DNA of 64,000 nucleotides from Acetobacter fallax (lineage in GTDB: Bacteria; Pseudomonadota; Alphaproteobacteria; Acetobacterales; Acetobacteraceae): contig NZ_WOSX01000001.1 in NCBI RefSeq assembly GCF_011516735.1, positions 1 through 64,000 of the forward strand. The letters run 5' to 3'. This document shows positions 1 through 64,000 of this stretch, in pieces (positions within the stretch are counted from its first letter, which is position 1; every line of letters begins with the position of its first letter). A model generated the notes under the pieces. The model was not told where the DNA came from. It was given only the letters and a program-made list of their open reading frames with translations, and did no database searches. The translations under genes were made by a program, and so were the position numbers.

Positions 1-64
1 TCGCCTCCAGCGCAACCCGTGACTTGAACTCTGCCGCATACCGTTTCCGCGTAACCTTGCCCAT
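1..64 (-). CDS. IS3-family transposase OrfA, N-terminal fragment (cut by window edge)
   Basis: Twenty-one codons are visible from an ATG at 64 reading leftward. They encode MGKVTRKRYAAEFKSRVALE, the typical opening of IS3-family OrfA proteins, which carry a basic helix-turn-helix (HTH_Tnp_1) that binds the IS ends. The remainder is outside the window, so intactness cannot be judged. Confidence 0.7.
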   Translation of the reverse strand, partial: MGKVTRKRYAAEFKSRVALEA

Positions 65-135
65 AAAACCCGTCCTCGTTCAGGCCAGATGATAGCTTAT
101 CGCCCTGTCCGAAAAATGGGGACCACCTCTGGTCT
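1..135 (-). mobile_element. End of an IS3-family insertion sequence
   Basis: The left edge carries the 5' end of an IS3-type orfA reading leftward, preceded by about 60 bases of untranslated IS end. The stretch near 111-135 (gaaaaatggg, then gaccacctctggtc) is where a terminal inverted repeat would be expected. The other end and orfB lie outside the window, so the exact boundary and target duplication cannot be fixed. It abuts the polysaccharide operon starting at 336. Confidence 0.6.
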
Positions 136-335
136 TCCGATATTATCGTCGGTAATTATTAATAATGTGCTAATTGTCCTTACGATTTGTGTGAAGAAAC
201 TTTCGGCAATTAAGTCGCGTCTCACCGTCGACTGACACATACAGAACGATCATATAGACTGACGGTTTTATGAGGCATGCCAGAGTCTGGACCGCGAAGC
301 AGGTCGGACGTTTCAGGCAGATACGGGAGAGCAGT

Positions 336-1499
336 GTGACAGCATCAGGACCAAAAGTAGCAATTGTCCATGAATGGCTGGAACATTATGCGGGCTCTGA
401 GCGCGTGGTGGGTGAGTTGCTCAGGGTTTTCCCGCAGGCGGATCTCTTCGCTGTGGTCGATTTTCTGCCGAAAGCGGAAAGGGAATTTCTGGGTGGCCGG
501 AAAGTCACCACGACATTTATTCAGAAGCTGCCTTTCGCCCGACGGCATTTTCGCAATTATCTGGGGCTGATGCCGCTGGCAGTGGAGCAGTTCGATCTTG
601 CGGGGTATGATCTGGTATTTTCCAGCCACCACGCAGTTGCAAAGGGGATCATTACCGGTCCCGACCAGATTCATATCAGTTATGTTCATTCGCCGATGCG
701 CTATGCCTGGGACATGCAGGCATCCTATCTGCGCCAGAGTGGCCTTGAGCATGGTCTGAAAGGTTTTTTCATCCGGTGGCTGCTTCATCGGATCCGTAAC
801 TGGGATGTCAGATCGGCTGCTGGCGTGGACGCCTTTGTGGCCAACTCCGCGTATATCGCACGCCGCATCAGAAAAGTTTACCGCCGCGAAGCTGAAGTCA
901 TTCATCCGCCGGTGGATGTGCATCGTTTTATGCCGGCACAGAAGCAGGCCGACAGAAAGCAATATCTCGTCGCAGCCCGGCAGGTTCCTTACAAACGTGT
1001 CGATCTGGTGGTGGAAGCTTTTCGCCTGATGCCGGAGCGGGAGTTACTGGTTGTGGGAGATGGCCCGGAGCATGAAAAAATTGCGGCTCTTGCCGCAGGG
1101 GCGCCCAACATCACGCTGCGCGGCAAAATTTCTGATTCTGAATTACTCACTCTGATGCAGCAGGCACGCGCTTTCGTGTTTGCCGCTGAAGAGGATTTCG
1201 GGATCACGCTTGTTGAGGCTCAGGCCTGCGGAACCCCGCTTATTACATATGGTCGCGGCGGCGCTCTGGACATTGTGCGTGAAGAGGGTGATCCGGACGG
1301 CGTTTCGGGTGTTCTGTTCCGTGAGCAGACTGCCGCATCCATTGCTGAGGCAGTCGGCCGGTTCGAGACGATCCGCGAACAGGTCACGACAGAGAACTGT
1401 CGCGGCAATTCCCTGCGCTTTTCCCGCGAGGCATTCCAGGGGCATATTGAAAGTCTTGCCGCACGACTGCTTGACGAGAACGGCACCGGAGCGATCTGA
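336..1499 (+). CDS. Glycosyltransferase family 4
   Basis: A 387-residue GT-B fold glycosyltransferase that would transfer a sugar from a nucleotide-sugar donor in assembly of a surface polysaccharide at the cytoplasmic face. The N-terminal acceptor domain opens with a Rossmann strand (KVAIVHEWLEHYAGSERV). The C-terminal donor domain has VGDGPEHEKI and the GT4 signature EEDFGITLVEAQACGTPLI, with the EX7E glutamates near the donor site. A GTG start at 336 is chosen because GGGAGAG lies just upstream and the protein then begins directly before the Rossmann strand; an in-frame ATG at 270 would add 22 basic residues and has no clear ribosome site. It is first of three genes with a Wzy-like membrane protein and a PAP2 protein, indicating exopolysaccharide or O-antigen synthesis. 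Sugar specificity cannot be read from sequence. Confidence 0.85.
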   Translation: MTASGPKVAIVHEWLEHYAGSERVVGELLRVFPQADLFAVVDFLPKAEREFLGGRKVTTTFIQKLPFARRHFRNYLGLMPLAVEQFDLAGYDLVFSSHHAVAKGIITGPDQIHISYVHSPMRYAWDMQASYLRQSGLEHGLKGFFIRWLLHRIRNWDVRSAAGVDAFVANSAYIARRIRKVYRREAEVIHPPVDVHRFMPAQKQADRKQYLVAARQVPYKRVDLVVEAFRLMPERELLVVGDGPEHEKIAALAAGAPNITLRGKISDSELLTLMQQARAFVFAAEEDFGITLVEAQACGTPLITYGRGGALDIVREEGDPDGVSGVLFREQTAASIAEAVGRFETIREQVTTENCRGNSLRFSREAFQGHIESLAARLLDENGTGAI

Positions 1500-1536
1500 T
1501 CGGTATGGTTTTGATTATGGCAGAAAGGCGGAACTG

Positions 1537-2952
1537 ATGTCACTTCCGCTTATGGGCGCGATTCTGTTCCCGCTCTGCCTGATTTTCTGGACGAAACCTT
1601 CCCGGCTTCTGGAGTTTTTGCTGATTGCCGGGATTTTCCCGGCAGCGTCGGCTCTGACGCTCGGCGGTCTTGCTGTCCAGCCTTCTCTTGTTCCGGGTCT
1701 GGCGTTTCTTTCCTATATTGTTTTGCAGAAGATGCTCGGGGTTCGGTATCCGGGGCAGACTGACGTGATGCGGCTATGTGCCCCGATGATTTTCAGCACG
1801 GCGTGGGCAATTTTCGGATCGCTTGCGATGCCACGTCTGTTTCACAACCAGGTGCTTGTCTGGCCACAGAAGCTCGATGCATTTGGCGCGCGTACGTTGC
1901 TGGCGCCGAGTTTTGGCAACGTCACTCAGGACATCTATCTTCTTCTGAACGTGGCGCTGATGGTGTACGCGGCACAGTATCTGACGCGGTATCAGGTCAG
2001 TATCGCGCGGATGTATTATGCGTTTCTCGTAGCGGGCTGGATGGTCGTGGTCCTCTGCGTCTGGCAGTTTGCGGCGCGCACGGCGGGCGTTCCGTTTCCA
2101 AAGACCTTCCTTTACTCCAATACGGGATGGTCTGTGCTTGATAGCCAGGTTGCGGGGCCGGTGCCCCGGATCAACGCAAGTTTTTCTGAACCGGCAGCCT
2201 GCGCAACCTATCTTGCGGGTGTTCTGTTTTCTACTGTCTGGGTGACGCTCAAGGGATATCGTGTTCGCGGGGTAAAACCGCTGATCGCGGCATCGGGACT
2301 CTGTCTGTGTCTTACGACGTCGACAACCGGTTTCGCGACAGTTGCTATCGGCGCGTTGCTGCTGCCGGTGATGGTTGTGGCGACAGGCGCCGCGCGGTTA
2401 CTCGGGCGAGTGGGGCAGCTTGCGATGATTGCGGCGGTCCTCCTTGGGGTGAGCGGTCTGGTTGTGGCGACTTTTATTCCGAAGGCTGTCACAGGGGCAC
2501 AGAGTGTCGTTTCAGGCACGGCGGAAAAGAAAGACAGCGCATCTTACAAGGAGCGCAGCCAGGCGGATGCCGACGCGGTTTCAGAATTTGTGGAGACATA
2601 TGGACTGGGTGTCGGGTGGGGAAGCAATCGCTCATCGAGCCTTGTTCCCGGGTTGCTGGCAACCGTGGGTGCGATTGGTGTCATCGGATTGATGATGTTT
2701 GACTGGCGGGTGATCCGCGCGGCTGGCTGGGCATTAAAAACAATGCCGGGCTGCACGGAGTGTCTGGTGATTGAAGGGATGCTGGCTGCGGTGCTGGGGC
2801 GCCTGATCGCGGCCATTGTTTCAGCTCCGACGATTGGCATGCCCGATTTCTACGTCATGATTGCCGTTGCGATTGCCGCGGTCACGCGTATCCGCATGGC
2901 GGTTCGCACCACAGGGCAACCTGCCCTGAGGGGAGAAACCGCTGCTGTATGA
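1537..2952 (+). CDS. Polytopic membrane protein, O-antigen polymerase/ligase-like (Wzy/WaaL type)
   Basis: A 471-residue protein with about ten to twelve hydrophobic segments and a long periplasmic-type loop in its second half. The segment GLGVGWGSNRSSSLVPGLLA late in the protein is the pattern seen in Wzy polymerases and WaaL ligases. Such proteins polymerise or transfer lipid-linked oligosaccharide on the periplasmic side of the inner membrane. An ATG at 1537 behind AAAGGCGGA is chosen; the frame is open back to 1180 but that part lies antisense-free inside the glycosyltransferase gene and encodes no membrane-type sequence. It starts 37 bases after the glycosyltransferase and its stop overlaps the next start (ATGA). 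Function is by fold and context; polymerase versus ligase cannot be separated. Confidence 0.7.
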   Translation: MSLPLMGAILFPLCLIFWTKPSRLLEFLLIAGIFPAASALTLGGLAVQPSLVPGLAFLSYIVLQKMLGVRYPGQTDVMRLCAPMIFSTAWAIFGSLAMPRLFHNQVLVWPQKLDAFGARTLLAPSFGNVTQDIYLLLNVALMVYAAQYLTRYQVSIARMYYAFLVAGWMVVVLCVWQFAARTAGVPFPKTFLYSNTGWSVLDSQVAGPVPRINASFSEPAACATYLAGVLFSTVWVTLKGYRVRGVKPLIAASGLCLCLTTSTTGFATVAIGALLLPVMVVATGAARLLGRVGQLAMIAAVLLGVSGLVVATFIPKAVTGAQSVVSGTAEKKDSASYKERSQADADAVSEFVETYGLGVGWGSNRSSSLVPGLLATVGAIGVIGLMMFDWRVIRAAGWALKTMPGCTECLVIEGMLAAVLGRLIAAIVSAPTIGMPDFYVMIAVAIAAVTRIRMAVRTTGQPALRGETAAV

Positions 2953-3521
2953 TCGGGACGTTTACTGACTTCGCCGATCAGGGCGTGCTGATTCCTGTTG
3001 AGATTCTGGTTTTTCTCTCGCTGTTTTTGTCAGGTCGCAAGCGGGACGCGACAACGTGGGGTCTGGCGATGCTGTCCGGTTCCATCGTGATTGTTGCGCT
3101 GAAGCTGTGGTTTGAACGATGCGGTGTACCGCATCATCGAATCATTTACAGTCCGAGCGGGCATTCGATGGGCGGCACCATGGTATATGGCGGGTTGCTC
3201 GCGCTTTTCTGCCGTCGAAATCTGATATTTCTGGTCGGAACGGTTTTGCTGGCTGTAGCTTTCGCGGGGTCACGGGTGATTCTTGGAAAGCATACGGTAC
3301 CGGAGGCGATTGCGGGCGCTCTGGTGGGGCTTATCGTTGTCTTTGCGCTTCGCTCTGCCCTTGCCGGGCGAAAGGAGCCTGCCAGGTCACGTGCGGCTGT
3401 GCCGGTGACGCTGATTCTGGTCGGTCTGATCGGTGTGGGGCTTCATGGTGACCGACTGGCTGCGGAGGCCTGGATACAGGTCGCAGCGCAGCGTATCCTG
3501 GGTTCTGTTCTTTGCCACTGA
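2949..3521 (+). CDS. PAP2-like membrane phosphatase with degenerate motifs
   Basis: A 190-residue, roughly six-helix protein of the PAP2/BacA-like phosphatase superfamily, which removes phosphate from lipid carriers such as undecaprenyl diphosphate. Motif C2 is clear (YSPSGHSMG) and C3 is present as SRVILGKHTVPE, matching SRX5HX3D except that the final aspartate is glutamate. The C1 motif (KX6RP) is not recognisable around KLWFERCG, so activity may be altered. It overlaps the preceding gene by four bases (ATGA), implying translational coupling. Recycling of the polysaccharide lipid carrier is the natural role in this operon (inference). Confidence 0.65.
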   Translation: MIGTFTDFADQGVLIPVEILVFLSLFLSGRKRDATTWGLAMLSGSIVIVALKLWFERCGVPHHRIIYSPSGHSMGGTMVYGGLLALFCRRNLIFLVGTVLLAVAFAGSRVILGKHTVPEAIAGALVGLIVVFALRSALAGRKEPARSRAAVPVTLILVGLIGVGLHGDRLAAEAWIQVAAQRILGSVLCH

Positions 3522-3544
3522 AGAGTTTCTGATTGAGGGCAGCC

Positions 3545-4030
3545 CCTGCAGGTCCTTCCTTTTTCGCAACGTCATACCAGGGGGGCTGGCCTTTGACCTG
3601 TACGGAACTGACAGGGCTCTGCCCTGGAACCCACCAAAGGTCACAGACCTTTGGAAACCATTTTATTATAAATAAATCGGGGTGCAGGGGCCTGCGGTCC
3701 CTGCCGGGTCCGGGCTGAGCCCGGATACTCTCATCCACAGGGCAATCTTCACAGCCGCTGGTATCAGGCGTTCTGCCAGTCAGCGCCGGAGCTAACACAC
3801 GGAAAGAGAGCCCCGGGGCTCCGCCCCACACCCCGCCAAAGGTCGCAGACCTTTGGAATCCACTTTGTTTGTCAACAGATCGGGGTGAAGCGGCCTGCGG
3901 TCCCTTCCGGGTGCGGGCAGTGCCCGGGCTTCCGTCAACTCTTTGAAAATTAAGGCTTCAACACGTAACGACAGCAGAGCCTTTCCACAGGTCTGCAACT
4001 TTTACCGGGTTCCTGGGCAGAGCCCTGTCA
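3545..4030. repeat. Modular palindromic intergenic repeat, two composite copies
   Basis: A roughly 500-base non-coding gap between two convergent genes is filled with two copies of a mosaic repeat found at five other places in the window. Module A is an exact palindrome, CCAAAGGTC-N3-GACCTTTGG (3634-3654 and 3836-3856). Module B follows after a short A+T-rich linker (ttattataaataaatcgggg): a G+C-rich series of nested stems ending in a gggc...gcccgg hairpin (about 3678-3723 and 3891-3931). A third element resembling ccctggaacc precedes module A. Short frames run across it in several directions but encode only repeat-derived sequence. Confidence 0.8.
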
Positions 4031-4055
4031 GTCCCACACAGTGCAAAGGCCGGTA

Positions 4056-5555
4056 TCAGTCCGCATCTTCGAGATAACGGCGGCGAACATGCGTGAGGTA
4101 GCTTTCCGCACCGAGCGGCTGGCCCGTTGCATCTTCCACGATAGCCATCGTTGACGCACTGCTGGCGCGTTCATGAACGGTGGTGCGGAGCCAGCCCAGA
4201 AGAGGTGTGAAGTCACCGGCTCTGACTGACTGCGCGAGATCAGGGATTTTTTGCCTTGCGGCCTCGAAAAGCTGAGCCGCCGTAAGGGCGCCGAGTGCGT
4301 AACAGGGGAAATATCCCCACAGACCGAGTGGCCAGTGAATATCCTGAAGACAGCCGTGCCGGTCATCCGGCACGTCCAGACCGAGAAGGTCCCTGATGCG
4401 GGCGTTGAAGGCTTCCGGAAGATCACGCAGAGCGAGACGGCCATCGATCATCGCGGTTTCGAGTTCGTACCGGGTGATGATGTGGGCCGGATAGGTCACT
4501 TCGTCAGCATCGACACGGATGAAGCCGGGTGCAACGCGGGTCATGTGCTGACAGAGCGCTTCAGGCGTCCAGTTTCCGCCCCCGCTGAAACTCTGCGCCA
4601 TGACCGGAGCCGCGAAGGCCGCGAAGGAACGGGAGCGTGTCACCTGCATCTCAATCAGCAGGGACTGGCTTTCATGCAGGGTCATCCCGCGCGCGCGTCC
4701 GACAGGCTGGCCCTGCCAGGCTGCAGGCAGGCCCTGTTCGTAAAGCGCGTGCCCGGTCTCATGCATGATGCCCAGAAACGCGGGGAGGAAGTCCGTGTCG
4801 TCATAGCGGGTTGTGATGCGAACATCGTCGGTAGCCCCGCCACAGAACGGATGGGTGCTGACATCAAGGCGACCACGGGTCATATCAAACCCGGCGCGTT
4901 CCATCATCATACGGCCGAGCGTTTCCTGTTCGGCGATGGGGAAGGGCGCCTGACCAACGGCTGAAGCGGCGGGACCGGAAGCCTGACGCTCCAGCACTTC
5001 GTGCAGAAGCGGAGGCAGATCGCGGGCGAGAGTGGCGAAGATCGGAGCGATCGTCGCTTGTCTCATGCCGGGATCGAAACCGTCCAGCAGAGCGTCATAC
5101 GGGGAAAGGTTCAGGGCGCCTCCGATCGCCTGGGCAGTTTCCCGGGTCAGGTCCAGGACGGTCTGGAGATCGGGTTGCAGGGCGGCAAAATCGTTGGCTT
5201 CCCGGGCGCTTCGCCAGGCCATTTCGGTGCGGGAGCAGGCTTTTGAGAGGGCTTCGACGAGTGGACCCGGCACGGCGACGGCGCGGGCGTGAAGCCGCTG
5301 CATTTCGGTGAGATTCGCCTGACGCCACGGATCGGAGCCGGGCTCTGCTTTCGCAAGAAGCTCTGCGGTCGCGGGGCTGACAAGAAGTTCGTGCCGGAGA
5401 CCTTCCAGCGTGGCGACGCCGTTGCCACGCCGGTTCGCTGCGCCTTCTGGCATCATCACGTCACGATCCCAGGAAAGGATGCCGAGCGCATCGTCGAGCG
5501 CTGACAGGCGGCTGAACAGACGTTCGAGGGATTCATAAGCTGACGGGGCGATCAT
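4056..5555 (-). CDS. M32 family metallocarboxypeptidase (carboxypeptidase Taq)
   Basis: A 499-residue cytosolic zinc carboxypeptidase of family M32 that removes C-terminal residues from peptides. The active-site HEXXH is H265-E-T-G-H269 within GIMHETGHALYEQGLP, and the conserved VTYPAHIITRYELE segment and HESQSLLIEMQV follow in family order. Length equals the family norm (about 500). The ATG at 5555 is preceded by an AGGAGAC-type site. It is read separately from, but in the same direction as, the SulP gene located 32 bases upstream, so the two may be cotranscribed. Confidence 0.92.
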   Translation of the reverse strand: MIAPSAYESLERLFSRLSALDDALGILSWDRDVMMPEGAANRRGNGVATLEGLRHELLVSPATAELLAKAEPGSDPWRQANLTEMQRLHARAVAVPGPLVEALSKACSRTEMAWRSAREANDFAALQPDLQTVLDLTRETAQAIGGALNLSPYDALLDGFDPGMRQATIAPIFATLARDLPPLLHEVLERQASGPAASAVGQAPFPIAEQETLGRMMMERAGFDMTRGRLDVSTHPFCGGATDDVRITTRYDDTDFLPAFLGIMHETGHALYEQGLPAAWQGQPVGRARGMTLHESQSLLIEMQVTRSRSFAAFAAPVMAQSFSGGGNWTPEALCQHMTRVAPGFIRVDADEVTYPAHIITRYELETAMIDGRLALRDLPEAFNARIRDLLGLDVPDDRHGCLQDIHWPLGLWGYFPCYALGALTAAQLFEAARQKIPDLAQSVRAGDFTPLLGWLRTTVHERASSASTMAIVEDATGQPLGAESYLTHVRRRYLEDAD

Positions 5556-5587
5556 CGGGCTGCTGTCTCCTGAAGGATGCGAAAAGG

Positions 5588-7303
5588 TTAGGCGATCGGA
5601 TGGACGAATGGGAGAGGGGGCGGCGAAGAGGGCTGCCGGGTTGTGGCAGCCAGAACGGCGCGGGCCGACGCGAGGGCCCTGTGGAGCGTCGGATAGATGT
5701 TCTGCGGTGGCAGCACGGTGGTGATACGGTGTCGGGTCATATCCGCGAACAGGTAAGGGCTGACGCGGCCAAACCAGATGGATATACCGCGATCCTGCAG
5801 GCTGTGCAGGAGATCCCGCAGGGCGGCTGAGGCGGAATAATCGATATCCGTCATAGCGCTGGCATCGACAACGATGCAGCGGACCGGCGTCGGCGCGTGA
5901 TCGATGAGCGTGTGGATATCGTCCGCAAAACGCGTGCAGTTTGCATAAAACAGGTCGGCGCTGAACCGGTAGATGATGAGACCGGGTTCGGTTTCCTCAC
6001 CCGGTGCGACGGGTTCCGCTTCAAAGCCGTGCTCATCGGCCTCCTGGTGCAGGATCGTCGTATGCGGTTCGTAACTGTGGCGAACATGCCGGAAGAGTGA
6101 CAGGGCGATGGCGAGGAATATTCCCTGCTGAACCCCGATGCCGACGACAGCGGCGGCCGTGACCAGAGCGAGCCGGAATTCGCCCGGGCTTTCCGGGCGG
6201 ATGGCCCGGATGGTGCGGACATCGATCATGTCGATGGCGACCAGAAAGACAATGGCGGCCAGGACGCAGCGGGGCAGATATTCGAGCGGACCGGTGAGGA
6301 ACAGGAGCACGCAGAGCGCGACGGCGGCAAAGGTGATCTGTGCGAGTTGAGTCCGGGCGCCGGCACGCACGGCCATGGCTGTCTGGGTGGGGCTGCCGTT
6401 GACAGTGAAAGTGCCGCTGATGGCCGCGACGAGATTGGCGGCGCTCAGACCCAGGATGTCAGCGTTGGCATCGATTTTTTCATGAAAGACGCCAGCGAAA
6501 CTCCGGGACGTGGCGATGCTCTGCGCGATGATGACGAAAACGCAGGACGCCGCCACAGGAAGCAGAGCAAGGGTTCTGTTCCAGCCAATGACCGGGATAT
6601 GAAAATCGGGAAGACCACTTGCGACAGGGCCGATGGTGGCAACGCCCTGCGTGCTCAGATAGAGCGTTTTGCTGGCGATGACAGACGCGATGACAGCCAG
6701 CAATGGTGCGGGCACGCGTGGCAGAAAACGGCGCCCCAGGAAAAGCAGCGCCAGTGTGGCGAATGTTATTGCGAATGTCAGATGATGGATGTTCGAAACA
6801 TTTCTGACTATATCATATAAAATCATGATCTGATTATGATACGCCGTTGAAATTCCCAGCATTTCCGGCAGCATGGAGATCGACACCTGGACGCCGACGC
6901 CGGCGACAAATCCGGCCAGAACCGTGCGCGACAGGAAGTCAGCGAGAAAGCCGAGCCGGAACAGGCGTCCGATCAGCAAAAACGCGGCGCAGAGTATCGC
7001 GACGACGCTGACCATCGCGATGTAGTCAGGCGAGCCGGGAACGGCGAGAGGCGCAAGACCGCTGGAGAGGATGGCGGCTGTTGCGGAATCCGCCGCGACG
7101 ACAAGATGTTTTGACGAACCCAGAAACGCGAAGGCGAGGGGTGGGAGCAGCACTGTGTAAAGCCCGGTGACGGCCGGCATGGCTGCAATGCGTGTATAAC
7201 CCAGCACCTGAGGGATGTTGACGGAAGCGAGCGTGACGCCTGCCAGCACGTCCCGGCAGATGCCGGTGGGTGATCTGCGTTGAGGTGCGGGCGGGGTAGT
7301 CAT
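5588..7303 (-). CDS. SulP-family anion transporter with STAS domain
   Basis: A 571-residue inner-membrane SLC26/SulP transporter. The N-terminal 400 residues contain the usual dozen or so hydrophobic helices, starting with GVTLASVNIPQVLGYTRIAAMPAVTGLY, which matches the SulP signature region. The C-terminal about 120 residues form a STAS domain (IIYRFSADLFYANCTRF, then VVDASAMTDIDYSA). SulP proteins move sulfate, bicarbonate or dicarboxylates; the substrate cannot be assigned. The gene lies immediately upstream of the M32 peptidase on the same strand and is divergent from the Nudix gene. Confidence 0.88.
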   Translation of the reverse strand: MTTPPAPQRRSPTGICRDVLAGVTLASVNIPQVLGYTRIAAMPAVTGLYTVLLPPLAFAFLGSSKHLVVAADSATAAILSSGLAPLAVPGSPDYIAMVSVVAILCAAFLLIGRLFRLGFLADFLSRTVLAGFVAGVGVQVSISMLPEMLGISTAYHNQIMILYDIVRNVSNIHHLTFAITFATLALLFLGRRFLPRVPAPLLAVIASVIASKTLYLSTQGVATIGPVASGLPDFHIPVIGWNRTLALLPVAASCVFVIIAQSIATSRSFAGVFHEKIDANADILGLSAANLVAAISGTFTVNGSPTQTAMAVRAGARTQLAQITFAAVALCVLLFLTGPLEYLPRCVLAAIVFLVAIDMIDVRTIRAIRPESPGEFRLALVTAAAVVGIGVQQGIFLAIALSLFRHVRHSYEPHTTILHQEADEHGFEAEPVAPGEETEPGLIIYRFSADLFYANCTRFADDIHTLIDHAPTPVRCIVVDASAMTDIDYSASAALRDLLHSLQDRGISIWFGRVSPYLFADMTRHRITTVLPPQNIYPTLHRALASARAVLAATTRQPSSPPPLPFVHPIA

Positions 7304-7387
7304 GGGACAGGCCTCGTTTAAGGTTTGAGTGTCATATATCTGTCATACTTTAACGAAGTGAGGTGGTTTTCCGAATGGCGAGGGGTC

Positions 7388-7855
7388 ATGACTGAACGTG
7401 TTATCCACATTGCAACAGGGTTGATCCGCGATTCCGATGGCTGCGTTCTGCTGGTGCGCAAACGCGGCACGCAGGCTTTTATGCAGCCGGGCGGAAAAAT
7501 CGACGCCGGTGAAACGCCGGTACAGGCGCTGTTACGGGAGCTTGAGGAGGAGCTTGCTCTGCGGTTACGGGTCGGGGACGTTGTCGATCTGGGGACATTC
7601 TCGGCACCGGCAGCGAACGAGCCAGGGTTTGAGGTACAGGCCGCGCTCTTTGCCGTCACCCGCGCTGTGGAACCGAAGATTCAGGCCGAGATCGAAGAAA
7701 TGGCGTGGGTTGATCCGGCGGCGCCTGGCGATATCGTGCTGGCGCCTCTGACGCGGGATTATGTATTGCCTTTGTGCGCGGTTCTGAATGCGGAGGGGCC
7801 GATGGCGGAAACGGATTGCGGGGATATTTTGACCCGTCTGCAAAACCCGTCATGA
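7388..7855 (+). CDS. Nudix hydrolase
   Basis: A 155-residue single-domain Nudix protein that hydrolyses a nucleoside diphosphate linked to another moiety. The Nudix box is GKIDAGETPVQALLRELEEE, with the metal-binding REXXEE core intact, followed by LAL where the consensus has a glycine. An ATG at 7388 is chosen because GAGGGG lies at good spacing; upstream in-frame codons would add a non-conserved 21-residue leader. It runs 31 bases before mazG, another nucleotide-sanitising enzyme, and the pair is probably cotranscribed for removal of non-canonical or damaged nucleotides (inference). Confidence 0.85.
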   Translation: MTERVIHIATGLIRDSDGCVLLVRKRGTQAFMQPGGKIDAGETPVQALLRELEEELALRLRVGDVVDLGTFSAPAANEPGFEVQAALFAVTRAVEPKIQAEIEEMAWVDPAAPGDIVLAPLTRDYVLPLCAVLNAEGPMAETDCGDILTRLQNPS

Positions 7856-7886
7856 TGACGCACCCTGACCTGCCGGAGCCTGCACG

Positions 7887-8756
7887 ATGACCACTTCGAT
7901 CCCCTCTCTGGCCATGAAAGATGAAGCGCTCAGCGATGCGGCGGCCACGGATGCCGCGCATGAGCTGAAGCGGCTGCTTGAGGTGATGGCGAAGCTGCGC
8001 GATCCGGAAACCGGTTGTCCGTGGGATATCGCCCAGACACCGGAAACCATTGCACCCTATGCGATCGAGGAGGCTTACGAGGTGGCCGACGCAATCGATC
8101 GTGGTGCGTGGGATGAGATGGCTGACGAACTCGGGGATCTGTTGTTGCAGGTGGTCTATCAGGCGCGGCTGGCCGAGGAGGAAGGGCGGTTCGCGTTTGC
8201 CTCCGTGGTCCGGCTGATCACGGATAAGATGATCCGGCGGCATCCGCATGTGTTCGGCGATGCTGCACTGGTGGCGCGGAACGACGGCACCGTGCGGGCA
8301 GCGTGGGAAGCCCGCAAGGAGCAGGAGCGGATCGCGCGGGCCGAGCACGGAACACTGGCCGGGGTGCCTCGCGCTCTTCCCGCGCTGCTGCGGGCCAGGA
8401 AGATTGCAGAACGGGCGGCGCGGGTTGGTTTCGACTGGCCGGATGTGTCGGGTGTCGTCGATAAGGTTCGCGAAGAGCTGGAGGAGGTCGAGGCCGAAAT
8501 AACGTCAGGCGACCGGGATGCGTTGCAGGATGAGATGGGTGATCTGCTCTTTTCGGTTGCCACACTGGCGCGGCGGCTTGATCTCGATCCTGAGGCCTGC
8601 CTGAGACAAGCGACCGACAAGTTCACGCGGCGGTTTCAGGCGCTGGAGGCAATCCTGGCCTCACGCGGTTCCACGCCTTCCGATCAGTCCGTGGACGAAC
8701 TGGACCAGGTGTGGCGTGAGGTGAAGCGGCGCGAGGCGAAAGCGAAGGGGCTCTGA
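7887..8756 (+). CDS. Nucleoside triphosphate pyrophosphohydrolase MazG
   Basis: A 289-residue all-alpha NTP pyrophosphohydrolase with two tandem MazG domains. The N-terminal domain has CPWDIAQTPETIAPYAIEEAYEV followed by ELGDLLLQVVYQA, whose EExxE and ExxD residues bind magnesium. The second domain has KVREELEEVEAEI and DEMGDLLFSVATLAR. MazG converts NTPs to NMPs and pyrophosphate, clearing aberrant nucleotides and, in E. coli, lowering ppGpp under starvation. A GGAG lies upstream of the ATG. Length is close to E. coli MazG (263) with a short N-terminal extension rich in alanine. Confidence 0.93.
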   Translation: MTTSIPSLAMKDEALSDAAATDAAHELKRLLEVMAKLRDPETGCPWDIAQTPETIAPYAIEEAYEVADAIDRGAWDEMADELGDLLLQVVYQARLAEEEGRFAFASVVRLITDKMIRRHPHVFGDAALVARNDGTVRAAWEARKEQERIARAEHGTLAGVPRALPALLRARKIAERAARVGFDWPDVSGVVDKVREELEEVEAEITSGDRDALQDEMGDLLFSVATLARRLDLDPEACLRQATDKFTRRFQALEAILASRGSTPSDQSVDELDQVWREVKRREAKAKGL

Positions 8757-8794
8757 AAGGCTGCTGAACGGTTCTGTTAATGTCGGGTGCTGGC

Positions 8795-9000
8795 ACCCTC
8801 TTGGGGCTTTGCCCTGAAACCCGCCAGAGGTCGCAGACCTTTGGAAAGGCTCTGTTGTCGTTAAGTGTTAGCTCCTTCCCAAGGCTTTGCCCTGGAACCC
8901 ACCAAAGGTCACAGACCTTTGGAAACATGCTTATTTATCAACAGATTGGGGTGAAGGGGTCCGCGACCCCTTCCGGGTTCGGGCAGAGCCCGGCTTTTTG
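8795..9000. repeat. Modular palindromic intergenic repeat, composite copy
   Basis: This fills the convergent gap between mazG and the SDR gene. It has a decayed module A at 8825-8844 (ccagaggtcgcagacctttgg), a perfect module A at 8901-8921, an A+T linker with tatttatcaacagattgggg, and a module B at 8947-8994 with its own inverted repeat AAGGGGTCcgcGACCCCTT. No gene is supported here. Confidence 0.8.
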
Positions 9001-9016
9001 AAATAGCCTCAAAGGC

Positions 9017-9796
9017 TTACATCGTTGAATTGAAGGCGCCCCCATCCAGCAGCACATTCTGTGCAACCATGAAACCGGCATGCTGGCTGCACAGAAAAGC
9101 GGCGGTGGCGCCGAAATCCGACGGGCGGCCGAGATGTCCTGCCGGGACAGTTTTTGCGAGATTTCCGGCCACTTCTTTTGGGGTGATGCCGCGCCGGGCA
9201 GCCTCTTTTTCGATGCGGCCCCGCAGGCGGTCTGTCTCGTGCATTCCGGGAAGCAGATTGTTGATGATGACGCCGTGACCGGCCACCTGTCGCGCTGTGC
9301 CGCCCACGAAGCCGGTCAGGCCACAGCGGGCGGCGTTGGACAGGCCGAGATCCGGGATCGGGCTTTTCACGGCTGCCGAGGTGATGTTGACGATACGGCC
9401 CCATTTCCGTTCGATCATGCCGGGCAGAACGCTTTTCATCAGCATGATCGGCGTGAGCATGTTTCCGTTGAGGGCGGCAAGCCAGTCCGCTTCCGTCCAG
9501 TCTGACCAGATGCCGGATGGCGGACCGCCCGCATTGTTGATGAGGATGTCGGGAGCGGGCTCGACCTCGAGCACGGCCTGCCGTCCTTCGCGGGTGGTGA
9601 TGTCGGCGGCGACATAGCTGACATCCACACCGTAACAGATGGCGAGACGGTCGGCGGCATCCCGCAGGTCGTCTTCATTGCGGGCATTGATGGTCAGGTG
9701 GACCCCGGCTGCGGCAAGGTGTTCCGCGACGGCATAGCCCAGGCCTTTCGATGCGGCGCAGACAATCGCTCTGCGATCGGCGATACCGAGATCCAT
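9017..9796 (-). CDS. Short-chain dehydrogenase/reductase lacking the usual Tyr-x-x-x-Lys
   Basis: A 259-residue classical-length SDR. The cofactor-binding turn ASKGLGYAVAEHLA and the NNAGGPPSG motif are present, as is the catalytic serine region VNITSAAVKSPI. Where a YxxxK pair should follow, the sequence is LGLSNAARCGLTG, so the catalytic tyrosine is absent and lysine is arginine, as in an SDR subgroup often annotated as FabG-like. NAD(P)H binding is likely; the chemistry is uncertain. The start at 9796 follows GGAG; 23 further in-frame codons upstream are not conserved in type. It is divergent from the GNAT gene, with 50 bases between the starts. Confidence 0.78.
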   Translation of the reverse strand: MDLGIADRRAIVCAASKGLGYAVAEHLAAAGVHLTINARNEDDLRDAADRLAICYGVDVSYVAADITTREGRQAVLEVEPAPDILINNAGGPPSGIWSDWTEADWLAALNGNMLTPIMLMKSVLPGMIERKWGRIVNITSAAVKSPIPDLGLSNAARCGLTGFVGGTARQVAGHGVIINNLLPGMHETDRLRGRIEKEAARRGITPKEVAGNLAKTVPAGHLGRPSDFGATAAFLCSQHAGFMVAQNVLLDGGAFNSTM

Positions 9797-9846
9797 TGGA
9801 AAGCTCCTGTGCTTTTTATGTGTGGTGCCGGAGGGGAGATTTGCCT

Positions 9847-10569
9847 GTGAAAGAGACTGACGCAAGGGTTATCGCCGATCATCCTCTGGACCGGCCTGTC
9901 TGGTCAGCGCTGACAGGCCGGCAGTCGGCTTTCGCATGCCGTAATTCGCTGGCTTTGCGGTTCCGGCCTGTGGTCAGTCCACTGGCGGCGGCAATGGACA
10001 GTTCGGCAGTGGCGCTGGCCGCATTGCATGATCTCGCTGGCGAGGATGAGGAACTCTGGCAGCTTGAGAAAGATCCCGGGCCAATCCCCGCGGGCATGGA
10101 ACTGGTGCGGGAGGCCGCCTGTGTACAGATGACCGCACATTCCGTGACGGCTGGCAGGGCTGTGTCCGGTGCCGTAAGGCTTGGAGAAAACGATGCAGAG
10201 GACATGCTGGCTCTGGCGACCCTCACCGCGCCGGGGCCGTTTCGGGTCGGGACGTATCAGATTGGCGGATTTACCGGCATCCGGCACGAGGGACGGCTGG
10301 TTGCGATGGCGGGAGAGCGCACGAAACCGGGGGAGTTCACCGAGGTGAGCGGAGTCTGCACGCATCCTGACTTTCGCGGACGCGGTTATGCCGGTTTTCT
10401 GATGCGGGAGGTGACGTCGGCCATCCTTGATCGGGGCGAGACGCCGTTCCTGCATTGTTATGCGACGAATCAGAGCGCGATCACGCTGTATGAGTCGCTG
10501 GGGTTCAGGGTGTTTCAACAGGTCATGGCGCGGGTCATCCGGCGCGGGACGGCCTGCTCCGGGGCCTGA
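9847..10569 (+). CDS. GNAT-family N-acetyltransferase (FR47-like)
   Basis: A 240-residue protein whose C-terminal 90 residues form an FR47-type GNAT domain. The acetyl-CoA binding motif A reads VCTHPDFRGRGYAGFLM and the end strand FLHCYATNQSAITLYESLGF is typical. The N-terminal 130 residues are less conserved but continuous. A GTG start at 9847 is chosen because GGAGGGGAG lies eight bases upstream; a TTG at 9841 is too close to it. It would acetylate an amine on a small molecule or peptide in the cytosol; the substrate is unknown. Confidence 0.8.
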   Translation: MKETDARVIADHPLDRPVWSALTGRQSAFACRNSLALRFRPVVSPLAAAMDSSAVALAALHDLAGEDEELWQLEKDPGPIPAGMELVREAACVQMTAHSVTAGRAVSGAVRLGENDAEDMLALATLTAPGPFRVGTYQIGGFTGIRHEGRLVAMAGERTKPGEFTEVSGVCTHPDFRGRGYAGFLMREVTSAILDRGETPFLHCYATNQSAITLYESLGFRVFQQVMARVIRRGTACSGA

Positions 10570-10599
10570 ACCACTCTCTTATACCAGAGGTTGTGAAGA

Positions 10600-10960
10600 T
10601 TGATCTGTGGATGAGGGTATCCGGGCTCTGCCCGGCCTCCCGGCAGGGACCGCAGGCCCCTGCACCCCGGCTTGTTGATAACAAACGATTTGCAAGGGCG
10701 AGCCTTTGCCGGGTTCCAGGGGAGAGCCCTGCCAGTCCTGCCCCTCCCGGTTCTGCCCCTGCCAGTCTCACACACAGGTCAAAGGCCAGTCCTCCGGTAT
10801 TATACCAGCCCGCGTCGCGGCTGACACCACAAGGCCGGGGCTTCACCCCGCACCCCGCCGAAGGTCACCAGCCTGTGGAAAGGCTCTGTTTGCTGATCTG
10901 TGATTTTTCAAAGGACTGGCAGAGTCCGGGCTGTCTTCATGACAGCAATACTATTACGCC
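10600..10960. repeat. Modular palindromic intergenic repeat, composite, partly inverted
   Basis: This occupies the convergent gap between the GNAT gene and the TPR gene. Module B is present in inverted orientation at about 10619-10668 (ccgggctctgcccggcc ... ccctgcaccccgg), followed by a linker ttgttgataacaaac, a diverged module A (caagggcgagcctttgc) and, near 10856, another decayed module A. The order and orientation differ from the copy at 3545, showing that modules shuffle. No gene is supported. Confidence 0.78.
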
Positions 10961-10980
10961 GGCTTGCAGAACCCGTCACA

Positions 10981-12876
10981 TCACCCGCCGCTGAGGGACC
11001 GGAGAGCTTCCGCGAGCGCGTTAACGGGTTCCTGCCACGCCAGTTCGGGCAGTGCCGGCGTTTGCTGGTCGAACGGTCTGACGCAGGGATACCAGAGACT
11101 GCGCTGAGACCCGTCCGCCACTGTGACGCGACTGGCTTTCGCCCAGCGCCAGTCTCCGCCGAAGCGATTGAGCAGCCAGACGGGGCGCCCGATGGCGCCG
11201 GCGAGATGGGCCATGGCGGTATCAACGGTGATGATGAGATCAAGGCCGGCCATGACAGTGGCGGTGGTGGCCATGTCACCATCCGGGAGCGGCTCGAAAC
11301 CATCCGGGGTTTCGCCGGGCCGGAGCGAGACCCAGTCTATGTCGGGCACGGCCAGGAGCGGCGCAAGCAAAGGAAAAGCGATGGAGCGCCGGCGGTCAAA
11401 ACGGTAGGTCGCGCCGCCGGCATGGCAGAGGCCGATGCGAAGGCCGGGATGCAGGCGTTCCACTGTTTCCGATGCGCGTGAGCGGAGATAGGGGGCGAAA
11501 GCCGGCGGAGCGGCGACCGCGAGGAGGAAAGGCAGGCTGAGGAGTGAGGCCTTCCTGGTTGCGCCGTTTATCGCGCTGTCGCCCGTGATCGTGAGTCGAC
11601 CGGATCGGAAATGATCTTTCCAGAATGGAAGATTTTGTGAGTCTGTGACCAGACGAATGAGGGTTTCGGGCAGGACCAGACAGACGGGGGCCCGATCGAG
11701 CGCGAACGGGACATAGCGCAGGAACTGGATAAGATCACCTAATCCCTGTTCGCCGCAGAGCAGAACGCGCTCCGTCGTCGCGTTTCCGTCCCAGTCCGGA
11801 AGGTCCGGACGGGGCAGGGGAGCGAGGATGGCGCGGCGGGATTCAAAATCCTGCCAGCCCTGGCCAAAACGACCATCCGCAAGCTCGATGGTGGCGCGGT
11901 TAAAGCGGGCGCGGGTGGCGTCCGGCGTTCCGGGCACGGCTTCGATCACGCGGTTGAAGAGCGTTTCAGCGGCGTGACGCTGGCCGAGTTCGCTGAGGAG
12001 TGTGCCACGATTAAGGGCAATGCGCGGATCGTCGGGGCGGAGACGGGCAGCTTCGGCAAATGCCTGATCGGCGCTTTCAAGATCACCGAGCGCCATCTCA
12101 ACGAGGGCAAGATTGCTCAGGGTTTCGGCTGTCGGCGAAGCGAGAGACAGGGCACGGGTGAGAGCGGTCTTTGCGTCATCGAAACGCCCGAGACTGAACA
12201 GGATAGCGCCGTGATTGGCCGCGGCTGCCGGATCTTCGGGGCGGATGCTACGGATTTCAGCGGAGATGCGTTCGGCATCGTCCTGCGCGCCGATGCGCGT
12301 GAGCAGAAGCGCCTGTTGCTGGCGGATCACCACGTCATCCGTGGCTGCAAGCCGACGCGCGTCACTGAGAACACGAAGGGCGTCCCCGGCGCGGCCCTGA
12401 CGTTCGAGGAACCGGGCGAGCACAAGCCTTAGTCCGGCTTCGAGCGGGCGCAGTCGGATGGCTTCGCGCAATTCGGTTTCTGCATCATCAGCGCGGCCGA
12501 GGGCTTCGAGGATTTCGGCGTGTGCGAGGCGGGCCTCGGGAAGATCCGGTGCGCTGAGGACGGCGACATGCAGAGCGGCGCGGGCAGGTTCTGCATGACC
12601 GAGCGCGAGGAGCGACAGACCAAGCGTGATGTGAAATTCCGGTCGGGGATCGTGTCGGATCGCCTGACCGGCATAGCCTGCGGCGAGATCGAAACGGCCG
12701 AGCGCATGGGTGGTGCGGGCCAGAGCGTGGAGCAGAATCGGGTTATCCGGCGCGTCGGCCCGCAGGCTGTTCAGCTCCGCGAAGGCCCGTTGCGCATCAC
12801 CCTGTTCAAGCCGCCGGAGCGCTTCCTGAATCCGCGCTTTCAGCACGCGGTTCGCCTTTTCTTTTGGGCGCGCCAT
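10981..12876 (-). CDS. TPR protein fused to a GT9/GT41-like glycosyltransferase domain
   Basis: A 631-residue protein. Residues about 10-330 are a run of roughly nine tetratricopeptide repeats, recognisable by alanine/glycine spacing as in HALARTTHALGRFDLAAGYA and NLALVEMALGDLESADQAFA. The C-terminal half resembles ADP-heptose/GT-B type transferases: VLLCGEQGLGDLIQFLRY, then LRIGLCHAGG, and LDLIITVDTAMAHLAGAIGRPVW. This arrangement suggests a protein- or glycan-modifying glycosyltransferase with TPR substrate recognition. GTG at 12879 and ATG at 12876 are adjacent behind GAGGGAGA; ATG is preferred. It is monocistronic and convergent with the GNAT gene. No signal peptide is seen. Confidence 0.78.
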   Translation of the reverse strand: MARPKEKANRVLKARIQEALRRLEQGDAQRAFAELNSLRADAPDNPILLHALARTTHALGRFDLAAGYAGQAIRHDPRPEFHITLGLSLLALGHAEPARAALHVAVLSAPDLPEARLAHAEILEALGRADDAETELREAIRLRPLEAGLRLVLARFLERQGRAGDALRVLSDARRLAATDDVVIRQQQALLLTRIGAQDDAERISAEIRSIRPEDPAAAANHGAILFSLGRFDDAKTALTRALSLASPTAETLSNLALVEMALGDLESADQAFAEAARLRPDDPRIALNRGTLLSELGQRHAAETLFNRVIEAVPGTPDATRARFNRATIELADGRFGQGWQDFESRRAILAPLPRPDLPDWDGNATTERVLLCGEQGLGDLIQFLRYVPFALDRAPVCLVLPETLIRLVTDSQNLPFWKDHFRSGRLTITGDSAINGATRKASLLSLPFLLAVAAPPAFAPYLRSRASETVERLHPGLRIGLCHAGGATYRFDRRRSIAFPLLAPLLAVPDIDWVSLRPGETPDGFEPLPDGDMATTATVMAGLDLIITVDTAMAHLAGAIGRPVWLLNRFGGDWRWAKASRVTVADGSQRSLWYPCVRPFDQQTPALPELAWQEPVNALAEALRSLSGG

Positions 12877-13033
12877 CACGGTGTCTCCCTCTCAGTGCCT
12901 GTGGTCATAGGAGGTGACGTGAACATCCGCAAAGGGCGGACGGGTTCCGGTCGTCTGTGACGGCGTGCCGGCTGCCATGGTCTGGCCCGAATTTCGCTTC
13001 AGGAGAGAAACGAAACAGGGCAGCGGAGCGTCC

Positions 13034-14182
13034 ATGAGGAAGATGTCGGGGAATACGGGACGCAATGCGGGTATTGACCTGCTGCGTGGTCTTTCCATTG
13101 TGCTGGTCGTCATACATCACGTGGCACTTCGCATTCCGCTGGCGAAAACCGGGCTTGCTGATGTTCTCCCGGCTCCGCTGATCAGGGCTCTGAACTGGAA
13201 CGGACAGAACGCAGTGACGATGTTTTTCGTCATTTCGGGATTTCTGATTACGGGGACGACGATCCGGCGCTGGAGCGGCATCACGCGGGTTGATCCGGTC
13301 GCGTTCTTTTTCAGACGGGCGGCGCGGATCATGCCGTGTCTTATTGTTCTTGTCGCCATATTGAGTCTTCTCGATCTGCTGCATGTTCCTGACTACACGA
13401 TTGAGCATAAGGAGCAGACGCCGGGCCGGGCGGTCCTGTCCGCGCTGACGATGCATCTGAACTGGTATGAAGCTCAGACGGGTTATCTGCCGGGAGGGTG
13501 GGACGTGCTCTGGTCGCTTTCGATCGAGGAGATGTTCTACTTTGTTTTTCCGTTTGCGTGCCTTGCCGCCGCCGTGTTTCCGCGTCTTCTGACTGTGGCC
13601 TGCGCGGTTCTGGCATTGTCACTGCCGCTGCTGTTGAGGGCGCTGAGTGACGCGCCCGATATCTGGCAGGACAAAGCGTATCTGCCGGGCATGTCCGCGA
13701 TTGCGATGGGCGTCTGCGCGGCACTGGTCGCTGAAAGGATGTCGCCCGCCCGGGGGCGAACACTGCGTGCGCCTGTGGGAGCGTGTGGTGCGGTCAGTCT
13801 CGCGTTTTGTCTTGCGGACCATCACGCCCTTTATCTGGCGCTTGGCGACTGTGTGGCTCTGCTGATGACAGTCTCCGTTGCAGCGCTTCTTCTGGCGTTC
13901 GATCAGGGCTGGGGCGCGGGGCTGACCGGATGGGGGACAGGCTGGCTGCGGTCGTTCGGGCGCATGAGTTATGAAGTCTATCTCACGCATATGTTTATCG
14001 TCTTTCCGGTCGTGGCGCTGTTTCACGCCACGGGCGGGGCTCTGCAGTGGGGATGGCTGTGGTTCATTCCGGTTCTCGCACTGTCATGGTGTCTGGGCAG
14101 ACTTGTGGACCGCCTGTTGTCGCAACCGGCTGACCGTTGGCTGCTCAGCCGGACGCGGGCCTCACGGCGGGCGATGGCCTGA
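13034..14182 (+). CDS. Acyltransferase 3 family membrane protein (OafA/NodX-like)
   Basis: A 382-residue polytopic acyltransferase with about ten membrane helices. The family signature is in the first helix, GIDLLRGLSIVLVVIHHVAL, followed by the FFVISGFLITGTTIRRW and FFFRRAARIMP elements. Such enzymes transfer acetyl groups across the inner membrane onto surface glycans. An ATG at 13034 with GGAGCG upstream is chosen; an earlier in-frame ATG at 12965 would add a non-hydrophobic 23-residue leader. It stands alone, 89 bases before the flavoprotein. The glycan acceptor could be the polysaccharide made by the 0.3-3.5 kb operon, but that is inference. Confidence 0.85.
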   Translation: MRKMSGNTGRNAGIDLLRGLSIVLVVIHHVALRIPLAKTGLADVLPAPLIRALNWNGQNAVTMFFVISGFLITGTTIRRWSGITRVDPVAFFFRRAARIMPCLIVLVAILSLLDLLHVPDYTIEHKEQTPGRAVLSALTMHLNWYEAQTGYLPGGWDVLWSLSIEEMFYFVFPFACLAAAVFPRLLTVACAVLALSLPLLLRALSDAPDIWQDKAYLPGMSAIAMGVCAALVAERMSPARGRTLRAPVGACGAVSLAFCLADHHALYLALGDCVALLMTVSVAALLLAFDQGWGAGLTGWGTGWLRSFGRMSYEVYLTHMFIVFPVVALFHATGGALQWGWLWFIPVLALSWCLGRLVDRLLSQPADRWLLSRTRASRRAMA

Positions 14183-14271
14183 CCGGCGGGTCGCGGCGGA
14201 GGACGTGGCGTGATATGCAGCGCCGCCCGTGTGATGACTTCGCCGCCTGATGACTGCAAGGAAACCCCGTC

Positions 14272-15942
14272 ATGATCCGACTGACCGAACTCAGGCTGCC
14301 GCTGGATCATGCTCCGGGGGCGCTCTCGGATGCGATTGTTATGCGTCTGGGGATTCAGCCCGCAGAACTGCGTGGCTTTTCGGTGGCGCGACGCGGTTAT
14401 GACGCGCGAAAGCGCGGCAGGATCGTTCTCGTTTATAATGTGGACTGTGATGTGACGGACGAGGCGTCCGTGCTCACCCGTTGCAGGGACGATCAGCGTA
14501 TCCGGCCCACACCTGACGCGACATACCGGTTTGTCGATGTGGACGGACCTGCTCTGGCCAGCGCACCGGGGTTCACGCGGCCCGTGGTGATTGGCGCCGG
14601 GCCGTGTGGTCTGATGGCGGCGCTGATTCTGGCGCAGATGGGGCTGCGACCGCTGGTTCTTGAGCGTGGAAAGGAAGTCCGTGAGCGGACGGTGGACACG
14701 TTTGCTCTGTGGCGGAAGTCGGTGCTGACGCCGGAGAGCAATGTGCAGTTCGGAGAAGGCGGCGCGGGGACGTTCTCGGATGGCAAGCTCTACAGTCAGG
14801 TGAGCGATCCGCGTCATCTCGGGCGCAAGGTGCTGGAGGAATTCGTTCGCGCCGGGGCGCCGGAGGAGATCCTTTATGTGTCCAAACCGCATATCGGCAC
14901 CTTCCGGCTGGTGACGATGGTCGAACATATCCGGCAGGAGATTGAGGCGGCGGGCGGGGAATATCGTTTTCAGGCACGGGTGGAGGAGCTTCTGCTCGAT
15001 GATGAGCGACATGTTCGTGGTATCCGGCTGGCCTCGGGCGAGGACATCGCGGCGTCTCATGTCATTCTCGCCGTGGGGCACAGTGCGCGGGATACGTTCA
15101 CCACGCTTCATGAGCAGGGCGTTGCGATGCAGCCCAAACCGTTCTCGATCGGTGTTCGCATCGAGCATCCGCAGTCTCTGATTGACGCGGACCGGTTCGG
15201 GCCTCAGGCGGGAACGGAAATCCTCGGTGCGGCGGATTACAAGCTGGTGCATCACGCGTCGAACGGACGCGGGGTTTATTCATTCTGCATGTGTCCGGGC
15301 GGAACTGTCGTGGCCGCGACATCCGAGGTCGGACAGGTAGTGACGAACGGGATGAGCCAGTACTCACGGGCCGAGCGGAACGCGAATGCGGGGATTGTCG
15401 TCGAACTGAGGGCGGGTGAGGATTATCCCGACACGCCACTCGGTGGGATCGCGTTTCAGCGGCACTGGGAAAGACAGGCGTTTCTCGCGGGCGGCAGCGA
15501 TTATCGCGCGCCGGCGCAGCGCGTTGGAGATTTTCTTGCGGGACGGCCCTCGACGCATCTGGGGGATGTCGTGCCGTCCTATCGCCCTGGCGTGACGCCG
15601 ACAGATCTTGCAACGTGTCTGCCTGACTTCGCTGTTCAGGCGATCCGGGAAGCTTTGCCGGCATTCGCGCGCAAACTGTCGGCCTTTGCGCTGGAGGATG
15701 CGGTGCTGACGGGCGTTGAGACGAGGACATCGTCGCCACTGCGTATCGCGCGGGAACCGGACGGGGAGAGCCCGAACACGCCGGGGCTGTATCCGGCGGG
15801 CGAAGGGGCCGGCTATGCGGGCGGCATCCTCTCGGCGGCCATTGACGGTATCCGCATCGCGGAAGCGGTGGCGCTTGGCATGTCCGGCCGGAAAGCGACG
15901 GGGCTTCTGCGTGGTTCGGCTGGTCTGGAACAGGCGGGATAA
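14272..15942 (+). CDS. FAD-dependent dehydrogenase, COG2509 family
   Basis: A 556-residue flavoprotein. After an N-terminal domain of about 100 residues with two small beta-type segments comes the dinucleotide-binding motif VVIGAGPCGLMAALILAQMG and LVLERG, then NVQFGEGGAGTFSDGKLY, which is characteristic of the COG2509 uncharacterised FAD-dependent dehydrogenases. The end has GLYPAGEGAGYAGGILSAA, the second FAD contact. The family has no firmly established reaction. Start ATG at 14272 follows a short AAGGAAA site. A modular repeat remnant follows the stop. Confidence 0.82.
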   Translation: MIRLTELRLPLDHAPGALSDAIVMRLGIQPAELRGFSVARRGYDARKRGRIVLVYNVDCDVTDEASVLTRCRDDQRIRPTPDATYRFVDVDGPALASAPGFTRPVVIGAGPCGLMAALILAQMGLRPLVLERGKEVRERTVDTFALWRKSVLTPESNVQFGEGGAGTFSDGKLYSQVSDPRHLGRKVLEEFVRAGAPEEILYVSKPHIGTFRLVTMVEHIRQEIEAAGGEYRFQARVEELLLDDERHVRGIRLASGEDIAASHVILAVGHSARDTFTTLHEQGVAMQPKPFSIGVRIEHPQSLIDADRFGPQAGTEILGAADYKLVHHASNGRGVYSFCMCPGGTVVAATSEVGQVVTNGMSQYSRAERNANAGIVVELRAGEDYPDTPLGGIAFQRHWERQAFLAGGSDYRAPAQRVGDFLAGRPSTHLGDVVPSYRPGVTPTDLATCLPDFAVQAIREALPAFARKLSAFALEDAVLTGVETRTSSPLRIAREPDGESPNTPGLYPAGEGAGYAGGILSAAIDGIRIAEAVALGMSGRKATGLLRGSAGLEQAG

Positions 15943-15954
15943 GCAGACTGCGGG

Positions 15955-15995
15955 AGCCAGTGGTCCTGCCAGGTTCGGGCAGAGCCCGAGTATCC
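15955..15995. repeat. Remnant of the modular intergenic repeat (module B)
   Basis: Only the tail of module B is left between the convergent flavoprotein and purK genes: gtcctgccaggttcgggcagagcccgag. The gggc-aga-gccc hairpin is intact. This shows that even a 72-base convergent gap retains the element. Confidence 0.65.
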
Positions 15996-16014
15996 TGCCC
16001 GCAGTTTCGCAGTT

Positions 16015-17178
16015 TTACCCCTCCGGCGGAATCGTAGCCAGCGGCCCCAGCGCAGCCTGCACACCGAACTCTCCGGGAAGCGCGCCACGCGGAAACAGCA
16101 TATTCACGTGTCCCATCTTCCGGCCCTTCCGGGCTTCGCGTTTGCCGTAGAGATGCGGAATAAGGCCCTGATCCGCGACAATCTCTGGCCAGAGCGCCAT
16201 ATCGTCGGGACCGACCAGGTTCTTCATGACCGCATCGGAATGGCGCACGGGCTCGGGCAACGGCAGACCCGTTACCGCGCGGATATGCATCCCGAACTGG
16301 TCTTCCGGGCAGGCATCCATTGTCCAGTGACCGGAGTTGTGCGGACGCGGGGCGATTTCGTTGACGAGCACCTCACCGTTCCGGCTGATGAACATTTCCA
16401 CGCCGAGAATACCGACAAGGCCCAGTCCTTCGGCGATGCGCCGGGCCATGTCGCGGGCTTTCGCGGTCAGTGGCTCTTCGATCCGGGCGGGAGCGAAGCT
16501 GAGATCAAGAATGCCGTTTTTATGGCGGTTTTCGGTGACATCGAAGCAGCGAACCGTACCGTCCTGACCACGGACGACCATAACACTGACTTCCATGGCA
16601 AAATCGACGAGCCCCTCGGCGACAAGGGGTTTGGGCGCGAGAGCATCGAAGGCAGCATCCAGTTCGGATTCCTGCGTAACCCGGCGTTGACCCTTGCCAT
16701 CATAACCCAGGCGCGTCGTCTTCAGGATGAAAGGGTAGCCGAGATCTTCGGCTGCTGTTCTGAGGCTGTCATGGCCGGTAACCAGACGCCACGGCGCTAT
16801 GTCCACACCGATTGAGCCGAGGAAGGTCTTTTCCTGCTCTCGGTCCTGACTGATGCGCAGGATCGTGCCGGACGGATGAACCGGACGCAGCCCTGAAAGC
16901 AGATCGAGCGCGTCCGCCGGAATGTTCTCGAACTCGAAGGTCACGACATCCACGGCCTCGGCGAAGCGCTTCAGGGTCGCGGGATCGTCGAAGGCACCGA
17001 TAGTCGCCGAATGTGAGACCTGGACACCGGGATCATCCTGTCTGAGGGCGAGGATGTGCGCGCGAAAGCCGAGACGGGCGGCAGCCATTGCTGACATGCG
17101 CCCGAGTTGTCCGCCGCCGACAATGCCGATCACGGCGTTGGGGGAAAGCACTTTACTGTCGTTATTCTTCGGGTTCAT
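16015..17178 (-). CDS. 5-(carboxyamino)imidazole ribonucleotide synthase PurK
   Basis: A 387-residue ATP-grasp enzyme that converts AIR, bicarbonate and ATP to N5-CAIR in de novo purine synthesis. Visible features are the N-terminal [20 protein letters not shown], the [12 protein letters not shown] segment, the ATP-grasp core with [16 protein letters not shown] and [19 protein letters not shown]. The ATG at 17178 overlaps the 3' end of purE by 17 bases, so the two are translationally coupled. The frame is open further upstream only because it runs antisense-like through purE. Confidence 0.95.
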
Positions 17179-17713
17179 CACGTACGGAAGCAGTCTGAAG
17201 GGCGCGCCATGTGTCCAGCCGGGCGGCGAGATCAATATCCGCCAGCGCAAGGATGGATGCGGCGAGGAGAGCGGCATTGATCGCCCCGGCTTTGCCGATG
17301 GCAAGGGTTCCGACGGGGACACCGCCGGGCATCTGGACGATGGACAGCAGGCTGTCCATGCCTTTGAGTGTTTTTGATTCGACGGGAACGCCGAGAACCG
17401 GCAGGCGGGTCCATGCGGCGCACATGCCAGGCAGATGCGCCGCGCCGCCCGCACCGGCGATAATGACGGACAGGCCACGTTCGACAGCAGTTTTAGCGTA
17501 ATCCGCCAGTCTGTCCGGTGTGCGATGGGCCGAGACAATTCTGGCTTCAAAACTGATGCCCAGCGCTTCGAGCGTGCCGGTTGCGTGGAGCATGGTTTCC
17601 CAGTCAGACTGGCTGCCCATGATCACACCGACGCGCGGCTGGCCGTTATTGTCCGCGGCGGTTTCGGTGTCGTTGTCCGGCGCCATCACCGGCGTATTTT
17701 CAGTGTCATTCAT
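17162..17713 (-). CDS. 5-(carboxyamino)imidazole ribonucleotide mutase PurE
   Basis: A 183-residue class I PurE that isomerises N5-CAIR to CAIR, directly downstream in pathway order of PurK. Motifs are [14 protein letters not shown] and [15 protein letters not shown] with the catalytic histidine, then [12 protein letters not shown]. About 25 unconserved acidic residues precede the fold. It begins the purE-purK operon. A hairpin CCACCC...GGGTGG lies just upstream at 17727-17746; I see no purine riboswitch. Confidence 0.95.
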
Positions 17714-17817
17714 TGTTCAGCAGTTCCACCCGGGAGCTTGGGTGGCTACCGGGTCTGACAGGTTGTCTGACAGGTTCCGTCTGATCCTTGCGCCGGCACG
17801 CCGGCTCAGGAGCGGAA

Positions 17818-18018
17818 TCAGGCGATGTTATCCGGAATGAGGCGACTCTCGATCCAGGAAATTTCGTCTTTCAGCAGGAGTTTTCGCTTTTTCAGGCGCT
17901 GGAGATGGAGCTGGTCCATCGGTTCAAGGGCCAGGCGGTCAATGACCGTATCCAGGTCCCGGTGTTCGCTCCGCAGTTCATGGAGTTTGCGTAGCATACT
18001 GTCCCGGTCACGCAGCAT
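17818..18018 (-). CDS. DUF465 (YdcH-like) small protein
   Basis: A 66-residue protein, almost entirely helical and highly charged, with the DUF465 pattern LRSEHRDLDTVIDRLA and LQRLKKRKLLLKDEISWIESR. Members form short coiled coils and have no established function. It ends 104 bases before purE on the same strand, so cotranscription is possible. A second DUF465 gene lies divergently at 18288. Confidence 0.82.
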   Translation of the reverse strand: MLRDRDSMLRKLHELRSEHRDLDTVIDRLALEPMDQLHLQRLKKRKLLLKDEISWIESRLIPDNIA

Positions 18019-18287
18019 TGCACCTCCGGCTTCGCAAGACGTTTTCAGTCAAGGGTCCGTGTCCTCCCGCCTCAGGCGTCTGTCGTCCACGCACACGACG
18101 CATTAGCCACGATATGACACGATCCGCATTTGCGCCAGTATCCGTGATGCGCATGAGACCGGTAAGCCTGTGCAATACGGTCTGACATCAGGCTGCGCGC
18201 CACCGAACATGAGCAAATTTTCATGACAAAACCGATGGAGATGGCGTTAGCGTTCTTGTGTCGCAATCAGAAATACGGAGAGTGGCC

Positions 18288-18458
18288 ATGAGCAAACAGT
18301 CACGTATTGAAAGCCTGCACCGCCGTCATTCCACACTCGATGCCAAAATTCACGATGAAGGCCATCGACCCATGCCTGATCAGAGGGTGCTGATGTCCCT
18401 CAAGCTGCAGAAGCTGCGCGTGAAAGAAGAGATGGACCGGCTCCGCTCTGCAATCTGA
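18288..18458 (+). CDS. DUF465 (YdcH-like) small protein, second copy
   Basis: A 56-residue, basic, coiled-coil-type protein with the DUF465 pattern: IESLHRRHSTLDAKIHDEG, then LKLQKLRVKEEMDRLR. The ATG at 18288 follows GGAGAG at seven bases. It is divergent from the DUF465 gene at 17818, with 269 bases between the starts. The function is unknown. Confidence 0.8.
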   Translation: MSKQSRIESLHRRHSTLDAKIHDEGHRPMPDQRVLMSLKLQKLRVKEEMDRLRSAI

Positions 18459-18476
18459 ATCAGCATAACCTGCTTT

Positions 18477-18502
18477 CGGGGACCACCGGACCGGCGGCCC
18501 CG
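18477..18502. terminator. Strong G+C hairpin between convergent genes
   Basis: GGGGACCACCGG and CCGGCGGCCCC form a near-perfect inverted repeat between the convergent DUF465 gene and trcR. There is no T-run on either side, so classical intrinsic termination is not shown. It may act as a 3'-end structure for either transcript. Confidence 0.45.
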
Positions 18503-18521
18503 TAAAAGCGGGAGAGGAAGA

Positions 18522-19097
18522 TCAGTCCTCGTCGCCGATCTGAATCGGGGCGGGTGCCTCACGGCCTTCACGAGCCAGACGGTCATTACTTGCCGTAACA
18601 GCCGTATTCAGGTCCATCTGGCTGCACAGGCCGAGCGTGACGGGGTCACGCGGTTTGATGTTCGGGCTGTTCCAGTGCTGCTTGTCCCGGACCTTGGCGA
18701 TGGTGTCCTTGGTCGTTCCGAGCAGTTTGGCGACCTGCGGGTCCTGGAGTTGCGGGTAATTGCGCAGCAGGAACGCGATCCCGTCGGGGCGGTCATTGCG
18801 TTTTGCGACGGGTGTGTAGCGTGCGCCTTTGGCGCGACGTTTCACCGGATTGTTCGCAGCAAGGATTTTCAGACGCGCATTGGTGTCTTTTTCGCAGCGG
18901 TCGATTTCCGCCTGTGTCACCTGATGATTGGCAACCGGGTCATAGCCTACGATACCCTGCGCGACTTCACCGTCCGCGATGGCCTGCACTTCGAGAGGGT
19001 GCATGCCGCAAAACTCGGCCACCTGCTGAAATGTCAGAGCAGTCTTCTCGATCAGCCAGACGGCCGTCGCTTTTGGCATTAAGGGAAGCGTCGTCAT
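18522..19097 (-). CDS. TrcR, DUF1013 cell-cycle transcriptional regulator
   Basis: A 191-residue protein of the alphaproteobacterial DUF1013 family, known as TrcR, which associates with RNA polymerase at cell-cycle promoters. It has a helix-turn-helix type start (TALTFQQVAEFCGMHPLEVQ), the central DRPDGIAFLLRNYPQL and KLLGTTKDTIAKVRDKQHWN, and the family end PVTLGLCSQMDLNTAV. The start ATG at 19097 is preceded by ACCGATC with a weak ribosome site. It lies downstream of rpmE, separated by an intrinsic terminator. Confidence 0.88.
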   Translation of the reverse strand: MTTLPLMPKATAVWLIEKTALTFQQVAEFCGMHPLEVQAIADGEVAQGIVGYDPVANHQVTQAEIDRCEKDTNARLKILAANNPVKRRAKGARYTPVAKRNDRPDGIAFLLRNYPQLQDPQVAKLLGTTKDTIAKVRDKQHWNSPNIKPRDPVTLGLCSQMDLNTAVTASNDRLAREGREAPAPIQIGDED

Positions 19098-19276
19098 CGA
19101 TCGGTCCTGTTGCTGCGTGGTCGTTCGGCGCTCACGCAGGCACCGGATCCGGTCTTCGGGTCGAACGAGGCTCCGTACCCTGCGTGCCTGCCGGCGCGCT
19201 CATGGGGGACGGTAATGGCCGTGACCTGCTTCCGGGTCAAGCCAAAATCACAGGAGTGAGGCTGGCGGGCAGGCAT

Positions 19277-19316
19277 GAAAAAACCCTGCTCCCGGGGACT
19301 TGCCGGAAGCAGGGTC
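19277..19316 (-). terminator. Intrinsic terminator of rpmE
   Basis: Read on the minus strand, ACCCTGCTTCCGG pairs with CCGGGAGCAGGGT and is followed directly by TTTTTTC. It lies about 35 bases beyond the rpmE stop and before trcR, so the two genes are separate transcription units. Confidence 0.88.
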
Positions 19317-19348
19317 TGTTTCTGACGACCTTTGCGCGGAAGGCGAGA

Positions 19349-19579
19349 TCAGTCTTCCTTGCGCTTGCCGATCCCTGCGAAACGCTTGTTGAACTTCGCG
19401 ACCTGGCCGCCCGTATCAAGCATACGCTGGACGCCGGTCCAGGCCGGATGCGACTTCGGGTCGATGTCCAGACGCAGCGTGTGGCCAGCCGTGCCGGCGC
19501 AGGAGCGGGTTTTGAATTCCGTGCCATCTGTCATGATGACATTGATTTCATGGTACTCGGGATGGATATTGGGCTTCAT
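19349..19579 (-). CDS. 50S ribosomal protein L31
   Basis: A 76-residue ribosomal protein L31 of the large subunit. Recognised from [20 protein letters not shown] and [17 protein letters not shown], typical of alphaproteobacterial RpmE. It has only one cysteine, so the zinc-binding CxxC arrangement of E. coli L31 is absent and this is a zinc-independent form. A strong intrinsic terminator follows it. Confidence 0.96.
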
Positions 19580-19917
19580 GTCAAAAATCTTTCGATGGGG
19601 AAAGTCCCGATGCCGACCGGGACATGCTGGCGCATGCTATAGGGATATCAGTCATGCCTTGCAATGCCCCGACTGAAGGAAAAACCCCGGTCCCACGCTC
19701 TTTATGCGGAGATTTTTCCGTGCGGGGACGATCCCGGGGCGGAACAGATGCAGCTCCTGTGAAGCGTTGTCGGGTAATCTTTCGTAAGATTCCGTAAAAT
19801 AATCGCTAAAGAACCAGTCATGTCGGCAATATGTTACGGTTGATTTAACATTATTCTTGTAAAACGAACAGAAAGGCCGGATAACGGCCTCCGAACAGTA
19901 AATTTTCTGAGGATCCA
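19580..19917. other. Divergent intergenic region between rpmE and mscL
   Basis: No gene is seen in these 338 bases. The middle holds an imperfect large inverted repeat (accccggtcccacgc with gtgcggggacgatcccgggg, about 19683-19739). The mscL-proximal half is A+T-rich (ttgatttaacattattcttg near 19840-19859) and is the likely site of its promoter. GAGGA lies nine bases before the mscL ATG. Confidence 0.5.
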
Positions 19918-20382
19918 ATGATCGAGCCTAAGCTGAAAGTGCATACTCCGGGATGGGTTGCCGACTTTAAAACCTTCATCATGCGCGGCAATGTCGTTGA
20001 CATGGCAGTCGGTGTCATCATCGGTGCGGCGTTCACAGCCATTGTGAACAGCCTGGTCAAAGATGTTTTCAATCCTTTCCTTGGTCTCCTGATCGGCGGC
20101 ATCGATTTCAGTAACCTCTTCGTCACGCTGAAGGGTCCGATCGAGCCGACTCTGGCGGATGCACAGAAGGCAGGTTCCGTCACACTCAATTACGGCGTGT
20201 TCATCAACGCGGTCATCCAGTTCCTGATCGTCGCGCTGGTCATCTTCTGGGTTGTGCGTCTGCTGAGCAAGATGCACTCCGGCAAGGACGCCGCCCCGGC
20301 TGCGCCGCCTCCGCCGCCGAAGAGCGAAGTTCTGCTCGAAGACATTCGCGATCTTCTGGCGAAGCAGCAGACACACGGCTGA
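19918..20382 (+). CDS. Large-conductance mechanosensitive channel MscL
   Basis: A 154-residue inner-membrane channel that opens under hypoosmotic stress. The N-terminal amphipathic segment and TM1 are clear (FIMRGNVVDMAVGVIIGAAF, TAIVNSLVKDV), then TM2 (VIQFLIVALVIFWVVRLLSK) and a C-terminal cytoplasmic bundle that includes an alanine/proline-rich linker. Length is slightly above the E. coli protein (136) because of the loop and linker. It is monocistronic and ends in a bidirectional terminator. Confidence 0.96.
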   Translation: MIEPKLKVHTPGWVADFKTFIMRGNVVDMAVGVIIGAAFTAIVNSLVKDVFNPFLGLLIGGIDFSNLFVTLKGPIEPTLADAQKAGSVTLNYGVFINAVIQFLIVALVIFWVVRLLSKMHSGKDAAPAAPPPPPKSEVLLEDIRDLLAKQQTHG

Positions 20383-20407
20383 GAATTTCAGTCAGGGTCA
20401 TGATATG

Positions 20408-20438
20408 GAAAAGGGAGGCTCCGGCCTCCCTTTTTTTG
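20408..20438. terminator. Bidirectional intrinsic terminator (mscL / MFS)
   Basis: AAGGGAGGC-TCCG-GCCTCCCTT with a flanking A-run on the left and seven T on the right. It can terminate mscL on the plus strand and the converging MFS transporter gene on the minus strand. Confidence 0.9.
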
Positions 20439-20466
20439 TCCGGTCACTCTGATTTCCGACCCGTAT

Positions 20467-21798
20467 TTATGTCGGTGCCCCGGTTGCGGCCAGTGGCTTC
20501 GTCTGTTTTCCGGCCCTTAACGCCAGCACAGCCGCCGCCGCGATAATCGCGCCCATGGACATGACAAGCGTAACCCCGCGCAGGGAAAGACCTGAAGAGA
20601 GCAGCCATCCGGCCAGAACAGGTCCTATGGCAGCGCCGCCTCGTCCGATACCGAAGACGAATCCTGTTCCTCCTCCGCGCACTCGGGCCGGGAAACTCTG
20701 CGCGATAATCGCGAACAGACCATTCACCGCCCCCTGACTGCAGAAACCGGCAAGGGTCAGAATGATGCGGATGGACCCCATATCGGCGGAAGACCGGCCA
20801 AACAGGGTGACGAGACCAGCCGCCATGATCAGCAGCGTCACCACCATTTTTCGCATATTGATCCGCAGGCTGAGACCGCTGATCACGAAACCGCTGATCA
20901 GGCCGCCGACATTGGCCCAGACCAGAGCCGTGCCGGCATCGGAATGAGAAAAACCCATATCGACCAGAATCTTCGGCACCCATTTCAGGATAAAATAATA
21001 CGTCAGCATCTGTGAGAAATAGGCGAGTGTCAGCAGAAGCGTTGTCGTGACAAGCGGAGGCGAGAGCAGTTCCCGCAAAGAGACTTTTGCCTCCGTCAGA
21101 GGTCTGGCGGGCAGCTCCGTGACCGGCTGATGACCGTATCGGAGCAACACTCTGTTCAGGCGTTCCAGCGTGCGCGGAGGTTGCCTGTGAGCAAGCCACG
21201 ATACGGATTCCGGCAAGAGGAAAAGGACAACAGGAATAAAACAGAGCGTGATGCAGCCGCCGAGAATGAAAATCTCACGCCAGTTTCCATGGATCAGAAA
21301 CCGCGACGCGAAAAAACCACCGACGACGGCGCCCAGGGGGTAGCCCGCCGCCATCGCAGAAATCGACAGGCTTCTGAACCGTGTGCTGGCGAGTTCCGAC
21401 GCCATGACTGTTCCGCAGGCGAGCATGCCGCCAATACCGAAACCGGTCAGCAGGCGGCAAACTGAGAGCGTGGTCAGGGTGGTCACCTGCGTGCAGGCCC
21501 ACATTCCGCAGGTCATGATGCACAGGCAGGCGATCATCACCGGCCGGCGTCCGACCTTGTCAGCCAGGTTTCCAAACCCGATTGAACCTGCGGCCATGCC
21601 GAGCAGTTCCATCGAGAGAATGAAACCGAGTGCGCTGCGGTCCACGCCCCACTCGACCGCGATACCGGGCGCCGCGAAACTGATGGACAGCACATCGAAG
21701 CCATCGATGGCGTTGAGCAGGACACAAACGGCTATCGCGACAATCTGCCATGTCCCCATCGGGGATCGCGCCAGTACGGCGCGCGGATCTTCCATCAT
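20467..21798 (-). CDS. MFS transporter, aromatic acid:H+ symporter (AAHS) type
   Basis: A 443-residue, 12-helix permease. The first helix carries LLNAIDGFDVLSISFAAPGI, the DGxD-type motif of AAHS transporters, and the 2-3 loop reads GNLADKVGRRPVMIACL, matching the MFS motif GxLaDrxGRrxxl. It is the last gene of a gcdH-CoA-transferase-MFS unit, 54 bases after the CoA-transferase, so a dicarboxylate or aromatic acid feeding glutaryl-CoA is a plausible substrate (inference). Start at ATG 21798 or the adjacent ATG. Confidence 0.85.
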   Translation of the reverse strand: MMEDPRAVLARSPMGTWQIVAIAVCVLLNAIDGFDVLSISFAAPGIAVEWGVDRSALGFILSMELLGMAAGSIGFGNLADKVGRRPVMIACLCIMTCGMWACTQVTTLTTLSVCRLLTGFGIGGMLACGTVMASELASTRFRSLSISAMAAGYPLGAVVGGFFASRFLIHGNWREIFILGGCITLCFIPVVLFLLPESVSWLAHRQPPRTLERLNRVLLRYGHQPVTELPARPLTEAKVSLRELLSPPLVTTTLLLTLAYFSQMLTYYFILKWVPKILVDMGFSHSDAGTALVWANVGGLISGFVISGLSLRINMRKMVVTLLIMAAGLVTLFGRSSADMGSIRIILTLAGFCSQGAVNGLFAIIAQSFPARVRGGGTGFVFGIGRGGAAIGPVLAGWLLSSGLSLRGVTLVMSMGAIIAAAAVLALRAGKQTKPLAATGAPT

Positions 21799-21852
21799 TG
21801 TTATTCTTCTTATCAGGAGACGCCTGAGCCGGGATTGGCTCGGTCAGCTTTG

Positions 21853-23007
21853 TCAGGATGCGATCATCTGCTCCTCCCGGTCCTGCACAGCCCGTACGGG
21901 TGCCGCCGGAGCCGCGCAGCGCAGCGCCATATCAGAGTCTGAAAAGCGGATTGGCGTGCGCACCGTTGGCACCGGAGCACCGTTGCCGCGTTCCAGCCAT
22001 GTCACCAGTCCGCGGTGGACCACCTGCGGGTCGGACAGGGCCTCGGCCACCGTGTTGATCGGCCCTGCGGGAACACCCTGCGCGGAGAGAGCGGCCAGCA
22101 GTTCGTCCCGATGCCAGCGCTGTGTTGCCTCGGCTATGAGCGGGCTGAGTTCAGCCCGCAGCGCGACACGCAGGGAGTTGGTCTCAAAACGGATATCGTA
22201 AGGCAGGGAAACAACGTCACAAAACCGACGAAACTGGGCGTCGTTGCCGACGGCCAGCGTGAACCATCCGTCGGCTGTCGGGAACGCTTCGTAGGGCGCG
22301 ATATTGGGGTGAACGTTGCCGAGCCGCGTGGGTGATGTGCCGGAGACCAGACAGTTCATGGCCTGGTTGGCCAGAGTGCTGACCATGACGTCCAGCAGGG
22401 CCATGTCGATCTGTTGTCCGAGACCGGTCCGCTCGCGCTGCGCCAGTGCTGCCTGGATGCCGATCACCGCGTAAAGGCCTGTCATGATATCGGCATAGGC
22501 GACGCCGATCTTTTGCGGCGCTCCCGCCGGGTCCCCTGTCAGGTCCATGATGCCACCCATGCCCTGAACAATAAAATCATAGCCGGCACGTGAGGCATAA
22601 GGACCGTCCTGGCCAAACCCCGTGATGGAACAATAAACAATCCGGGGATTGATTGCGGACAGACTCGCATAATCGAGACCGTATTTCTTCAGTCCGCCGA
22701 CTTTGAAATTCTCGATCACCACATCCGCGTCAGCAACCAGTTTCCGAAGTGCCGCCTGGCCTTCGGCTGTGGCGAAATCGATGCAGACGGACGTCTTGCC
22801 CCGGTTGGTTGCGTGGAAATAGGCCGCATCATGCGTTCCGTCCGCGTTTTCCACGAAGGGCGGACCCCAGCGACGGGTGTCGTCTCCGGCGGGACTCTCG
22901 ACCTTGATGACGCTGGCACCAAGATCCGCAAGGATCTGCCCGGCCCACGGACCTGCCAGAATTCTGGCCAGTTCCACGACCTTCAGACCAGCTAGAGGGG
23001 CCGCCAT
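21853..23007 (-). CDS. CaiB/BaiF family class III CoA-transferase (glutarate CoA-transferase-like)
   Basis: A 384-residue family III CoA-transferase that would move CoA from succinyl-CoA to a carboxylic acid. It opens LAGLKVVELARILAGPWAGQ and contains IGVAYADIMTGLYAVIG with the catalytic aspartate, and GRNKTSV-type FHATNRGKTSVCID. The ATG at 23007 lies two bases after the gcdH stop; an in-frame extension to 23094 would overlap gcdH. Tight coupling with gcdH matches the gcdH-gcdG pairing known in other proteobacteria, where GcdG makes glutaryl-CoA. Substrate assignment is from context. Confidence 0.82.
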   Translation of the reverse strand: MAAPLAGLKVVELARILAGPWAGQILADLGASVIKVESPAGDDTRRWGPPFVENADGTHDAAYFHATNRGKTSVCIDFATAEGQAALRKLVADADVVIENFKVGGLKKYGLDYASLSAINPRIVYCSITGFGQDGPYASRAGYDFIVQGMGGIMDLTGDPAGAPQKIGVAYADIMTGLYAVIGIQAALAQRERTGLGQQIDMALLDVMVSTLANQAMNCLVSGTSPTRLGNVHPNIAPYEAFPTADGWFTLAVGNDAQFRRFCDVVSLPYDIRFETNSLRVALRAELSPLIAEATQRWHRDELLAALSAQGVPAGPINTVAEALSDPQVVHRGLVTWLERGNGAPVPTVRTPIRFSDSDMALRCAAPAAPVRAVQDREEQMIAS

Positions 23008-23008
23008 C

Positions 23009-24202
23009 TCAGAAGGCCGCGATGCCGGTAATGGCACGCCCCAGAATGAGGGCGTGAACGTCATGCGTTCCTTCATAAGTGTTGACCGTCTCAAGGTTGA
23101 TCATATGACGGATGACCTGAAACTCCTCTGAAATGCCGTTGCCGCCGTGCATGTCGCGCGCCATGCGGGCGATATCCAGGGCCTTGCCGCAATTGTTCCG
23201 TTTGATGATGGAAATCATGTCCGGCACGAACTGCCTGTCATCCATCAGGCGTCCGACCCGCAGGCTCGCCTGAAGGCCCAGCGAAATCTCCGTCATCATA
23301 TCGGCAAGTTTCTTCTGGTAGAGCTGGGTGCCGGCCAGGGGTCGCCCGAACTGCTGCCGGTCGAGGCCATATTGCCGCGCGGCATGAAAGCAGTATTCGG
23401 CGGCTCCCAGAACACCCCACGAAATGCCGTAACGCGCCCGGTTCAGGCAGCCGAATGGCCCTTTCAGCCCTTCAACATTCGGGAGAAGCGCGTCTTCGCT
23501 GACCTCCACTTCGTCCATGTTGATCATGCCGGTGATCGAGGCGCGGAGGCTCAGTTTTCCACCGATCTTCGGTGCGGAAAGCCCCTTTGTCCCCTTATCG
23601 AGAACAAAACCCCGGATGGCTCCGCCATGGGCGGCGGATTTCGCCCAGACCACGAAGACATCCGCGATCGGTGAATTAGAAATCCAGGTCTTCGTGCCGC
23701 TCAGCCGGTAGCCGCCGTCGATCTTTTCGGCGCGCGTCCGCATTCCTCCGGGATCCGAGCCCGCGTCGGGTTCCGTGAGACCGAAGCAGCCAATCAGTTC
23801 GCCGGACGCCAGGCGCGGCAGATAGCGCTGTTTCTGCTCCTCCGAGCCATAGGCGAGGATCGGATACATCACGAGGCTGGACTGCACGGACATCATCGAC
23901 CGGTAGCCGGAATCCACCCGCTCGACTTCCCGCGCCACCAGTCCGTAGGCAACATACGACGCTTCGGCGCCGCCGTAAGCCTCGGGCACGGTCACGCCCA
24001 GCAGTCCCTGCGCGCCCATCTCACGGAAGATCTCCGGATCGGTATGCTCGTCCGCATAGGCCTCGATAACGCGTGGCTGCAACCGGTCCTGAGCGAAGGC
24101 GCGCGCGGAATCACGGATCAGCCGTTCATCGGTTGTCAGCTGATCGTCCAGGATAAAGGGGTCGGACCAGTCGAGCCGGCCTGAGTGAGGTGAATGTTCC
24201 AA
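23009..24202 (-). CDS. Glutaryl-CoA dehydrogenase
   Basis: A 397-residue acyl-CoA dehydrogenase of the glutaryl-CoA type, which oxidises and decarboxylates glutaryl-CoA to crotonyl-CoA using FAD. Diagnostic segments are [18 protein letters not shown] at the start, [37 protein letters not shown] and the end [20 protein letters not shown], whose glutamate is the catalytic base. Length agrees with the family. It is first in the operon with the CoA-transferase and MFS, and is divergent from a LysR gene. The pathway would be glutarate or lysine/tryptophan catabolism. Confidence 0.9.
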
Positions 24203-24322
24203 AACCTGCCTCCGGAAATTCTGACCGACCTGCTTGTTTTATTTGTTATGGCCTGTCGGTTTCACGCGGGCACCGGCCCGCAGAACCAGACGCTAGGACC
24301 GGGTGAACCATCGCATCAATTC

Positions 24323-24336
24323 TGCATTTCAGTGCA
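24323..24336. promoter_or_regulatory. Candidate LysR operator between gcdH and its divergent regulator
   Basis: TGCATTTCAGTGCA lies in the 163-base divergent gap, 30 bases before the LysR start. It has the T-Nx-A shape of LysR boxes but only four matched bases on each side, so it is a suggestion. Confidence 0.3.
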
Positions 24337-24365
24337 TATGATCTGCTCAGGAGATTAAAAACGCG

Positions 24366-25274
24366 ATGATCGAGAATCGGCACCTCCATGCTTTCGTTGT
24401 CCTGGCGGAGGAACTTCATTTCGGCAGAGCGGCGGGCAGGCTGAATATCGCGCAGTCGGCGCTCAGCACGCAGATCATGCGGCTTGAAGACACCCTCGGC
24501 ACGCCTTTGCTCATGCGCAACCGGCGTTCCCGGCCGGCGCTCACTCCCGCCGGACATCTGTTCCTGGAAGAGGCCAGAGATATCCTTGCCCATATAGGGC
24601 GTGCCGCGCGCATCACCCTGCTGACGGGCCGTGGCGAGGGAGGGCCGGTCAGCATCGGCTACGTCTTCTCGGCTGCGATCTGCGGTCTTGTCCCGGTTGT
24701 GCTGCGCCATCTGCACGAGCGTTTTCCAATGCTGAACATCACGCCACAGCTCATGGAAACGCCGGATCAGCTGGCGGCGATCGCCGATGCCCGGCTTACT
24801 TTCGGCTTCACCCGTCCTCGTCCGGTCTATCCTGACGCTGTTGTCACCCGGCTGGTGCATAGCGAGGGCATCGTCATCGCCATGCCGGTTCACCACCGGC
24901 TGGCATCGGTTGCTTCACTCCGGGCGGCCGATCTGGCGGAGGAAACATTCATTGTGCCTCAGTTTCACGACAAGGTTGGTCTGATCGACAATCTCGGCCG
25001 CCTTGCGGAAGCCGGCGGATTCCCGTCGCCGCCTGTGCACACCACAAGCGATTTCATCACGGCACTCTGCATGGCCGCAGGTGGCGGCGGCGTTGTGCTG
25101 GCACCGGCTTCCCTTCAGAAACTCACTCTTGAAGGCATCGTTTTCAGGGAACTGGATGATTTTCACGATCACCTGGACCTGGTGCTGGTGTCCCGTCGTG
25201 ATGCGCCGGCTTCCCTCATCACGGCGATTGAGGATTTCGTCCGCACTTTACGGCCCGGTAGTATAAGCACGTAA
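24366..25274 (+). CDS. LysR-family transcriptional regulator (GcdR-like by context)
   Basis: A 302-residue LysR regulator. The winged helix-turn-helix is MIENRHLHAFVVLAEELHFG through AAGRLNIAQSALSTQIMRLE, followed by TPLLMRNRRS. The C-terminal effector domain runs from GPVSIGYVFSAAICGLVP. GGAG lies 14 bases before the ATG. Its divergent placement against gcdH suggests it senses glutarate or glutaryl-CoA and controls that operon and itself. Confidence 0.88.
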   Translation: MIENRHLHAFVVLAEELHFGRAAGRLNIAQSALSTQIMRLEDTLGTPLLMRNRRSRPALTPAGHLFLEEARDILAHIGRAARITLLTGRGEGGPVSIGYVFSAAICGLVPVVLRHLHERFPMLNITPQLMETPDQLAAIADARLTFGFTRPRPVYPDAVVTRLVHSEGIVIAMPVHHRLASVASLRAADLAEETFIVPQFHDKVGLIDNLGRLAEAGGFPSPPVHTTSDFITALCMAAGGGGVVLAPASLQKLTLEGIVFRELDDFHDHLDLVLVSRRDAPASLITAIEDFVRTLRPGSIST

Positions 25275-25664
25275 TCTTATTATCCGGGTGATTTTGTGAG
25301 CCTGCGCGCGTGCTGGTGCGCCCGACCTCAGATGAGAGTGCTTCAGGGCAGGGATCGTCATTATGCGGAGAAACATGCAGCAGAAACCGGGGTTTCCAGC
25401 TCTGCAAACATTTTCTGGAAGAGTCGGTAATTTTCAGAATGAATACAATTCATCGAATGATGATTTTATCGACACCGAGGGGATGGAACGAGCTGATAAC
25501 CTTCCCGGCACATTTCCAGTATGATGCATTACCCCGAGGCCATATCCGGTAACGAAAATGTTACAGCGGGCGGTCTGTGCATGGTATAATTACTTTTCAT
25601 CGTCTGAATAAATAACAAAAAGAAAATATTATGTAAGACGAAAATACCTTTCGGGAAGAATGCC
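25275..25664. other. Intergenic region; boundary of A+T-richer block
   Basis: No gene is supported in these 390 bases. Base composition shifts towards A+T from about 25400. The last 100 bases hold the likely promoter of the four-gene acylation block and its 75-base untranslated leader. Confidence 0.5.
25582..25590 (+). promoter_or_regulatory. Extended -10 promoter element before the MBOAT operon
   Basis: TGGTATAAT is a perfect extended -10 (TGnTATAAT), 75 bases upstream of the MBOAT start. No good -35 is visible at the usual spacing, which suits an extended -10 promoter. Confidence 0.5.
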
Positions 25665-27224
25665 ATGCTGTTCAATTCTCGGCTGTTTATTCTGTATTTT
25701 CTTCCTCTGGTCTATACGGGTTTCGTAATTCTGACACGATGGAAAAGAAACAGAGAAGCAGTAGCGTGGCTTGGCATTGCGTCGATCGTATTTTATAGCT
25801 GGTGGAATATTTCAACTCTGCCGATTCTTCTTGTGAGTATTGCAGGGAATTTTCTTTTCGGAACATTGCTGTCAAGATTTCCCTCAAAAGCGCTCTTTAT
25901 ATTTGCTATAGGCGTTAATCTCGCAGCGCTTGCATATTACAAATATACAACCTTCTTTATCGAGGCTTTAAACGACACCGCAGGACTTGATTTATACGTC
26001 CCGTCGATCGTTCTGCCTCTGGCAATCTCTTTTTTTACATTCCAGCAAATTGCGTATCTGAGCGATGCTTATGATGGCAGGGCTGTCGAGCATCGGTTTA
26101 CCGATTATCTTCTCTTTATTTCGTTTTTTCCTCATCTGATAGCCGGGCCGATTACGCACCATCGTGAAATGTTGCCGCAGTTCAGCCGGCTGACAAGCGG
26201 AAAAGGTGAACCGGGACGCCTCGCCGTGGGCATGACACTGTTTCTTGCCGGATTAACCAAGAAAGTCATTATCGCGGATCCTGTGGGAACCTACGTTGCT
26301 CCCGTTTTCAATTTTTCACAGGAGGGCGGTATTCCGTCCTTCTCCGACGCATGGGCGGGAACGTTAAGTTACGCAATGCAGATTTATTTCGACTTTTCCG
26401 GTTATACCGACATGGCAATAGGTCTCGGTCTGCTGTTTGGCATCAGCCTGCCACCGAATTTTGACAGTCCCTTCAAGTCACGGAATATCATCGAATTCTG
26501 GTCACGATGGCATATGACGCTGACGCGTTTTCTGACCGCTTATATCTATAATCCCCTCACGCTTCATTTCACGAGGATGCGGATAAAATCAGGTCGCTCC
26601 GTGCCGCGAAAAGGGAAGACCACACCGGGAGCCTTCGTTGTCCTGACGTCCATACCGACGATGTTCACGATGTTTGTTTCCGGGTTATGGCATGGTGCCG
26701 GCTGGCAATTTATTATTTTCGGGGTACTTCACGGATTTTATCTGACCGTAAATCACGGGTGGCATCTTCTGAAGACAAGGCGCGAAAGCTGGCCCGGCAC
26801 CGGGAGTCGCCTCATGGCAGTATTCTCGGTGGCGCTGACCTTTCTGTGTGTTCTCACCGGACTCATCTTTTTCCGGGCTGAAAGCGTTTCGTCAGCCTGG
26901 CGTATTCTCCTCGGCATGGCAGGGCACTCGCCATTTTATCCGGTATCGGCACTCAAACTTCCTGATATCACGGCAACGCAATGCATTTTTCTTGCTGTTC
27001 TGGCGATTATTATATGGAGTTTCCCAAATACCGGTCAGATAATGCGGAATTACCGGACTGCACTGGATCTGACTCCACGTGTGTCCTGGATGATGCGTAT
27101 TTTTCCATCAGTGACATGGCATCCTACTCTGATTTGGGGCGTTGCAACCGGTATCGTCGCCTCTTTCACGCTGATGCGGGCGTTGTCAGCGGCACCCTCA
27201 GAGTTTCTTTATTTCCGATTTTAA
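25665..27224 (+). CDS. MBOAT family O-acyltransferase (AlgI/DltB-like)
   Basis: A 519-residue polytopic membrane-bound O-acyltransferase. Signature regions are FISFFPHLIAGPITHHREMLPQ and YFDFSGYTDMAIGLGLLFGI, PFKSRNIIEFWSRWHMTL, and the catalytic-histidine segment VSGLWHGAGWQFIIFG with H343 (and H356 in VLHG). MBOATs pass an acyl group from a cytoplasmic thioester across the membrane to a glycan. Ribosome site GGGAAG precedes the ATG. It is first of a four-gene block with an FkbH-like loader, an ACP and an SGNH protein. Sequence is visibly more A+T-rich than the flanking genes, suggesting acquisition. Confidence 0.92.
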   Translation: MLFNSRLFILYFLPLVYTGFVILTRWKRNREAVAWLGIASIVFYSWWNISTLPILLVSIAGNFLFGTLLSRFPSKALFIFAIGVNLAALAYYKYTTFFIEALNDTAGLDLYVPSIVLPLAISFFTFQQIAYLSDAYDGRAVEHRFTDYLLFISFFPHLIAGPITHHREMLPQFSRLTSGKGEPGRLAVGMTLFLAGLTKKVIIADPVGTYVAPVFNFSQEGGIPSFSDAWAGTLSYAMQIYFDFSGYTDMAIGLGLLFGISLPPNFDSPFKSRNIIEFWSRWHMTLTRFLTAYIYNPLTLHFTRMRIKSGRSVPRKGKTTPGAFVVLTSIPTMFTMFVSGLWHGAGWQFIIFGVLHGFYLTVNHGWHLLKTRRESWPGTGSRLMAVFSVALTFLCVLTGLIFFRAESVSSAWRILLGMAGHSPFYPVSALKLPDITATQCIFLAVLAIIIWSFPNTGQIMRNYRTALDLTPRVSWMMRIFPSVTWHPTLIWGVATGIVASFTLMRALSAAPSEFLYFRF

Positions 27225-27268
27225 ATACCGGCACCTGATGTCTCAATAATCTGTTTTAGGAAAATGGT

Positions 27269-29227
27269 ATGCTCCGGATGGATTGGCTGCCGCCTCGTCC
27301 TGTCGGTTTTGACAGTTTCGACGAAGCGTTTCATGCAACGCATGACCTGACGAATACGGACGAAATACTGGCTCGTCTTCGTTTGCTGTCCGGATGCCGA
27401 CGCAATTTTCTTCAGACGGGGAAAGCAGACCGGCTGTTAGAAAAAGTTGCACAGAAGACGGACGGCCATCTCGCCAGCGATCTTCGCACGGTCCGGATAG
27501 CTATTCTTGCATCGCATACGGTCGAGCACCTCGTGCCCTCAGTCAGAATTGCCGCGCTGGCAAGAAGTCTCGACGCGCGCATCCACGTTGCGCCTTATGG
27601 TCAGTATCGACAGGCCGTTTACGGTCCGCATGCGGATCTCCTTGCCTTCTCGCCACAATTCATTCTGTTCGCGCTCGATATGCGGGATGCTCCGCTGGAT
27701 CTTCCTCTTTCGGCATCACTGGCTGACGTGGATGAGGCCGTGCTCCGTCGCACGGACGAATTGCGTGCGTTATGGCGTCACGCGATGGCCACTTTCGGCG
27801 CCACGATCATTCAGCAGACGTTCCTGAATGTCGATCCGCCGGTTTTCGGGGCCTTCGAGCAACTGGTTCCCGCATCGCGTGCTTCAGTGCTTCTGCGCCT
27901 TCATCTGAGCCTGGCACAGGCTGCCAGGGAAGAAGGCGTTCTCCTTCTTGATATGGATGAATGCACAACTCTGGCGGGAGGATTGCCAGAGTTGCACGAC
28001 GCCATACGATGGCATCAGGCAAAACAGTTTGTGTCGCCGCATGCCGCCATAATCTGGGGCGATGTCCTTGCACGCATCATCGCGGCGGCATGCGGATTGT
28101 CCCGTAAATGTCTGATTGTCGATCTCGACAATACCCTCTGGGGAGGCACCGCCGGCGATGACGGCCCGGAATATCTCAGACTTGGCCCCGGAACGCCGGA
28201 TGGAGAAGCGTTCTACGTTTTTCAGGAGCATATTTCCCGCCTGATGCAGCGTGGAATTGCAGTGGCCGTCTGTAGTAAAAATGACATCAATATCGCGGAA
28301 GCGGCCTTTAACCAGCCTTCCATGAAGATTCAGCGCCGCGACATCGCGGTATTCGTCGCAAACTGGAACAATAAAGCTGACAATATTCGCGAGATTTCCC
28401 GCACCCTGAGTCTTGGTCTCGATGCTTTTGTTTTTGCAGATGACAACCCGGCAGAACGGGAAATCGTCCGGCGTGAACTTCCGCAGGTCGCTGTGCCCGA
28501 ACTCAGTGACGATCCGTCCGATTATCCCCGGCTCATATCGGCTTCAGGCTGGTTCGAGGCTGCGTCGTTCACCCGGGACGATGCCATACGCGTTCAGAAC
28601 TACAGCGCTGACGTTTCCCGCAGTGCTGCCCGGGAAAACGCTTCCGATCTGGATTCGTATCTGCAGGATCTCAACATGGTGATGTCAGCCCGGCGGCTGG
28701 CGGATTCCGATTTCTCGCGTGTTCTTCAGCTTCTGAACAAGACAAACCAGTTCAATCTCACGGGACGACGCTATACCGGGCCTGAACTCCGCGCGCTCCT
28801 TTCCTGTCCTTCAGCGCAGATCTGGACGTTCCGCCTGGCAGACAGGTTCGGCGATAACGGCCTCGTCAGCGTCGTTATTCTCGTCCCGAACGAGATATCG
28901 CCATCCGTATCCGGGCAGGACCAGAAGCTTCTCCACATTGAAAACTGGATCATGAGTTGCCGTGTCCTCGGACGCGGGCTCGAACATGCGGCACTTGCTG
29001 TTCTGATTCAGGCTATGAAACAGAACAATATTTCAGATGTTACGGCTGATTACCGACAGACATCCAGGAACAGCATGGTTTCCGGGCATTATGCCAGCCT
29101 GGGTTTTTCCCGCACAGACGGCACTGAAGACGGTACGGATACGTCCTGGGCTCTCTGCACTCATGACCCGATACACGACGCCACTCAAAAAGCGTGTATG
29201 AACATAAGGATTGTCACAGATGAATGA
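27269..29227 (+). CDS. FkbH-like HAD-IIIC protein with N-terminal SGNH-like and C-terminal GNAT-like regions
   Basis: A 652-residue protein in three parts. Residues about 60-270 resemble the SGNH-like N-terminal region of long FkbH-type proteins (IAILASHTVEHLVPSVRIAA). Residues about 280-430 are the HAD-IIIC domain with D285-L-D287-N-T289 (LIVDLDNTLWGG), VAVCSKNDINIAE and LDAFVFADDNPAERE. The last 150 residues are GNAT-like (LLNKTNQFNLTGRRY, then a C-terminal RTSRNSMVSGHYASLGF). In polyketide pathways FkbH enzymes take D-1,3-bisphosphoglycerate, remove phosphate and load the glyceryl group on an ACP. The ACP gene overlaps its 3' end, so this is the predicted acyl-loading step of the block. 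TAGGA precedes the ATG. Confidence 0.87.
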   Translation: MLRMDWLPPRPVGFDSFDEAFHATHDLTNTDEILARLRLLSGCRRNFLQTGKADRLLEKVAQKTDGHLASDLRTVRIAILASHTVEHLVPSVRIAALARSLDARIHVAPYGQYRQAVYGPHADLLAFSPQFILFALDMRDAPLDLPLSASLADVDEAVLRRTDELRALWRHAMATFGATIIQQTFLNVDPPVFGAFEQLVPASRASVLLRLHLSLAQAAREEGVLLLDMDECTTLAGGLPELHDAIRWHQAKQFVSPHAAIIWGDVLARIIAAACGLSRKCLIVDLDNTLWGGTAGDDGPEYLRLGPGTPDGEAFYVFQEHISRLMQRGIAVAVCSKNDINIAEAAFNQPSMKIQRRDIAVFVANWNNKADNIREISRTLSLGLDAFVFADDNPAEREIVRRELPQVAVPELSDDPSDYPRLISASGWFEAASFTRDDAIRVQNYSADVSRSAARENASDLDSYLQDLNMVMSARRLADSDFSRVLQLLNKTNQFNLTGRRYTGPELRALLSCPSAQIWTFRLADRFGDNGLVSVVILVPNEISPSVSGQDQKLLHIENWIMSCRVLGRGLEHAALAVLIQAMKQNNISDVTADYRQTSRNSMVSGHYASLGFSRTDGTEDGTDTSWALCTHDPIHDATQKACMNIRIVTDE

Positions 29228-29462
29228 TATCTATCAGAAACTTCAGGACGTTTTCCGTGATGTCTTTGATGATCCGGACATTGTCCTGACACCTGAAACA
29301 ACGGCGTCCGATATCCAGGGCTGGGACAGCCAGGCTCATATCAGCCTTATCGTCGCAGCAGAAGAAAAATTCGGTATCCGTTTCCGAACAGCTGAACTTG
29401 AAAGCCTGCATAACGTTTCTGATTTTGCTGATCTTATCCGGAAAAAATCGACCGCAGGATAA
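29220..29462 (+). CDS. Acyl carrier protein
   Basis: An 80-residue discrete acyl carrier protein. The phosphopantetheine attachment site is S37 in QGWDSQAHISLI, and the rest is the acidic four-helix pattern ending in VSDFADLIRKK. ATG at 29220 with AAGGA nine bases upstream is chosen over the TTG at 29211. It overlaps the FkbH gene by eight bases and its stop shares a base with the next ATG, so stoichiometric, coupled translation is likely. Predicted role: carry the acyl group from the FkbH-like protein to the MBOAT, as DltC does for D-alanine. Confidence 0.9.
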   Translation: MNDIYQKLQDVFRDVFDDPDIVLTPETTASDIQGWDSQAHISLIVAAEEKFGIRFRTAELESLHNVSDFADLIRKKSTAG

Positions 29463-30526
29463 TGTCCTCCATGAAGATATTTCCGACTTCCGAGCACGGT
29501 GATCCGGGTTCAGCTGCGCCCGAAAGCGTTGGTACTTCTGCGGCACTCCGATATTTTATCGGTATTATGGCAGGCGGCTGCCTTGTTCCTCTTCTTTATG
29601 TCTTTTTTCTTCTGCATCTCAACAAAACCGGGAACCTTCCGCCACCAGCATTATCCAACAATATCTGTGTTGATGAAAAACTCAAATTCCTTCGGGATAA
29701 CAGGGATACTCTCTCTCCCACACTCCTGATTACCGGATCATCCGTTGCATGGCGCGGCGTGAACGGCGCTCTCCTTAAAAACATGCTGCCAGAAGAACGT
29801 CCTCTTAACGTTGGTCTGTGCGGCCAGAAAGCCACTCAGACCGCTAACACCACAGAATGGCTCGTCGGGCATTACAAACATGTCAGAACCATTATCATGC
29901 TGGCTGTACCGCAGGATTTCACACAGTGTCGTGGTCAGCCTTCCCGGCTGTTCTCCCCTGCGGACGCTGATGACTATGTTTTCGGAGGGAAAAAGGACAG
30001 CCTTCCGATCGGAACCTATTTCAGATTTTTTGATCCTGTCTCGTTGCAGCATAATGCCCGCCGCGTTGCCGACCAGCGCAGTGACCGTATCCCGCTCGAT
30101 CCTCTCGTCATGACCCCCACGGGAGACGGACCGCTCACAACCAGCATCAGCCGGCCAGATCTCGGCGTTTACGCGCTGCCGCCTTATGACCCCACATGTC
30201 TTTCCGCTTTAAAGACAATGATGGAGTCTGCTGACACGCAGAATCAGCGATTTCTGGTTGTCCTGCTTCCCGTAAAGCACGAGTGGCAGGCGAGATATGA
30301 TCCTGACAATCTGCGGCGGGTTCAGCTCCGTCATGAAATAGAACGCGTCATGACCGGAACTCATGCAAAATTTGCGGACATTAACGATAATATTGAACTT
30401 CCCGAAGTGGCTTTCACAGACGCTGTTCATGTACGCTGGGCCTATGTTTCCATTGTGACGTCTGCAATCGGGCAGTATTTACAGCCGCCTCGTATAGCGC
30501 AATCTGCGACCATTCTTCGAAACTGA
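29462..30526 (+). CDS. Membrane-anchored SGNH-type protein (DltD-like position)
   Basis: A 354-residue protein with one N-terminal transmembrane helix (FIGIMAGGCLVPLLYVFFLL) and a predicted periplasmic SGNH-hydrolase-like domain. The nucleophile motif is G92-S93-S94 in LLITGSSVAWRGVN, as in DltD (GSSE/V), and a C-terminal D320-A-V-H323 supplies the DxxH dyad. DltD and AlgJ/AlgX proteins of this type act with MBOATs outside the membrane to place the acyl group on the glycan. It overlaps the ACP gene by one base. Overall similarity is weak, so the name is by motif and context. Confidence 0.75.
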   Translation: MSSMKIFPTSEHGDPGSAAPESVGTSAALRYFIGIMAGGCLVPLLYVFFLLHLNKTGNLPPPALSNNICVDEKLKFLRDNRDTLSPTLLITGSSVAWRGVNGALLKNMLPEERPLNVGLCGQKATQTANTTEWLVGHYKHVRTIIMLAVPQDFTQCRGQPSRLFSPADADDYVFGGKKDSLPIGTYFRFFDPVSLQHNARRVADQRSDRIPLDPLVMTPTGDGPLTTSISRPDLGVYALPPYDPTCLSALKTMMESADTQNQRFLVVLLPVKHEWQARYDPDNLRRVQLRHEIERVMTGTHAKFADINDNIELPEVAFTDAVHVRWAYVSIVTSAIGQYLQPPRIAQSATILRN

Positions 30527-30863
30527 CATTTATTTCAGGCATCTCTCTGTGCGTCGGGACAGCGACCTGGTGAATGATGGATTTTAGCTGTTAATACGAG
30601 ATCACGTTATTTCGCCTTACAGTCCGACCTCGCCTGTCCACTTGCACCCGATCACAAATGCGACACCCACAGACAGCATTTTTCGGTGTCGGGCTCCCTG
30701 TTTCAGTCATAATCGCGACAAAATGGCGTCCGGACGGGACGCGGCATCTGGTGGTGTGCCTCAGCCAGAAAACCCGATATATGGGTTCTGAAACTATATA
30801 TTGAATTCATTTTTGCGCTGCTTTACCGGGTTGAGGAGTGGCACAAACCGGAAAACAACAAAA
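30527..30863. other. Intergenic region between acylation block and galactonate operon
   Basis: No gene is seen in 337 bases. A hairpin CGACACC (30661-30667) with GGTGTCG (30685-30691) lies after the acylation block but lacks a T-run. The right part holds the candidate IclR operator described separately. Confidence 0.5.
30771..30787. promoter_or_regulatory. Candidate IclR-type operator of the galactonate operon
   Basis: AACCCGATATATGGGTT is an inverted repeat with five perfectly matched bases per arm about 80 bases before the IclR start. Length and position fit an autoregulatory IclR-family operator. It is unverified. Confidence 0.35.
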
Positions 30864-31634
30864 ATGAACAAGGTAAGTCAGATCTGGCCGGAAGGCACGC
30901 AGACACTTGGCCGCGGACTGACGCTGATGGTGGCGGTCGGGAGCGGGCATGCCACGATACCGGCGCTGATGGGGCATCTCGGTTTCAGCCGAAGCACCAC
31001 GCAGCGTCTGGCCTCCGCTCTCGTGCAGACCGGCTGGCTCGTTCAGCACAACGACCATTCCTACGCGCTGGGTCCGTGCCTCATGAAGCTGGCGTCGGGT
31101 CTGGAAGAAAGTCCGTTGCGGGTACTGGCAAAGCCCATTCTTCGTGAACTGGGCGACCGGACGCGCGATACGGTCCATCTGGGTGAACGCGCCGATGACG
31201 AAGTGCTCTACCTGGACAAGGTTTATGGCCAGCGCGGTCTGGAAATGCGCTCGCGGGTCGGGCTGCGTCTGCCGCTTGCGCTGACCGGCATCGGACGGGC
31301 GCTGATTCTGGATGATACACCGGATGAATGGGAACGGCTTTATCATGTCGCCGGAGGAAAACCGTCGAAATTCTTAGCCTGGCTCACGCGCATGCACGGT
31401 TATCAGAAGACGCGCGTTGTCTTCGACCTTGAAGACAACGAGCCAGGAATTCACTGCGTCGCGTCACCTGTCACCGACAGCAGTGGTCGTATTGTCGCGG
31501 CGCTAAGCGTCGCCAGCGCGACACCCTACCTGCCGAAACGGCGAATGGAGGAGATGGCGCCCATGATCCGCGCGGCCGCCGAAACGCTGTCCCGGGAACT
31601 GGGATGGGCAGGAGATCATTCCTATGCCGCCTGA
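30864..31634 (+). CDS. IclR-family transcriptional regulator (DgoR-like by context)
   Basis: A 256-residue IclR protein. The N-terminal winged helix is TLGRGLTLMVAVGSGHATIP and GFSRSTTQRLASALVQTGWL; the effector domain includes RDTVHLGERADDEVLYLDKV, GLRLPLALTGIGRALI and GIHCVASPVTDSSGRIVAAL. The ATG at 30864 is preferred although the ribosome site (CGGAAAA) is weak; an upstream in-frame ATG at 30801 would add 21 non-family residues. It overlaps dgoK by 11 bases and therefore controls, and is part of, the galactonate operon. The likely effector is galactonate or a downstream intermediate. Confidence 0.87.
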   Translation: MNKVSQIWPEGTQTLGRGLTLMVAVGSGHATIPALMGHLGFSRSTTQRLASALVQTGWLVQHNDHSYALGPCLMKLASGLEESPLRVLAKPILRELGDRTRDTVHLGERADDEVLYLDKVYGQRGLEMRSRVGLRLPLALTGIGRALILDDTPDEWERLYHVAGGKPSKFLAWLTRMHGYQKTRVVFDLEDNEPGIHCVASPVTDSSGRIVAALSVASATPYLPKRRMEEMAPMIRAAAETLSRELGWAGDHSYAA

Positions 31635-32601
31635 TGCAACCGCGCCGCCTGTGCTGGTGGGGCTCGACTGGGGAACATCATCACTCCGGGCCTGGCTGTT
31701 TGACGCAAACGGATATGTGCTGGAGGAAAAGGCGCTTCATCACGGCATTCTTCATCTGCCGGAAGGCGGTTTTGAGACTGTTCTTGCAGAGATCTGCACG
31801 TCCTGGCCCGGTCTGCCTCTGATCGCGTGCGGAATGGTGGGCAGCGCAAATGGCTTGCGAAATGTCGCTTATCTGTCGTGTCCTGGCTCGGTCAGCAAAC
31901 TGGCGGAAGGGCTGGAAGTCCATCCGACAAAATACGGCCCGATCCGGATCGTTCCGGGATTTATGGAACGCGGCGCGATGCCCGACGTCATGCGTGGCGA
32001 GGAGACCCAGATCGCGGGCGTTCTGGCGCTGCGCCCCGCACTGGCACAAAATGCGACGATTGTGCTTCCGGGCACCCACTCGAAATGGGCAGTCGTGCGT
32101 GACGGCTGGCTGGAGCGGTTCAGGACGTTCATGACCGGCGAGCTTTATGCCGTGCTGTCGCAACACAGCATTCTCGGTCGCCTCTCATCATCAGAAACGC
32201 CGGATCCGGCCCTTCGCGCCGATGCGTTCCGTCGGGGCGTGATCTCGGCCCGGACGGAAACGCCGCTCTCCGGCCGGCTGTTTTCCACGCGCGCTCTGGT
32301 TCTCACGGGTGATCTGACTGCGGGATGCGCGCCGGATTATCTGTCCGGCCTGCTGATCGGCGATGAAATTCAGGCCGGGATGCGTCCGGAAAGCGAGCCG
32401 GACATGGCCAGGGTGCCGGTGATCGCCGGAGAGGACGCGCTCTGTGCGCGATATCGGGATGCGTTCTGCCATCTTGGTTATCCGGAGCCAGAGCTGATCG
32501 GCAACACGGCGCCAGCCGGTCTGTTTCTCATTGCACGAAAAGCGAGGCTCCTGACGCCGGAGCCATCGGATGGTTCTTTTGAAGAAGGACAGGTTGCATG
32601 A
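31624..32601 (+). CDS. 2-dehydro-3-deoxygalactonokinase
   Basis: A 325-residue DgoK kinase of the ASKHA fold that phosphorylates 2-dehydro-3-deoxy-D-galactonate with ATP. The N-terminal phosphate loop is VGLDWGTSSLRAWLFDANG, followed by MRGEETQIAGVLAL and IVLPGTHSKWAVV, which are family hallmarks. It overlaps the regulator gene by 11 bases and dgoA by four (ATGA). It catalyses the second step of the DeLey-Doudoroff pathway. Confidence 0.92.
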   Translation: MPPDATAPPVLVGLDWGTSSLRAWLFDANGYVLEEKALHHGILHLPEGGFETVLAEICTSWPGLPLIACGMVGSANGLRNVAYLSCPGSVSKLAEGLEVHPTKYGPIRIVPGFMERGAMPDVMRGEETQIAGVLALRPALAQNATIVLPGTHSKWAVVRDGWLERFRTFMTGELYAVLSQHSILGRLSSSETPDPALRADAFRRGVISARTETPLSGRLFSTRALVLTGDLTAGCAPDYLSGLLIGDEIQAGMRPESEPDMARVPVIAGEDALCARYRDAFCHLGYPEPELIGNTAPAGLFLIARKARLLTPEPSDGSFEEGQVA

Positions 32602-33215
32602 CTGTTTTTTCAGACGCCGTGGCGCGTTGCCCGCTGATTGCCATTCTGCGCGGCGTCAGACCCGATGAGGTCGTCGCGATCGGGCATGTTCTGGCTGATG
32701 CGGGCTTCTCGATGATCGAAGTGCCGATGAATTCGCCAGAGCCTGTGAAAAGTATCTCTCTGCTTCAGGAGGCGTTGGGGGAGCAGGTGCTGGTCGGTGC
32801 CGGAACAGTCACGTCGGTGGAGATGGTTTCGGATGTGGCGCGGGCAGGCGGACGGCTGATCGTGATGCCGCATGCGGATACGACGGTCATCAGCAGGGCT
32901 GTGCAGGAAGGCATGATCTGCACACCCGGAGTCTGCACGCCGACGGAAGGATTTGCCGCGCTGAAAGCCGGCGCGACGGCATTGAAAATGTTTCCGGCGG
33001 AGCAGCTTGGTCCGAAGGTGCTCTCGGCATGGAAAAGCGTTTTTCCAAAGAGGACGCCATTTATCCCGGTGGGCGGCATCACGCCTGACACGATGGGAGA
33101 CTACCTCGCGGCGGGCGCTGCCGGGTTTGGCCTGGGATCGGCGCTGTACAAGGCCGGGCGGACGGCGGAAGAGGTTGCCGTGGCGGCGCGGGCCTTTATG
33201 CGGGCGCTCCCGTAA
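32598..33215 (+). CDS. 2-dehydro-3-deoxy-6-phosphogalactonate aldolase
   Basis: A 205-residue class I KDPG/KDPGal aldolase that cleaves 2-dehydro-3-deoxy-6-phosphogalactonate to pyruvate and glyceraldehyde 3-phosphate. Motifs are LIAILRGVRPDEVVAIG at the start, VLVGAGTVTSVE and ATALKMFPAEQLGPKV with the Schiff-base lysine. The TPLFIPVGGITP-type phosphate site reads TPFIPVGGITPDTM. It is translationally coupled to dgoK. Confidence 0.94.
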   Translation: MTVFSDAVARCPLIAILRGVRPDEVVAIGHVLADAGFSMIEVPMNSPEPVKSISLLQEALGEQVLVGAGTVTSVEMVSDVARAGGRLIVMPHADTTVISRAVQEGMICTPGVCTPTEGFAALKAGATALKMFPAEQLGPKVLSAWKSVFPKRTPFIPVGGITPDTMGDYLAAGAAGFGLGSALYKAGRTAEEVAVAARAFMRALP

Positions 33216-33292
33216 GCATTCGGCAAACGTGACGCCTCGCGACCGGGCCACGTCCCGATCTGTTCTTTCATGATAAAGAGAAAAAGAAAACA

Positions 33293-34441
33293 ATGAAGAT
33301 TGTATCGCTCAAAACCTATGTTGTTCCGCCGCGCTGGCTGTTTCTGAAGATCGAAACGGATGAGGGCGTCAGCGGCTGGGGTGAGCCCGTCGTGGAGGGG
33401 CGCGCTGAGTCCGTGGCGGCGATGGTGGCCGAACTGGCCGATTATCTGATCGGGAAAGATCCTTTGCTGATCGAGGACCACTGGAATGTGATGTATCGCG
33501 GCGGGTTCTATCGTGGCGGCGCGATCCATATGAGCGCGATCGCGGGCATCGATCAGGCACTGTGGGACATTAAGGGGCGGGCGCTCGGCGTGCCGGTCTG
33601 GCAGCTTCTGGGAGGAAAATGCCGTGACCGGATCAGGGTCTATTCCTGGATCGGCGGAGACCGCCCGGCCGATACGGCAAAAGCCGCCATCGCCGCGAAG
33701 GAACGGGGCTTTACGGCCGTAAAGATGAACGCCACCGAGGAACTGCAATTTGTGGACAGCCATGAGAAAGTGGATGCGGCGATTGCCCGTGTGGCCGCGA
33801 TCCGTGAGGCGGTTGGTCCGCATTTTGGAATAGGCGTGGATTTTCACGGTCGCGTTCATCGCCCGATGGCAAAAGTGCTGGCACGGGAACTTCAGCCTTA
33901 CGACCTCATGTTCATCGAAGAGCCGATCCTGAGCGAAAACCTCGACGCATTGCCGGAGATCGCGGCGCAGACCTCGATCCCGATCGCCCTGGGCGAACGT
34001 CTGTTCTCACGCTGGGATTTCAAGGAGGTTTTCAAACAGGGCTGCGTGGATATCATCCAGCCGGACCCCTCTCACTCCGGCGGGATCACCGAGACGCGAA
34101 AAATCGCGGCGATGGCGGAAGCGTATGACGTCGCGCTGGCGCTGCATTGCCCGCTCGGGCCGATCGCTCTGGCAGCCAATCTGCAACTGGACGCTGTTTG
34201 CTACAACGCGTTCATCCAGGAACAGAGCCTCGGCATCCATTATAACCAGACCAGCGATCTTCTCGATTATCTCTCCGATCCCGGCGTGTTTTCCTATGTG
34301 GACGGATTTGTCGCGATACCGGACGGGCCGGGGCTCGGGATCGAGGTCAATGAAGACTACGTGCAGGAAAAGGCGCGTGAGGGGCATCGCTGGCGCAATC
34401 CGGTCTGGCGCCATGCGGACGGCTCTGTCGCGGAGTGGTGA
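33293..34441 (+). CDS. D-galactonate dehydratase
   Basis: A 382-residue enolase-superfamily enzyme that dehydrates D-galactonate to 2-dehydro-3-deoxygalactonate. It begins [20 protein letters not shown], and metal ligands lie in [17 protein letters not shown] and [12 protein letters not shown], with a catalytic histidine in [10 protein letters not shown]. This matches E. coli DgoD closely in length (382). It follows dgoA by 77 bases. AAAGAGAAAAAG upstream gives a weak ribosome site. Confidence 0.94.
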
Positions 34442-34544
34442 GCCACACCTCCATCAGGCAGTCATCAGGCAGTCGAGAATAATTCCGACGCCCTGAAATC
34501 AGAAAACAGACTGTGCAGCCTGCCTGCACGAGGGAGAAGAAGAC

Positions 34545-35822
34545 GTGGCAGAACAATGCACCCTCTCCCTGCGCGGCGAAACACCGCAGCAGGACCATGA
34601 CAACACAACGGCCTTCGCCGCGCTGAGACCATACTGGCGCGTCACCATCGCCGCTTTTCTCGGCTGGTTCATGGATGCCTTCGATCAGGTGGCGCTGTTG
34701 CTGTGCCTGCCCGATATCGGTCATTCGCTGGGTGCCGGACTGACGGCAATGGGATTTGTCATCACGGCCCAGAGCATCGGGCGCGTGGTGGGGAACACGA
34801 CCTGGGGGTGGCTGTCGGACAGCTACGGCCGGAAAATCACGTTCATGCTCGGGGTCATGTGGTTCGCGGCATTTTCCGGGCTGACGGCGGTCACCTGGAC
34901 GTATGTCGGGATGATCGCGGTGCAGTTTCTGTTCGGAATCGGCTTCGGTGGCGAATGGACGGCCTCCGCCGCGCTGCTGATGGAGAGCGTGCCACGCCGT
35001 TCACGCTCGCTGGCGTCGGCGATCATGATGTCGGGGTATGAGTGCGGATTTCTCGCGGCAGCGGCGATTCAGCCCTTTGTGCTGCCTCACTGGGGCTGGC
35101 GCGGGATGTTCGTGATCGGCGTGCTTCCGGCGGTGCTGGCCGTGTTTATTCGCCGGGGCGTGCCTGAAAGCCCTGTGTGGCTGAAGACGCGCTCAGAAGC
35201 GCGGAAGGCCTCGCAGAGCGTGCCCCGGCCACGGCTGACGCTGAATGGCGCGGCTGTACAGGCGTTCGTGTTCATGGCGGTGCTTCAGTTTCAGAACGCT
35301 GCGATGTACAGCTTCTATCCGACAGTATTGCGGGAAGTGCAGAAGCTTTCCCCTGGGGCGATTTTTCCGCTGATCGCAGCCTATTGCGCCGGGTCACTGG
35401 CAGGGAAGCCTCTTTGCGGACTGCTTGCGGCACGGATTGGCGAGCGCCCGGTATTTATCGGATATTTTCTCATCACCGTTCTCGATATCTGGCCTTTTGT
35501 CGCGGGAAAGGGCGCGGACATCCTCATCCCCGCAGCACTTGTCATGGGGTTGTTCGGAAACGCGATCTTTGCTCTCGTGCCCCACTACCTGGCGCAGCGT
35601 TTTCCCTCATCGTCACGATCGCTGGGAATGGGGTGCAGTTATGCACTCGCCGCTCTGGGGCAGGGGATCGCGGGATTTCTCGTGCCCTGGCTGGGCGGCT
35701 CGTTCGGGCTGCCTCTGGCCATCAGCAGTTCCGTGATCCTTGGCACGATCGCCAGCGCGGTCGTTGTCTTTTACCGCCCGTCCTTCCTGCCGGGCGCGCA
35801 TATGGAAGGTGAGGAGGCCTGA
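34545..35822 (+). CDS. MFS transporter, probable galactonate uptake
   Basis: A 425-residue 12-helix permease of the sialate/lactate (SHS) type. TM1 has AAFLGWFMDAFDQVALLLCL; the 2-3 loop has GWLSDSYGRKITFMLG; IGFGGEWTASAALLMESVP is typical of NanT/JEN-like members. A GTG at 34545 behind AGGGAGAAG is the start. Its position between dgoD and the lactonase makes galactonate, galactonolactone or a related acid the expected substrate. It is not the ACS-type DgoT of E. coli. Confidence 0.83.
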   Translation: MAEQCTLSLRGETPQQDHDNTTAFAALRPYWRVTIAAFLGWFMDAFDQVALLLCLPDIGHSLGAGLTAMGFVITAQSIGRVVGNTTWGWLSDSYGRKITFMLGVMWFAAFSGLTAVTWTYVGMIAVQFLFGIGFGGEWTASAALLMESVPRRSRSLASAIMMSGYECGFLAAAAIQPFVLPHWGWRGMFVIGVLPAVLAVFIRRGVPESPVWLKTRSEARKASQSVPRPRLTLNGAAVQAFVFMAVLQFQNAAMYSFYPTVLREVQKLSPGAIFPLIAAYCAGSLAGKPLCGLLAARIGERPVFIGYFLITVLDIWPFVAGKGADILIPAALVMGLFGNAIFALVPHYLAQRFPSSSRSLGMGCSYALAALGQGIAGFLVPWLGGSFGLPLAISSSVILGTIASAVVVFYRPSFLPGAHMEGEEA

Positions 35823-35826
35823 CACC

Positions 35827-36798
35827 GTGATTCCGTCTTTTGCAACGGGTCTGAGCGATGCGGCAGCGCCGGATTTTCTGCCACGCGACCGGTTCGCGCC
35901 AACCTGTTTCGATCCGGCGTTTTCAGGTGTGATACCGGATCTGGCCGACACGGAACGGCTTGTGACCGGGACCGCCTGGGCTGAAGGGCCGGTCTGGTTT
36001 GGTGACGGACGTTATCTGCTGTGGAGCGATATTCCCAACAACCGGATCTTACGCTGGTCGGAGGAGACGCGGCGGTCATCCGTGTTTCGCTCTCCCTCTC
36101 ATCACGCGAACGGAAACACGCGGGACCGGGAAGGGCGGCTGATCACATGCGAGCATGAGACGCGCCGGGTCACCCGGACGGAGTATGACGGACGCATCAC
36201 TGTTCTGGCGGACCGGTTTGAAGGAAAGCGCCTGAACTCGCCAAACGACGTTGTCGTGGGGCCGGACGGCTCCGTCTGGTTCAGCGATCCGGATTATGGC
36301 CTGAACAGCCATTATGAGGGCGGTGGCGGCGAGGCAGAATGTCCGGTCGCCCTGTATCGCATTGATCCCGGCGGTGGCGTGCATCTGATGGATGACGGGT
36401 TCATCAACCCGAACGGGCTGTGCTTCTCACCGGACCGGCGAACGCTCTATGTGATCGATACCGGCGCGCAGCCCAATATCATCCGGGCTTGTGCACTGAA
36501 CAGCGGGCATGACCGGATCACGAGCCACAGGGTGCTGATTACGGCGCCACCGGGCGAGGCCGGAGATGGATTTCGATGTGACGCAGCGGGCAATCTCTGG
36601 TGCGGCTGGGGCGGCCCGGCCGGACAGAATGGCGTGAAGATTTTCGGGTCTGATGGGGCGCTGCGGGCTTTTATTCCGTTGCCGGAGAGATGCGCCAATC
36701 TGTGTTTCGGCGGTGTGCGACGAAACAGGCTGTTCATGGCGGCCTCGCACGGATTGTATGCGCTGCATGTGAACGCTCAGGGGGATGTGACGGTCTGA
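35827..36798 (+). CDS. SMP-30/gluconolactonase family lactonase
   Basis: A 323-residue six-bladed beta-propeller lactonase. Metal and active-site segments are GTAWAEGPVWFGDGRYLLWS (with the conserved glutamate), RLNSPNDVVVGPDGSVWFSD and GLCFSPDRRTLYVIDTG. A GTG at 35827 behind GAGGAGG is chosen; the frame extends into the MFS gene but that is not conserved. It would open galactono-1,4-lactone to galactonate, providing the operon's entry step (inference from context). It has no signal peptide, so it is cytosolic. Confidence 0.87.
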   Translation: MIPSFATGLSDAAAPDFLPRDRFAPTCFDPAFSGVIPDLADTERLVTGTAWAEGPVWFGDGRYLLWSDIPNNRILRWSEETRRSSVFRSPSHHANGNTRDREGRLITCEHETRRVTRTEYDGRITVLADRFEGKRLNSPNDVVVGPDGSVWFSDPDYGLNSHYEGGGGEAECPVALYRIDPGGGVHLMDDGFINPNGLCFSPDRRTLYVIDTGAQPNIIRACALNSGHDRITSHRVLITAPPGEAGDGFRCDAAGNLWCGWGGPAGQNGVKIFGSDGALRAFIPLPERCANLCFGGVRRNRLFMAASHGLYALHVNAQGDVTV

Positions 36799-36804
36799 CC
36801 GGCT

Positions 36805-37140
36805 TATCACAGAGGTGACCCGGGCTCTGCCCGGACCCGGCAGGGACCGCAGGCCCCTGCACCCCGATTTGTTGATCATTAAGGTCTGCGACCTTTGGCG
36901 GGTTGCAGGCTAAAGCCCTGCCAGTCCTGCACCTCCCGGTCTCACACATGTCAAAGGTCTCAAACCTCTGGAAACCTGCTTATTTATCAACAGATCGGGG
37001 TGAAGGGGTCCGCGACCCCTTCCGGGTCCGGGCAGAGCCCGATTTTCTGCTGACCCTTTGAAAAATCAACACGTAACGCGAACAGAGCCTGTGCCGAGTA
37101 CCAGGGCAGAGCCAGCTTCCACAGGTCAAAGGCCAGACCC
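36805..37140. repeat. Modular palindromic intergenic repeat, two composite copies in opposite orientation
   Basis: The convergent gap between the lactonase and lrgB carries an inverted module B (36812-36868), an inverted module A (aaggtctgcgacctttggcggg near 36881-36902), then a degenerate direct module A (about 36954-36975) and a direct module B (36998-37050) containing AAGGGGTCcgcGACCCCTT. The two copies face each other. No gene is supported. Confidence 0.8.
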
Positions 37141-37148
37141 TCCCGGTA

Positions 37149-37901
37149 TTACCCCGGTAAAAAATGCAGAATTACCGGAACAAGGATCGCCGTGACCAGC
37201 CCGTTCAGCCCGATCCCCAGCGCCGCGAACGCAGCACCCACAGGGTCCCGCTGCGCGACCTGCGCCGCCGCGATGCCGCTCCCCGCGATCCCGGCCGCCA
37301 AACCGTGCGCGCGCCAGTCCGTAATCCCCAGCCGCCGGAGCGTTGTTTCACCGATCATCGCGGCAATAATCCCGCCCAGAATAGCAAAAGCCGCCGTCAA
37401 TGCCGGACTGCCGCCAATCTGGCTGGTGATGGCGATGGCAATCGGCGTGGTCACGGCCTTGGGGGCCATGGACAGGGCAACCTCATGACTGCCGCCAAAC
37501 AGAAGCACAAGTGCGATACCGCTGACAACCGACGTGACGGAGCCCGCGAGCAGAGCCAGGGTCATGGTCGGCAGACTCTTCGTCACCAGCCGGATCGAGT
37601 CCGCCAGCGGTATCGCCAGCGCGACAGTGGCAGGCCCCAGAAGGAAGTTGATAATGTGGACGCTCTGAAAATAGGTCGCATAAGGCGTTTCTGTCACGAA
37701 AAGCGCTGCGGCAATCAGAATGATTGAAAACAGAACCGGATTGGCCCAGGGTGCACGGCCCAGCCTGATCTGCAGGCGCATGCCCAGTCCGAAAACAGCC
37801 AGTGTGGCACAGAGCCAGAACAGCGATTCAGTGCCGGGTGTGCCAAGGGTGTGGACGTAGAAACTGTGGATGGAGCCGGATGCCTGATCTGTCATGGTCA
37901 C
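37149..37901 (-). CDS. LrgB/CidB family membrane protein
   Basis: A 250-residue, about seven-helix LrgB protein. Recognised from SMAPKAVTTPIAIAITSQIG, the family signature, and GAAFAALGIGLNGLVTAILV. LrgAB pairs are linked to murein hydrolase control and to export of pyruvate or glycolate-type metabolites. The start is a GTG whose first bases overlap the lrgA stop (GTGA); an ATG lies two codons later. Confidence 0.9.
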   Translation of the reverse strand: MTMTDQASGSIHSFYVHTLGTPGTESLFWLCATLAVFGLGMRLQIRLGRAPWANPVLFSIILIAAALFVTETPYATYFQSVHIINFLLGPATVALAIPLADSIRLVTKSLPTMTLALLAGSVTSVVSGIALVLLFGGSHEVALSMAPKAVTTPIAIAITSQIGGSPALTAAFAILGGIIAAMIGETTLRRLGITDWRAHGLAAGIAGSGIAAAQVAQRDPVGAAFAALGIGLNGLVTAILVPVILHFLPG

Positions 37902-38341
37902 AGCACCTGCCCGCCAGTATCAGGCAGTTTCTCAGGCGCGGCCCCGCCGGTCGTGGCCCGGTGCATGACGAGCGCCGTCACCATCAACCCGAGAATGGTG
38001 GACCCGAACAGCGCCACCGCGATCGGCAGGGCATTAGCGGAGAGAACGGGCAGCTCCGTGATAATCCCTACGCCCGCTGGCACAAACAGAAGCCCCAGGC
38101 AGGCGATGAGCGTACGGGAGAGTGCTGCGAGAGCAGGGGATGCGGCGGACGTTCCAGGTTCGCTGTCCGGCGAGAGGGGGCTGTGGGCCTCTCTGCGGGA
38201 CGCCCGGCTTTTACGCCAGATCAGCAGCGCAGCCAGCAGGAACATGCCGATTACGGGGCCTGGCACGGGCAGGTTCAGCGCGGCCTGAGCGGCAGTGCCA
38301 ATGAGCTGAAAGACGAGCAGGGTAAAAAAGGCTTCCGGCAT
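37898..38341 (-). CDS. LrgA/CidA family holin-like membrane protein
   Basis: A 147-residue protein with four predicted helices: LVFQLIGTAAQAALNLPVPG and PVIGMFLLAALL open the LrgA domain, followed by GLLFVPAGVGIITELPVLS. A 30-residue polar insertion (RKSRASRREAHSPLSPDSEP) separates helices two and three and is longer than usual. It precedes and overlaps lrgB by four bases, forming a two-gene operon downstream of glcB. Confidence 0.87.
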   Translation of the reverse strand: MPEAFFTLLVFQLIGTAAQAALNLPVPGPVIGMFLLAALLIWRKSRASRREAHSPLSPDSEPGTSAASPALAALSRTLIACLGLLFVPAGVGIITELPVLSANALPIAVALFGSTILGLMVTALVMHRATTGGAAPEKLPDTGGQVL

Positions 38342-38447
38342 GATTCAGTTTCGCTGGATTTGAAGGAGCAGCCCCATCTGGCGCTGAGGCAGGGCAGCGG
38401 GCAACGCACTATCACGCGACTGATGGCCATGGTGCCCCGGCTATAGC

Positions 38448-38478
38448 GTTCCGGCCGGCATGCGGAGCCGGCCGGAAC
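38448..38478 (-). terminator. Perfect 12-bp hairpin after glcB
   Basis: GTTCCGGCCGGC (38448-38459) pairs exactly with GCCGGCCGGAAC (38467-38478) around a seven-base loop, 20 bases beyond the glcB stop. There is no T-run, so termination by this hairpin alone is not certain; it may also stabilise the 3' end. Confidence 0.6.
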
Positions 38479-38498
38479 ACATCGCAGGTCGATAAAAC

Positions 38499-40718
38499 TC
38501 AGACTGCCGCAAGCTCCGGTTCAAAATGCGAAACGTCCTCGATGTTGTGACGGATTTTCGCTTCCCGACGACGCTTGTGGAGAATGCTCTCCGTATAGCC
38601 ATTGGGCTGAAGAGCGCCACCGAACACAAGATCATGCGCGGCAAGAAATGCCGGGCCATCCTGATGCGTGGAAAGCGCGACATAACCCGGCTCGTCCTGG
38701 TTCTGTTCGTCCACCAGGCGGGCCATGCGGGCAAGCGCCATTTCCACCTGCGTCGCGGTGACGATGCCATGCATGAGCCAGTTGGCCACATGCTGAGAAG
38801 AAATGCGCAGCGTGGCGCGGTCCTCCATCAGGCCGACATTGTTCAGGTCAGGCACTTTCGAGCAGCCGACGCCCACATCCACCCAGCGCGCCACATAGCC
38901 GAGGATGCTCTGCAGATTAGTGTCCAGTTCGTGAGCGATTTCCTCATCAGACCAGTTTTCATCGCTCGCAAGAGGCATGATCAGCAACTCGTCCAGTGAC
39001 GCAGGAGCGCGATGGCTGAGATCATGCTGAACGCTGCCGACATTGATCTCATGATAGTGCAGGGCGTGCAGTGTCGCAGCGGTGGGTGAAGGAACCCAGG
39101 CCGTGCTCGCGCCGGCGCGGAGCTGTGCGCCTTTCTGCTCAATCATGTCCGCCATCCGGTCCGGCATCGCCCACATGCCTTTCCCGATCTGACCATGACC
39201 GTGCGGCCCGATTTTCAGACCACATTCGAGACCGATCGCGACATTACGCTGCTCGTAAGCCCTGATCCACGGCGTAGTCTTCATGTCGCCTTTGCGGATC
39301 ACCGGGCCTGCTTTCATGCAGGTGTGGATTTCATCGCCGGTGCGATCCAGGAAGCCGGTGTTGATGAAGAAAGCACGTTCCCGTGCCGCGTTGATACAGG
39401 CGGCCAGGTTGACGCTCGTGCGGCGTTCCTCATCCATGAGGCCCATTTTGATCGTGTTGCGCTCAAGCGAGAGCATGTCCTCAATACGGGCGAAAATCGC
39501 ATCGGACAACGCGACCTCTTTCGAGCCGTGCATTTTCGGACGGACGATATAGATCGAGCCGGTACGGCTGTTTTTCACGTCGCTGTCGCCACGCAGGTCA
39601 TGCAGCGCCGTCACGGACAGGATCGCGGCATCGAGAACGCCTTCGGGAATATCGCGCCCGTCCTCGTCCAGCACCGCGTCCGTGAACATATGGTGCCCGA
39701 CAGTGCGCACCAGCAGCAGACTGCGACCATGCAGGGTCACGCTGCCCCCGTCCGGCGCCGTGTAGCGGCGATCCTTCGCAAGCTGACGCGTCATGACGCT
39801 TCCGTTGCGGGGAATCGCGGCGGTGAGGGTGCCGCGCATCAGGCCAAGCCAGTTGCGATAGACAAGGATCTTGTCCGCCACATCCACGGCGGCGACACTG
39901 TCCTCGCAATCCATGATGGTGCTCAGCGCCGATTCCATCAGAACGTCTGTTATTCCGGCCGGGTCAGTCCGGCCAACGACCGATTCACGATCAAAACGCA
40001 GTTCAACATGCAGGCCGCGATTGCCCAGCAGCACCGTGCGGGGCTCTCTCGGGGCTCCCTGGAAGCCCGCGAACTGTGTCGGATGACGCAGACCGGTGGT
40101 GCGCCCGCACTCAAGCTTCACATGCAGTTCGCCGTGGTGAACGTAATACTGCGTCGCCTCGGCATGACTGCCAAGCAGAAGCGGCACGGTCTCATCCAGA
40201 AACAGCCGGACCCGGCGCACGACCGTCCTGCCACGCATGGCGTTGTAGTGCTTTCCGGGCGCGAACGGAGCGGCCTGCGGGATCGCGTCCGTGCCATACA
40301 GTGCGTCATAGAGGCTGCCCCAGCGGGCATTTGCGGCATTCAGCGCATAGCGGGCGTTGTTGACCGGCACGACAAGCTGCGGGCCGGCGATGCGGGCAAT
40401 TTCCGCGTCCACATCGGGTGTGGACACACTGAACGCGGGCGGCGCATCCTCGATGTATCCGATATCACGCAGAAAGCGGGTCTGTGTTTCCGCATCGGGA
40501 TTTCCATTTTCGAGCAGGAAACCGTCAATCGCGGATTGCAGGCGGTTCCGCTGTTCGAGCGCGTGACAGATCTTTGGTTTGAACTCTTCGACCAGCACCG
40601 AAAGGCCGGTCCAGAAGGTCTGCGGAGAAACGCCGGTTCCTGGCAGGATCTCACTGTTGACGAAATGATGGAGTGTATGATCGACGCTGATTTTCTCAAT
40701 CTGGATACGCGATGTCAT
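38499..40718 (-). CDS. Malate synthase G
   Basis: A 739-residue malate synthase G that condenses glyoxylate and acetyl-CoA to malate, the second glyoxylate-shunt enzyme. It starts [20 protein letters not shown] and contains [23 protein letters not shown]-type sequence ([20 protein letters not shown]), [29 protein letters not shown] and [20 protein letters not shown]. Length is close to E. coli GlcB (723). ATG at 40718 follows AGGAGA; upstream in-frame sequence to 41078 runs through the intergenic hairpin and is not conserved. It lies 133 bases downstream of aceA on the same strand. Confidence 0.95.
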   Translation of the reverse strand: [739 protein letters not shown]

Positions 40719-40782
40719 GTCGTGTCTCCTGGGTCGCGACGCCGCCGGGGCGTTCCGTGAAAGAGTGTTCGCGCTGTCTCCG

Positions 40783-40817
40783 GAAAAACTGTCCGGCCTG
40801 CTGGAAAGCAGGCCGGA
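40783..40817 (-). terminator. Intrinsic terminator/attenuator between aceA and glcB
   Basis: On the minus strand TCCGGCCTGC-TTTCCA-GCAGGCCGGA forms a perfect ten-bp stem followed by CAGTTTTTCC. It sits in the 133-base gap between aceA and glcB. It should end most aceA transcripts and leave glcB to read-through or its own promoter. Confidence 0.75.
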
Positions 40818-40851
40818 TTCCGGATGCGCAGGAAGAGGAAGAAACGAAACG

Positions 40852-42162
<1,311 letters not shown>

Positions 42163-42251
42163 GGTGAGGTCTCCCTTCTGATTCGTCATGATCTCAGTTA
42201 AGATGACCGTCGTGATTACTTCCACTTAAAAGGTGATAACTCAGATGAATG

Positions 42252-42292
42252 TTGTAAATCGCTTCACAAAAATTCGTCTGTATTTGTAAATC
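42252..42292. promoter_or_regulatory. Direct repeat TTGTAAATC, candidate operator of the glyoxylate regulator
   Basis: TTGTAAATC occurs at 42252-42260 and again at 42284-42292, 32 bases apart (about three helical turns), in the 135-base divergent region. The second copy ends five bases before the regulator start. RamB in corynebacteria binds TTTGCAAA-type half sites, so these are natural candidates. Unverified. Confidence 0.45.
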
Positions 42293-42297
42293 CTGTT

Positions 42298-43728
42298 ATG
42301 ACCGGATCATCCTCCACACGGATCGGCCGCATCGTTCGCAGGCTCCGGCAGGAGCAGGAACTGTCACAGCAGGCGCTGGCGGCACGGCTTGGAATTTCCG
42401 CGAGTTATCTCAATCTGATCGAGCACGATCAGCGCAGCGTGACGGCATCGCTTCTGATCAAATTCACACGGGCGCTCGATGTCAGTATCGAGGCGCTTTC
42501 AGGAAGCGAAGAACAGAAACTGGAAGCGCTGCTGCGTGAGGCGCTGTCCGACCCGGAGCTTGGCTCGGATATGGAAAACGCCGCTCAGGAGGTGTCTGTG
42601 CTGGCAGCCCAGCCCGCCGTGGCGCGGGCGGTGCTGACATTGCATCAGGCGTGGCGCGCGGCGCGGCATGATGCGGCGGGCATGGCCCTGCCCGGTGGTC
42701 GGCGGATCATCCTGCCGCAGGAGGAGGTGCGCCGGATTTATGACGAGCGGATGAACCATTTCCCGATTCTTGAAGAGGTTGCCGACAGGATTCGTCAGGA
42801 TACCGCACGCGATATCGGCCTGCGGCCTGACGAGCCCCTGCCTCAGTCGGAAGTCAACCACGCCATCGCGACCCGGCTGCGTCAGCGTCACGGCGTGATC
42901 GTCCAGGTTCTTCCCGTGGCCGATGTGCTCCGGCGTTACGATTCCGTCTCGAAAACACTGGTTCTTTCCGATCTCCTGCCTCGCGAGAGCCGCGGTTTCC
43001 AGATGGCGTTTCAGCTTATGCTGTTCGAGGCACGGGAGGCGATCGGATGCATCATTGGCGCTGAAGCACCCAGTTCTGACGAAGCCCGGACCTTTCTGCA
43101 TATTGGCCTGACAAATTACACCGCGGCAGCGCTTCTTATGCCATACACGGTGTTTCTGGGGGTAGCGGTCTCCAGTCGCTACGATCTGGAAATCCTGAGT
43201 CTGCGGTTTGGCGTGTCCTTCCAGCAGGCGGCGCAGCGACTGGCTAGCCTGCAAAGACCAGGCGCACGTGGGGTGCCTTTTTTCTTCGTGCGAAGCGATC
43301 CGGCCGGAAATATCACCAAAAGCTTCTCAGCGTGTGGTTTCCCGATCCCGAGACAGGGAAATCCGTGCCCGCAATGGAACGCCTGCACAGCCTTTTCGGC
43401 GCCTGGCGAAATTCAGACCCAGATCGCCGCCTTTGCGAACGGCATGACATTTCTTTCCGTGGCTCGCACTCTGCCGGGAACCGTATCCCGCTGGGGCGAC
43501 CCCCGCCCGATGCAGGTGGTCGCCATCGGTTGCGATATCGCGAGGGCAGGGGAGGTGGTTTACGCTGATCGCCTGAACCTGACCGCACGCCCCACGCCGA
43601 TCGGCATCTCGTGCCATCTCTGCGACTGGACCGAATGTCGTTCCCGTGCGTTCCCTCCTGTGTCACACCGGCTGACGCCCGATGTAAATCAGCGGGTGGC
43701 ACGGCCGATCCCGTTCGAGGATGTCTGA
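42298..43728 (+). CDS. RamB/ScfR-type short-chain fatty-acyl regulator (XRE + ImmA/IrrE-like + DUF2083)
   Basis: A 476-residue regulator. Residues 1-75 are an XRE helix-turn-helix (RRLRQEQELSQQALAARLGI, SASYLNLIEHDQRSVTAS). A DUF955-like central domain has the modified segment GFQMAFQLMLFEAREAIGCI where HExxH would stand, so no protease motif is visible. The C-terminal DUF2083 has GCDIARAGEVVYADRLNL and a cysteine pair in SCHLCDWTECRSRAFPP. Homologues (RamB, ScfR, PrpC-linked) control acetate and propionate catabolism, sensing acyl-CoA. The ATG at 42298 has no Shine-Dalgarno match. Divergent from aceA, it is the expected controller of aceA and glcB. Confidence 0.87.
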   Translation: MTGSSSTRIGRIVRRLRQEQELSQQALAARLGISASYLNLIEHDQRSVTASLLIKFTRALDVSIEALSGSEEQKLEALLREALSDPELGSDMENAAQEVSVLAAQPAVARAVLTLHQAWRAARHDAAGMALPGGRRIILPQEEVRRIYDERMNHFPILEEVADRIRQDTARDIGLRPDEPLPQSEVNHAIATRLRQRHGVIVQVLPVADVLRRYDSVSKTLVLSDLLPRESRGFQMAFQLMLFEAREAIGCIIGAEAPSSDEARTFLHIGLTNYTAAALLMPYTVFLGVAVSSRYDLEILSLRFGVSFQQAAQRLASLQRPGARGVPFFFVRSDPAGNITKSFSACGFPIPRQGNPCPQWNACTAFSAPGEIQTQIAAFANGMTFLSVARTLPGTVSRWGDPRPMQVVAIGCDIARAGEVVYADRLNLTARPTPIGISCHLCDWTECRSRAFPPVSHRLTPDVNQRVARPIPFEDV

Positions 43729-43794
43729 GATCATGAGGAGTCAGTCATACCGGAGGATCCGGCCTTTGACCTGTGTGAGACAGAGCAGGTGTGA

Positions 43795-43925
43795 GACAGG
43801 CAGGGCTCCGCCCCGGAACCCGTCAGACGCTCGCCTTTGCAAACCGTTTTATTATAAACAAACCGGATGCGGGGGCCTGCGGTTCCTTCCGGGTTCCGGT
43901 TGCGCCCGGACGCTCTCATCCGCGG
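43795..43925. repeat. Diverged copy of the modular intergenic repeat
   Basis: Between two tandem genes lies a decayed module A (cgtcagacgctcgcctttgc), the linker ttattataaacaaaccgg and a module B (about 43865-43911) ending gcgcccggacgctctcatcc, matching the copy near 3723. It is the only copy here not between convergent genes. Confidence 0.72.
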
Positions 43926-43989
43926 GTCAGTCTTCACAGCCTCCGGCATCAGATGGAGTGCAATAGTTTCTTTATGGATAAACGATTTT

Positions 43990-44316
43990 ATGAATTATGA
44001 TGAAAATTCCGAGTTTCAGGAAAAAGAGCGTGAACGGCGGCTGGAGTTACTGATCTGTCGTCTGCCGGCAAAAGGGCAGCCACCCGTGCGCTGGCTTCGG
44101 CGTCCAACATCGCGCTGGGCACGGATTCCGGCAGGCGTAATGCTCATTATTGGTGGCATGCTCTCCATTTTACCGTTTCTGGGCCTGTGGATGTTGCCTC
44201 TTGGTCTCCTTCTGCTTGCGGAAGACATGCCGCTCCTGCGTCGTGCCAGCAATCGCGTTTTACACTGGATCGAACACAAGCACCCCCGATGGATGGGTCT
44301 GCCTGAACAGAACTGA
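43990..44316 (+). CDS. Small two-helix membrane protein (PGPGW-like)
   Basis: A 108-residue protein with a charged N-terminus (FQEKERERRLELLICRL) and a hydrophobic hairpin ARIPAGVMLIIGGMLSILPF / LGLWMLPLGLLLLAEDMPLL, resembling PGPGW-type putative membrane proteins. The ATG at 43990 is chosen since the upstream in-frame part derives from the intergenic repeat. An eight-codon frame (43974-44000, MDKRFYEL) overlaps this start and could couple translation. No clear ribosome site. Function unknown. Confidence 0.65.
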   Translation: MNYDENSEFQEKERERRLELLICRLPAKGQPPVRWLRRPTSRWARIPAGVMLIIGGMLSILPFLGLWMLPLGLLLLAEDMPLLRRASNRVLHWIEHKHPRWMGLPEQN

Positions 44317-44750
44317 CGATCGGCTCATGTTTATAGTCGCGGTGGTCAGGTCTTTTCGAAATACAGCGGGCTATCCCGACACCCCTTAAAGATGACATTC
44401 AGAGGCATGTCGTTCTCAGCAACCTGTTCAGGACATCGATGCCCCGTACACATGCCCTTCAGAGTTTCCTCCTTGCAATCCCTGTCCCCGCCGGAAAATT
44501 CCGTTCCGATCCCAAACCGAAAATGTCCGCAACTTTCCGGAATCCGCATCGAACTCATCCCGTCTCCGAAACCAGCCAGCAGGCTTCGAAAAATAAAAAC
44601 TTTCGTATTCCGGGAAAAGACACGTCTTCTGCCTGATACAGAAATCACTCAGGACAGGAATTCAGCCCATAGCGGCTCACTCACCGCCAGCCATCGCCTC
44701 TTCCCAGTCGCCTCGCTAAATACTTCCGACAGCGAGAGGGGGTGCTTACG
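44317..44750. other. Intergenic region before gloA
   Basis: No gene is supported in these 434 bases. Frames present lack ribosome sites and family-type sequence. The region is not a copy of the modular repeat. GAGAGGGGG at its end is the ribosome site of gloA. Confidence 0.5.
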
Positions 44751-45152
44751 ATGGCAAAGATGATTCATTCCATGATCCGGGTTCGTGACGAGCAGGCGTC
44801 ACTGGCTTTCTATGAAACCGCTTTTGGCCTGAAAGTTGCGGAACGGATTGCCTTCGAGACGTTTACGCTGGTCTATCTCGTCAATGACGAGCAGAAATTT
44901 GAACTTGAACTGACAATCAACCATGACCGTGACCGTCCCTATGACCTCGGCGACGGATATGGCCATCTGGCTGTGTCGGTGGACAACATCAAAGCCGAAC
45001 ATGCCCGTTTCGGGCGCGAGAGACTGAACCCTCAGCCGCTAAAGGAACTCGCGCATGATGGCCGTGTCATCGGACAGTTTTTCTTCGTCACTGACCCGGA
45101 TGGGTACAAAATCGAAGTTCTTCAGCGAGGCGATCCGGGGCGTTTTCTCTGA
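44751..45152 (+). CDS. Lactoylglutathione lyase (glyoxalase I)
   Basis: A 133-residue glyoxalase I that converts the methylglyoxal-glutathione hemithioacetal to S-lactoylglutathione. Metal ligands are the histidine in KMIHSMIRVRD, a glutamate in KFELELTINHD, histidine in GYGHLAVSVDN and glutamate in YKIEVLQ. ATG at 44751 with GAGAGGGGG nine bases upstream is chosen over a GTG at 44742. Monocistronic. Confidence 0.94.
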   Translation: MAKMIHSMIRVRDEQASLAFYETAFGLKVAERIAFETFTLVYLVNDEQKFELELTINHDRDRPYDLGDGYGHLAVSVDNIKAEHARFGRERLNPQPLKELAHDGRVIGQFFFVTDPDGYKIEVLQRGDPGRFL

Positions 45153-45165
45153 AAATCCACCCCGC

Positions 45166-45221
45166 AATAAAAAACCCCGTGTTCTGCCTTCACTGCGTGG
45201 GGAAGGGGCAGGTCACGGGGG
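45166..45221 (-). terminator. Intrinsic terminator of the ileS-lspA-bamF operon
   Basis: Read on the minus strand, CCCCGTGACCTGCC pairs with GGCAGAACACGGGG, allowing a two-base mismatch, and is followed by TTTTTTATTG. It lies about 60 bases after the lipoprotein stop and could weakly stop gloA from the other side. Confidence 0.75.
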
Positions 45222-45281
45222 GCTGTGAGACAGTTACAACATCCGGCCCCCGCCATGATCTGAGCGGCGGACGGATGAACT

Positions 45282-45824
45282 TCAGAAAATGCCCAGAACT
45301 TTGGATTTCTTCGCTTTCACCGTTGGTGTAGCGCCCTTTGTGGGCGCGTTACCCAGCGCGGCATTGGCCTTCAGACGGCGGTTCTCGGCGTCTCCGTCCA
45401 CAACCGTTCCGGCATTGCCACCCTTCCAGAACAGCAACGCATCGACATAGCCTTCGCCAGCCCTGCCAAGTTCGCCCTGGTCAGGCTCGGCAGCGGCTTC
45501 GGATGCCTCGGTGATGAGCATGTTCTGGGCCTCGCTGCCCGAACCGGCTGTGCCATGAAGCGCGACATCGGGCGAGAGCGTCTCAAGCGCCTGCATCCGT
45601 TCGCTCTCGTTTTCAGCGATCGGAGTGGTGGCGCCCGCCTGCGGCGCGGCAAGCTCCGAAGTTGGCGGCATGGAGAGCGGAGCCCTGGTTGTTACCGTGT
45701 ATTCATCCGGCACATTCCGCTGGAGCCCGAACGCACGGGACACCTCTGCGCCGGAGCACCCTGTCAGCAGGGCACTGAGCCCGACCCCAAGTGCAACATG
45801 CCGAAATCCGACAATCACTCGCAT
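45282..45824 (-). CDS. DUF3035 lipoprotein, BamF-like
   Basis: A 180-residue lipoprotein. The signal peptide ends in the lipobox LLTGC (VALGVGLSALLTGCSG). The DUF3035 core FGLQRNVPDEYTVTTRAPLS is the hallmark of alphaproteobacterial BamF, a subunit of the outer-membrane beta-barrel assembly complex. ATG at 45824 follows GGAGAGA. It is ten bases after lspA, the very enzyme that matures lipoproteins, in the operon ileS-lspA-bamF. Confidence 0.82.
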   Translation of the reverse strand: MRVIVGFRHVALGVGLSALLTGCSGAEVSRAFGLQRNVPDEYTVTTRAPLSMPPTSELAAPQAGATTPIAENESERMQALETLSPDVALHGTAGSGSEAQNMLITEASEAAAEPDQGELGRAGEGYVDALLFWKGGNAGTVVDGDAENRRLKANAALGNAPTKGATPTVKAKKSKVLGIF

Positions 45825-45834
45825 TCTCTCCGCC

Positions 45835-46374
45835 TCACCTGTCCCCGGTGCCTGGTCTGACCGCGCCGTGGGCATCCCGCATCCCATGCTGCCGGTCGGC
45901 ATACAGACTGTCCAGTATCAACCCGATTACACTACACACTATCGCAGCGTCAGCCACATTGAACACGTACCATGACCAGCCAAAAGCATGGGCGTGGATA
46001 AAATCGACCACGGCGCCATATCTCAGCCGGTCGAGCACGTTGCCGACTGCCCCGCCCGTGATCGCGCCAAGCAGCAGCGCGATGACCAGCCGCTGCGTCC
46101 GCGCCATCCATACGAGGAGGCCTGCGACGATGGCAAGGGACACGGTCGAAAAGAGGAGTCGGCCCGCCGCTCCGGCACCGCCGAGCATGCCAAAGGTAAT
46201 GGCGTGATTCCAGACCATGGTGAAGTTCAGACCTGGAAAGACGGCCACCGAACCTTTTTCAGGCAGCCGGAAATCGAACAGAATCCAGTATTTCGTCAAC
46301 TGGTCGAGCACGAACACGGCGCAGGCGCTGACGAGACCCAGGCTCAGGGAGCGGTAGTGCAGTTTCAGGCTCAT
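45835..46374 (-). CDS. Lipoprotein signal peptidase (signal peptidase II)
   Basis: A 179-residue, four-helix aspartyl protease that cleaves prolipoprotein signal peptides. Catalytic aspartates lie in NVLDRLRYGAVVDFIHAH and YVFNVADAAIV. The first helix AVFVLDQLTKYWIL is typical. It overlaps ileS by four bases, the common ileS-lspA arrangement. Confidence 0.95.
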   Translation of the reverse strand: MSLKLHYRSLSLGLVSACAVFVLDQLTKYWILFDFRLPEKGSVAVFPGLNFTMVWNHAITFGMLGGAGAAGRLLFSTVSLAIVAGLLVWMARTQRLVIALLLGAITGGAVGNVLDRLRYGAVVDFIHAHAFGWSWYVFNVADAAIVCSVIGLILDSLYADRQHGMRDAHGAVRPGTGDR

Positions 46375-49313
46375 TCGGAGGCCGGGGTGCAGGTCAGGCC
46401 GCGTTCAACGACATCGGCACAGCGCAGGCAAAGCGTGGCATAAGCCGTGTTCTGTCCGACTTCGGGCAGGACACGCCAGCAGCGATCGCATTTTGCGCCA
46501 GCCGCCACAGTGACAGTCGGCACGCCGCAGGGCAGGCTGAGAGCGCTCTGAGTCGTCGTTGCCTCTTCGTCCGCCGCCGGCGCCAGGGCGGGAATGATGG
46601 TCAGCCCGGCCTGTGAGACAATGGCCAGTTCGGCCCAGTCCACGCCGGCGATCTGGCCTGCCTTATCCTCGAAGACCGGCAGATCGATGCTGGCCTGCAA
46701 AGAGGACCCGATCTGCCCGGAACGGCGTCCGGCTTCGATCTCGGTGGTGATGATGCGGCGGACGGCACGCAGGGTGGCCCAGCGATCGCCAAGCTCCGGG
46801 TCATTCCATTCCGGGGGCAGTTCGGGGAATGCCTGGAGATGCACGGACGTGTCTGTGCCGAAGCGGGCGGTCCAGGCATCGTCGGCGGTGAAGACGAGAA
46901 CCGGGGCAAGCCACGTCGTCAGGCAGCGATGCAGGACATCGAGCACTGTGCGGGCGGCACGGCGCTTCAGGCTGTCCTTGCCGTCGCAGTAGAGCGTGTC
47001 TTTGCGTACGTCGAAATAGAAGGCGGAGAGATCTGTGGTACAGAACCCGTGCAGAGCCGGATAGACGCCGACCCATTCATGGGTTTCGACGGCGTCCGAG
47101 ATCAGGCTGCCAAACTCGGTCAGACGGTGCAGAACCCATTTTTCAAGTTCCGGCATCTCCTCGTAAGGCACGGCTTCTTCAGGTGTGAAGCCATCCAGAG
47201 CGCCAAGCAGCCAGCGCAGGGTGTTACGCAGGCGGCGATAAAGCTCACCCTGCTGTTTCAGGATCTCCTTACCGATCCGGAGATCTTCATTGGTATCGGA
47301 ATTCATCACCCACAGACGGAGGATATCCGCGCCCAGACTGTCGTTGACGTCCTGCGGGGCAATGACGTTGCCGAGCGATTTGGACATCTTGCGGCCGGCC
47401 TCGTCCAGCACGAAGCCATTGGTGACGAGGGTTTTGTAGGGCGCCACGCCGCGCGTGCCGACACTTTCCAGCAGAGAGGACTGAAACCAGCCTCGATGCT
47501 GGTCGGAGCCTTCGAGATAGAGATCCGCCGGGAAGCGCAGGCCAGGCTGGTTCAGCACGAAGGCATGGGTCGATCCGCTTTCAAACCAGACATCGACGAC
47601 GTCAAAGACCTGTTCGTAATCGGCTGCGTCGTAAGCGTTGCCAAGGAAACGGGCCGGGTCGCTGTCATACCAGGCATCGGCGCTTTCTTCACGAAAGGCG
47701 TCGACGATGCGTTTCATCACTTCGGGATCGCGCAGGACCTCGCCGGTTTCCTTATTCACGAATACGGCGATGGGCACGCCCCAGGCGCGCTGACGCGAGA
47801 TGCACCAGTCCGGACGGCCTTCGACCATGGAAGTCAGCCGGTTACGGGACTGCTCCGGCACGAAGGTGACATCATCAAGCGCCGCAAGAGCCTTGTCGCG
47901 GATATGGTTGTGGTCATCCATGCTGATGAACCACTGCGGCGTTGCGCGATAGATCACCGGCGCACGGGACCGCCAGGAGTGCGGATAGGAATGAACAATG
48001 GAACTGCGGGAGACGAGCCCGGCGGGGGCGTCTCCGCTGGCACTGGCGCGCTCCATGGCCCCGGCGAGGGCATCGCTGACCGGATCGGCGGCCTTGAAGA
48101 CGTGGGTTCCGGCGAAGAGCGGCACGCGGTCCACATAGCGTCCGTCATCGGCGACGAGTTCAGGGACTTCGATCCCGTTAGCGCGTCCGACGGCGAAATC
48201 GTCCTCGCCGTGAGACGGCGCGATGTGGACGAGGCCGGTGCCTGCGTCGGCGGTAACGAATTCGGCGGGCAGCAGAGGCACATCAAAATCATATCCCTGA
48301 CCACGCAGGGGATGGGCTGCCACGGCGCCTTCGAGAGCCGAGCCGGGCATGGTGTAGAGGATGTGGTGGGCCAGAACTCCGCAATCGCGGCAGACGGTTT
48401 CGATCAGGGATTCGGCAAGCAGGATTTTAGCGCCCGGAGCGAGCAGGGCTTCCGGGCTGGTCTCATCGACGCGCACGACGGCGTAGGTGATCTCAGGATT
48501 GAATGCGATGGCGCGGTTGGCCGGGATCGTCCAGGGCGTTGTGGTCCAGATGACGGCGGAGACACCGTCCAGCGCCTGAGCGGAAGTTGGATCTTCAACG
48601 AACGGGAAGGCGACATAGATCGTCGTTGACGTATGGTCGTGGTATTCGATTTCGGCTTCCGCCAGCGCGGTTTTTTCGACCGGGCTCCACATAACCGGGC
48701 GCAGGCCGCGATAAAGGCTGCCGTTGAGCAGGAAGCGACCGATTTCTTCGGCGATGGTGGCTTCCGAACTGTAATCCATTGTCGAATAACGATGCGCCCA
48801 CTCGCCCTGCACACCCAGACGCTGGAATTCGCCCATCTGGACATCGAGCCAGCGAGCAGCCCAGGCGCGACATTCACCGCGGAACTGAAGCACGGGAACA
48901 GAGTCCTTATCGCGCTTCGCCTTGCGGTATTCTTCCTCGACTTTCCATTCGATCGGCAGGCCGTGGCAGTCCCAGCCAGGAACATAACGCACGGCATATC
49001 CGGCCATGCGATGGCTGCGATTGATGACATCCTTAAGGATTTTATTCAGCGCGTGTCCGATATGCAGATGGCCGTTGGCGTAGGGCGGCCCGTCATGGAG
49101 CACGAAAAGAGGCCGGCCTTCGGCTGCGTCTCTGATTTTTCCATCGACATCCAGGGTCTGCCAGCGGGCGAGCAGTTCCGGCTCGCGCTTTGGCAGATTG
49201 CCTCGCATGGGAAAGGAAGTCTTTGGCAGAAAGACCGTGTCGCGATAACCGTCGGCTGCGGCGCTTTCATGCCCGGCGGGGGCACTGGTTTTGCTGTTGT
49301 CCGATCCGGTCAT
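46371..49313 (-). CDS. Isoleucyl-tRNA synthetase
   Basis: A 980-residue class I synthetase. The HIGH motif is in YANGHLHIGHALNKILKD and KMSKS in DEAGRKMSKSLGNVI; the CP1 editing domain lies between, with AVIWTTTPWTIPANRAIAFN. The C-terminal zinc finger has CDRCWRVLPEVG and TLCLRCADVV. ATG at 49313 is preferred over a GTG five codons upstream; neither has a strong ribosome site. First gene of the ileS-lspA-bamF operon. Confidence 0.97.
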   Translation of the reverse strand: MTGSDNSKTSAPAGHESAAADGYRDTVFLPKTSFPMRGNLPKREPELLARWQTLDVDGKIRDAAEGRPLFVLHDGPPYANGHLHIGHALNKILKDVINRSHRMAGYAVRYVPGWDCHGLPIEWKVEEEYRKAKRDKDSVPVLQFRGECRAWAARWLDVQMGEFQRLGVQGEWAHRYSTMDYSSEATIAEEIGRFLLNGSLYRGLRPVMWSPVEKTALAEAEIEYHDHTSTTIYVAFPFVEDPTSAQALDGVSAVIWTTTPWTIPANRAIAFNPEITYAVVRVDETSPEALLAPGAKILLAESLIETVCRDCGVLAHHILYTMPGSALEGAVAAHPLRGQGYDFDVPLLPAEFVTADAGTGLVHIAPSHGEDDFAVGRANGIEVPELVADDGRYVDRVPLFAGTHVFKAADPVSDALAGAMERASASGDAPAGLVSRSSIVHSYPHSWRSRAPVIYRATPQWFISMDDHNHIRDKALAALDDVTFVPEQSRNRLTSMVEGRPDWCISRQRAWGVPIAVFVNKETGEVLRDPEVMKRIVDAFREESADAWYDSDPARFLGNAYDAADYEQVFDVVDVWFESGSTHAFVLNQPGLRFPADLYLEGSDQHRGWFQSSLLESVGTRGVAPYKTLVTNGFVLDEAGRKMSKSLGNVIAPQDVNDSLGADILRLWVMNSDTNEDLRIGKEILKQQGELYRRLRNTLRWLLGALDGFTPEEAVPYEEMPELEKWVLHRLTEFGSLISDAVETHEWVGVYPALHGFCTTDLSAFYFDVRKDTLYCDGKDSLKRRAARTVLDVLHRCLTTWLAPVLVFTADDAWTARFGTDTSVHLQAFPELPPEWNDPELGDRWATLRAVRRIITTEIEAGRRSGQIGSSLQASIDLPVFEDKAGQIAGVDWAELAIVSQAGLTIIPALAPAADEEATTTQSALSLPCGVPTVTVAAGAKCDRCWRVLPEVGQNTAYATLCLRCADVVERGLTCTPASE

Positions 49314-49437
49314 CGTAATCTCGGTCACCCTGTGGGAAAGAATTTCGGGCTGGTGTTATGCGGAGGACCAGGCGCTGAGGTCAAGGCTCGGGGTAGCGGG
49401 ATGGCAGCATTCCGTGTGGCTGGCAGCTTTTAGCTGG

Positions 49438-49998
49438 CTAAAGCCGGTTGCCGTGATGACCTGGAGCGTTTTGTGGCTCAGAGGCTGGCCTCTGCTCGTG
49501 GCGCAGCAGGCCCATAAGTGCGAGATCCCATCTTTCGCTGCCAGCCTTTGCGGCCTGCCGGCGTGTTCCTTCATGGATAAACCCGGCGCGCTCGTATGTA
49601 CGGATCGCAGCTGTGTTCCATGAGTAGACATTGAGTTCGACGCGTTCGATCTCAGGACAGGAAAAGGCGACATCAGGCATTTTTCTGATCAGCGGGAGAG
49701 CGAGACCCTTACCGCGCGCCTCGGGTGCCAGAATGACACGGGCAATACGCGCGACCCCATCGCGTCTGTCGAGACAAAGCTGGATATGCCCGATGACCTG
49801 GCCATTCCGATCGGCGACCATGCGGCATAGCCGGAGCGGAGGGTCGAGACGCTCTTCTTCAGGCATGGTTTCCATCTGGTCTGGCGTGAGCGGATAAGAA
49901 ACGCCGGTGCCGCCCCATTGCACCACGTCTTTTTCCCCGGAGAACCAGCCAGCAAGGGTTGGAAAATACTCGCGGCAGAATGGAATGAGGGTCAGCAT
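49438..49998 (-). CDS. GNAT-family N-acetyltransferase
   Basis: A 186-residue GNAT of the RimJ/RimL-like group. The acetyl-CoA motif is RVILAPEARGKGLALPLIRK and the C-terminal strand ELNVYSWNTAAIRTYERAGF. It would acetylate an amino group of a protein N-terminus or small molecule. A long gap separates it from ileS downstream; it is monocistronic or paired with the PepSY gene upstream (69 bases). Confidence 0.83.
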   Translation of the reverse strand: MLTLIPFCREYFPTLAGWFSGEKDVVQWGGTGVSYPLTPDQMETMPEEERLDPPLRLCRMVADRNGQVIGHIQLCLDRRDGVARIARVILAPEARGKGLALPLIRKMPDVAFSCPEIERVELNVYSWNTAAIRTYERAGFIHEGTRRQAAKAGSERWDLALMGLLRHEQRPASEPQNAPGHHGNRL

Positions 49999-50067
49999 CG
50001 GCCAATACGGAACAGAGGCCTGTCTGAAAAACTAACGCACCCGACGGGCCGATCGAACCTCATGCGT

Positions 50068-51225
50068 TCAGTCAGCCTCTGACAGGCGTTCGGTGAGCGT
50101 AGCGGAGACTCTGGCGCTGCGTCGTGCGCTGTCACGACGGCGCAGACTCCACATGACGAATCCTGAAACCGAAAAAAACACCAGTGCAGCACCCGTGACG
50201 AAGACGACGGCTTTCCAGAGTGGAGCAATGACTGCCGGGGCGGCAAGCTTTGCCTCGTGAAGGGTGTGCAGCCACTGGAAGGTCCACTCGCCAGTGCGCT
50301 GCTGGCCAGGATCACGCGTGATCCGGAGCGAGTCATCATGAGGATTATACTGGACGGTCGCAGGTCGGTTGAGACCATAGGCGGGAAGGGCGACTTCCAG
50401 CGACTGCTGGCGCGGGCTCGCTCCGAGCCTTACGTCCAGCAGGCTGGCATCCGGCATGTGGAAGTGTAACGCCTGAAGGGCTGCATCGAGCCCCTTTTCG
50501 CCGGGAACATTTTCCATCGGGCTGTGGTGCTCCCCGTGACGGGGACCCTGGTCGGGGCGCTGGATACCGAAGAGTGGGCGTGCGAACGGAAAAGCCAGAA
50601 TGCTGCCGCTCAGGGCGAGGAACAGCAGCATGGCAGAGGCCCAGAATCCGATACTGACATGGGCTTCACGCCACAGCCGGAGGCCACGGGCGCGGGACGA
50701 GATTGTCACTGTTCTGCGCCATTTGCCTGATGCCCACAGAGCCGGGTGAGGCCACCAGAGGATAAGCCCGGTGATGGCCATGCCGGAGAGCAGCAAGCCC
50801 ATGACGCCGGTCGCGGTCTGGCCGTAGGGCAGGAGGAACAGGTCGGCGTGCAGATTGTGCAGGAAGCGGAAGAAAGCGGGAAAGACGTGCGTGCGGATCA
50901 CGGACGGCCCGCCCGGGTCCATCAGGACCTCAAACGTCGGGTGTCGTTCACCGGGAGGCCCGAACGTGACGACTGCGCTGTCACCTGCCCAACGGGCAGG
51001 GTCGAAACGCAGGGGGATCATTTCCTGCGGCGCCGCCGTCCGGGCGGCTGCGATCATCGCTTCGACGCCCGTTAGCGTGTTCATGGCTGGCGGACCGGCT
51101 GGTCTGACCTGCGGCCGTCCTGGCATCAGCAGCGGGATCAGGATCAGCAGCGTGCCGGTCAGACCCTGGAGTGCGAATGGAAGCACCAGAATGAGTCCGA
51201 TCCATCGGTGAATTTTGCGCAGCAC
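50068..51225 (-). CDS. PepSY-associated membrane protein (iron-uptake-linked reductase type)
   Basis: A 385-residue inner-membrane protein of the PepSY_TM family, with TM helices at RWIGLILVLPFALQGLTGTL, about residues 135-160, 185-215 and 335-360, and histidines at HRWIG and HNLHADL that resemble haem ligands in related ferric-siderophore reductases. Family members are usually next to TonB-dependent siderophore receptors; none is seen here. A Fur-like palindrome lies 19 bases upstream of the start. Confidence 0.8.
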   Translation of the reverse strand: MLRKIHRWIGLILVLPFALQGLTGTLLILIPLLMPGRPQVRPAGPPAMNTLTGVEAMIAAARTAAPQEMIPLRFDPARWAGDSAVVTFGPPGERHPTFEVLMDPGGPSVIRTHVFPAFFRFLHNLHADLFLLPYGQTATGVMGLLLSGMAITGLILWWPHPALWASGKWRRTVTISSRARGLRLWREAHVSIGFWASAMLLFLALSGSILAFPFARPLFGIQRPDQGPRHGEHHSPMENVPGEKGLDAALQALHFHMPDASLLDVRLGASPRQQSLEVALPAYGLNRPATVQYNPHDDSLRITRDPGQQRTGEWTFQWLHTLHEAKLAAPAVIAPLWKAVVFVTGAALVFFSVSGFVMWSLRRRDSARRSARVSATLTERLSEAD

Positions 51226-51716
51226 GCCGTGGAATCCTGTTGTTGCGAATGGTTCGCATCATTACCGGGATTCATAAAGATGATCAAGTCTCGTTTCGAA
51301 ACTGAAGTGTCGTGGACCTAATAAAAACTTGGCGAAATGTGGCTCGTCGGTAAGGGACGGTTTCAGAAGTTTCTCTGCTGAGCGAGCGTGCTCCGTAAGG
51401 AGTGCCGTGAGCATCGGAGCACCGGTGCTTTGAAAACAAGCGTCAGATCGCCGGCAGCAAAAGTCATAAAACTGTCTCTGAGACAGGATTGCGCTGATTC
51501 TGCCATTGGAAACCGTGCGGTGCTGGTTTTATCATACGGAAAACGGATGAATTTTCGGCAGGTTACAGCCGCACACAACCGGAGAAATGTTCTTTTTCTT
51601 TTTGCTGATCAGGAACTTTTCAACCGCACCACGGTTAATGACATGCGGGAAGATAATGATGCGCCGGCATTATGGCGTTTCTTTCTCCGCTGATATTTTC
51701 TGAAAGGAGTGTCTTT
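51226..51716. other. Intergenic region between PepSY gene and small stress-type protein
   Basis: About 490 bases without a supported gene. The left end holds the Fur-like palindrome. On the plus strand GGAAC (51612-51616) and GGTT (51633-51636), 16 bases apart, resemble an EcfG-type general-stress promoter (GGAAC-N16-CGTT) about 80 bases before the small gene. Confidence 0.45.
51244..51258. promoter_or_regulatory. Fur-like palindrome before the PepSY gene
   Basis: TGCGAA-TGG-TTCGCA is a perfect six-base inverted repeat just upstream of the PepSY gene. Alphaproteobacterial Fur boxes have the similar form TGCrAAT...ATTyGCA. Together with the gene family, iron control is plausible but unverified. 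Confidence 0.45.
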
Positions 51717-51854
51717 ATGAGCGTGAATCAGAACGACAAACCTAAGGACAAGCCAGTCGAAAAGCGCGACAGCGAACTCGATGAGTCGCTAAAAGAAAGC
51801 TTTCCGGCCAGTGACCCGCCATCGCAGGAAGATGTTGTGCGGCCAGATAATTAA
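51717..51854 (+). CDS. Small acidic protein with DESLKESFPASDPPS motif
   Basis: A 45-residue hydrophilic protein, MSVNQNDKPKDK at the start and ELDESLKESFPASDPPS at the end, a motif shared by a widespread family of tiny proteobacterial proteins of unknown function. The ATG follows AAAGGAG at nine bases. It is probably unstructured. A hairpin terminator follows directly, so it is a complete single-gene unit. Confidence 0.8.
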   Translation: MSVNQNDKPKDKPVEKRDSELDESLKESFPASDPPSQEDVVRPDN

Positions 51855-51868
51855 GTCATTCTGCCAGT

Positions 51869-51897
51869 GAACCCGGTGTAAAATCGGGTTCTTCTTT
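51869..51897 (+). terminator. Intrinsic terminator of the small protein gene
   Basis: GAACCCG and CGGGTTC form a stem around a nine-base loop, followed by TTCTTTAT, 15 bases after the stop codon. Confidence 0.7.
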
Positions 51898-51974
51898 ATC
51901 GGCTGAAAGTCTCGCGATAGTGAACTGGCAAACGGGCAGTCATCTGACTTCCCGCCGCACACTTCAGGTCGGAC

Positions 51975-52184
51975 TCAGTCGTCCGTGCCGACCATGACAT
52001 CCGAGGCTTTGATGACCGCATAAGCCTGCCTGCCAGTCTCAAGCTTCAGATCGGCTACGGCCTCGTTGGTGATCGCGGCCATGATGACACTGCCCCCGAT
52101 ATCAATGCTGACATGGGACGTGGTCGCGCCTCTGGTGATGTTTGTGATTGTGCCTCTGATCTGATTGCGGGCGCTAAGTTTCAT
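51975..52184 (-). CDS. Molbindin-type TOBE domain protein (Mop)
   Basis: A 69-residue single TOBE/Mop domain: MKLSARNQIRGTITNITRGA, SHVSIDIGGSVIMAAITNEA and YAVIKASDVMVGTD. Such molbindins assemble as hexamers that store molybdate or oxyanions in the cytosol. Located 31 bases after tlpA on the same strand, so cotranscription is possible. Confidence 0.88.
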   Translation of the reverse strand: MKLSARNQIRGTITNITRGATTSHVSIDIGGSVIMAAITNEAVADLKLETGRQAYAVIKASDVMVGTDD

Positions 52185-52215
52185 TTTATCTCTCGGTTTT
52201 GTGTCGGGATTACTG

Positions 52216-52806
52216 TCATGCCAGCAGGTGCCTTATGCTGGCTTCTGCACCCGGGTCATCCCACCGGACAGGACCGGGGTGCCGCGCGATTTCCTGTGCT
52301 TCGCGGTTGAGAAACAGTGTCAGAGGAAGTGTCGGTTCTTCAAGGGCTGCGGCGGTACCAGCCCGTGTGTCGTAGAATGATGTGAACGTGCTCAGATTCA
52401 GACGGGCCAGAAAGGGCGGAACTTTTTCGGGGCCACGGTGATCGAGGGCAACCGGAATGACGGCGATTCCGTCCTGTCGCAGTTTTGGTGCCAGAGCCGC
52501 GAGGGCAGGGAGTTCGGTAACGCACGGGCCGCACCAGGTTGCCCAGAGGTGAAGGATGGCGGGCTGCCCTCTGAAACTGGCCAGGTCCAGCTCATTCCCG
52601 TTGCTGTCCGCGAATGTGAGCGGGGGCAGAATCTGTGCGGCGTGAGCCAGGATCTGAGCCGGGGAAACAGGACCATCTGTGGCCGTTGCGGCGCGAAGCG
52701 GTTTGCGCGCCATCGGGGCTGCGATTAGGGTGCCCGCCATAATCAGAACGGTGCGCCGACACAGCGATGGGGCTGTCAGTTGGGACCGGATGTCACGTTG
52801 AGGCAT
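52216..52806 (-). CDS. TlpA-like periplasmic thiol-disulfide reductase
   Basis: A 196-residue exported thioredoxin-fold protein. The active site is WCGPC in [20 protein letters not shown], with the cis-proline region [14 protein letters not shown]. The N-terminus has [16 protein letters not shown], a hydrophobic export signal with a twin arginine, so Tat export is possible. ATG at 52806 is three bases from the divergent argH start, so the two 5' regions overlap. Confidence 0.85.
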
Positions 52807-52809
52807 GCG

Positions 52810-54258
52810 ATGAGTTTGGACGAGCAGGGCAAAACAGGCAAGTCGGGCGAGGCGGCTGCCAATGCGCAGTGGGGCGGACGGTTTGCCGGCGGGCCGTCTG
52901 CGATCATGCGTGCGATCAACGTGTCGATTGGGTTCGACAAGGCGATGTGGCGGCAGGACATTGCCGGTTCTCTGGCTCATGCGGCGATGCTGGCAAAGGT
53001 CGGGATCATCAGTGCGGCTGATGAGGCGGCGATCCGTGAGGGTCTGACGGAGATCGGTCGTGAGATTGAAACCGGCACATTTGTTTTCGAGGATGCGCTT
53101 GAAGACATCCATATGAATATTGAGGCTCGTCTGAGTGAGCGTGTGGGTGAAGCAGGCAAGCGGCTGCATACGGCGCGGTCCCGGAATGACCAGGTTGCAA
53201 CCGATTTCCGGCTCTGGGTGAGGGATTCGATCGACGGGCTGTCTGCCCAGGTTTCAGCGCTGATGAGATCTCTGGCGACGCGGGCTCTGGAGTATGCGGA
53301 CACGGCGATGCCGGGGTTCACGCATCTGCAGACGGCTCAGCCGGTGACGTTCGGGCATCACCTTCTTGCTTATGTGGAGATGCTGTCGCGGGATCGCTGG
53401 CGGCTCGCGGATGCGCGGAAGCGTCTCAACGAGTGTCCGCTTGGTTCAGCGGCGCTGGCAGGAACATCGTTCCCGATCGACCGCAAGATGACGGCGGCGA
53501 CGCTGGGTTTTGACCGGCCGACGGCCAATTCTCTGGACGCGGTATCCGACCGGGATTTCGCGCTGGAATATCTTTCGGCGCTGTCGATCATGGCGATGCA
53601 TCTTTCGCGCTTTGCGGAGGAGATCGTGATCTGGTGTTCGGCGCCATTCAGTTTCATCCGGCTTTCGGATGCTTTCACGACCGGTTCTTCGATCATGCCC
53701 CAGAAGCGGAATCCTGATGCTGCGGAGCTGGCGCGCGCTAAAGTGGGTCGTGTGCTGGGATCGTTTGTCGGACTGCTGACGGTGATGAAAGGACTGCCTC
53801 TCGCCTATGCCAAGGACATGCAGGAAGACAAGTTACCTGTGTTTGAGGCGACGGAAGCTATGACGCTGACGCTTGCTGCGTGTGACGGCATGGTGCGCGA
53901 TCTGACGGCGAATGGAGCGCAGATGCGTCGCTTTGCCGGTTCAGGATATTCGACGGCGACAGATCTGGCGGACTGGCTCGTTCGCGTTCTGAAGCTGCCA
54001 TTCCGCACGGCCCATCATGTGACCGGGCGGCTTGTGGCTATGGCTGAAGCAAAAGGTGTGGATCTTGGCGAACTGACTCTGGCGGAAATGCAGCTGGTCG
54101 AACCGGGGATTACGGAAGATGTGTTTTCCGTGCTTTCGGTTGATGCTTCGATTGCCTCCCGTACGAGCGAGGGCGGCACGGCCGGATCGAACGTGCGGCG
54201 GCAGGCGGATATCTGGCTGACGCAACTGAACGGTGAGCAGGCAGGAGACGCGGCATGA
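52810..54258 (+). CDS. Argininosuccinate lyase
   Basis: A 482-residue fumarase-superfamily lyase that splits argininosuccinate to arginine and fumarate. The superfamily signature is [33 protein letters not shown] opens the fold after a short N-terminal tail, and [17 protein letters not shown] and [17 protein letters not shown] are present. ATG at 52810 with GAGG upstream. It overlaps the following lipoprotein gene by four bases. Confidence 0.96.
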
Positions 54259-54392
54259 AGCGCGTTGTCGTCCTGCTTGTGCTTTGTGCGATGCTGTCGC
54301 CGCTGGCCGCATGCGGGAAGAAAGGATCTCCCTCCGCTCCCGGGCCATCGAATTGGGTTACCTACCCACGCACATATCCCGCTCCGGACTGA
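54255..54392 (+). CDS. Small lipoprotein, LptM/YifL-like
   Basis: A 45-residue prolipoprotein: a signal peptide [20 protein letters not shown] with the lipobox LAAC at Cys20, then [10 protein letters not shown], the pattern of LptM/YifL proteins, which assist LptD assembly in E. coli. Coupled to argH by ATGA overlap, as commonly seen in proteobacteria where lysA then follows; here no lysA follows, and a tandem repeat and terminator come instead. Confidence 0.82.
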
Positions 54393-54483
54393 GGCTGGCA
54401 TTCCGTGGTCTGGTTGCACGACTCCTGATCAGGACGGGGTGATCAGCGTGTAACGACCAGTCTGTTCCGTAGACATAATGTCA

Positions 54484-54525
54484 TCATGCGTCATGCGTCA
54501 TGCGTCATGCGTCATGCGTCATGCG
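54484..54525. repeat. Tandem repeat of TCATGCG, six copies
   Basis: Six perfect head-to-tail copies of the heptamer TCATGCG occupy 54484-54525, with a partial match (TCA) before. They lie between the lipoprotein stop and its terminator, inside the transcript's 3' untranslated region. Copy number is likely to vary between strains. Confidence 0.95.
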
Positions 54526-54531
54526 GGGCAT

Positions 54532-54572
54532 GAGCCTGCTGTCATTCCGTAACAACGGCAGGCTCGTGTTTT
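54532..54572 (+). terminator. Intrinsic terminator of argH-lptM
   Basis: GAGCCTGC (54532-54539) and GCAGGCTC (54558-54565) form a stem followed by GTGTTTTAT. It is located directly after the heptamer repeat and before the end of the convergent GT2 gene. Confidence 0.7.
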
Positions 54573-54582
54573 ATCTGCCGGA

Positions 54583-55455
54583 TCAGAATGTCCCGATGAA
54601 TCGCTGCGGAAGACGCCAGAGTTCTTCACCGGAAATATGTAAATCCAGTCTGTAGAGATCCTGTTTACGGAACACGGTGCTTTCCGTGACGCGCCCCACC
54701 CAGTGACCGAGCGTGACATCGTCTGTCCCGAGACTTATGTCGTCGCGGCGCGGCAATCCGGACATCCCCCGGAGCATATTGTTCCAGTCCGTGTCGGGCA
54801 TGCGCTGATGTTGTCCCGCTTCCGCGCTTGCCCAGGGCTGTTCACGAGTGCGCGTGAGGCGCGCAAGACCGGATGGCTGATCGGCGTAACGGAGATGGAA
54901 CAGATAGAGGTCATCAAAAGCCGGCGTATCATCGATGCAATGAAAACCGGGAGCCCAGGTGACGGCTCGCCGGATCAGGACCGGCTTGCACATTGCACTG
55001 GAAAACCGGAGCCAGTGGCGCTGTTCGCTGATGGGACGCGCCCAGTCGATAGCCGGCTCCTCATCCTGCTGATGAATGACATCGAAACCGATGGCTGTCC
55101 GGACACCGCCAGGCTCAACCGCTGAAGCATATGCGGAGAGAGAGGGAAAACGCGAGGGATCGGCGACCAGCAGTTCGTCCACATCCACGTGAATGACGGC
55201 GTCATACCAGTTGAGCAGGGAGGCGCAGAATTCCGAAAGAAACCTGGTCCGTCGGGTGTCATCCTGCGGCGAACGGGGGATACGGACGCGATTCACCTCA
55301 CCCAGCGATTCTGTGCTGCCATCCGTACTGCCGTGGTCAATGACATAGCACTGTGCGGCGCCGGCCGCCGCAGCATAATGGCGACACCAGACGGGCAGGA
55401 GTTCGCCTTCATTATAAGCCATTGTAACGACAGCAAGTGAGGGAGTTTCAGGCAT
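54583..55455 (-). CDS. Glycosyltransferase family 2 (Glyco_tranf_2_4-like)
   Basis: A 290-residue GT-A fold protein. It opens SLAVVTMAYNEGELLPVWCR and has CYVIDHGSTDGSTESL; the metal-binding DxD region is AVIHVDVDELLVADPSRFPS. This is the pattern of the GT2 subgroup often listed as Glyco_tranf_2_4. It stands alone, convergent with argH. Sugar and acceptor are unknown; no membrane segment is seen. Confidence 0.83.
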   Translation of the reverse strand: MPETPSLAVVTMAYNEGELLPVWCRHYAAAAGAAQCYVIDHGSTDGSTESLGEVNRVRIPRSPQDDTRRTRFLSEFCASLLNWYDAVIHVDVDELLVADPSRFPSLSAYASAVEPGGVRTAIGFDVIHQQDEEPAIDWARPISEQRHWLRFSSAMCKPVLIRRAVTWAPGFHCIDDTPAFDDLYLFHLRYADQPSGLARLTRTREQPWASAEAGQHQRMPDTDWNNMLRGMSGLPRRDDISLGTDDVTLGHWVGRVTESTVFRKQDLYRLDLHISGEELWRLPQRFIGTF

Positions 55456-55644
55456 GGCACCATCTGCGAGGCATTAACCAGGAGGGGGCTGAATATCGGG
55501 TCATCCGAAGCCCCGGCGTGATCGGGAGACCGTCCACATAGTATTGAAATGGCGAACAGACACGGTCTTCGTCAAGATGCCTGTATTCAGGTCAGACAGA
55601 CACCCTGTGGTCTGTTCATCATTTTTGCAGGAGAAACCGGCAGA

Positions 55645-55719
55645 TGGTAGCGGCGGACGGATTTGAACCGCCGACCAAGGGATTATGATTCCCCTGCTCT
55701 ACCGCTGAGCTACGCCGCC
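55645..55719 (-). tRNA. tRNA-Met (CAT), elongator
   Basis: Read on the minus strand, a 75-base tRNA begins GGCGGCGTAGCTCAGCGGTA, with D arm GCTC...GAGC, anticodon arm GGGGA-ATCATAA-TCCCT, T arm GGCGG-TTCAAAT-CCGTC-type, and an encoded 3' CCA. The acceptor G1-U72 wobble and a normal D arm fit elongator Met and not initiator. An Ile2 (lysidine) identity cannot be fully excluded from sequence alone, but the anticodon loop ATCATAA is that of alphaproteobacterial Met. Confidence 0.93.
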
Positions 55720-55781
55720 ATCGTGCCGGTGGGCGTTGAGGTATCCGCGCCCGGCTTTCAAGTCAAGCCGGGTTCTGATGT

Positions 55782-57329
55782 TCATTCGGCCGCGCTTGTC
55801 GAGGCTTCAGCGGCGACGGCAGCAGCAAGTCGCGAATGAACACGGCCGTAAAAGCGATAGATCGCGGCTCCCAGAGCAAAATAGCTCAGAAGCAGTATTG
55901 CGGGCGTGGGATTACCTGAAAACAGGTCGCGCAGCACATCGATGACCAGTGGCGCGGCCATTACGAAGCAGAACAGGATTCCGAGCGCCGGGATGATTCC
56001 GATCCAGACTCCGCGAACCCGGATTCCTCCCAGCGGCACTCTGAACGGACGCAGAGCGTCCGGACGCGCATTACGGTCCCAGATGACCGTGAAACAGACG
56101 ACACCGAACGCAGAAGCCGTTCCTATGCTCACGAGGTCGCTGATGATGTCGATGGGCAGCAAAGCTGTCGCTATTGCGACCGTGATGCCAAGGATGATCG
56201 AGCCGATCCAGGGCGTGCTGTAACGCGGGTGCAGCATGCTGAAGACGGGCGGGAGCAGGCCGTCACGTGAGATGGTGAAAAAGATCCGGCTCTGGCCATA
56301 AAGCAGGCCAAACAGAACGGAGCAAAGCCCGATGACCGCGCCCAGCTTCACCAGCAGGGCCAGTGATGGCCAGCCTATGGCATCCACGGCAAGTGCCAGC
56401 GGATCTGCGACATCAAGAGTGCGCCAGGGCACGACGCCGATCAGCACGGCGGCCACGCACATATAGACAACAGTGCAGATGAGGAGCGACCCGATGATAC
56501 CGATCGGGATATCGCGGCGTGGGTTTCTGGCCTCGGAGGATGCCGTGGAAACGGCTTCGAAACCGACATAGGCGAAGAAAATGATGGAAGCGGCGCGAAA
56601 AATACCTGGGATCCCGTAACGGAACGATCCTTCGGAGGGCGGGATGAAAGGGTGCCAGTATTCTGTGTGTACGGAACGCAGTCCGACGATCATGAACACG
56701 AAGAGCACGCCGACTTTCAGCATGACAATCGCCGTATTGATTTTGACGGATTCCTGTACGCCCATCACCAGAAACACGGTGACGAACAGCACGACAGCAG
56801 CACCGACAAAGTCGATATGAGGTCCGACGGACGCCAGCATGCCAGTGGGTGTGAGTATGGTCTGGATGAACGTCCGGCACAGCATGTCAGGGACGTTGAC
56901 GCCAAAATCATGCAGGAGGCTGACGGCGTATCCGGAAAATCCCGCGGCGACACCGGCGCAGGAAACGCCGTATTCCAGCAGCAGGAGCCAGCCGACCCAC
57001 CAGGCTGCACGTTCTCCAAGCGAGACATAGGCATAGCTGTAGGCAGACCCCGAGACAGGCATCGCCGAAGCCAGTTCTCCATAGGCGAGTGCCGTAAACA
57101 GGCAGGCGAGCCCGGCGATAACGAAAGAGATGATGATCGCCGGCCCCGCATAGTTTGCCGCGGCTGTGCCGGTCATGACGTAAATTCCGGCACCGATGGT
57201 CGAACCGACGCCCAGCATTGTGAGCTGGACCGGACCGAGCGAACGCTTCAGTCCGCTGTTCTCATTTTCCATCTCAATGCGCTCGATGGATTTACGCAGC
57301 GCTCGGGCACCGGACAGGGGACGGGTCAT
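55782..57329 (-). CDS. APC-family amino acid permease (cationic amino acid transporter type)
   Basis: A 515-residue, 12-14 helix APC transporter. TM1 has MLGVGSTIGAGIYVMTGTAA, the substrate-binding GxG region; TM6 has IIFFAYVGFEAVSTASSEAR; and RRDIPIGIIGSLLICT follows, as in CAT-type (SLC7A-like, YfnA) permeases. N-terminal 30 residues are charged. Transcribed from its own 300-base upstream region. Confidence 0.88.
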   Translation of the reverse strand: MTRPLSGARALRKSIERIEMENENSGLKRSLGPVQLTMLGVGSTIGAGIYVMTGTAAANYAGPAIIISFVIAGLACLFTALAYGELASAMPVSGSAYSYAYVSLGERAAWWVGWLLLLEYGVSCAGVAAGFSGYAVSLLHDFGVNVPDMLCRTFIQTILTPTGMLASVGPHIDFVGAAVVLFVTVFLVMGVQESVKINTAIVMLKVGVLFVFMIVGLRSVHTEYWHPFIPPSEGSFRYGIPGIFRAASIIFFAYVGFEAVSTASSEARNPRRDIPIGIIGSLLICTVVYMCVAAVLIGVVPWRTLDVADPLALAVDAIGWPSLALLVKLGAVIGLCSVLFGLLYGQSRIFFTISRDGLLPPVFSMLHPRYSTPWIGSIILGITVAIATALLPIDIISDLVSIGTASAFGVVCFTVIWDRNARPDALRPFRVPLGGIRVRGVWIGIIPALGILFCFVMAAPLVIDVLRDLFSGNPTPAILLLSYFALGAAIYRFYGRVHSRLAAAVAAEASTSAAE

Positions 57330-57633
57330 GATGGGGTAATGGTCTCCTGCGCAGGATCGGTTCAGTGTGGCACGTTATCTCATTTGCGTACCGGACTGTG
57401 TTTAACCAGGAACGTTAACGTAAGGAAACATTCCGTGGAATGGTGGCCCTGCTGAAAGGCACTGTAAAACTCCGTTTTCCGGAAGATAAGCAATAGGAAT
57501 CCTGAAAAACTCCCGTCAGCGAAAGGCCGTAATCCATTCTTCAAATGAACCTGGTCAGAGAAAACGCACACTTTGACTGCCCGGATTTATCTTGCCGGAC
57601 GCTCAGAGTGCACCCCCGGCAAACGGAATGCGA
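57330..57633. other. Upstream region of the permease gene
   Basis: About 300 bases without a gene, between uppP and the permease on the same strand. It holds the inverted repeat CATTCC-GT-GGAATG at 57429-57442 and AACGTTAACGT near 57411, either of which could be an operator. No riboswitch is recognised. Confidence 0.45.
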
Positions 57634-58497
57634 TCAGAGAACGCCTCCGAGCACGACCAGCGAACCGAGACCGAGTGCGATGCAGTAATAAGCAAACGGA
57701 GCCAGTGCCCAGTTATCGTGATTGCGAAAATAACGCATCAGGATCGTAGTGCTGATCAGCGCCGTGATGCCGGACACGACTGCCGCGATGATGCCAATGT
57801 GGATCTGTTCGTGCGTGATGGCCATATGACGCATTTTGACAATCTGGTGCGCGGTGGCCGCCAGAATGATCGGTTCAGCCATGAGGAAGGAGAAGCGCGC
57901 GGCGACATCGTGATGCAGACCACGGAGAAGGCCGCCGGCAATGGTTGCGCCTGAGCGTGAGAGACCAGGAAAGAGCGCGAGGCACTGGAAGGAGCCTATG
58001 AACAGGGCATCTCGCGCGGTGAGGCTTGCGATCGGGCGTGAGGATGCCGTGGCATCCGGCGTGGGGCCAAAGCGGCCGCGCAGTCGCTCTACCGCAAGCA
58101 GCAACAGACCGTTCAGGACGAGCAGACCAGCGACGGGCAGCGGAGAGCCGAACAGGTGTCGGAGAATATGCTCCAGAGCGGCGCCGATGATGACAGCGGG
58201 AAGCGTGGCGATAGCGAGCAGCCACAGAATTTTGAAGCTTTCGACCCGGTAGCGGCTGCCGTGGAGGCCCAGCGCGCCGCCGATGATAGCGGCCCAGTCA
58301 CGCCAGAAAAAGACGAACAGAGCCACGGACGTTCCGAGGTGAAGCATGACGAGGAATGGGAGAAAAATTTCGTCGCTCTCGTTGAAGGGCCAGTGAAGCA
58401 GGGCTGGCAGGAGAACGGCGTGACCCAGGCTGCTGACGGGAAAAAGCTCTGTCGCTCCCTGCAGGATTGCGATGATAAGAGCTTGCAGCAGTGTCAT
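57634..58497 (-). CDS. Undecaprenyl-diphosphatase UppP (BacA)
   Basis: A 287-residue inner-membrane phosphatase that recycles undecaprenyl diphosphate to the monophosphate for peptidoglycan and polysaccharide synthesis; its overproduction gives bacitracin resistance. Motifs are QGATELFPVSSLGHAVLLPA and FPGLSRSGATIAGGLLRGL, both catalytic loops. Length is within the family range. Confidence 0.94.
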   Translation of the reverse strand: MTLLQALIIAILQGATELFPVSSLGHAVLLPALLHWPFNESDEIFLPFLVMLHLGTSVALFVFFWRDWAAIIGGALGLHGSRYRVESFKILWLLAIATLPAVIIGAALEHILRHLFGSPLPVAGLLVLNGLLLLAVERLRGRFGPTPDATASSRPIASLTARDALFIGSFQCLALFPGLSRSGATIAGGLLRGLHHDVAARFSFLMAEPIILAATAHQIVKMRHMAITHEQIHIGIIAAVVSGITALISTTILMRYFRNHDNWALAPFAYYCIALGLGSLVVLGGVL

Positions 58498-58741
58498 AAA
58501 TGACCCTCGTTCTTGTTCTGGACGTTACCTGGCGAGAAAATGACTCGTATCGGATGGCGTCTGACTGAAATTTACCCGAACTTAACGCGGTCCGCTGAAC
58601 GGCGATACAGTGGTTGTTACGCAATGTTCGCAGGACCCGGGTTATCGGAAGGTGGCAGTGCTTGACGATATACGGATCGCACCCGCTTATTGCCGTCTGG
58701 AAGCAGGGGTGGTCCCTGCTGATTGAATTAAGGGGCGCTCA

Positions 58742-59203
58742 ATGGGTCATCGCCGTGAGGCCGGAACGATTGTTTTCAGTTTTGTCGTGCTGGCGGTGAC
58801 GGCAGGGTTCGCCGTTTATGCTCACAGCACACAGGGCAGTCATGGTGCCGCGCGGTATCCACTCTCCGCGCAGTTCATTTCAGCGAACGGACTGGCAAGA
58901 GGGGCGGATGTGGATCTTGGAGGCGTGCCGGTCGGACGTGTATCCGGGATACGTCTGGACCCGGCAAGTGCAATGGCTATTGTCGATTTTGAAGTGAATG
59001 ACTCGCTGCATTTTCCTGTCGACAGCGTTCTCACTGTGGGAAGCGCGTCGCTCTCCGGGGATTATGCGCTGATGATCGAGCCCGGAAAATCGGCACAACA
59101 CACCAGACCTGGTGATGTGCTCACAAATACGCGCGAACCTGCGAGTCTGGAACAGCAGGTCAGCAACTATATTTTTGGCAATGGCGGGCTGCCTACGAAC
59201 TGA
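58742..59203 (+). CDS. MlaD-family lipid-transport protein, orphan
   Basis: A 153-residue protein with an N-terminal anchor (IVFSFVVLAVTAGFAVYA) and a single MCE/MlaD domain: LSAQFISANGLARGADVDLG, GVPVGRVSGIRLDPASAMAI and VGSASLSGDYALMIEPG. MlaD forms hexameric rings in the periplasm that carry phospholipids for outer-membrane asymmetry. No mlaE, mlaF or mlaC is adjacent. AAGGGG precedes the ATG. Confidence 0.88.
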   Translation: MGHRREAGTIVFSFVVLAVTAGFAVYAHSTQGSHGAARYPLSAQFISANGLARGADVDLGGVPVGRVSGIRLDPASAMAIVDFEVNDSLHFPVDSVLTVGSASLSGDYALMIEPGKSAQHTRPGDVLTNTREPASLEQQVSNYIFGNGGLPTN

Positions 59204-59225
59204 CCCTGATGCTCCGGTTATATGG

Positions 59226-60482
59226 TCAATCGTTAAGCGGATAGGATCGCATCAGGCGACGCTGTTCACGCCAGAGACGGATACCACGGAACAGACGCGT
59301 GGATTTCCAGCCGCGCTTACGGTTTTCGGCACCAATGCGGAAAGCCTCACCATAATGATGAAACTGTGCGGCATAAGCCTCGCGGAGGGTCGTTCTGGCA
59401 TCCCATATATGGGTTGCTTCTGAACCGACGCCGTTGATCTCGATAATTTCGAAATCCTTTCCCTGGCGAAGGGCCTCAACGGAACGAAATTTCAGATCAA
59501 CCCGCCCGAAATGAAATTCGGGAATGTCCTGCATGATGCGGTCAACGGCTGTGACCAGTTCAGGGGTAATATCCGCAGCACCATTGCGGAAGACAGATCC
59601 CTTGCAGTGATTACCTGTGAAAACGAGGGGGAGGTGTTCGCCTTCTGGCAGAATGTCATTGAGACGACTGGCCAGACGAGGCCGGTAGATCTGTGGCACG
59701 AGACGCGTGCGTGGATCGGCGGCGAGAAGTTCATCAACCGTTGACCTGCCATCGCCGGTAAGGGCGGGGATATCCTTGTAGGTAACCGAGGTGATGCGCC
59801 CCTGTCTGTCATTCGCGTGACGGATATAGAACAGGCCGGCTTCATGTTCCCAGGGAATGAGGCGCTGAATAACGAGCCGGACACCACGGGGAAACGCGGC
59901 AAGAGCTTCTGCCAGAGCTTCTTTTGTCGCGGTAAGCTTCACGCCGGTGCCATTGCAGCCGATATCGGGCTTCACCACGACAGGCAATGAGATGCCGGCA
60001 GCAGCCAGCGCGGATTCGGCGCGGGCGAGATCGTCAGTGTCGGTGTCCAGCACGACATAAGGTGCGATGGCAGTCCGGGCGACATCGCCAGCCATATCGA
60101 GGATCGCGCTTTTGCTCTCGCAACAGAGACCACCTGTAGTGATCTTTGGATTGGCGGCTGTCGGCATACCAAAATCGCGATAACGGATACCCAGGGCGAT
60201 CCACCAGGCGACAATAGGAGTGTAGAACAACCAGCCTGGCCAGAACTCGAAGAAACTGACGGGCTCCTTACTTTCCTTATCGCGCGACAGATTTGTCTGT
60301 GTGCGCATCGGATCAGATTTTTTGTCGTGCGATCCGGGCTGACCGTCTGCCGCGTGACCGGTGTTCCCGAGTGAGGGCGGTAAGCCTCGGGCCGGACCGG
60401 CATTGCGAGTCGCATTATCCGAAGGTGAGGAAAGGCTGTCACTGGTGGTCATGAGCGACTCTGTGTCCTGCATCTGATCCAT
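59226..60482 (-). CDS. ATP-grasp protein of unknown substrate, paired with DedA
   Basis: A 418-residue protein. After about 80 low-complexity polar residues (signal-less) comes a hydrophobic stretch FFEFWPGWLFYTPIVAWWIA, then an ATP-grasp fold: LPVVVKPDIGCNGTGVKLTA, VIQRLIPWEHEAGLFYIRHA and FEIIEINGVGSEATHIWDAR, where the glutamates and asparagine bind magnesium-ATP. Such enzymes ligate a carboxylate to an amine. ATG at 60482 follows CAGGAC; it lies 16 bases after the DedA stop. The substrate is unknown; similar proteins are sometimes mislabelled D-Ala-D-Ala ligase. Confidence 0.72.
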   Translation of the reverse strand: MDQMQDTESLMTTSDSLSSPSDNATRNAGPARGLPPSLGNTGHAADGQPGSHDKKSDPMRTQTNLSRDKESKEPVSFFEFWPGWLFYTPIVAWWIALGIRYRDFGMPTAANPKITTGGLCCESKSAILDMAGDVARTAIAPYVVLDTDTDDLARAESALAAAGISLPVVVKPDIGCNGTGVKLTATKEALAEALAAFPRGVRLVIQRLIPWEHEAGLFYIRHANDRQGRITSVTYKDIPALTGDGRSTVDELLAADPRTRLVPQIYRPRLASRLNDILPEGEHLPLVFTGNHCKGSVFRNGAADITPELVTAVDRIMQDIPEFHFGRVDLKFRSVEALRQGKDFEIIEINGVGSEATHIWDARTTLREAYAAQFHHYGEAFRIGAENRKRGWKSTRLFRGIRLWREQRRLMRSYPLND

Positions 60483-60498
60483 TGTCGTCCTGACCTGT

Positions 60499-61104
60499 TC
60501 AGCCGGGGGGGCGCATGCGGGCGACGTGGCGCCCGACGAGAATGATTGACAGGATAAAGCCTGCGATCCCGACCCAGCGCCAGGCCCCCAGACTGTCGAG
60601 CAGAACCTGACCGAGACGGAGCGATAGCGCAAACAGCGCCGTTGTCCAGATCAGCGTTGCGACCGCTGTGGCGAAGATGAAAACCCAGAATCCAGCACCA
60701 AAAAATCCACTTGCCGTGTAGATGGGTAATCTGGTGCCGGGGATAAAACGGCAGACGAAGACGACGCGGAACAGCGACGCACCGGTCCACCAGCCTCCTG
60801 CCGGTGGTGCGGGTGTGCCGTCTCTGCGGGTGCTGGACGGCGCCCAGCGGCGTGCGGCGGGCCAGAATGCCGCGAGTCTTCCCAGACCATAAAGCCCGGC
60901 GTCTCCGACAATGATGCCGACATAAAGGGACGGCAGAGCGACCAGAATCGGCACGACACCGCTTCCGACGGCAATAGCGGTCAGGATCGTGGCGCCATCT
61001 TCCAGAATGAAGGTGCCGAGCAGAATGGCGATAGCCTGTGCGAGAGGGTCATGAACCGCGGCGGTCAGCCATACAGTCAGCGACCCGGTGGAAGCGAGAG
61101 ACAT
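60499..61104 (-). CDS. DedA-family membrane protein
   Basis: A 201-residue DedA/SNARE-associated (VTT) protein of about five helices. The conserved GLYGLGRLAAFWPAARRW and RVVFVCRFIPGTRLPIYTAS segments are seen, the latter matching the essential FxRFxPGxR motif. DedA proteins flip undecaprenyl phosphate or phospholipids. ATG at 61104 is preferred; a TTG 12 codons upstream lacks a ribosome site at proper distance. First gene of a two-gene unit with the ATP-grasp gene. Confidence 0.83.
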   Translation of the reverse strand: MSLASTGSLTVWLTAAVHDPLAQAIAILLGTFILEDGATILTAIAVGSGVVPILVALPSLYVGIIVGDAGLYGLGRLAAFWPAARRWAPSSTRRDGTPAPPAGGWWTGASLFRVVFVCRFIPGTRLPIYTASGFFGAGFWVFIFATAVATLIWTTALFALSLRLGQVLLDSLGAWRWVGIAGFILSIILVGRHVARMRPPG

Positions 61105-61295
61105 GGCGCTGCTCTTCGCACGGTCCGGGCTGATCTCCAATTCCTGCCATGCCGCATGGTTGTGGGTCTGTTGCCGGGATGCATGAATTCGCGCGATAAG
61201 TTAACATCCCGGCAAGGTAATCACTCGCGGCGTGTGGAACGACAGGGGGAATGAACGGACGTAAGGCCCCTCAGATTTTGACACGCTTAAATTGA

Positions 61296-61835
61296 ATGGA
61301 ATTTCCAGCTTTGGCAGCGAAACTGTTTTCGATTGAAGATCTTGCCCGCAGTATCCCCGGCCTGCCTGACAGCGGCCCGGGAAGACTGGCAGCGCTGCGG
61401 GCAGCGGCTGGTAACAGACAGGCGCCGGCGGCGCTCGGTGTGCGGCCCCGGCGGTCAGGTCGTGCGTTATCGCCGGAGGTCGTCAGGGTCGCGGAGATCG
61501 AAGCTGTAGCCGGCGCGGGCGTTGTGGAAACGCCGGTACAATCGCTGGCTTCTCTCTCAGAGGATGAGGCGCGGGACATTCCCACGGAAGCTCTGTATTT
61601 CGACCGCGAATGGTATGTGCGCACTTACCCGGATGTTGCGCAGTCCGGAATGGATCCCGTGCGGCATTTCCGCGAGTGCGGCGACAGGGAAGGGCGCAAT
61701 CCCAACCCGCATTTTAACGCACGTCTCTATCTGGCCGCCAATCCGGACGCGGCGCATGGGTCGCTCACGCCGTTCGAGCATTTCATTATGTATGGCATCG
61801 AAGAGCGCCGCAGGCTTCGTCCTGACATACTCTGA
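61296..61835 (+). CDS. Unrecognised protein with two W/LY-x-YPD-type repeats
   Basis: A 179-residue protein whose family I do not fully recognise. Residues 105-175 hold two copies of a roughly 35-residue unit: FDREWYVRTYPDVAQSGMDP-VRHFRECGDREGRNPNP and ARLYLAANPDAAHGSLTPF-EHFIMYGIEERRRLRPD. This unit normally occurs as a tail or linker in large glycosyltransferases; here it is alone. The N-terminal 100 residues are alanine/arginine-rich and probably disordered. Ribosome site is weak. Confidence 0.6.
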   Translation: MEFPALAAKLFSIEDLARSIPGLPDSGPGRLAALRAAAGNRQAPAALGVRPRRSGRALSPEVVRVAEIEAVAGAGVVETPVQSLASLSEDEARDIPTEALYFDREWYVRTYPDVAQSGMDPVRHFRECGDREGRNPNPHFNARLYLAANPDAAHGSLTPFEHFIMYGIEERRRLRPDIL

Positions 61836-61981
61836 CAGCCTTTTCGACGATCCGGGACAAAGTGAGAACCAAAGCGATTGCAGCTCTGGAGCGCAGTTCA
61901 GGAACGCCGTAAAGAGACGTCGGCGCGGGTGGACAGATTACCTCTTTCACTGATTCGCAGTTGCTCCGGGAGAGACGCAGA

Positions 61982-63004
61982 ATGGTTCGCTTGATCGGTC
62001 GTCGGGCCGCAATTCATGGTCTTGCACTGGCTGGTGTGGGAGCATGCCTGGTTCCGGCGCAGGGGAGAGCACGGCAGTCTGTGTCGACCGGTCCGGCGAG
62101 TGCCGGCGGAAGCTACGTGTCATTTCTGGCCGGTGTCCGCAGTCAGGCAGTTGGTATGGGGATCGCGCCTGACATCGCGGCTGAGGCGCTTGCACTGACA
62201 CGAGAGCCTAACGCAAAGGTTCTGAAGCTGGACCGGCATCAGCCGGAATTCACTCTGACATGGGCACAATATCGCGCGCGCGTAATTTCTCAGGGGAAAA
62301 TTGACGCGGGACGTGCTGCTCTTGCAGCAAACGGGACGGCGCTTTCAGCAGTCGAATCGCGGGCAGGCGTGGACCGCCAGCCTGTCATGGGAATATGGGG
62401 CCTGGAATCCTTTTACGGGCGGCTCACCGGCAGCTTTAATGTGGTCGATGCGCTGGCCACGCTGGCTTATGACGGTCGCCGGTCAGCGTTTTTTCGTGCC
62501 GAACTGCTCAAGGCGCTGAAAATTCTCAATGAACGGAGAATTATACCGGCCGGGATGACGGGCAGTTATGCCGGTGCGATGGGGCAGCCTCAGTTCATGC
62601 CGAGCGCCTATCTTCAGTATGCGAAGGCGTTTGATGGTTCGGCACGGGCTGACATCTGGAAGACGGTTCCCGACGTGATGATGTCGATTGCGAATTATCT
62701 GGCGCGTTGCGGCTGGCGGTCCGGTGAACCATGGGGACAGGAGATTCAGGTTCCGGACTCACTGGCGCAGGGTGATCTTGGCCGGGAGCATACGCGTACT
62801 CTTGCGGCATGGATGCAGGCCGGCGTTAAGCGGCTGGATGGCACCCCTTTCACGCGGGCCGACATTGAGGGCGCGGTGCTGCGTCCTGACGGACCGGGCG
62901 GACAGGCCTTTATGGTCTATCATAATTTTGGTGTCATCCGCCGCTATAACCCCTCTGATTATTACGCTCTTGGCGTTGGTCTGATGGGTAATCTCACAAT
63001 ATGA
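61982..63004 (+). CDS. Lytic murein transglycosylase, MltB family
   Basis: A 340-residue periplasmic SLT_2 protein that cleaves glycan strands of peptidoglycan. The catalytic glutamate is in GIWGLESFYGRLTGSFNVVD, followed by PAGMTGSYAGAMGQPQFMPS and ANYLARCGWRSGEPWG. The N-terminal signal contains GRRAAIHGLALAGVGACLV, so Tat export or lipidation at the cysteine is possible. ATG at 61982 follows GGGAGAGACG; a TTG at 61961 is upstream of that site. It overlaps rlpA by four bases. Confidence 0.9.
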   Translation: MVRLIGRRAAIHGLALAGVGACLVPAQGRARQSVSTGPASAGGSYVSFLAGVRSQAVGMGIAPDIAAEALALTREPNAKVLKLDRHQPEFTLTWAQYRARVISQGKIDAGRAALAANGTALSAVESRAGVDRQPVMGIWGLESFYGRLTGSFNVVDALATLAYDGRRSAFFRAELLKALKILNERRIIPAGMTGSYAGAMGQPQFMPSAYLQYAKAFDGSARADIWKTVPDVMMSIANYLARCGWRSGEPWGQEIQVPDSLAQGDLGREHTRTLAAWMQAGVKRLDGTPFTRADIEGAVLRPDGPGGQAFMVYHNFGVIRRYNPSDYYALGVGLMGNLTI

Positions 63005-63894
63005 ACTGCGGCGCACTGAGGTGGACGGCTCTCGCTCCTCTCGCGATTCTGACTGGCTGTCATCCTCCTGCCCCCGCTGCCCCGCCACCGTCTCATGTGC
63101 ATTACGTGGTTGGAGCGCCATGGGTCGCAAACGGGGTGTGGCATTATCCGCGTCAGGATTTCGCGTTTCGGGAAACAGGGCTGGCTGTCATTGACGCTCC
63201 CCCCCGGGGACAGCGTCTGACAGCGGATGGGGAAGTCTATGATGCGATGGCCATGGCTGGCGCACATCCGACGCTTCAGCTTCCGGTCATGGTATCTGTG
63301 CGCAACATGGAAAACGGACGGACGATCGAAATCCGCCTGAATGATCGCGGTCCTGCCAATCGGGGCCGGCTGATATCGCTGACACCGGAGGCGGCACGGG
63401 CACTGGCGATCGTTCAGGAACCGGCACGAGTTGAAGTGACGGAACTCGAACTGCCGAGCCGGGGGTATGCCGAGACGCTGCCTGGCGGTCCTCTGCTGGA
63501 TATGCAGGCGGCACCGGTTGGCTTTGTTCAGAAAGAGGCGCTCGACTCGTCGGGACGTCGCGCGGGCATTGCAGGGGCGGGGACAGGTGCGACCGGACCT
63601 GGACGGGAGACAGTCGCGTCCGGCACGGCGATTTTGCCGGCGTTACCTGTGACCGTGACGCAGGGCTGGGCGACACCGGGCGCGCTGTGGGTTGAAGCAG
63701 GACGGTTTACTGAGCGACGTTATGCCGCACTGGCCGCGGAACGGGCTGGCGGAACGGTGTGGCGCCCCTCAGAAGGCAACGGCCCGGCCTGGGCGGTTCG
63801 TGTCGGGCCGTTCGTTCGTGTGGAAGATGCAGACGCAGCACTGGACCGCGCCCTGACGGACGGGTTAACGGGTGCTCACATCATCGTCGAATAG
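63001..63894 (+). CDS. RlpA-like lipoprotein with SPOR domain
   Basis: A 297-residue septal-ring lytic transglycosylase of denuded glycan. The signal peptide ends LAILTGC (lipobox); the double-psi barrel has GQRLTADGEVYDAMAMAGAH, where an aspartate/glutamate pair is catalytic, and NDRGPANRGRLISLTPEAAR. The C-terminal SPOR domain (WVEAGRFTERRYAALAAERA and VRVGPFVRVEDADAAL) binds denuded septal glycan. Coupled to the upstream transglycosylase by ATGA. Confidence 0.93.
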   Translation: MNCGALRWTALAPLAILTGCHPPAPAAPPPSHVHYVVGAPWVANGVWHYPRQDFAFRETGLAVIDAPPRGQRLTADGEVYDAMAMAGAHPTLQLPVMVSVRNMENGRTIEIRLNDRGPANRGRLISLTPEAARALAIVQEPARVEVTELELPSRGYAETLPGGPLLDMQAAPVGFVQKEALDSSGRRAGIAGAGTGATGPGRETVASGTAILPALPVTVTQGWATPGALWVEAGRFTERRYAALAAERAGGTVWRPSEGNGPAWAVRVGPFVRVEDADAALDRALTDGLTGAHIIVE

Positions 63895-63903
63895 GGATTC
63901 AAC

Positions 63904-64000
63904 GTGCAGACCCGACGGATTCTTCTTGTCAGCGGCACAGCCGCTTTTGCCGGTGGTGCTGGTGTTCTCAGCGGGGCTGCCCTGCCGGAAACGGCGCTCG
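63904..64000 (+). CDS. Start of exported protein, probable D-Ala-D-Ala carboxypeptidase (cut by window edge)
   Basis: A GTG at 63904 with AGGGA upstream opens a frame reading MQTRRILLVSGTAAFAGGAG and continues to the window end, a signal peptide with a twin arginine. In alphaproteobacteria rlpA is usually followed by a penicillin-binding D,D-carboxypeptidase (dacA/dacC). That identity is from gene order only. Confidence 0.5.
   Translation, partial: MQTRRILLVSGTAAFAGGAGVLSGAALPETAL

Follow-up and report, generated by a model that had tools for sequence, protein, structure and literature searches.

What do four adjacent genes encoding an MBOAT acyltransferase, an FkbH-like loader, a discrete acyl carrier protein (ACP) and an SGNH protein do in Acetobacter fallax? 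In the window, the whole 64-kb stretch of DNA that was analysed, these genes occupy positions 25665–30526 of the plus strand and comprise, with the basis of each assignment in brackets, the following features.

25582–25590, plus strand: possible operon promoter, extended −10 element TGGTATAAT (motif count in the window)
25665–27224, plus strand: MBOAT acyltransferase, 519 aa, with His343 and the tail FLYFRF at residues 514–519, including Tyr516 (Pfam, sequence search, motif)
27269–29227, plus strand: FkbH-like loader, 652 aa, with N-terminal, HAD-IIIC and C-terminal GNAT-fold domains (NCBIfam, alignment, predicted fold)
29220–29462, plus strand: discrete ACP, 80 aa, with Ser37 in GWDSQ (Pfam, alignment)
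29462–30526, plus strand: SGNH protein, 354 aa, with G92-S93-S94, N116, D320 and H323 (alignment, structural match to DltD)

The intergenic gaps are 44 (MBOAT-FkbH), −8 (FkbH-ACP) and −1 (ACP-SGNH) bases. The tight packing of the original prediction, its overlaps of eight and one base, and the residues that it named (H343 in LWHG of the MBOAT, D285xD287 of the FkbH-like protein, S37 of the ACP, G92-S-S and D320xxH323 of the SGNH protein) were all recovered, and the block was rightly described as richer in A+T than its flanks (G+C of 52% versus 61% upstream and 60% downstream). The extended −10 element said to precede the set was recovered as well: TGGTATAAT occurs twice in the window against 0.18 expected; a promoter scan, whose total site count was at chance level, returned no −35/−10 pair at 25582–25590. 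The operon holds no oxidoreductase gene and no fifth gene of any kind, a separate DltX included.

The order MBOAT-FkbH-ACP-SGNH recurs in 15 genomes from six Acetobacteraceae genera, which establishes the four-gene unit as real; packing and order shared to this extent rule out chance neighbours. A conserved neighbourhood in relatives, whose absence would have refuted the original prediction, was thus found. Across 299 genomes of the family, the FkbH matches with E<1e-180 number 13 (the window included), and every one of them adjoins the MBOAT orthologue; FkbH-ACP-MBOAT clusters of looser arrangement are present in several phyla. These counts were taken from tblastn and profile hits because the simple gene caller misplaces genes in G+C-rich loci, as in L103 and L107, where it calls the opposite strand over the MBOAT. 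We counted 37 ACP genes in 63 family loci, one per locus, with a profile built partly from those same ACPs; 15 lie within the four-gene operon, and the other 22 overlap an MBOAT gene or lie no more than 100 bases from one. Two counts weigh against the explanation favoured below. Of the 37 loci with an ACP, 19 have it at the MBOAT with no FkbH nearby, and six of these 19 belong to genomes lacking an FkbH match at E≤1e-60, so a different loader can serve MBOATs of this clade. Nor is FkbH tied to this one role, since of 75 genomes positive for FkbH, 41 lack an MBOAT match at E≤1e-90.

The same counts bear on whether the block serves two independent functions, with the FkbH-like protein and ACP belonging to a small-molecule pathway and the MBOAT and SGNH proteins acetylating a polymer from acetyl-CoA. 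The FkbH papers that we found concern natural products, as far as their titles tell, and at nine Acetobacteraceae loci (among L133–L149) an MBOAT gene is followed by an SGNH gene with no ACP. Against this division of labour, the FkbH and ACP genes are packed between the MBOAT and SGNH genes in 15 genomes, the ACP remains beside the MBOAT in loci devoid of FkbH, and no polyketide gene is present among 10 window flank genes; we consider it very improbable. The same 10 genes, none of them of polyketide or tetronate type, exclude membership in a cluster of either kind.

The block had been predicted to be a Dlt-like acylation system in which FkbH replaces DltA. A true Dlt operon (DltABCD plus DltX, for teichoic acid D-alanylation) is ruled out by the model cut-offs together with the absence of any DltA above its own. 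The MBOAT scores above the Pfam cut-off (E 3e-23), and solved DltB structures are its only solved relatives by sequence search, but at 183.5 bits against a cut-off of 375 for the DltB equivalog TIGR04091 it is related while falling under the equivalog level. Similarly, the ACP passes the Pfam PP-binding cut-off (E 1.5e-6) and its Ser37 is invariant among 16 aligned sequences, yet it reaches only 13.3 bits against a cut-off of 68 for the DltC equivalog NF003464 and matches solved DltC only at E 0.00095. No DltA lies in the operon, and none of the 15 operon-bearing genomes has one over the TIGR01734 cut-off of 560 bits, with 50 bits the best score in the host; matches below that cut-off occur in 15 of 15 operon genomes and 12 of 14 control genomes.

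The SGNH protein matches Pfam DltD at E 0.003, under the cut-off, and scores 17.1 bits with the DltD model TIGR04092 against a cut-off of 150. The 12 best structural matches of its predicted model, which is of middling quality (pLDDT 75), are all DltD chains, although the superpositions are loose (TM-score ∼0.4, rmsd 12–13 Å); six of the 12 come from entry 3bma, titled D-alanyl-lipoteichoic acid synthetase, which we take to be DltD. G92-S93-S94 and the D320xxH323 pair are invariant in 11 orthologues, and a hydrophobic stretch at approximately residues 27–54 is likely an anchor. Among the loci searched, an iterative search with the window protein reached only itself, A. musti (L002, L074) and L071, and SGNH partners in other phyla were consequently judged by position and GxS/DxxH only. 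Several of these putative partners lack GxS, DxxH or both, and a Pfam scan of seven gave one match, at L012, to AlgX.

The MBOAT C terminus provides a second point of comparison. FLYFRF fits FXYXXF, an acyl-shuttle motif described in the available portion of PMC12148441. The 63 family loci contain 64 MBOAT ORFs, of which 62 have a tail of the form F.Y..F and the remaining two are incomplete; this tail is also present in 26 of 27 complete MBOATs in 50 FkbH loci from named genomes, A. musti among them. The operon thus appears to be a hybrid, because its MBOAT bears a DltX-type shuttle on its own C terminus, like PatA. Judged from sequence, the presence of this shuttle on the MBOAT itself alongside a dedicated ACP is a new observation. 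The catalytic His and C-terminal FXYXXF of the MBOAT, and its SGNH partner, are features of the PatA/PatB, AlgI/AlgJ/AlgX and WssH/WssI class, to which the operon adds a dedicated ACP and a loader; members of the MBOAT/SGNH group other than Dlt are described, in that same portion of PMC12148441, as having no carrier protein and evidently using acyl-CoA. With Dlt the operon shares a DltB-related MBOAT, a discrete carrier and an SGNH protein whose best structural match is DltD, and by analogy it would share an acyl route from carrier to MBOAT, tyrosine, serine and polymer (PMC12148441, in part). It differs from Dlt in that an FkbH-type enzyme replaces DltA, the DltX motif is carried as the MBOAT tail, the DltB, DltC and DltD models all fall under their cut-offs, and the host family is Gram-negative. 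The Dlt-like description therefore survives in its FkbH loader, the missing DltA and the DltD-like SGNH protein, but has to be amended to a hybrid with the shuttle on the MBOAT. The best explanation, by analogy, is that the operon works like a Dlt system without being one by the cut-offs.

The identity of the loader as an FkbH homologue was upheld. The protein exceeds the cut-off of NCBIfam FkbH TIGR01686 (E 7e-86, 288 bits against 147), whereas its Pfam FkbH_N match (E 3e-5) falls under the cut-off, and it is the only match to FkbH in the host genome, just as the operon MBOAT is the sole PF03062 protein there. Its HAD-IIIC residues D285, D287, S336, K369, D391 and D392 and the sequence S563-Cys564-R-V (SCRV) recur unchanged in three FkbH proteins of Streptomyces, with which the window FkbH family agrees at 45–47 of 66 invariant positions. 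The source operons of these three, as read from gene content, are methoxymalonyl-ACP operons. Cys564, in the C-terminal GNAT-fold domain, is invariant in the alignment, and our guess from this invariance is that it is the candidate acyl carrier. Formation of glyceryl-ACP by FkbH together with a standalone ACP is proposed in the consulted part of PMC7489565. In the methoxymalonyl-ACP and tetronate pathways, the FkbH glyceryl transferase/phosphatase likewise has the TIGR01686 domain, the HAD residues, SCRV and an adjacent standalone ACP; the operon enzyme differs in having an MBOAT/SGNH machine for a partner where those enzymes have a polyketide synthase, and in carrying an N-terminal domain that is absent from the three Streptomyces proteins (341–348 aa).

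Based on these features we propose, with a probability of roughly 55%, that the four genes constitute a carrier-protein-fed MBOAT/SGNH acylation operon. The FkbH-like enzyme would take phosphoglyceroyl from glycolytic 1,3-bisphosphoglycerate, its HAD domain would strip the phosphate, and its GNAT-fold domain, with Cys564 as the candidate residue, would place D-glyceroyl on the ACP pantetheine. His343 of the MBOAT would then move the glyceroyl group from the ACP, at the cytoplasmic face, to Tyr516 within the FLYFRF tail of the same enzyme. In the periplasm, this peptide would offer its acylated tyrosine to the SGNH protein, whose Ser94 would accept the acyl group and esterify a hydroxyl of an exported glycan. 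The gene set, conservation, motifs and predicted folds were computed here; the catalytic steps, the glyceroyl identity and the glycan acceptor are what we infer. The same machine and route could instead carry a different acyl group, be it another hydroxyacyl, phosphoglyceroyl or a glyceroyl changed on the ACP beforehand. The extra N-terminal domain would suit such a group, as would the VOC (glyoxalase-4) gene found in 20 of 50 FkbH loci (three of the 20 being query sources), whose product could act on acyl-ACP. However, the HAD residues and SCRV/Cys564 are common to operon and Streptomyces FkbH, three VOC queries gave no match in the 64-kb window, and the operon has no oxidoreductase, leaving a different acyl group an unlikely choice.

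Returning to the proposed glyceroyl route, its acceptor outside the cell is probably a surface sugar. Glyceryl is a known substituent of exopolysaccharides, one example in the accessible part of PMC4432689 being L-glycerate in gellan. Four of eight operon copies examined (L071, L091, L093 and L101, but not the window copy) are flanked by glycan-type genes, namely nucleotidyl transferase, sugar epimerase, dTDP-sugar isomerase, C-methyltransferase or flippase genes, and sugar-nucleotide, C-methyltransferase or flippase genes also lie near the ACP-MBOAT pairs at L102 and L105. These neighbours argue against lipid, protein or peptidoglycan as the acceptor used by the SGNH protein, as do the envelope polymers named as targets of MBOAT/SGNH pairs in the available part of PMC12148441. 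Such a non-glycan acceptor would instead fit the absence of glycan-biosynthesis genes among the flank genes scanned, 10 in the window and others at L074, L092 and L094, and also the three different neighbourhoods that the block occupies within the genus, as would be conceivable for genes that modify a core part of the envelope; on balance we doubt it. A fixed genomic site is ruled out by orthologue positions: the upstream LysR gene has its orthologue in A. musti on a different contig from which the block is absent, and the downstream IclR-dgo genes have orthologues in genome G027 of the same genus with other genes upstream. At L092 an acyltransferase-3 gene lies 3 kb away.

More tentatively, and as a possibility that we rate somewhat short of even, the glyceroyl operon would represent a widespread third class, defined by mechanism, of envelope acylation by MBOAT/SGNH pairs. 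This class would combine a Dlt-type dedicated carrier, a PatA-type shuttle Tyr on the MBOAT and exchangeable loaders, with FkbH diverting 1,3-bisphosphoglycerate to glyceroyl esters of surface glycans, and could explain the glyceric acid substituents of bacterial polysaccharides. The operon and the ACP-MBOAT pairs of the family would break the published rule that MBOAT/SGNH pathways other than Dlt have no carrier protein. If the proposal is true, envelope acylation is open to any carrier-loadable acyl group, glycolytic flux is linked to surface chemistry, and a testable gene set is at hand for glycerate esters on bacterial polysaccharides.

As the original prediction had supposed, no description of the four-gene combination was found among the open-access papers listed, each part being known separately, and at most two of HAD-IIIC, MBOAT, SGNH and acyl carrier protein appeared together among the open-access matches listed. 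Judged by titles, open-access papers with FkbH and acyltransferase concern natural products or gene clusters, and the match for FkbH with lipopolysaccharide is on a lipopeptide topic by its title and the start of its abstract. The open-access papers with both FkbH and MBOAT, as far as their visible text goes, concern cyanobacterial peptides only. The suomilide-type aeruginosin clusters of cyanobacteria are the only published kind found in these papers to bring an MBOAT together with an FkbH domain (PMC13122637, in part). In contrast to the operon, FkbH there forms one domain within the loading module of a peptide synthetase, and the role proposed for the MBOAT is to add an acyl group to the hexose of the product; the consulted text makes no mention of a discrete ACP or of an SGNH partner.

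The block comprises four genes, all on the forward strand:

25665-27224, + strand, MBOAT protein
27269-29227, + strand, FkbH-like protein
29220-29462, + strand, acyl carrier protein (ACP)
29462-30526, + strand, SGNH protein

Used as a query against 299 Acetobacteraceae genomes, the MBOAT hit 61 places in 48 of them (E<=1e-90), and the FkbH-like protein hit 75 genomes (E<=1e-60). The sixty MBOAT places outside the window were fetched, which together with the window and two other copies from the genus (L071, and L074 from Acetobacter musti) gave 63 loci. The original prediction called for a neighbourhood conserved in relatives, and the order MBOAT-FkbH-ACP-SGNH indeed recurs in 15 genomes of 6 genera, at 15 of the 63 loci (the window, L071, L074, L091-L101 and L113, where the MBOAT is split over two frames). 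All 13 FkbH matches with E<1e-180 in the 299 genomes, window included, adjoin an MBOAT orthologue. At the genome level 34 carry both proteins, 14 only the MBOAT, 41 only FkbH and 210 neither (odds ratio 12.4, Fisher p 1.6e-13, kinship ignored), and the odds ratio is still 6.6 (p 2.6e-6, kinship likewise ignored) without the 16 genomes in which MBOAT and FkbH are adjacent. In the host genome the window MBOAT is the single PF03062 protein, and the FkbH protein matches only itself. The four genes almost certainly constitute a functional unit.

The window FkbH-like protein has the sequence features of the FkbH group. Residues D285, D287, S336, K369, D391, D392 and M562-S-C564-R-V are invariant in 21 homologues. 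Three Streptomyces FkbH proteins have in common with it the same six residues from D285 to D392 as well as N493, Q494, S563, C564, R565, V566 and R569, and agree with it at 45 to 47 of 66 invariant positions. These three are encoded close to a type I polyketide synthase, and their operons also contain a 3-hydroxyacyl-CoA dehydrogenase, a phosphopantetheine protein and an acyl-CoA dehydrogenase; we read these as methoxymalonyl-ACP operons. PMC7489565 describes genes of this type and proposes that their FkbH-like enzyme initially forms glyceryl-ACP. In the operon of the window the acyl group is likely to be glyceroyl, and we infer that Cys564 could be the acyl-carrying residue. The structural model (pLDDT 86) best matches 3SLR, a solved structure of an N-terminal part that includes the phosphatase domain, followed by GNAT acetyltransferases, whose matches would fall on the C-terminal part of the model.

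A scan of named genomes from several phyla yielded 50 FkbH loci, A. musti being one of them. In the fetched DNA (at most 10 kb on each side of FkbH, with many loci shorter) an ACP match was present in 41 of 50 and an MBOAT match in 27 of 50. Where the FkbH match begins at query residue 75 or before, 26 of 32 loci have an MBOAT, whereas 1 of 17 does where it begins only at residue 215 or beyond (Fisher p 3e-7; L028, truncated at a contig end and matching from residue 184, is excluded). FkbH proteins carrying this N-terminal domain therefore associate with MBOATs. On Sinorhizobium meliloti plasmid CP050512.1 (L153:815-5849) the order is MBOAT, a 409-aa protein, ACP and FkbH; the 409-aa protein is annotated as a TonB-dependent receptor, has a DxxH motif and gave no match in a Pfam scan. 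The FkbH match on pSymB of S. meliloti strain 1021 (L154) carries no annotation in the collection used, and the gene is in two frames. Tistrella mobilis pTM1 carries an MBOAT, a 340-aa protein, ACP and FkbH together, on both strands, along with a methyltransferase. Some FkbH proteins do not fit the association: a Niveispirillum plasmid has a WcbI-family protein after FkbH and ACP, and the 17.7 kb covered there include no annotated MBOAT.

A VOC (glyoxalase-4) gene was observed in 20 of the 50 named-genome loci, just before the MBOAT in three (L016:11934-12341, L018:11933-12340 and L047:9998-10393) and upstream of FkbH in others; VOC queries gave no match in the window. The VOC protein could be an epimerase of D- to L-glyceroyl-ACP, which would match the L-glycerate found on polysaccharides.

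That the ACP is the donor to the MBOAT is very probable, the best evidence being that the link between ACP and MBOAT is closer than that between FkbH and MBOAT. W35, D36 and Ser37 are invariant in an alignment of 16 ACP sequences. The profile built from it found 37 ACP genes in the 63 family loci, one each, and no match in the other 26, a count that is not blind since 11 of the 16 training sequences, besides the window's, were drawn from those loci. All 37 share the strand of the MBOAT; 15 lie within the four-gene operon, and 22 lie at most 100 bases from the MBOAT or overlap it (L129). FkbH also adjoins the ACP in 3 of these 22 (L104, L114, L116) and is not nearby in 19 (L102, L103, L105-L108, L111, L117-L123, L127-L129, L140, L150); 13 of the 19 loci belong to genomes that have an FkbH match elsewhere. 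We read the 19 as a class of carrier-fed MBOATs with other or distant loaders.

By sequence, the only solved relatives of the window MBOAT are DltB. Its last six residues, FLYFRF, match the acyl-shuttle motif FXYXXF. An F.Y..F tail is present on 62 of 64 MBOAT ORFs in the family loci, the exceptions being L137, which is truncated by a contig end, and the upstream fragment of the gene that is split in L113. Among 29 MBOAT ORFs of the named-genome loci, 2 are cut and 26 of the other 27 have the tail, L004 lacking it. Because the motif is its own C terminus, the MBOAT is predicted to combine functions that lie on two polypeptides in Dlt, yet it has a carrier protein. A second MBOAT type in the family, with an SGNH gene directly after or overlapping it and no ACP, was seen at L133-L135, L139, L142, L145 and L147-L149, with a tail that is mostly EFVYFQF; it possibly uses acyl-CoA and offers a natural set for comparison.

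Residues 27-54 of the SGNH protein contain two hydrophobic stretches that overlap, pointing to a single membrane anchor. All 11 aligned orthologues retain G92-S93-S94, N116, D320 and H323; Ser94, the last residue of the GxS motif, is presumably the nucleophile, following the SGNH pattern. The best 12 PDB structural matches (E about 1e-4, TM-score about 0.4, model pLDDT 75) are all DltD: six chains carry that title, and the other six, from 3bma, are titled D-alanyl-lipoteichoic acid synthetase; by sequence, DltD families reach E 0.003 at best.

We propose that glyceroyl would pass from 1,3-bisphosphoglycerate to the ACP, from there to Tyr516 of the MBOAT, then to Ser94 of the SGNH protein and finally to a hydroxyl of a glycan, and we give this full route a probability of roughly 0.55. 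The operon would work like Dlt while failing Dlt membership: DltA is over its cut-off in none of the 15 operon-bearing genomes, and the DltB, DltC and DltD models stay below theirs for the operon proteins. It carries the motifs of the MBOAT/SGNH acyltransferases but also a carrier protein, which non-Dlt pathways of that group are stated to lack in PMC12148441. No description of the MBOAT-FkbH-ACP-SGNH combination was found in the open-access literature, the nearest case being in PMC13122637, as far as its accessible text goes.

Pfam scans of flank genes at 8 of the 15 operon copies (4 to 10 genes each) found genes related to glycans at four copies:

L071, 5 genes scanned: nucleotidyl transferase, epimerase and C-methyltransferase among them
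L091, 4 genes scanned: nucleotidyl transferase, epimerase, oxidoreductase DRL, PMT-like protein
L093, 5 genes scanned: polysaccharide flippase about 4 kb off; others not glycan-specific
L101, 4 genes scanned: dTDP-sugar isomerase, epimerase and DRL among them

None were detected by Pfam at the window (10 genes), at L074 or L094 (5 each) or at L092 (5, one an acyltransferase-3). The ACP-MBOAT pairs L102 and L105 have a C-methyltransferase, or a flippase and a glycosyltransferase, nearby. A glycan acceptor is supported by half of the scanned contexts, not proven, and we consider an exported glycan quite probable. Just downstream of the L092 operon the scan also showed a gene for a 312-aa class II aminoacyl-tRNA-synthetase-like protein (L092:13959-14897), with similar genes downstream in L095-L098; the protein is possibly an amino acid:carrier protein ligase.

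In the window, all catalytic and motif residues named in the original prediction are in place, and the block is A+T-richer than its flanks as claimed (G+C 52% against 61% and 60%, about 9 points lower). The block is not clearly poorer in G+C in A. musti LMG 30640 (family Acetobacteraceae, assigned to the genus of the 4.2-Mb host genome; 59.0 against 59.2% in its surroundings) or in the genome carrying L071 (62.5 against 59.3%). Because its G+C is low against its flanks, unlike in those two, the window copy may have been acquired recently. A LysR gene lies upstream, with acyl-CoA dehydrogenase, CoA-transferase and transporter genes farther upstream; an IclR gene lies downstream, with 2-keto-3-deoxygalactonate genes beyond it (DGOK, KDPG aldolase, mandelate racemase-like). 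Within the genus the block has three distinct genomic contexts, and its LysR and IclR-dgo neighbours in the window also occur elsewhere without it. A second extended -10 element, TGGTATAAT, is located at window positions 10799-10807 on the minus strand, the pattern being expected 0.18 times per window.
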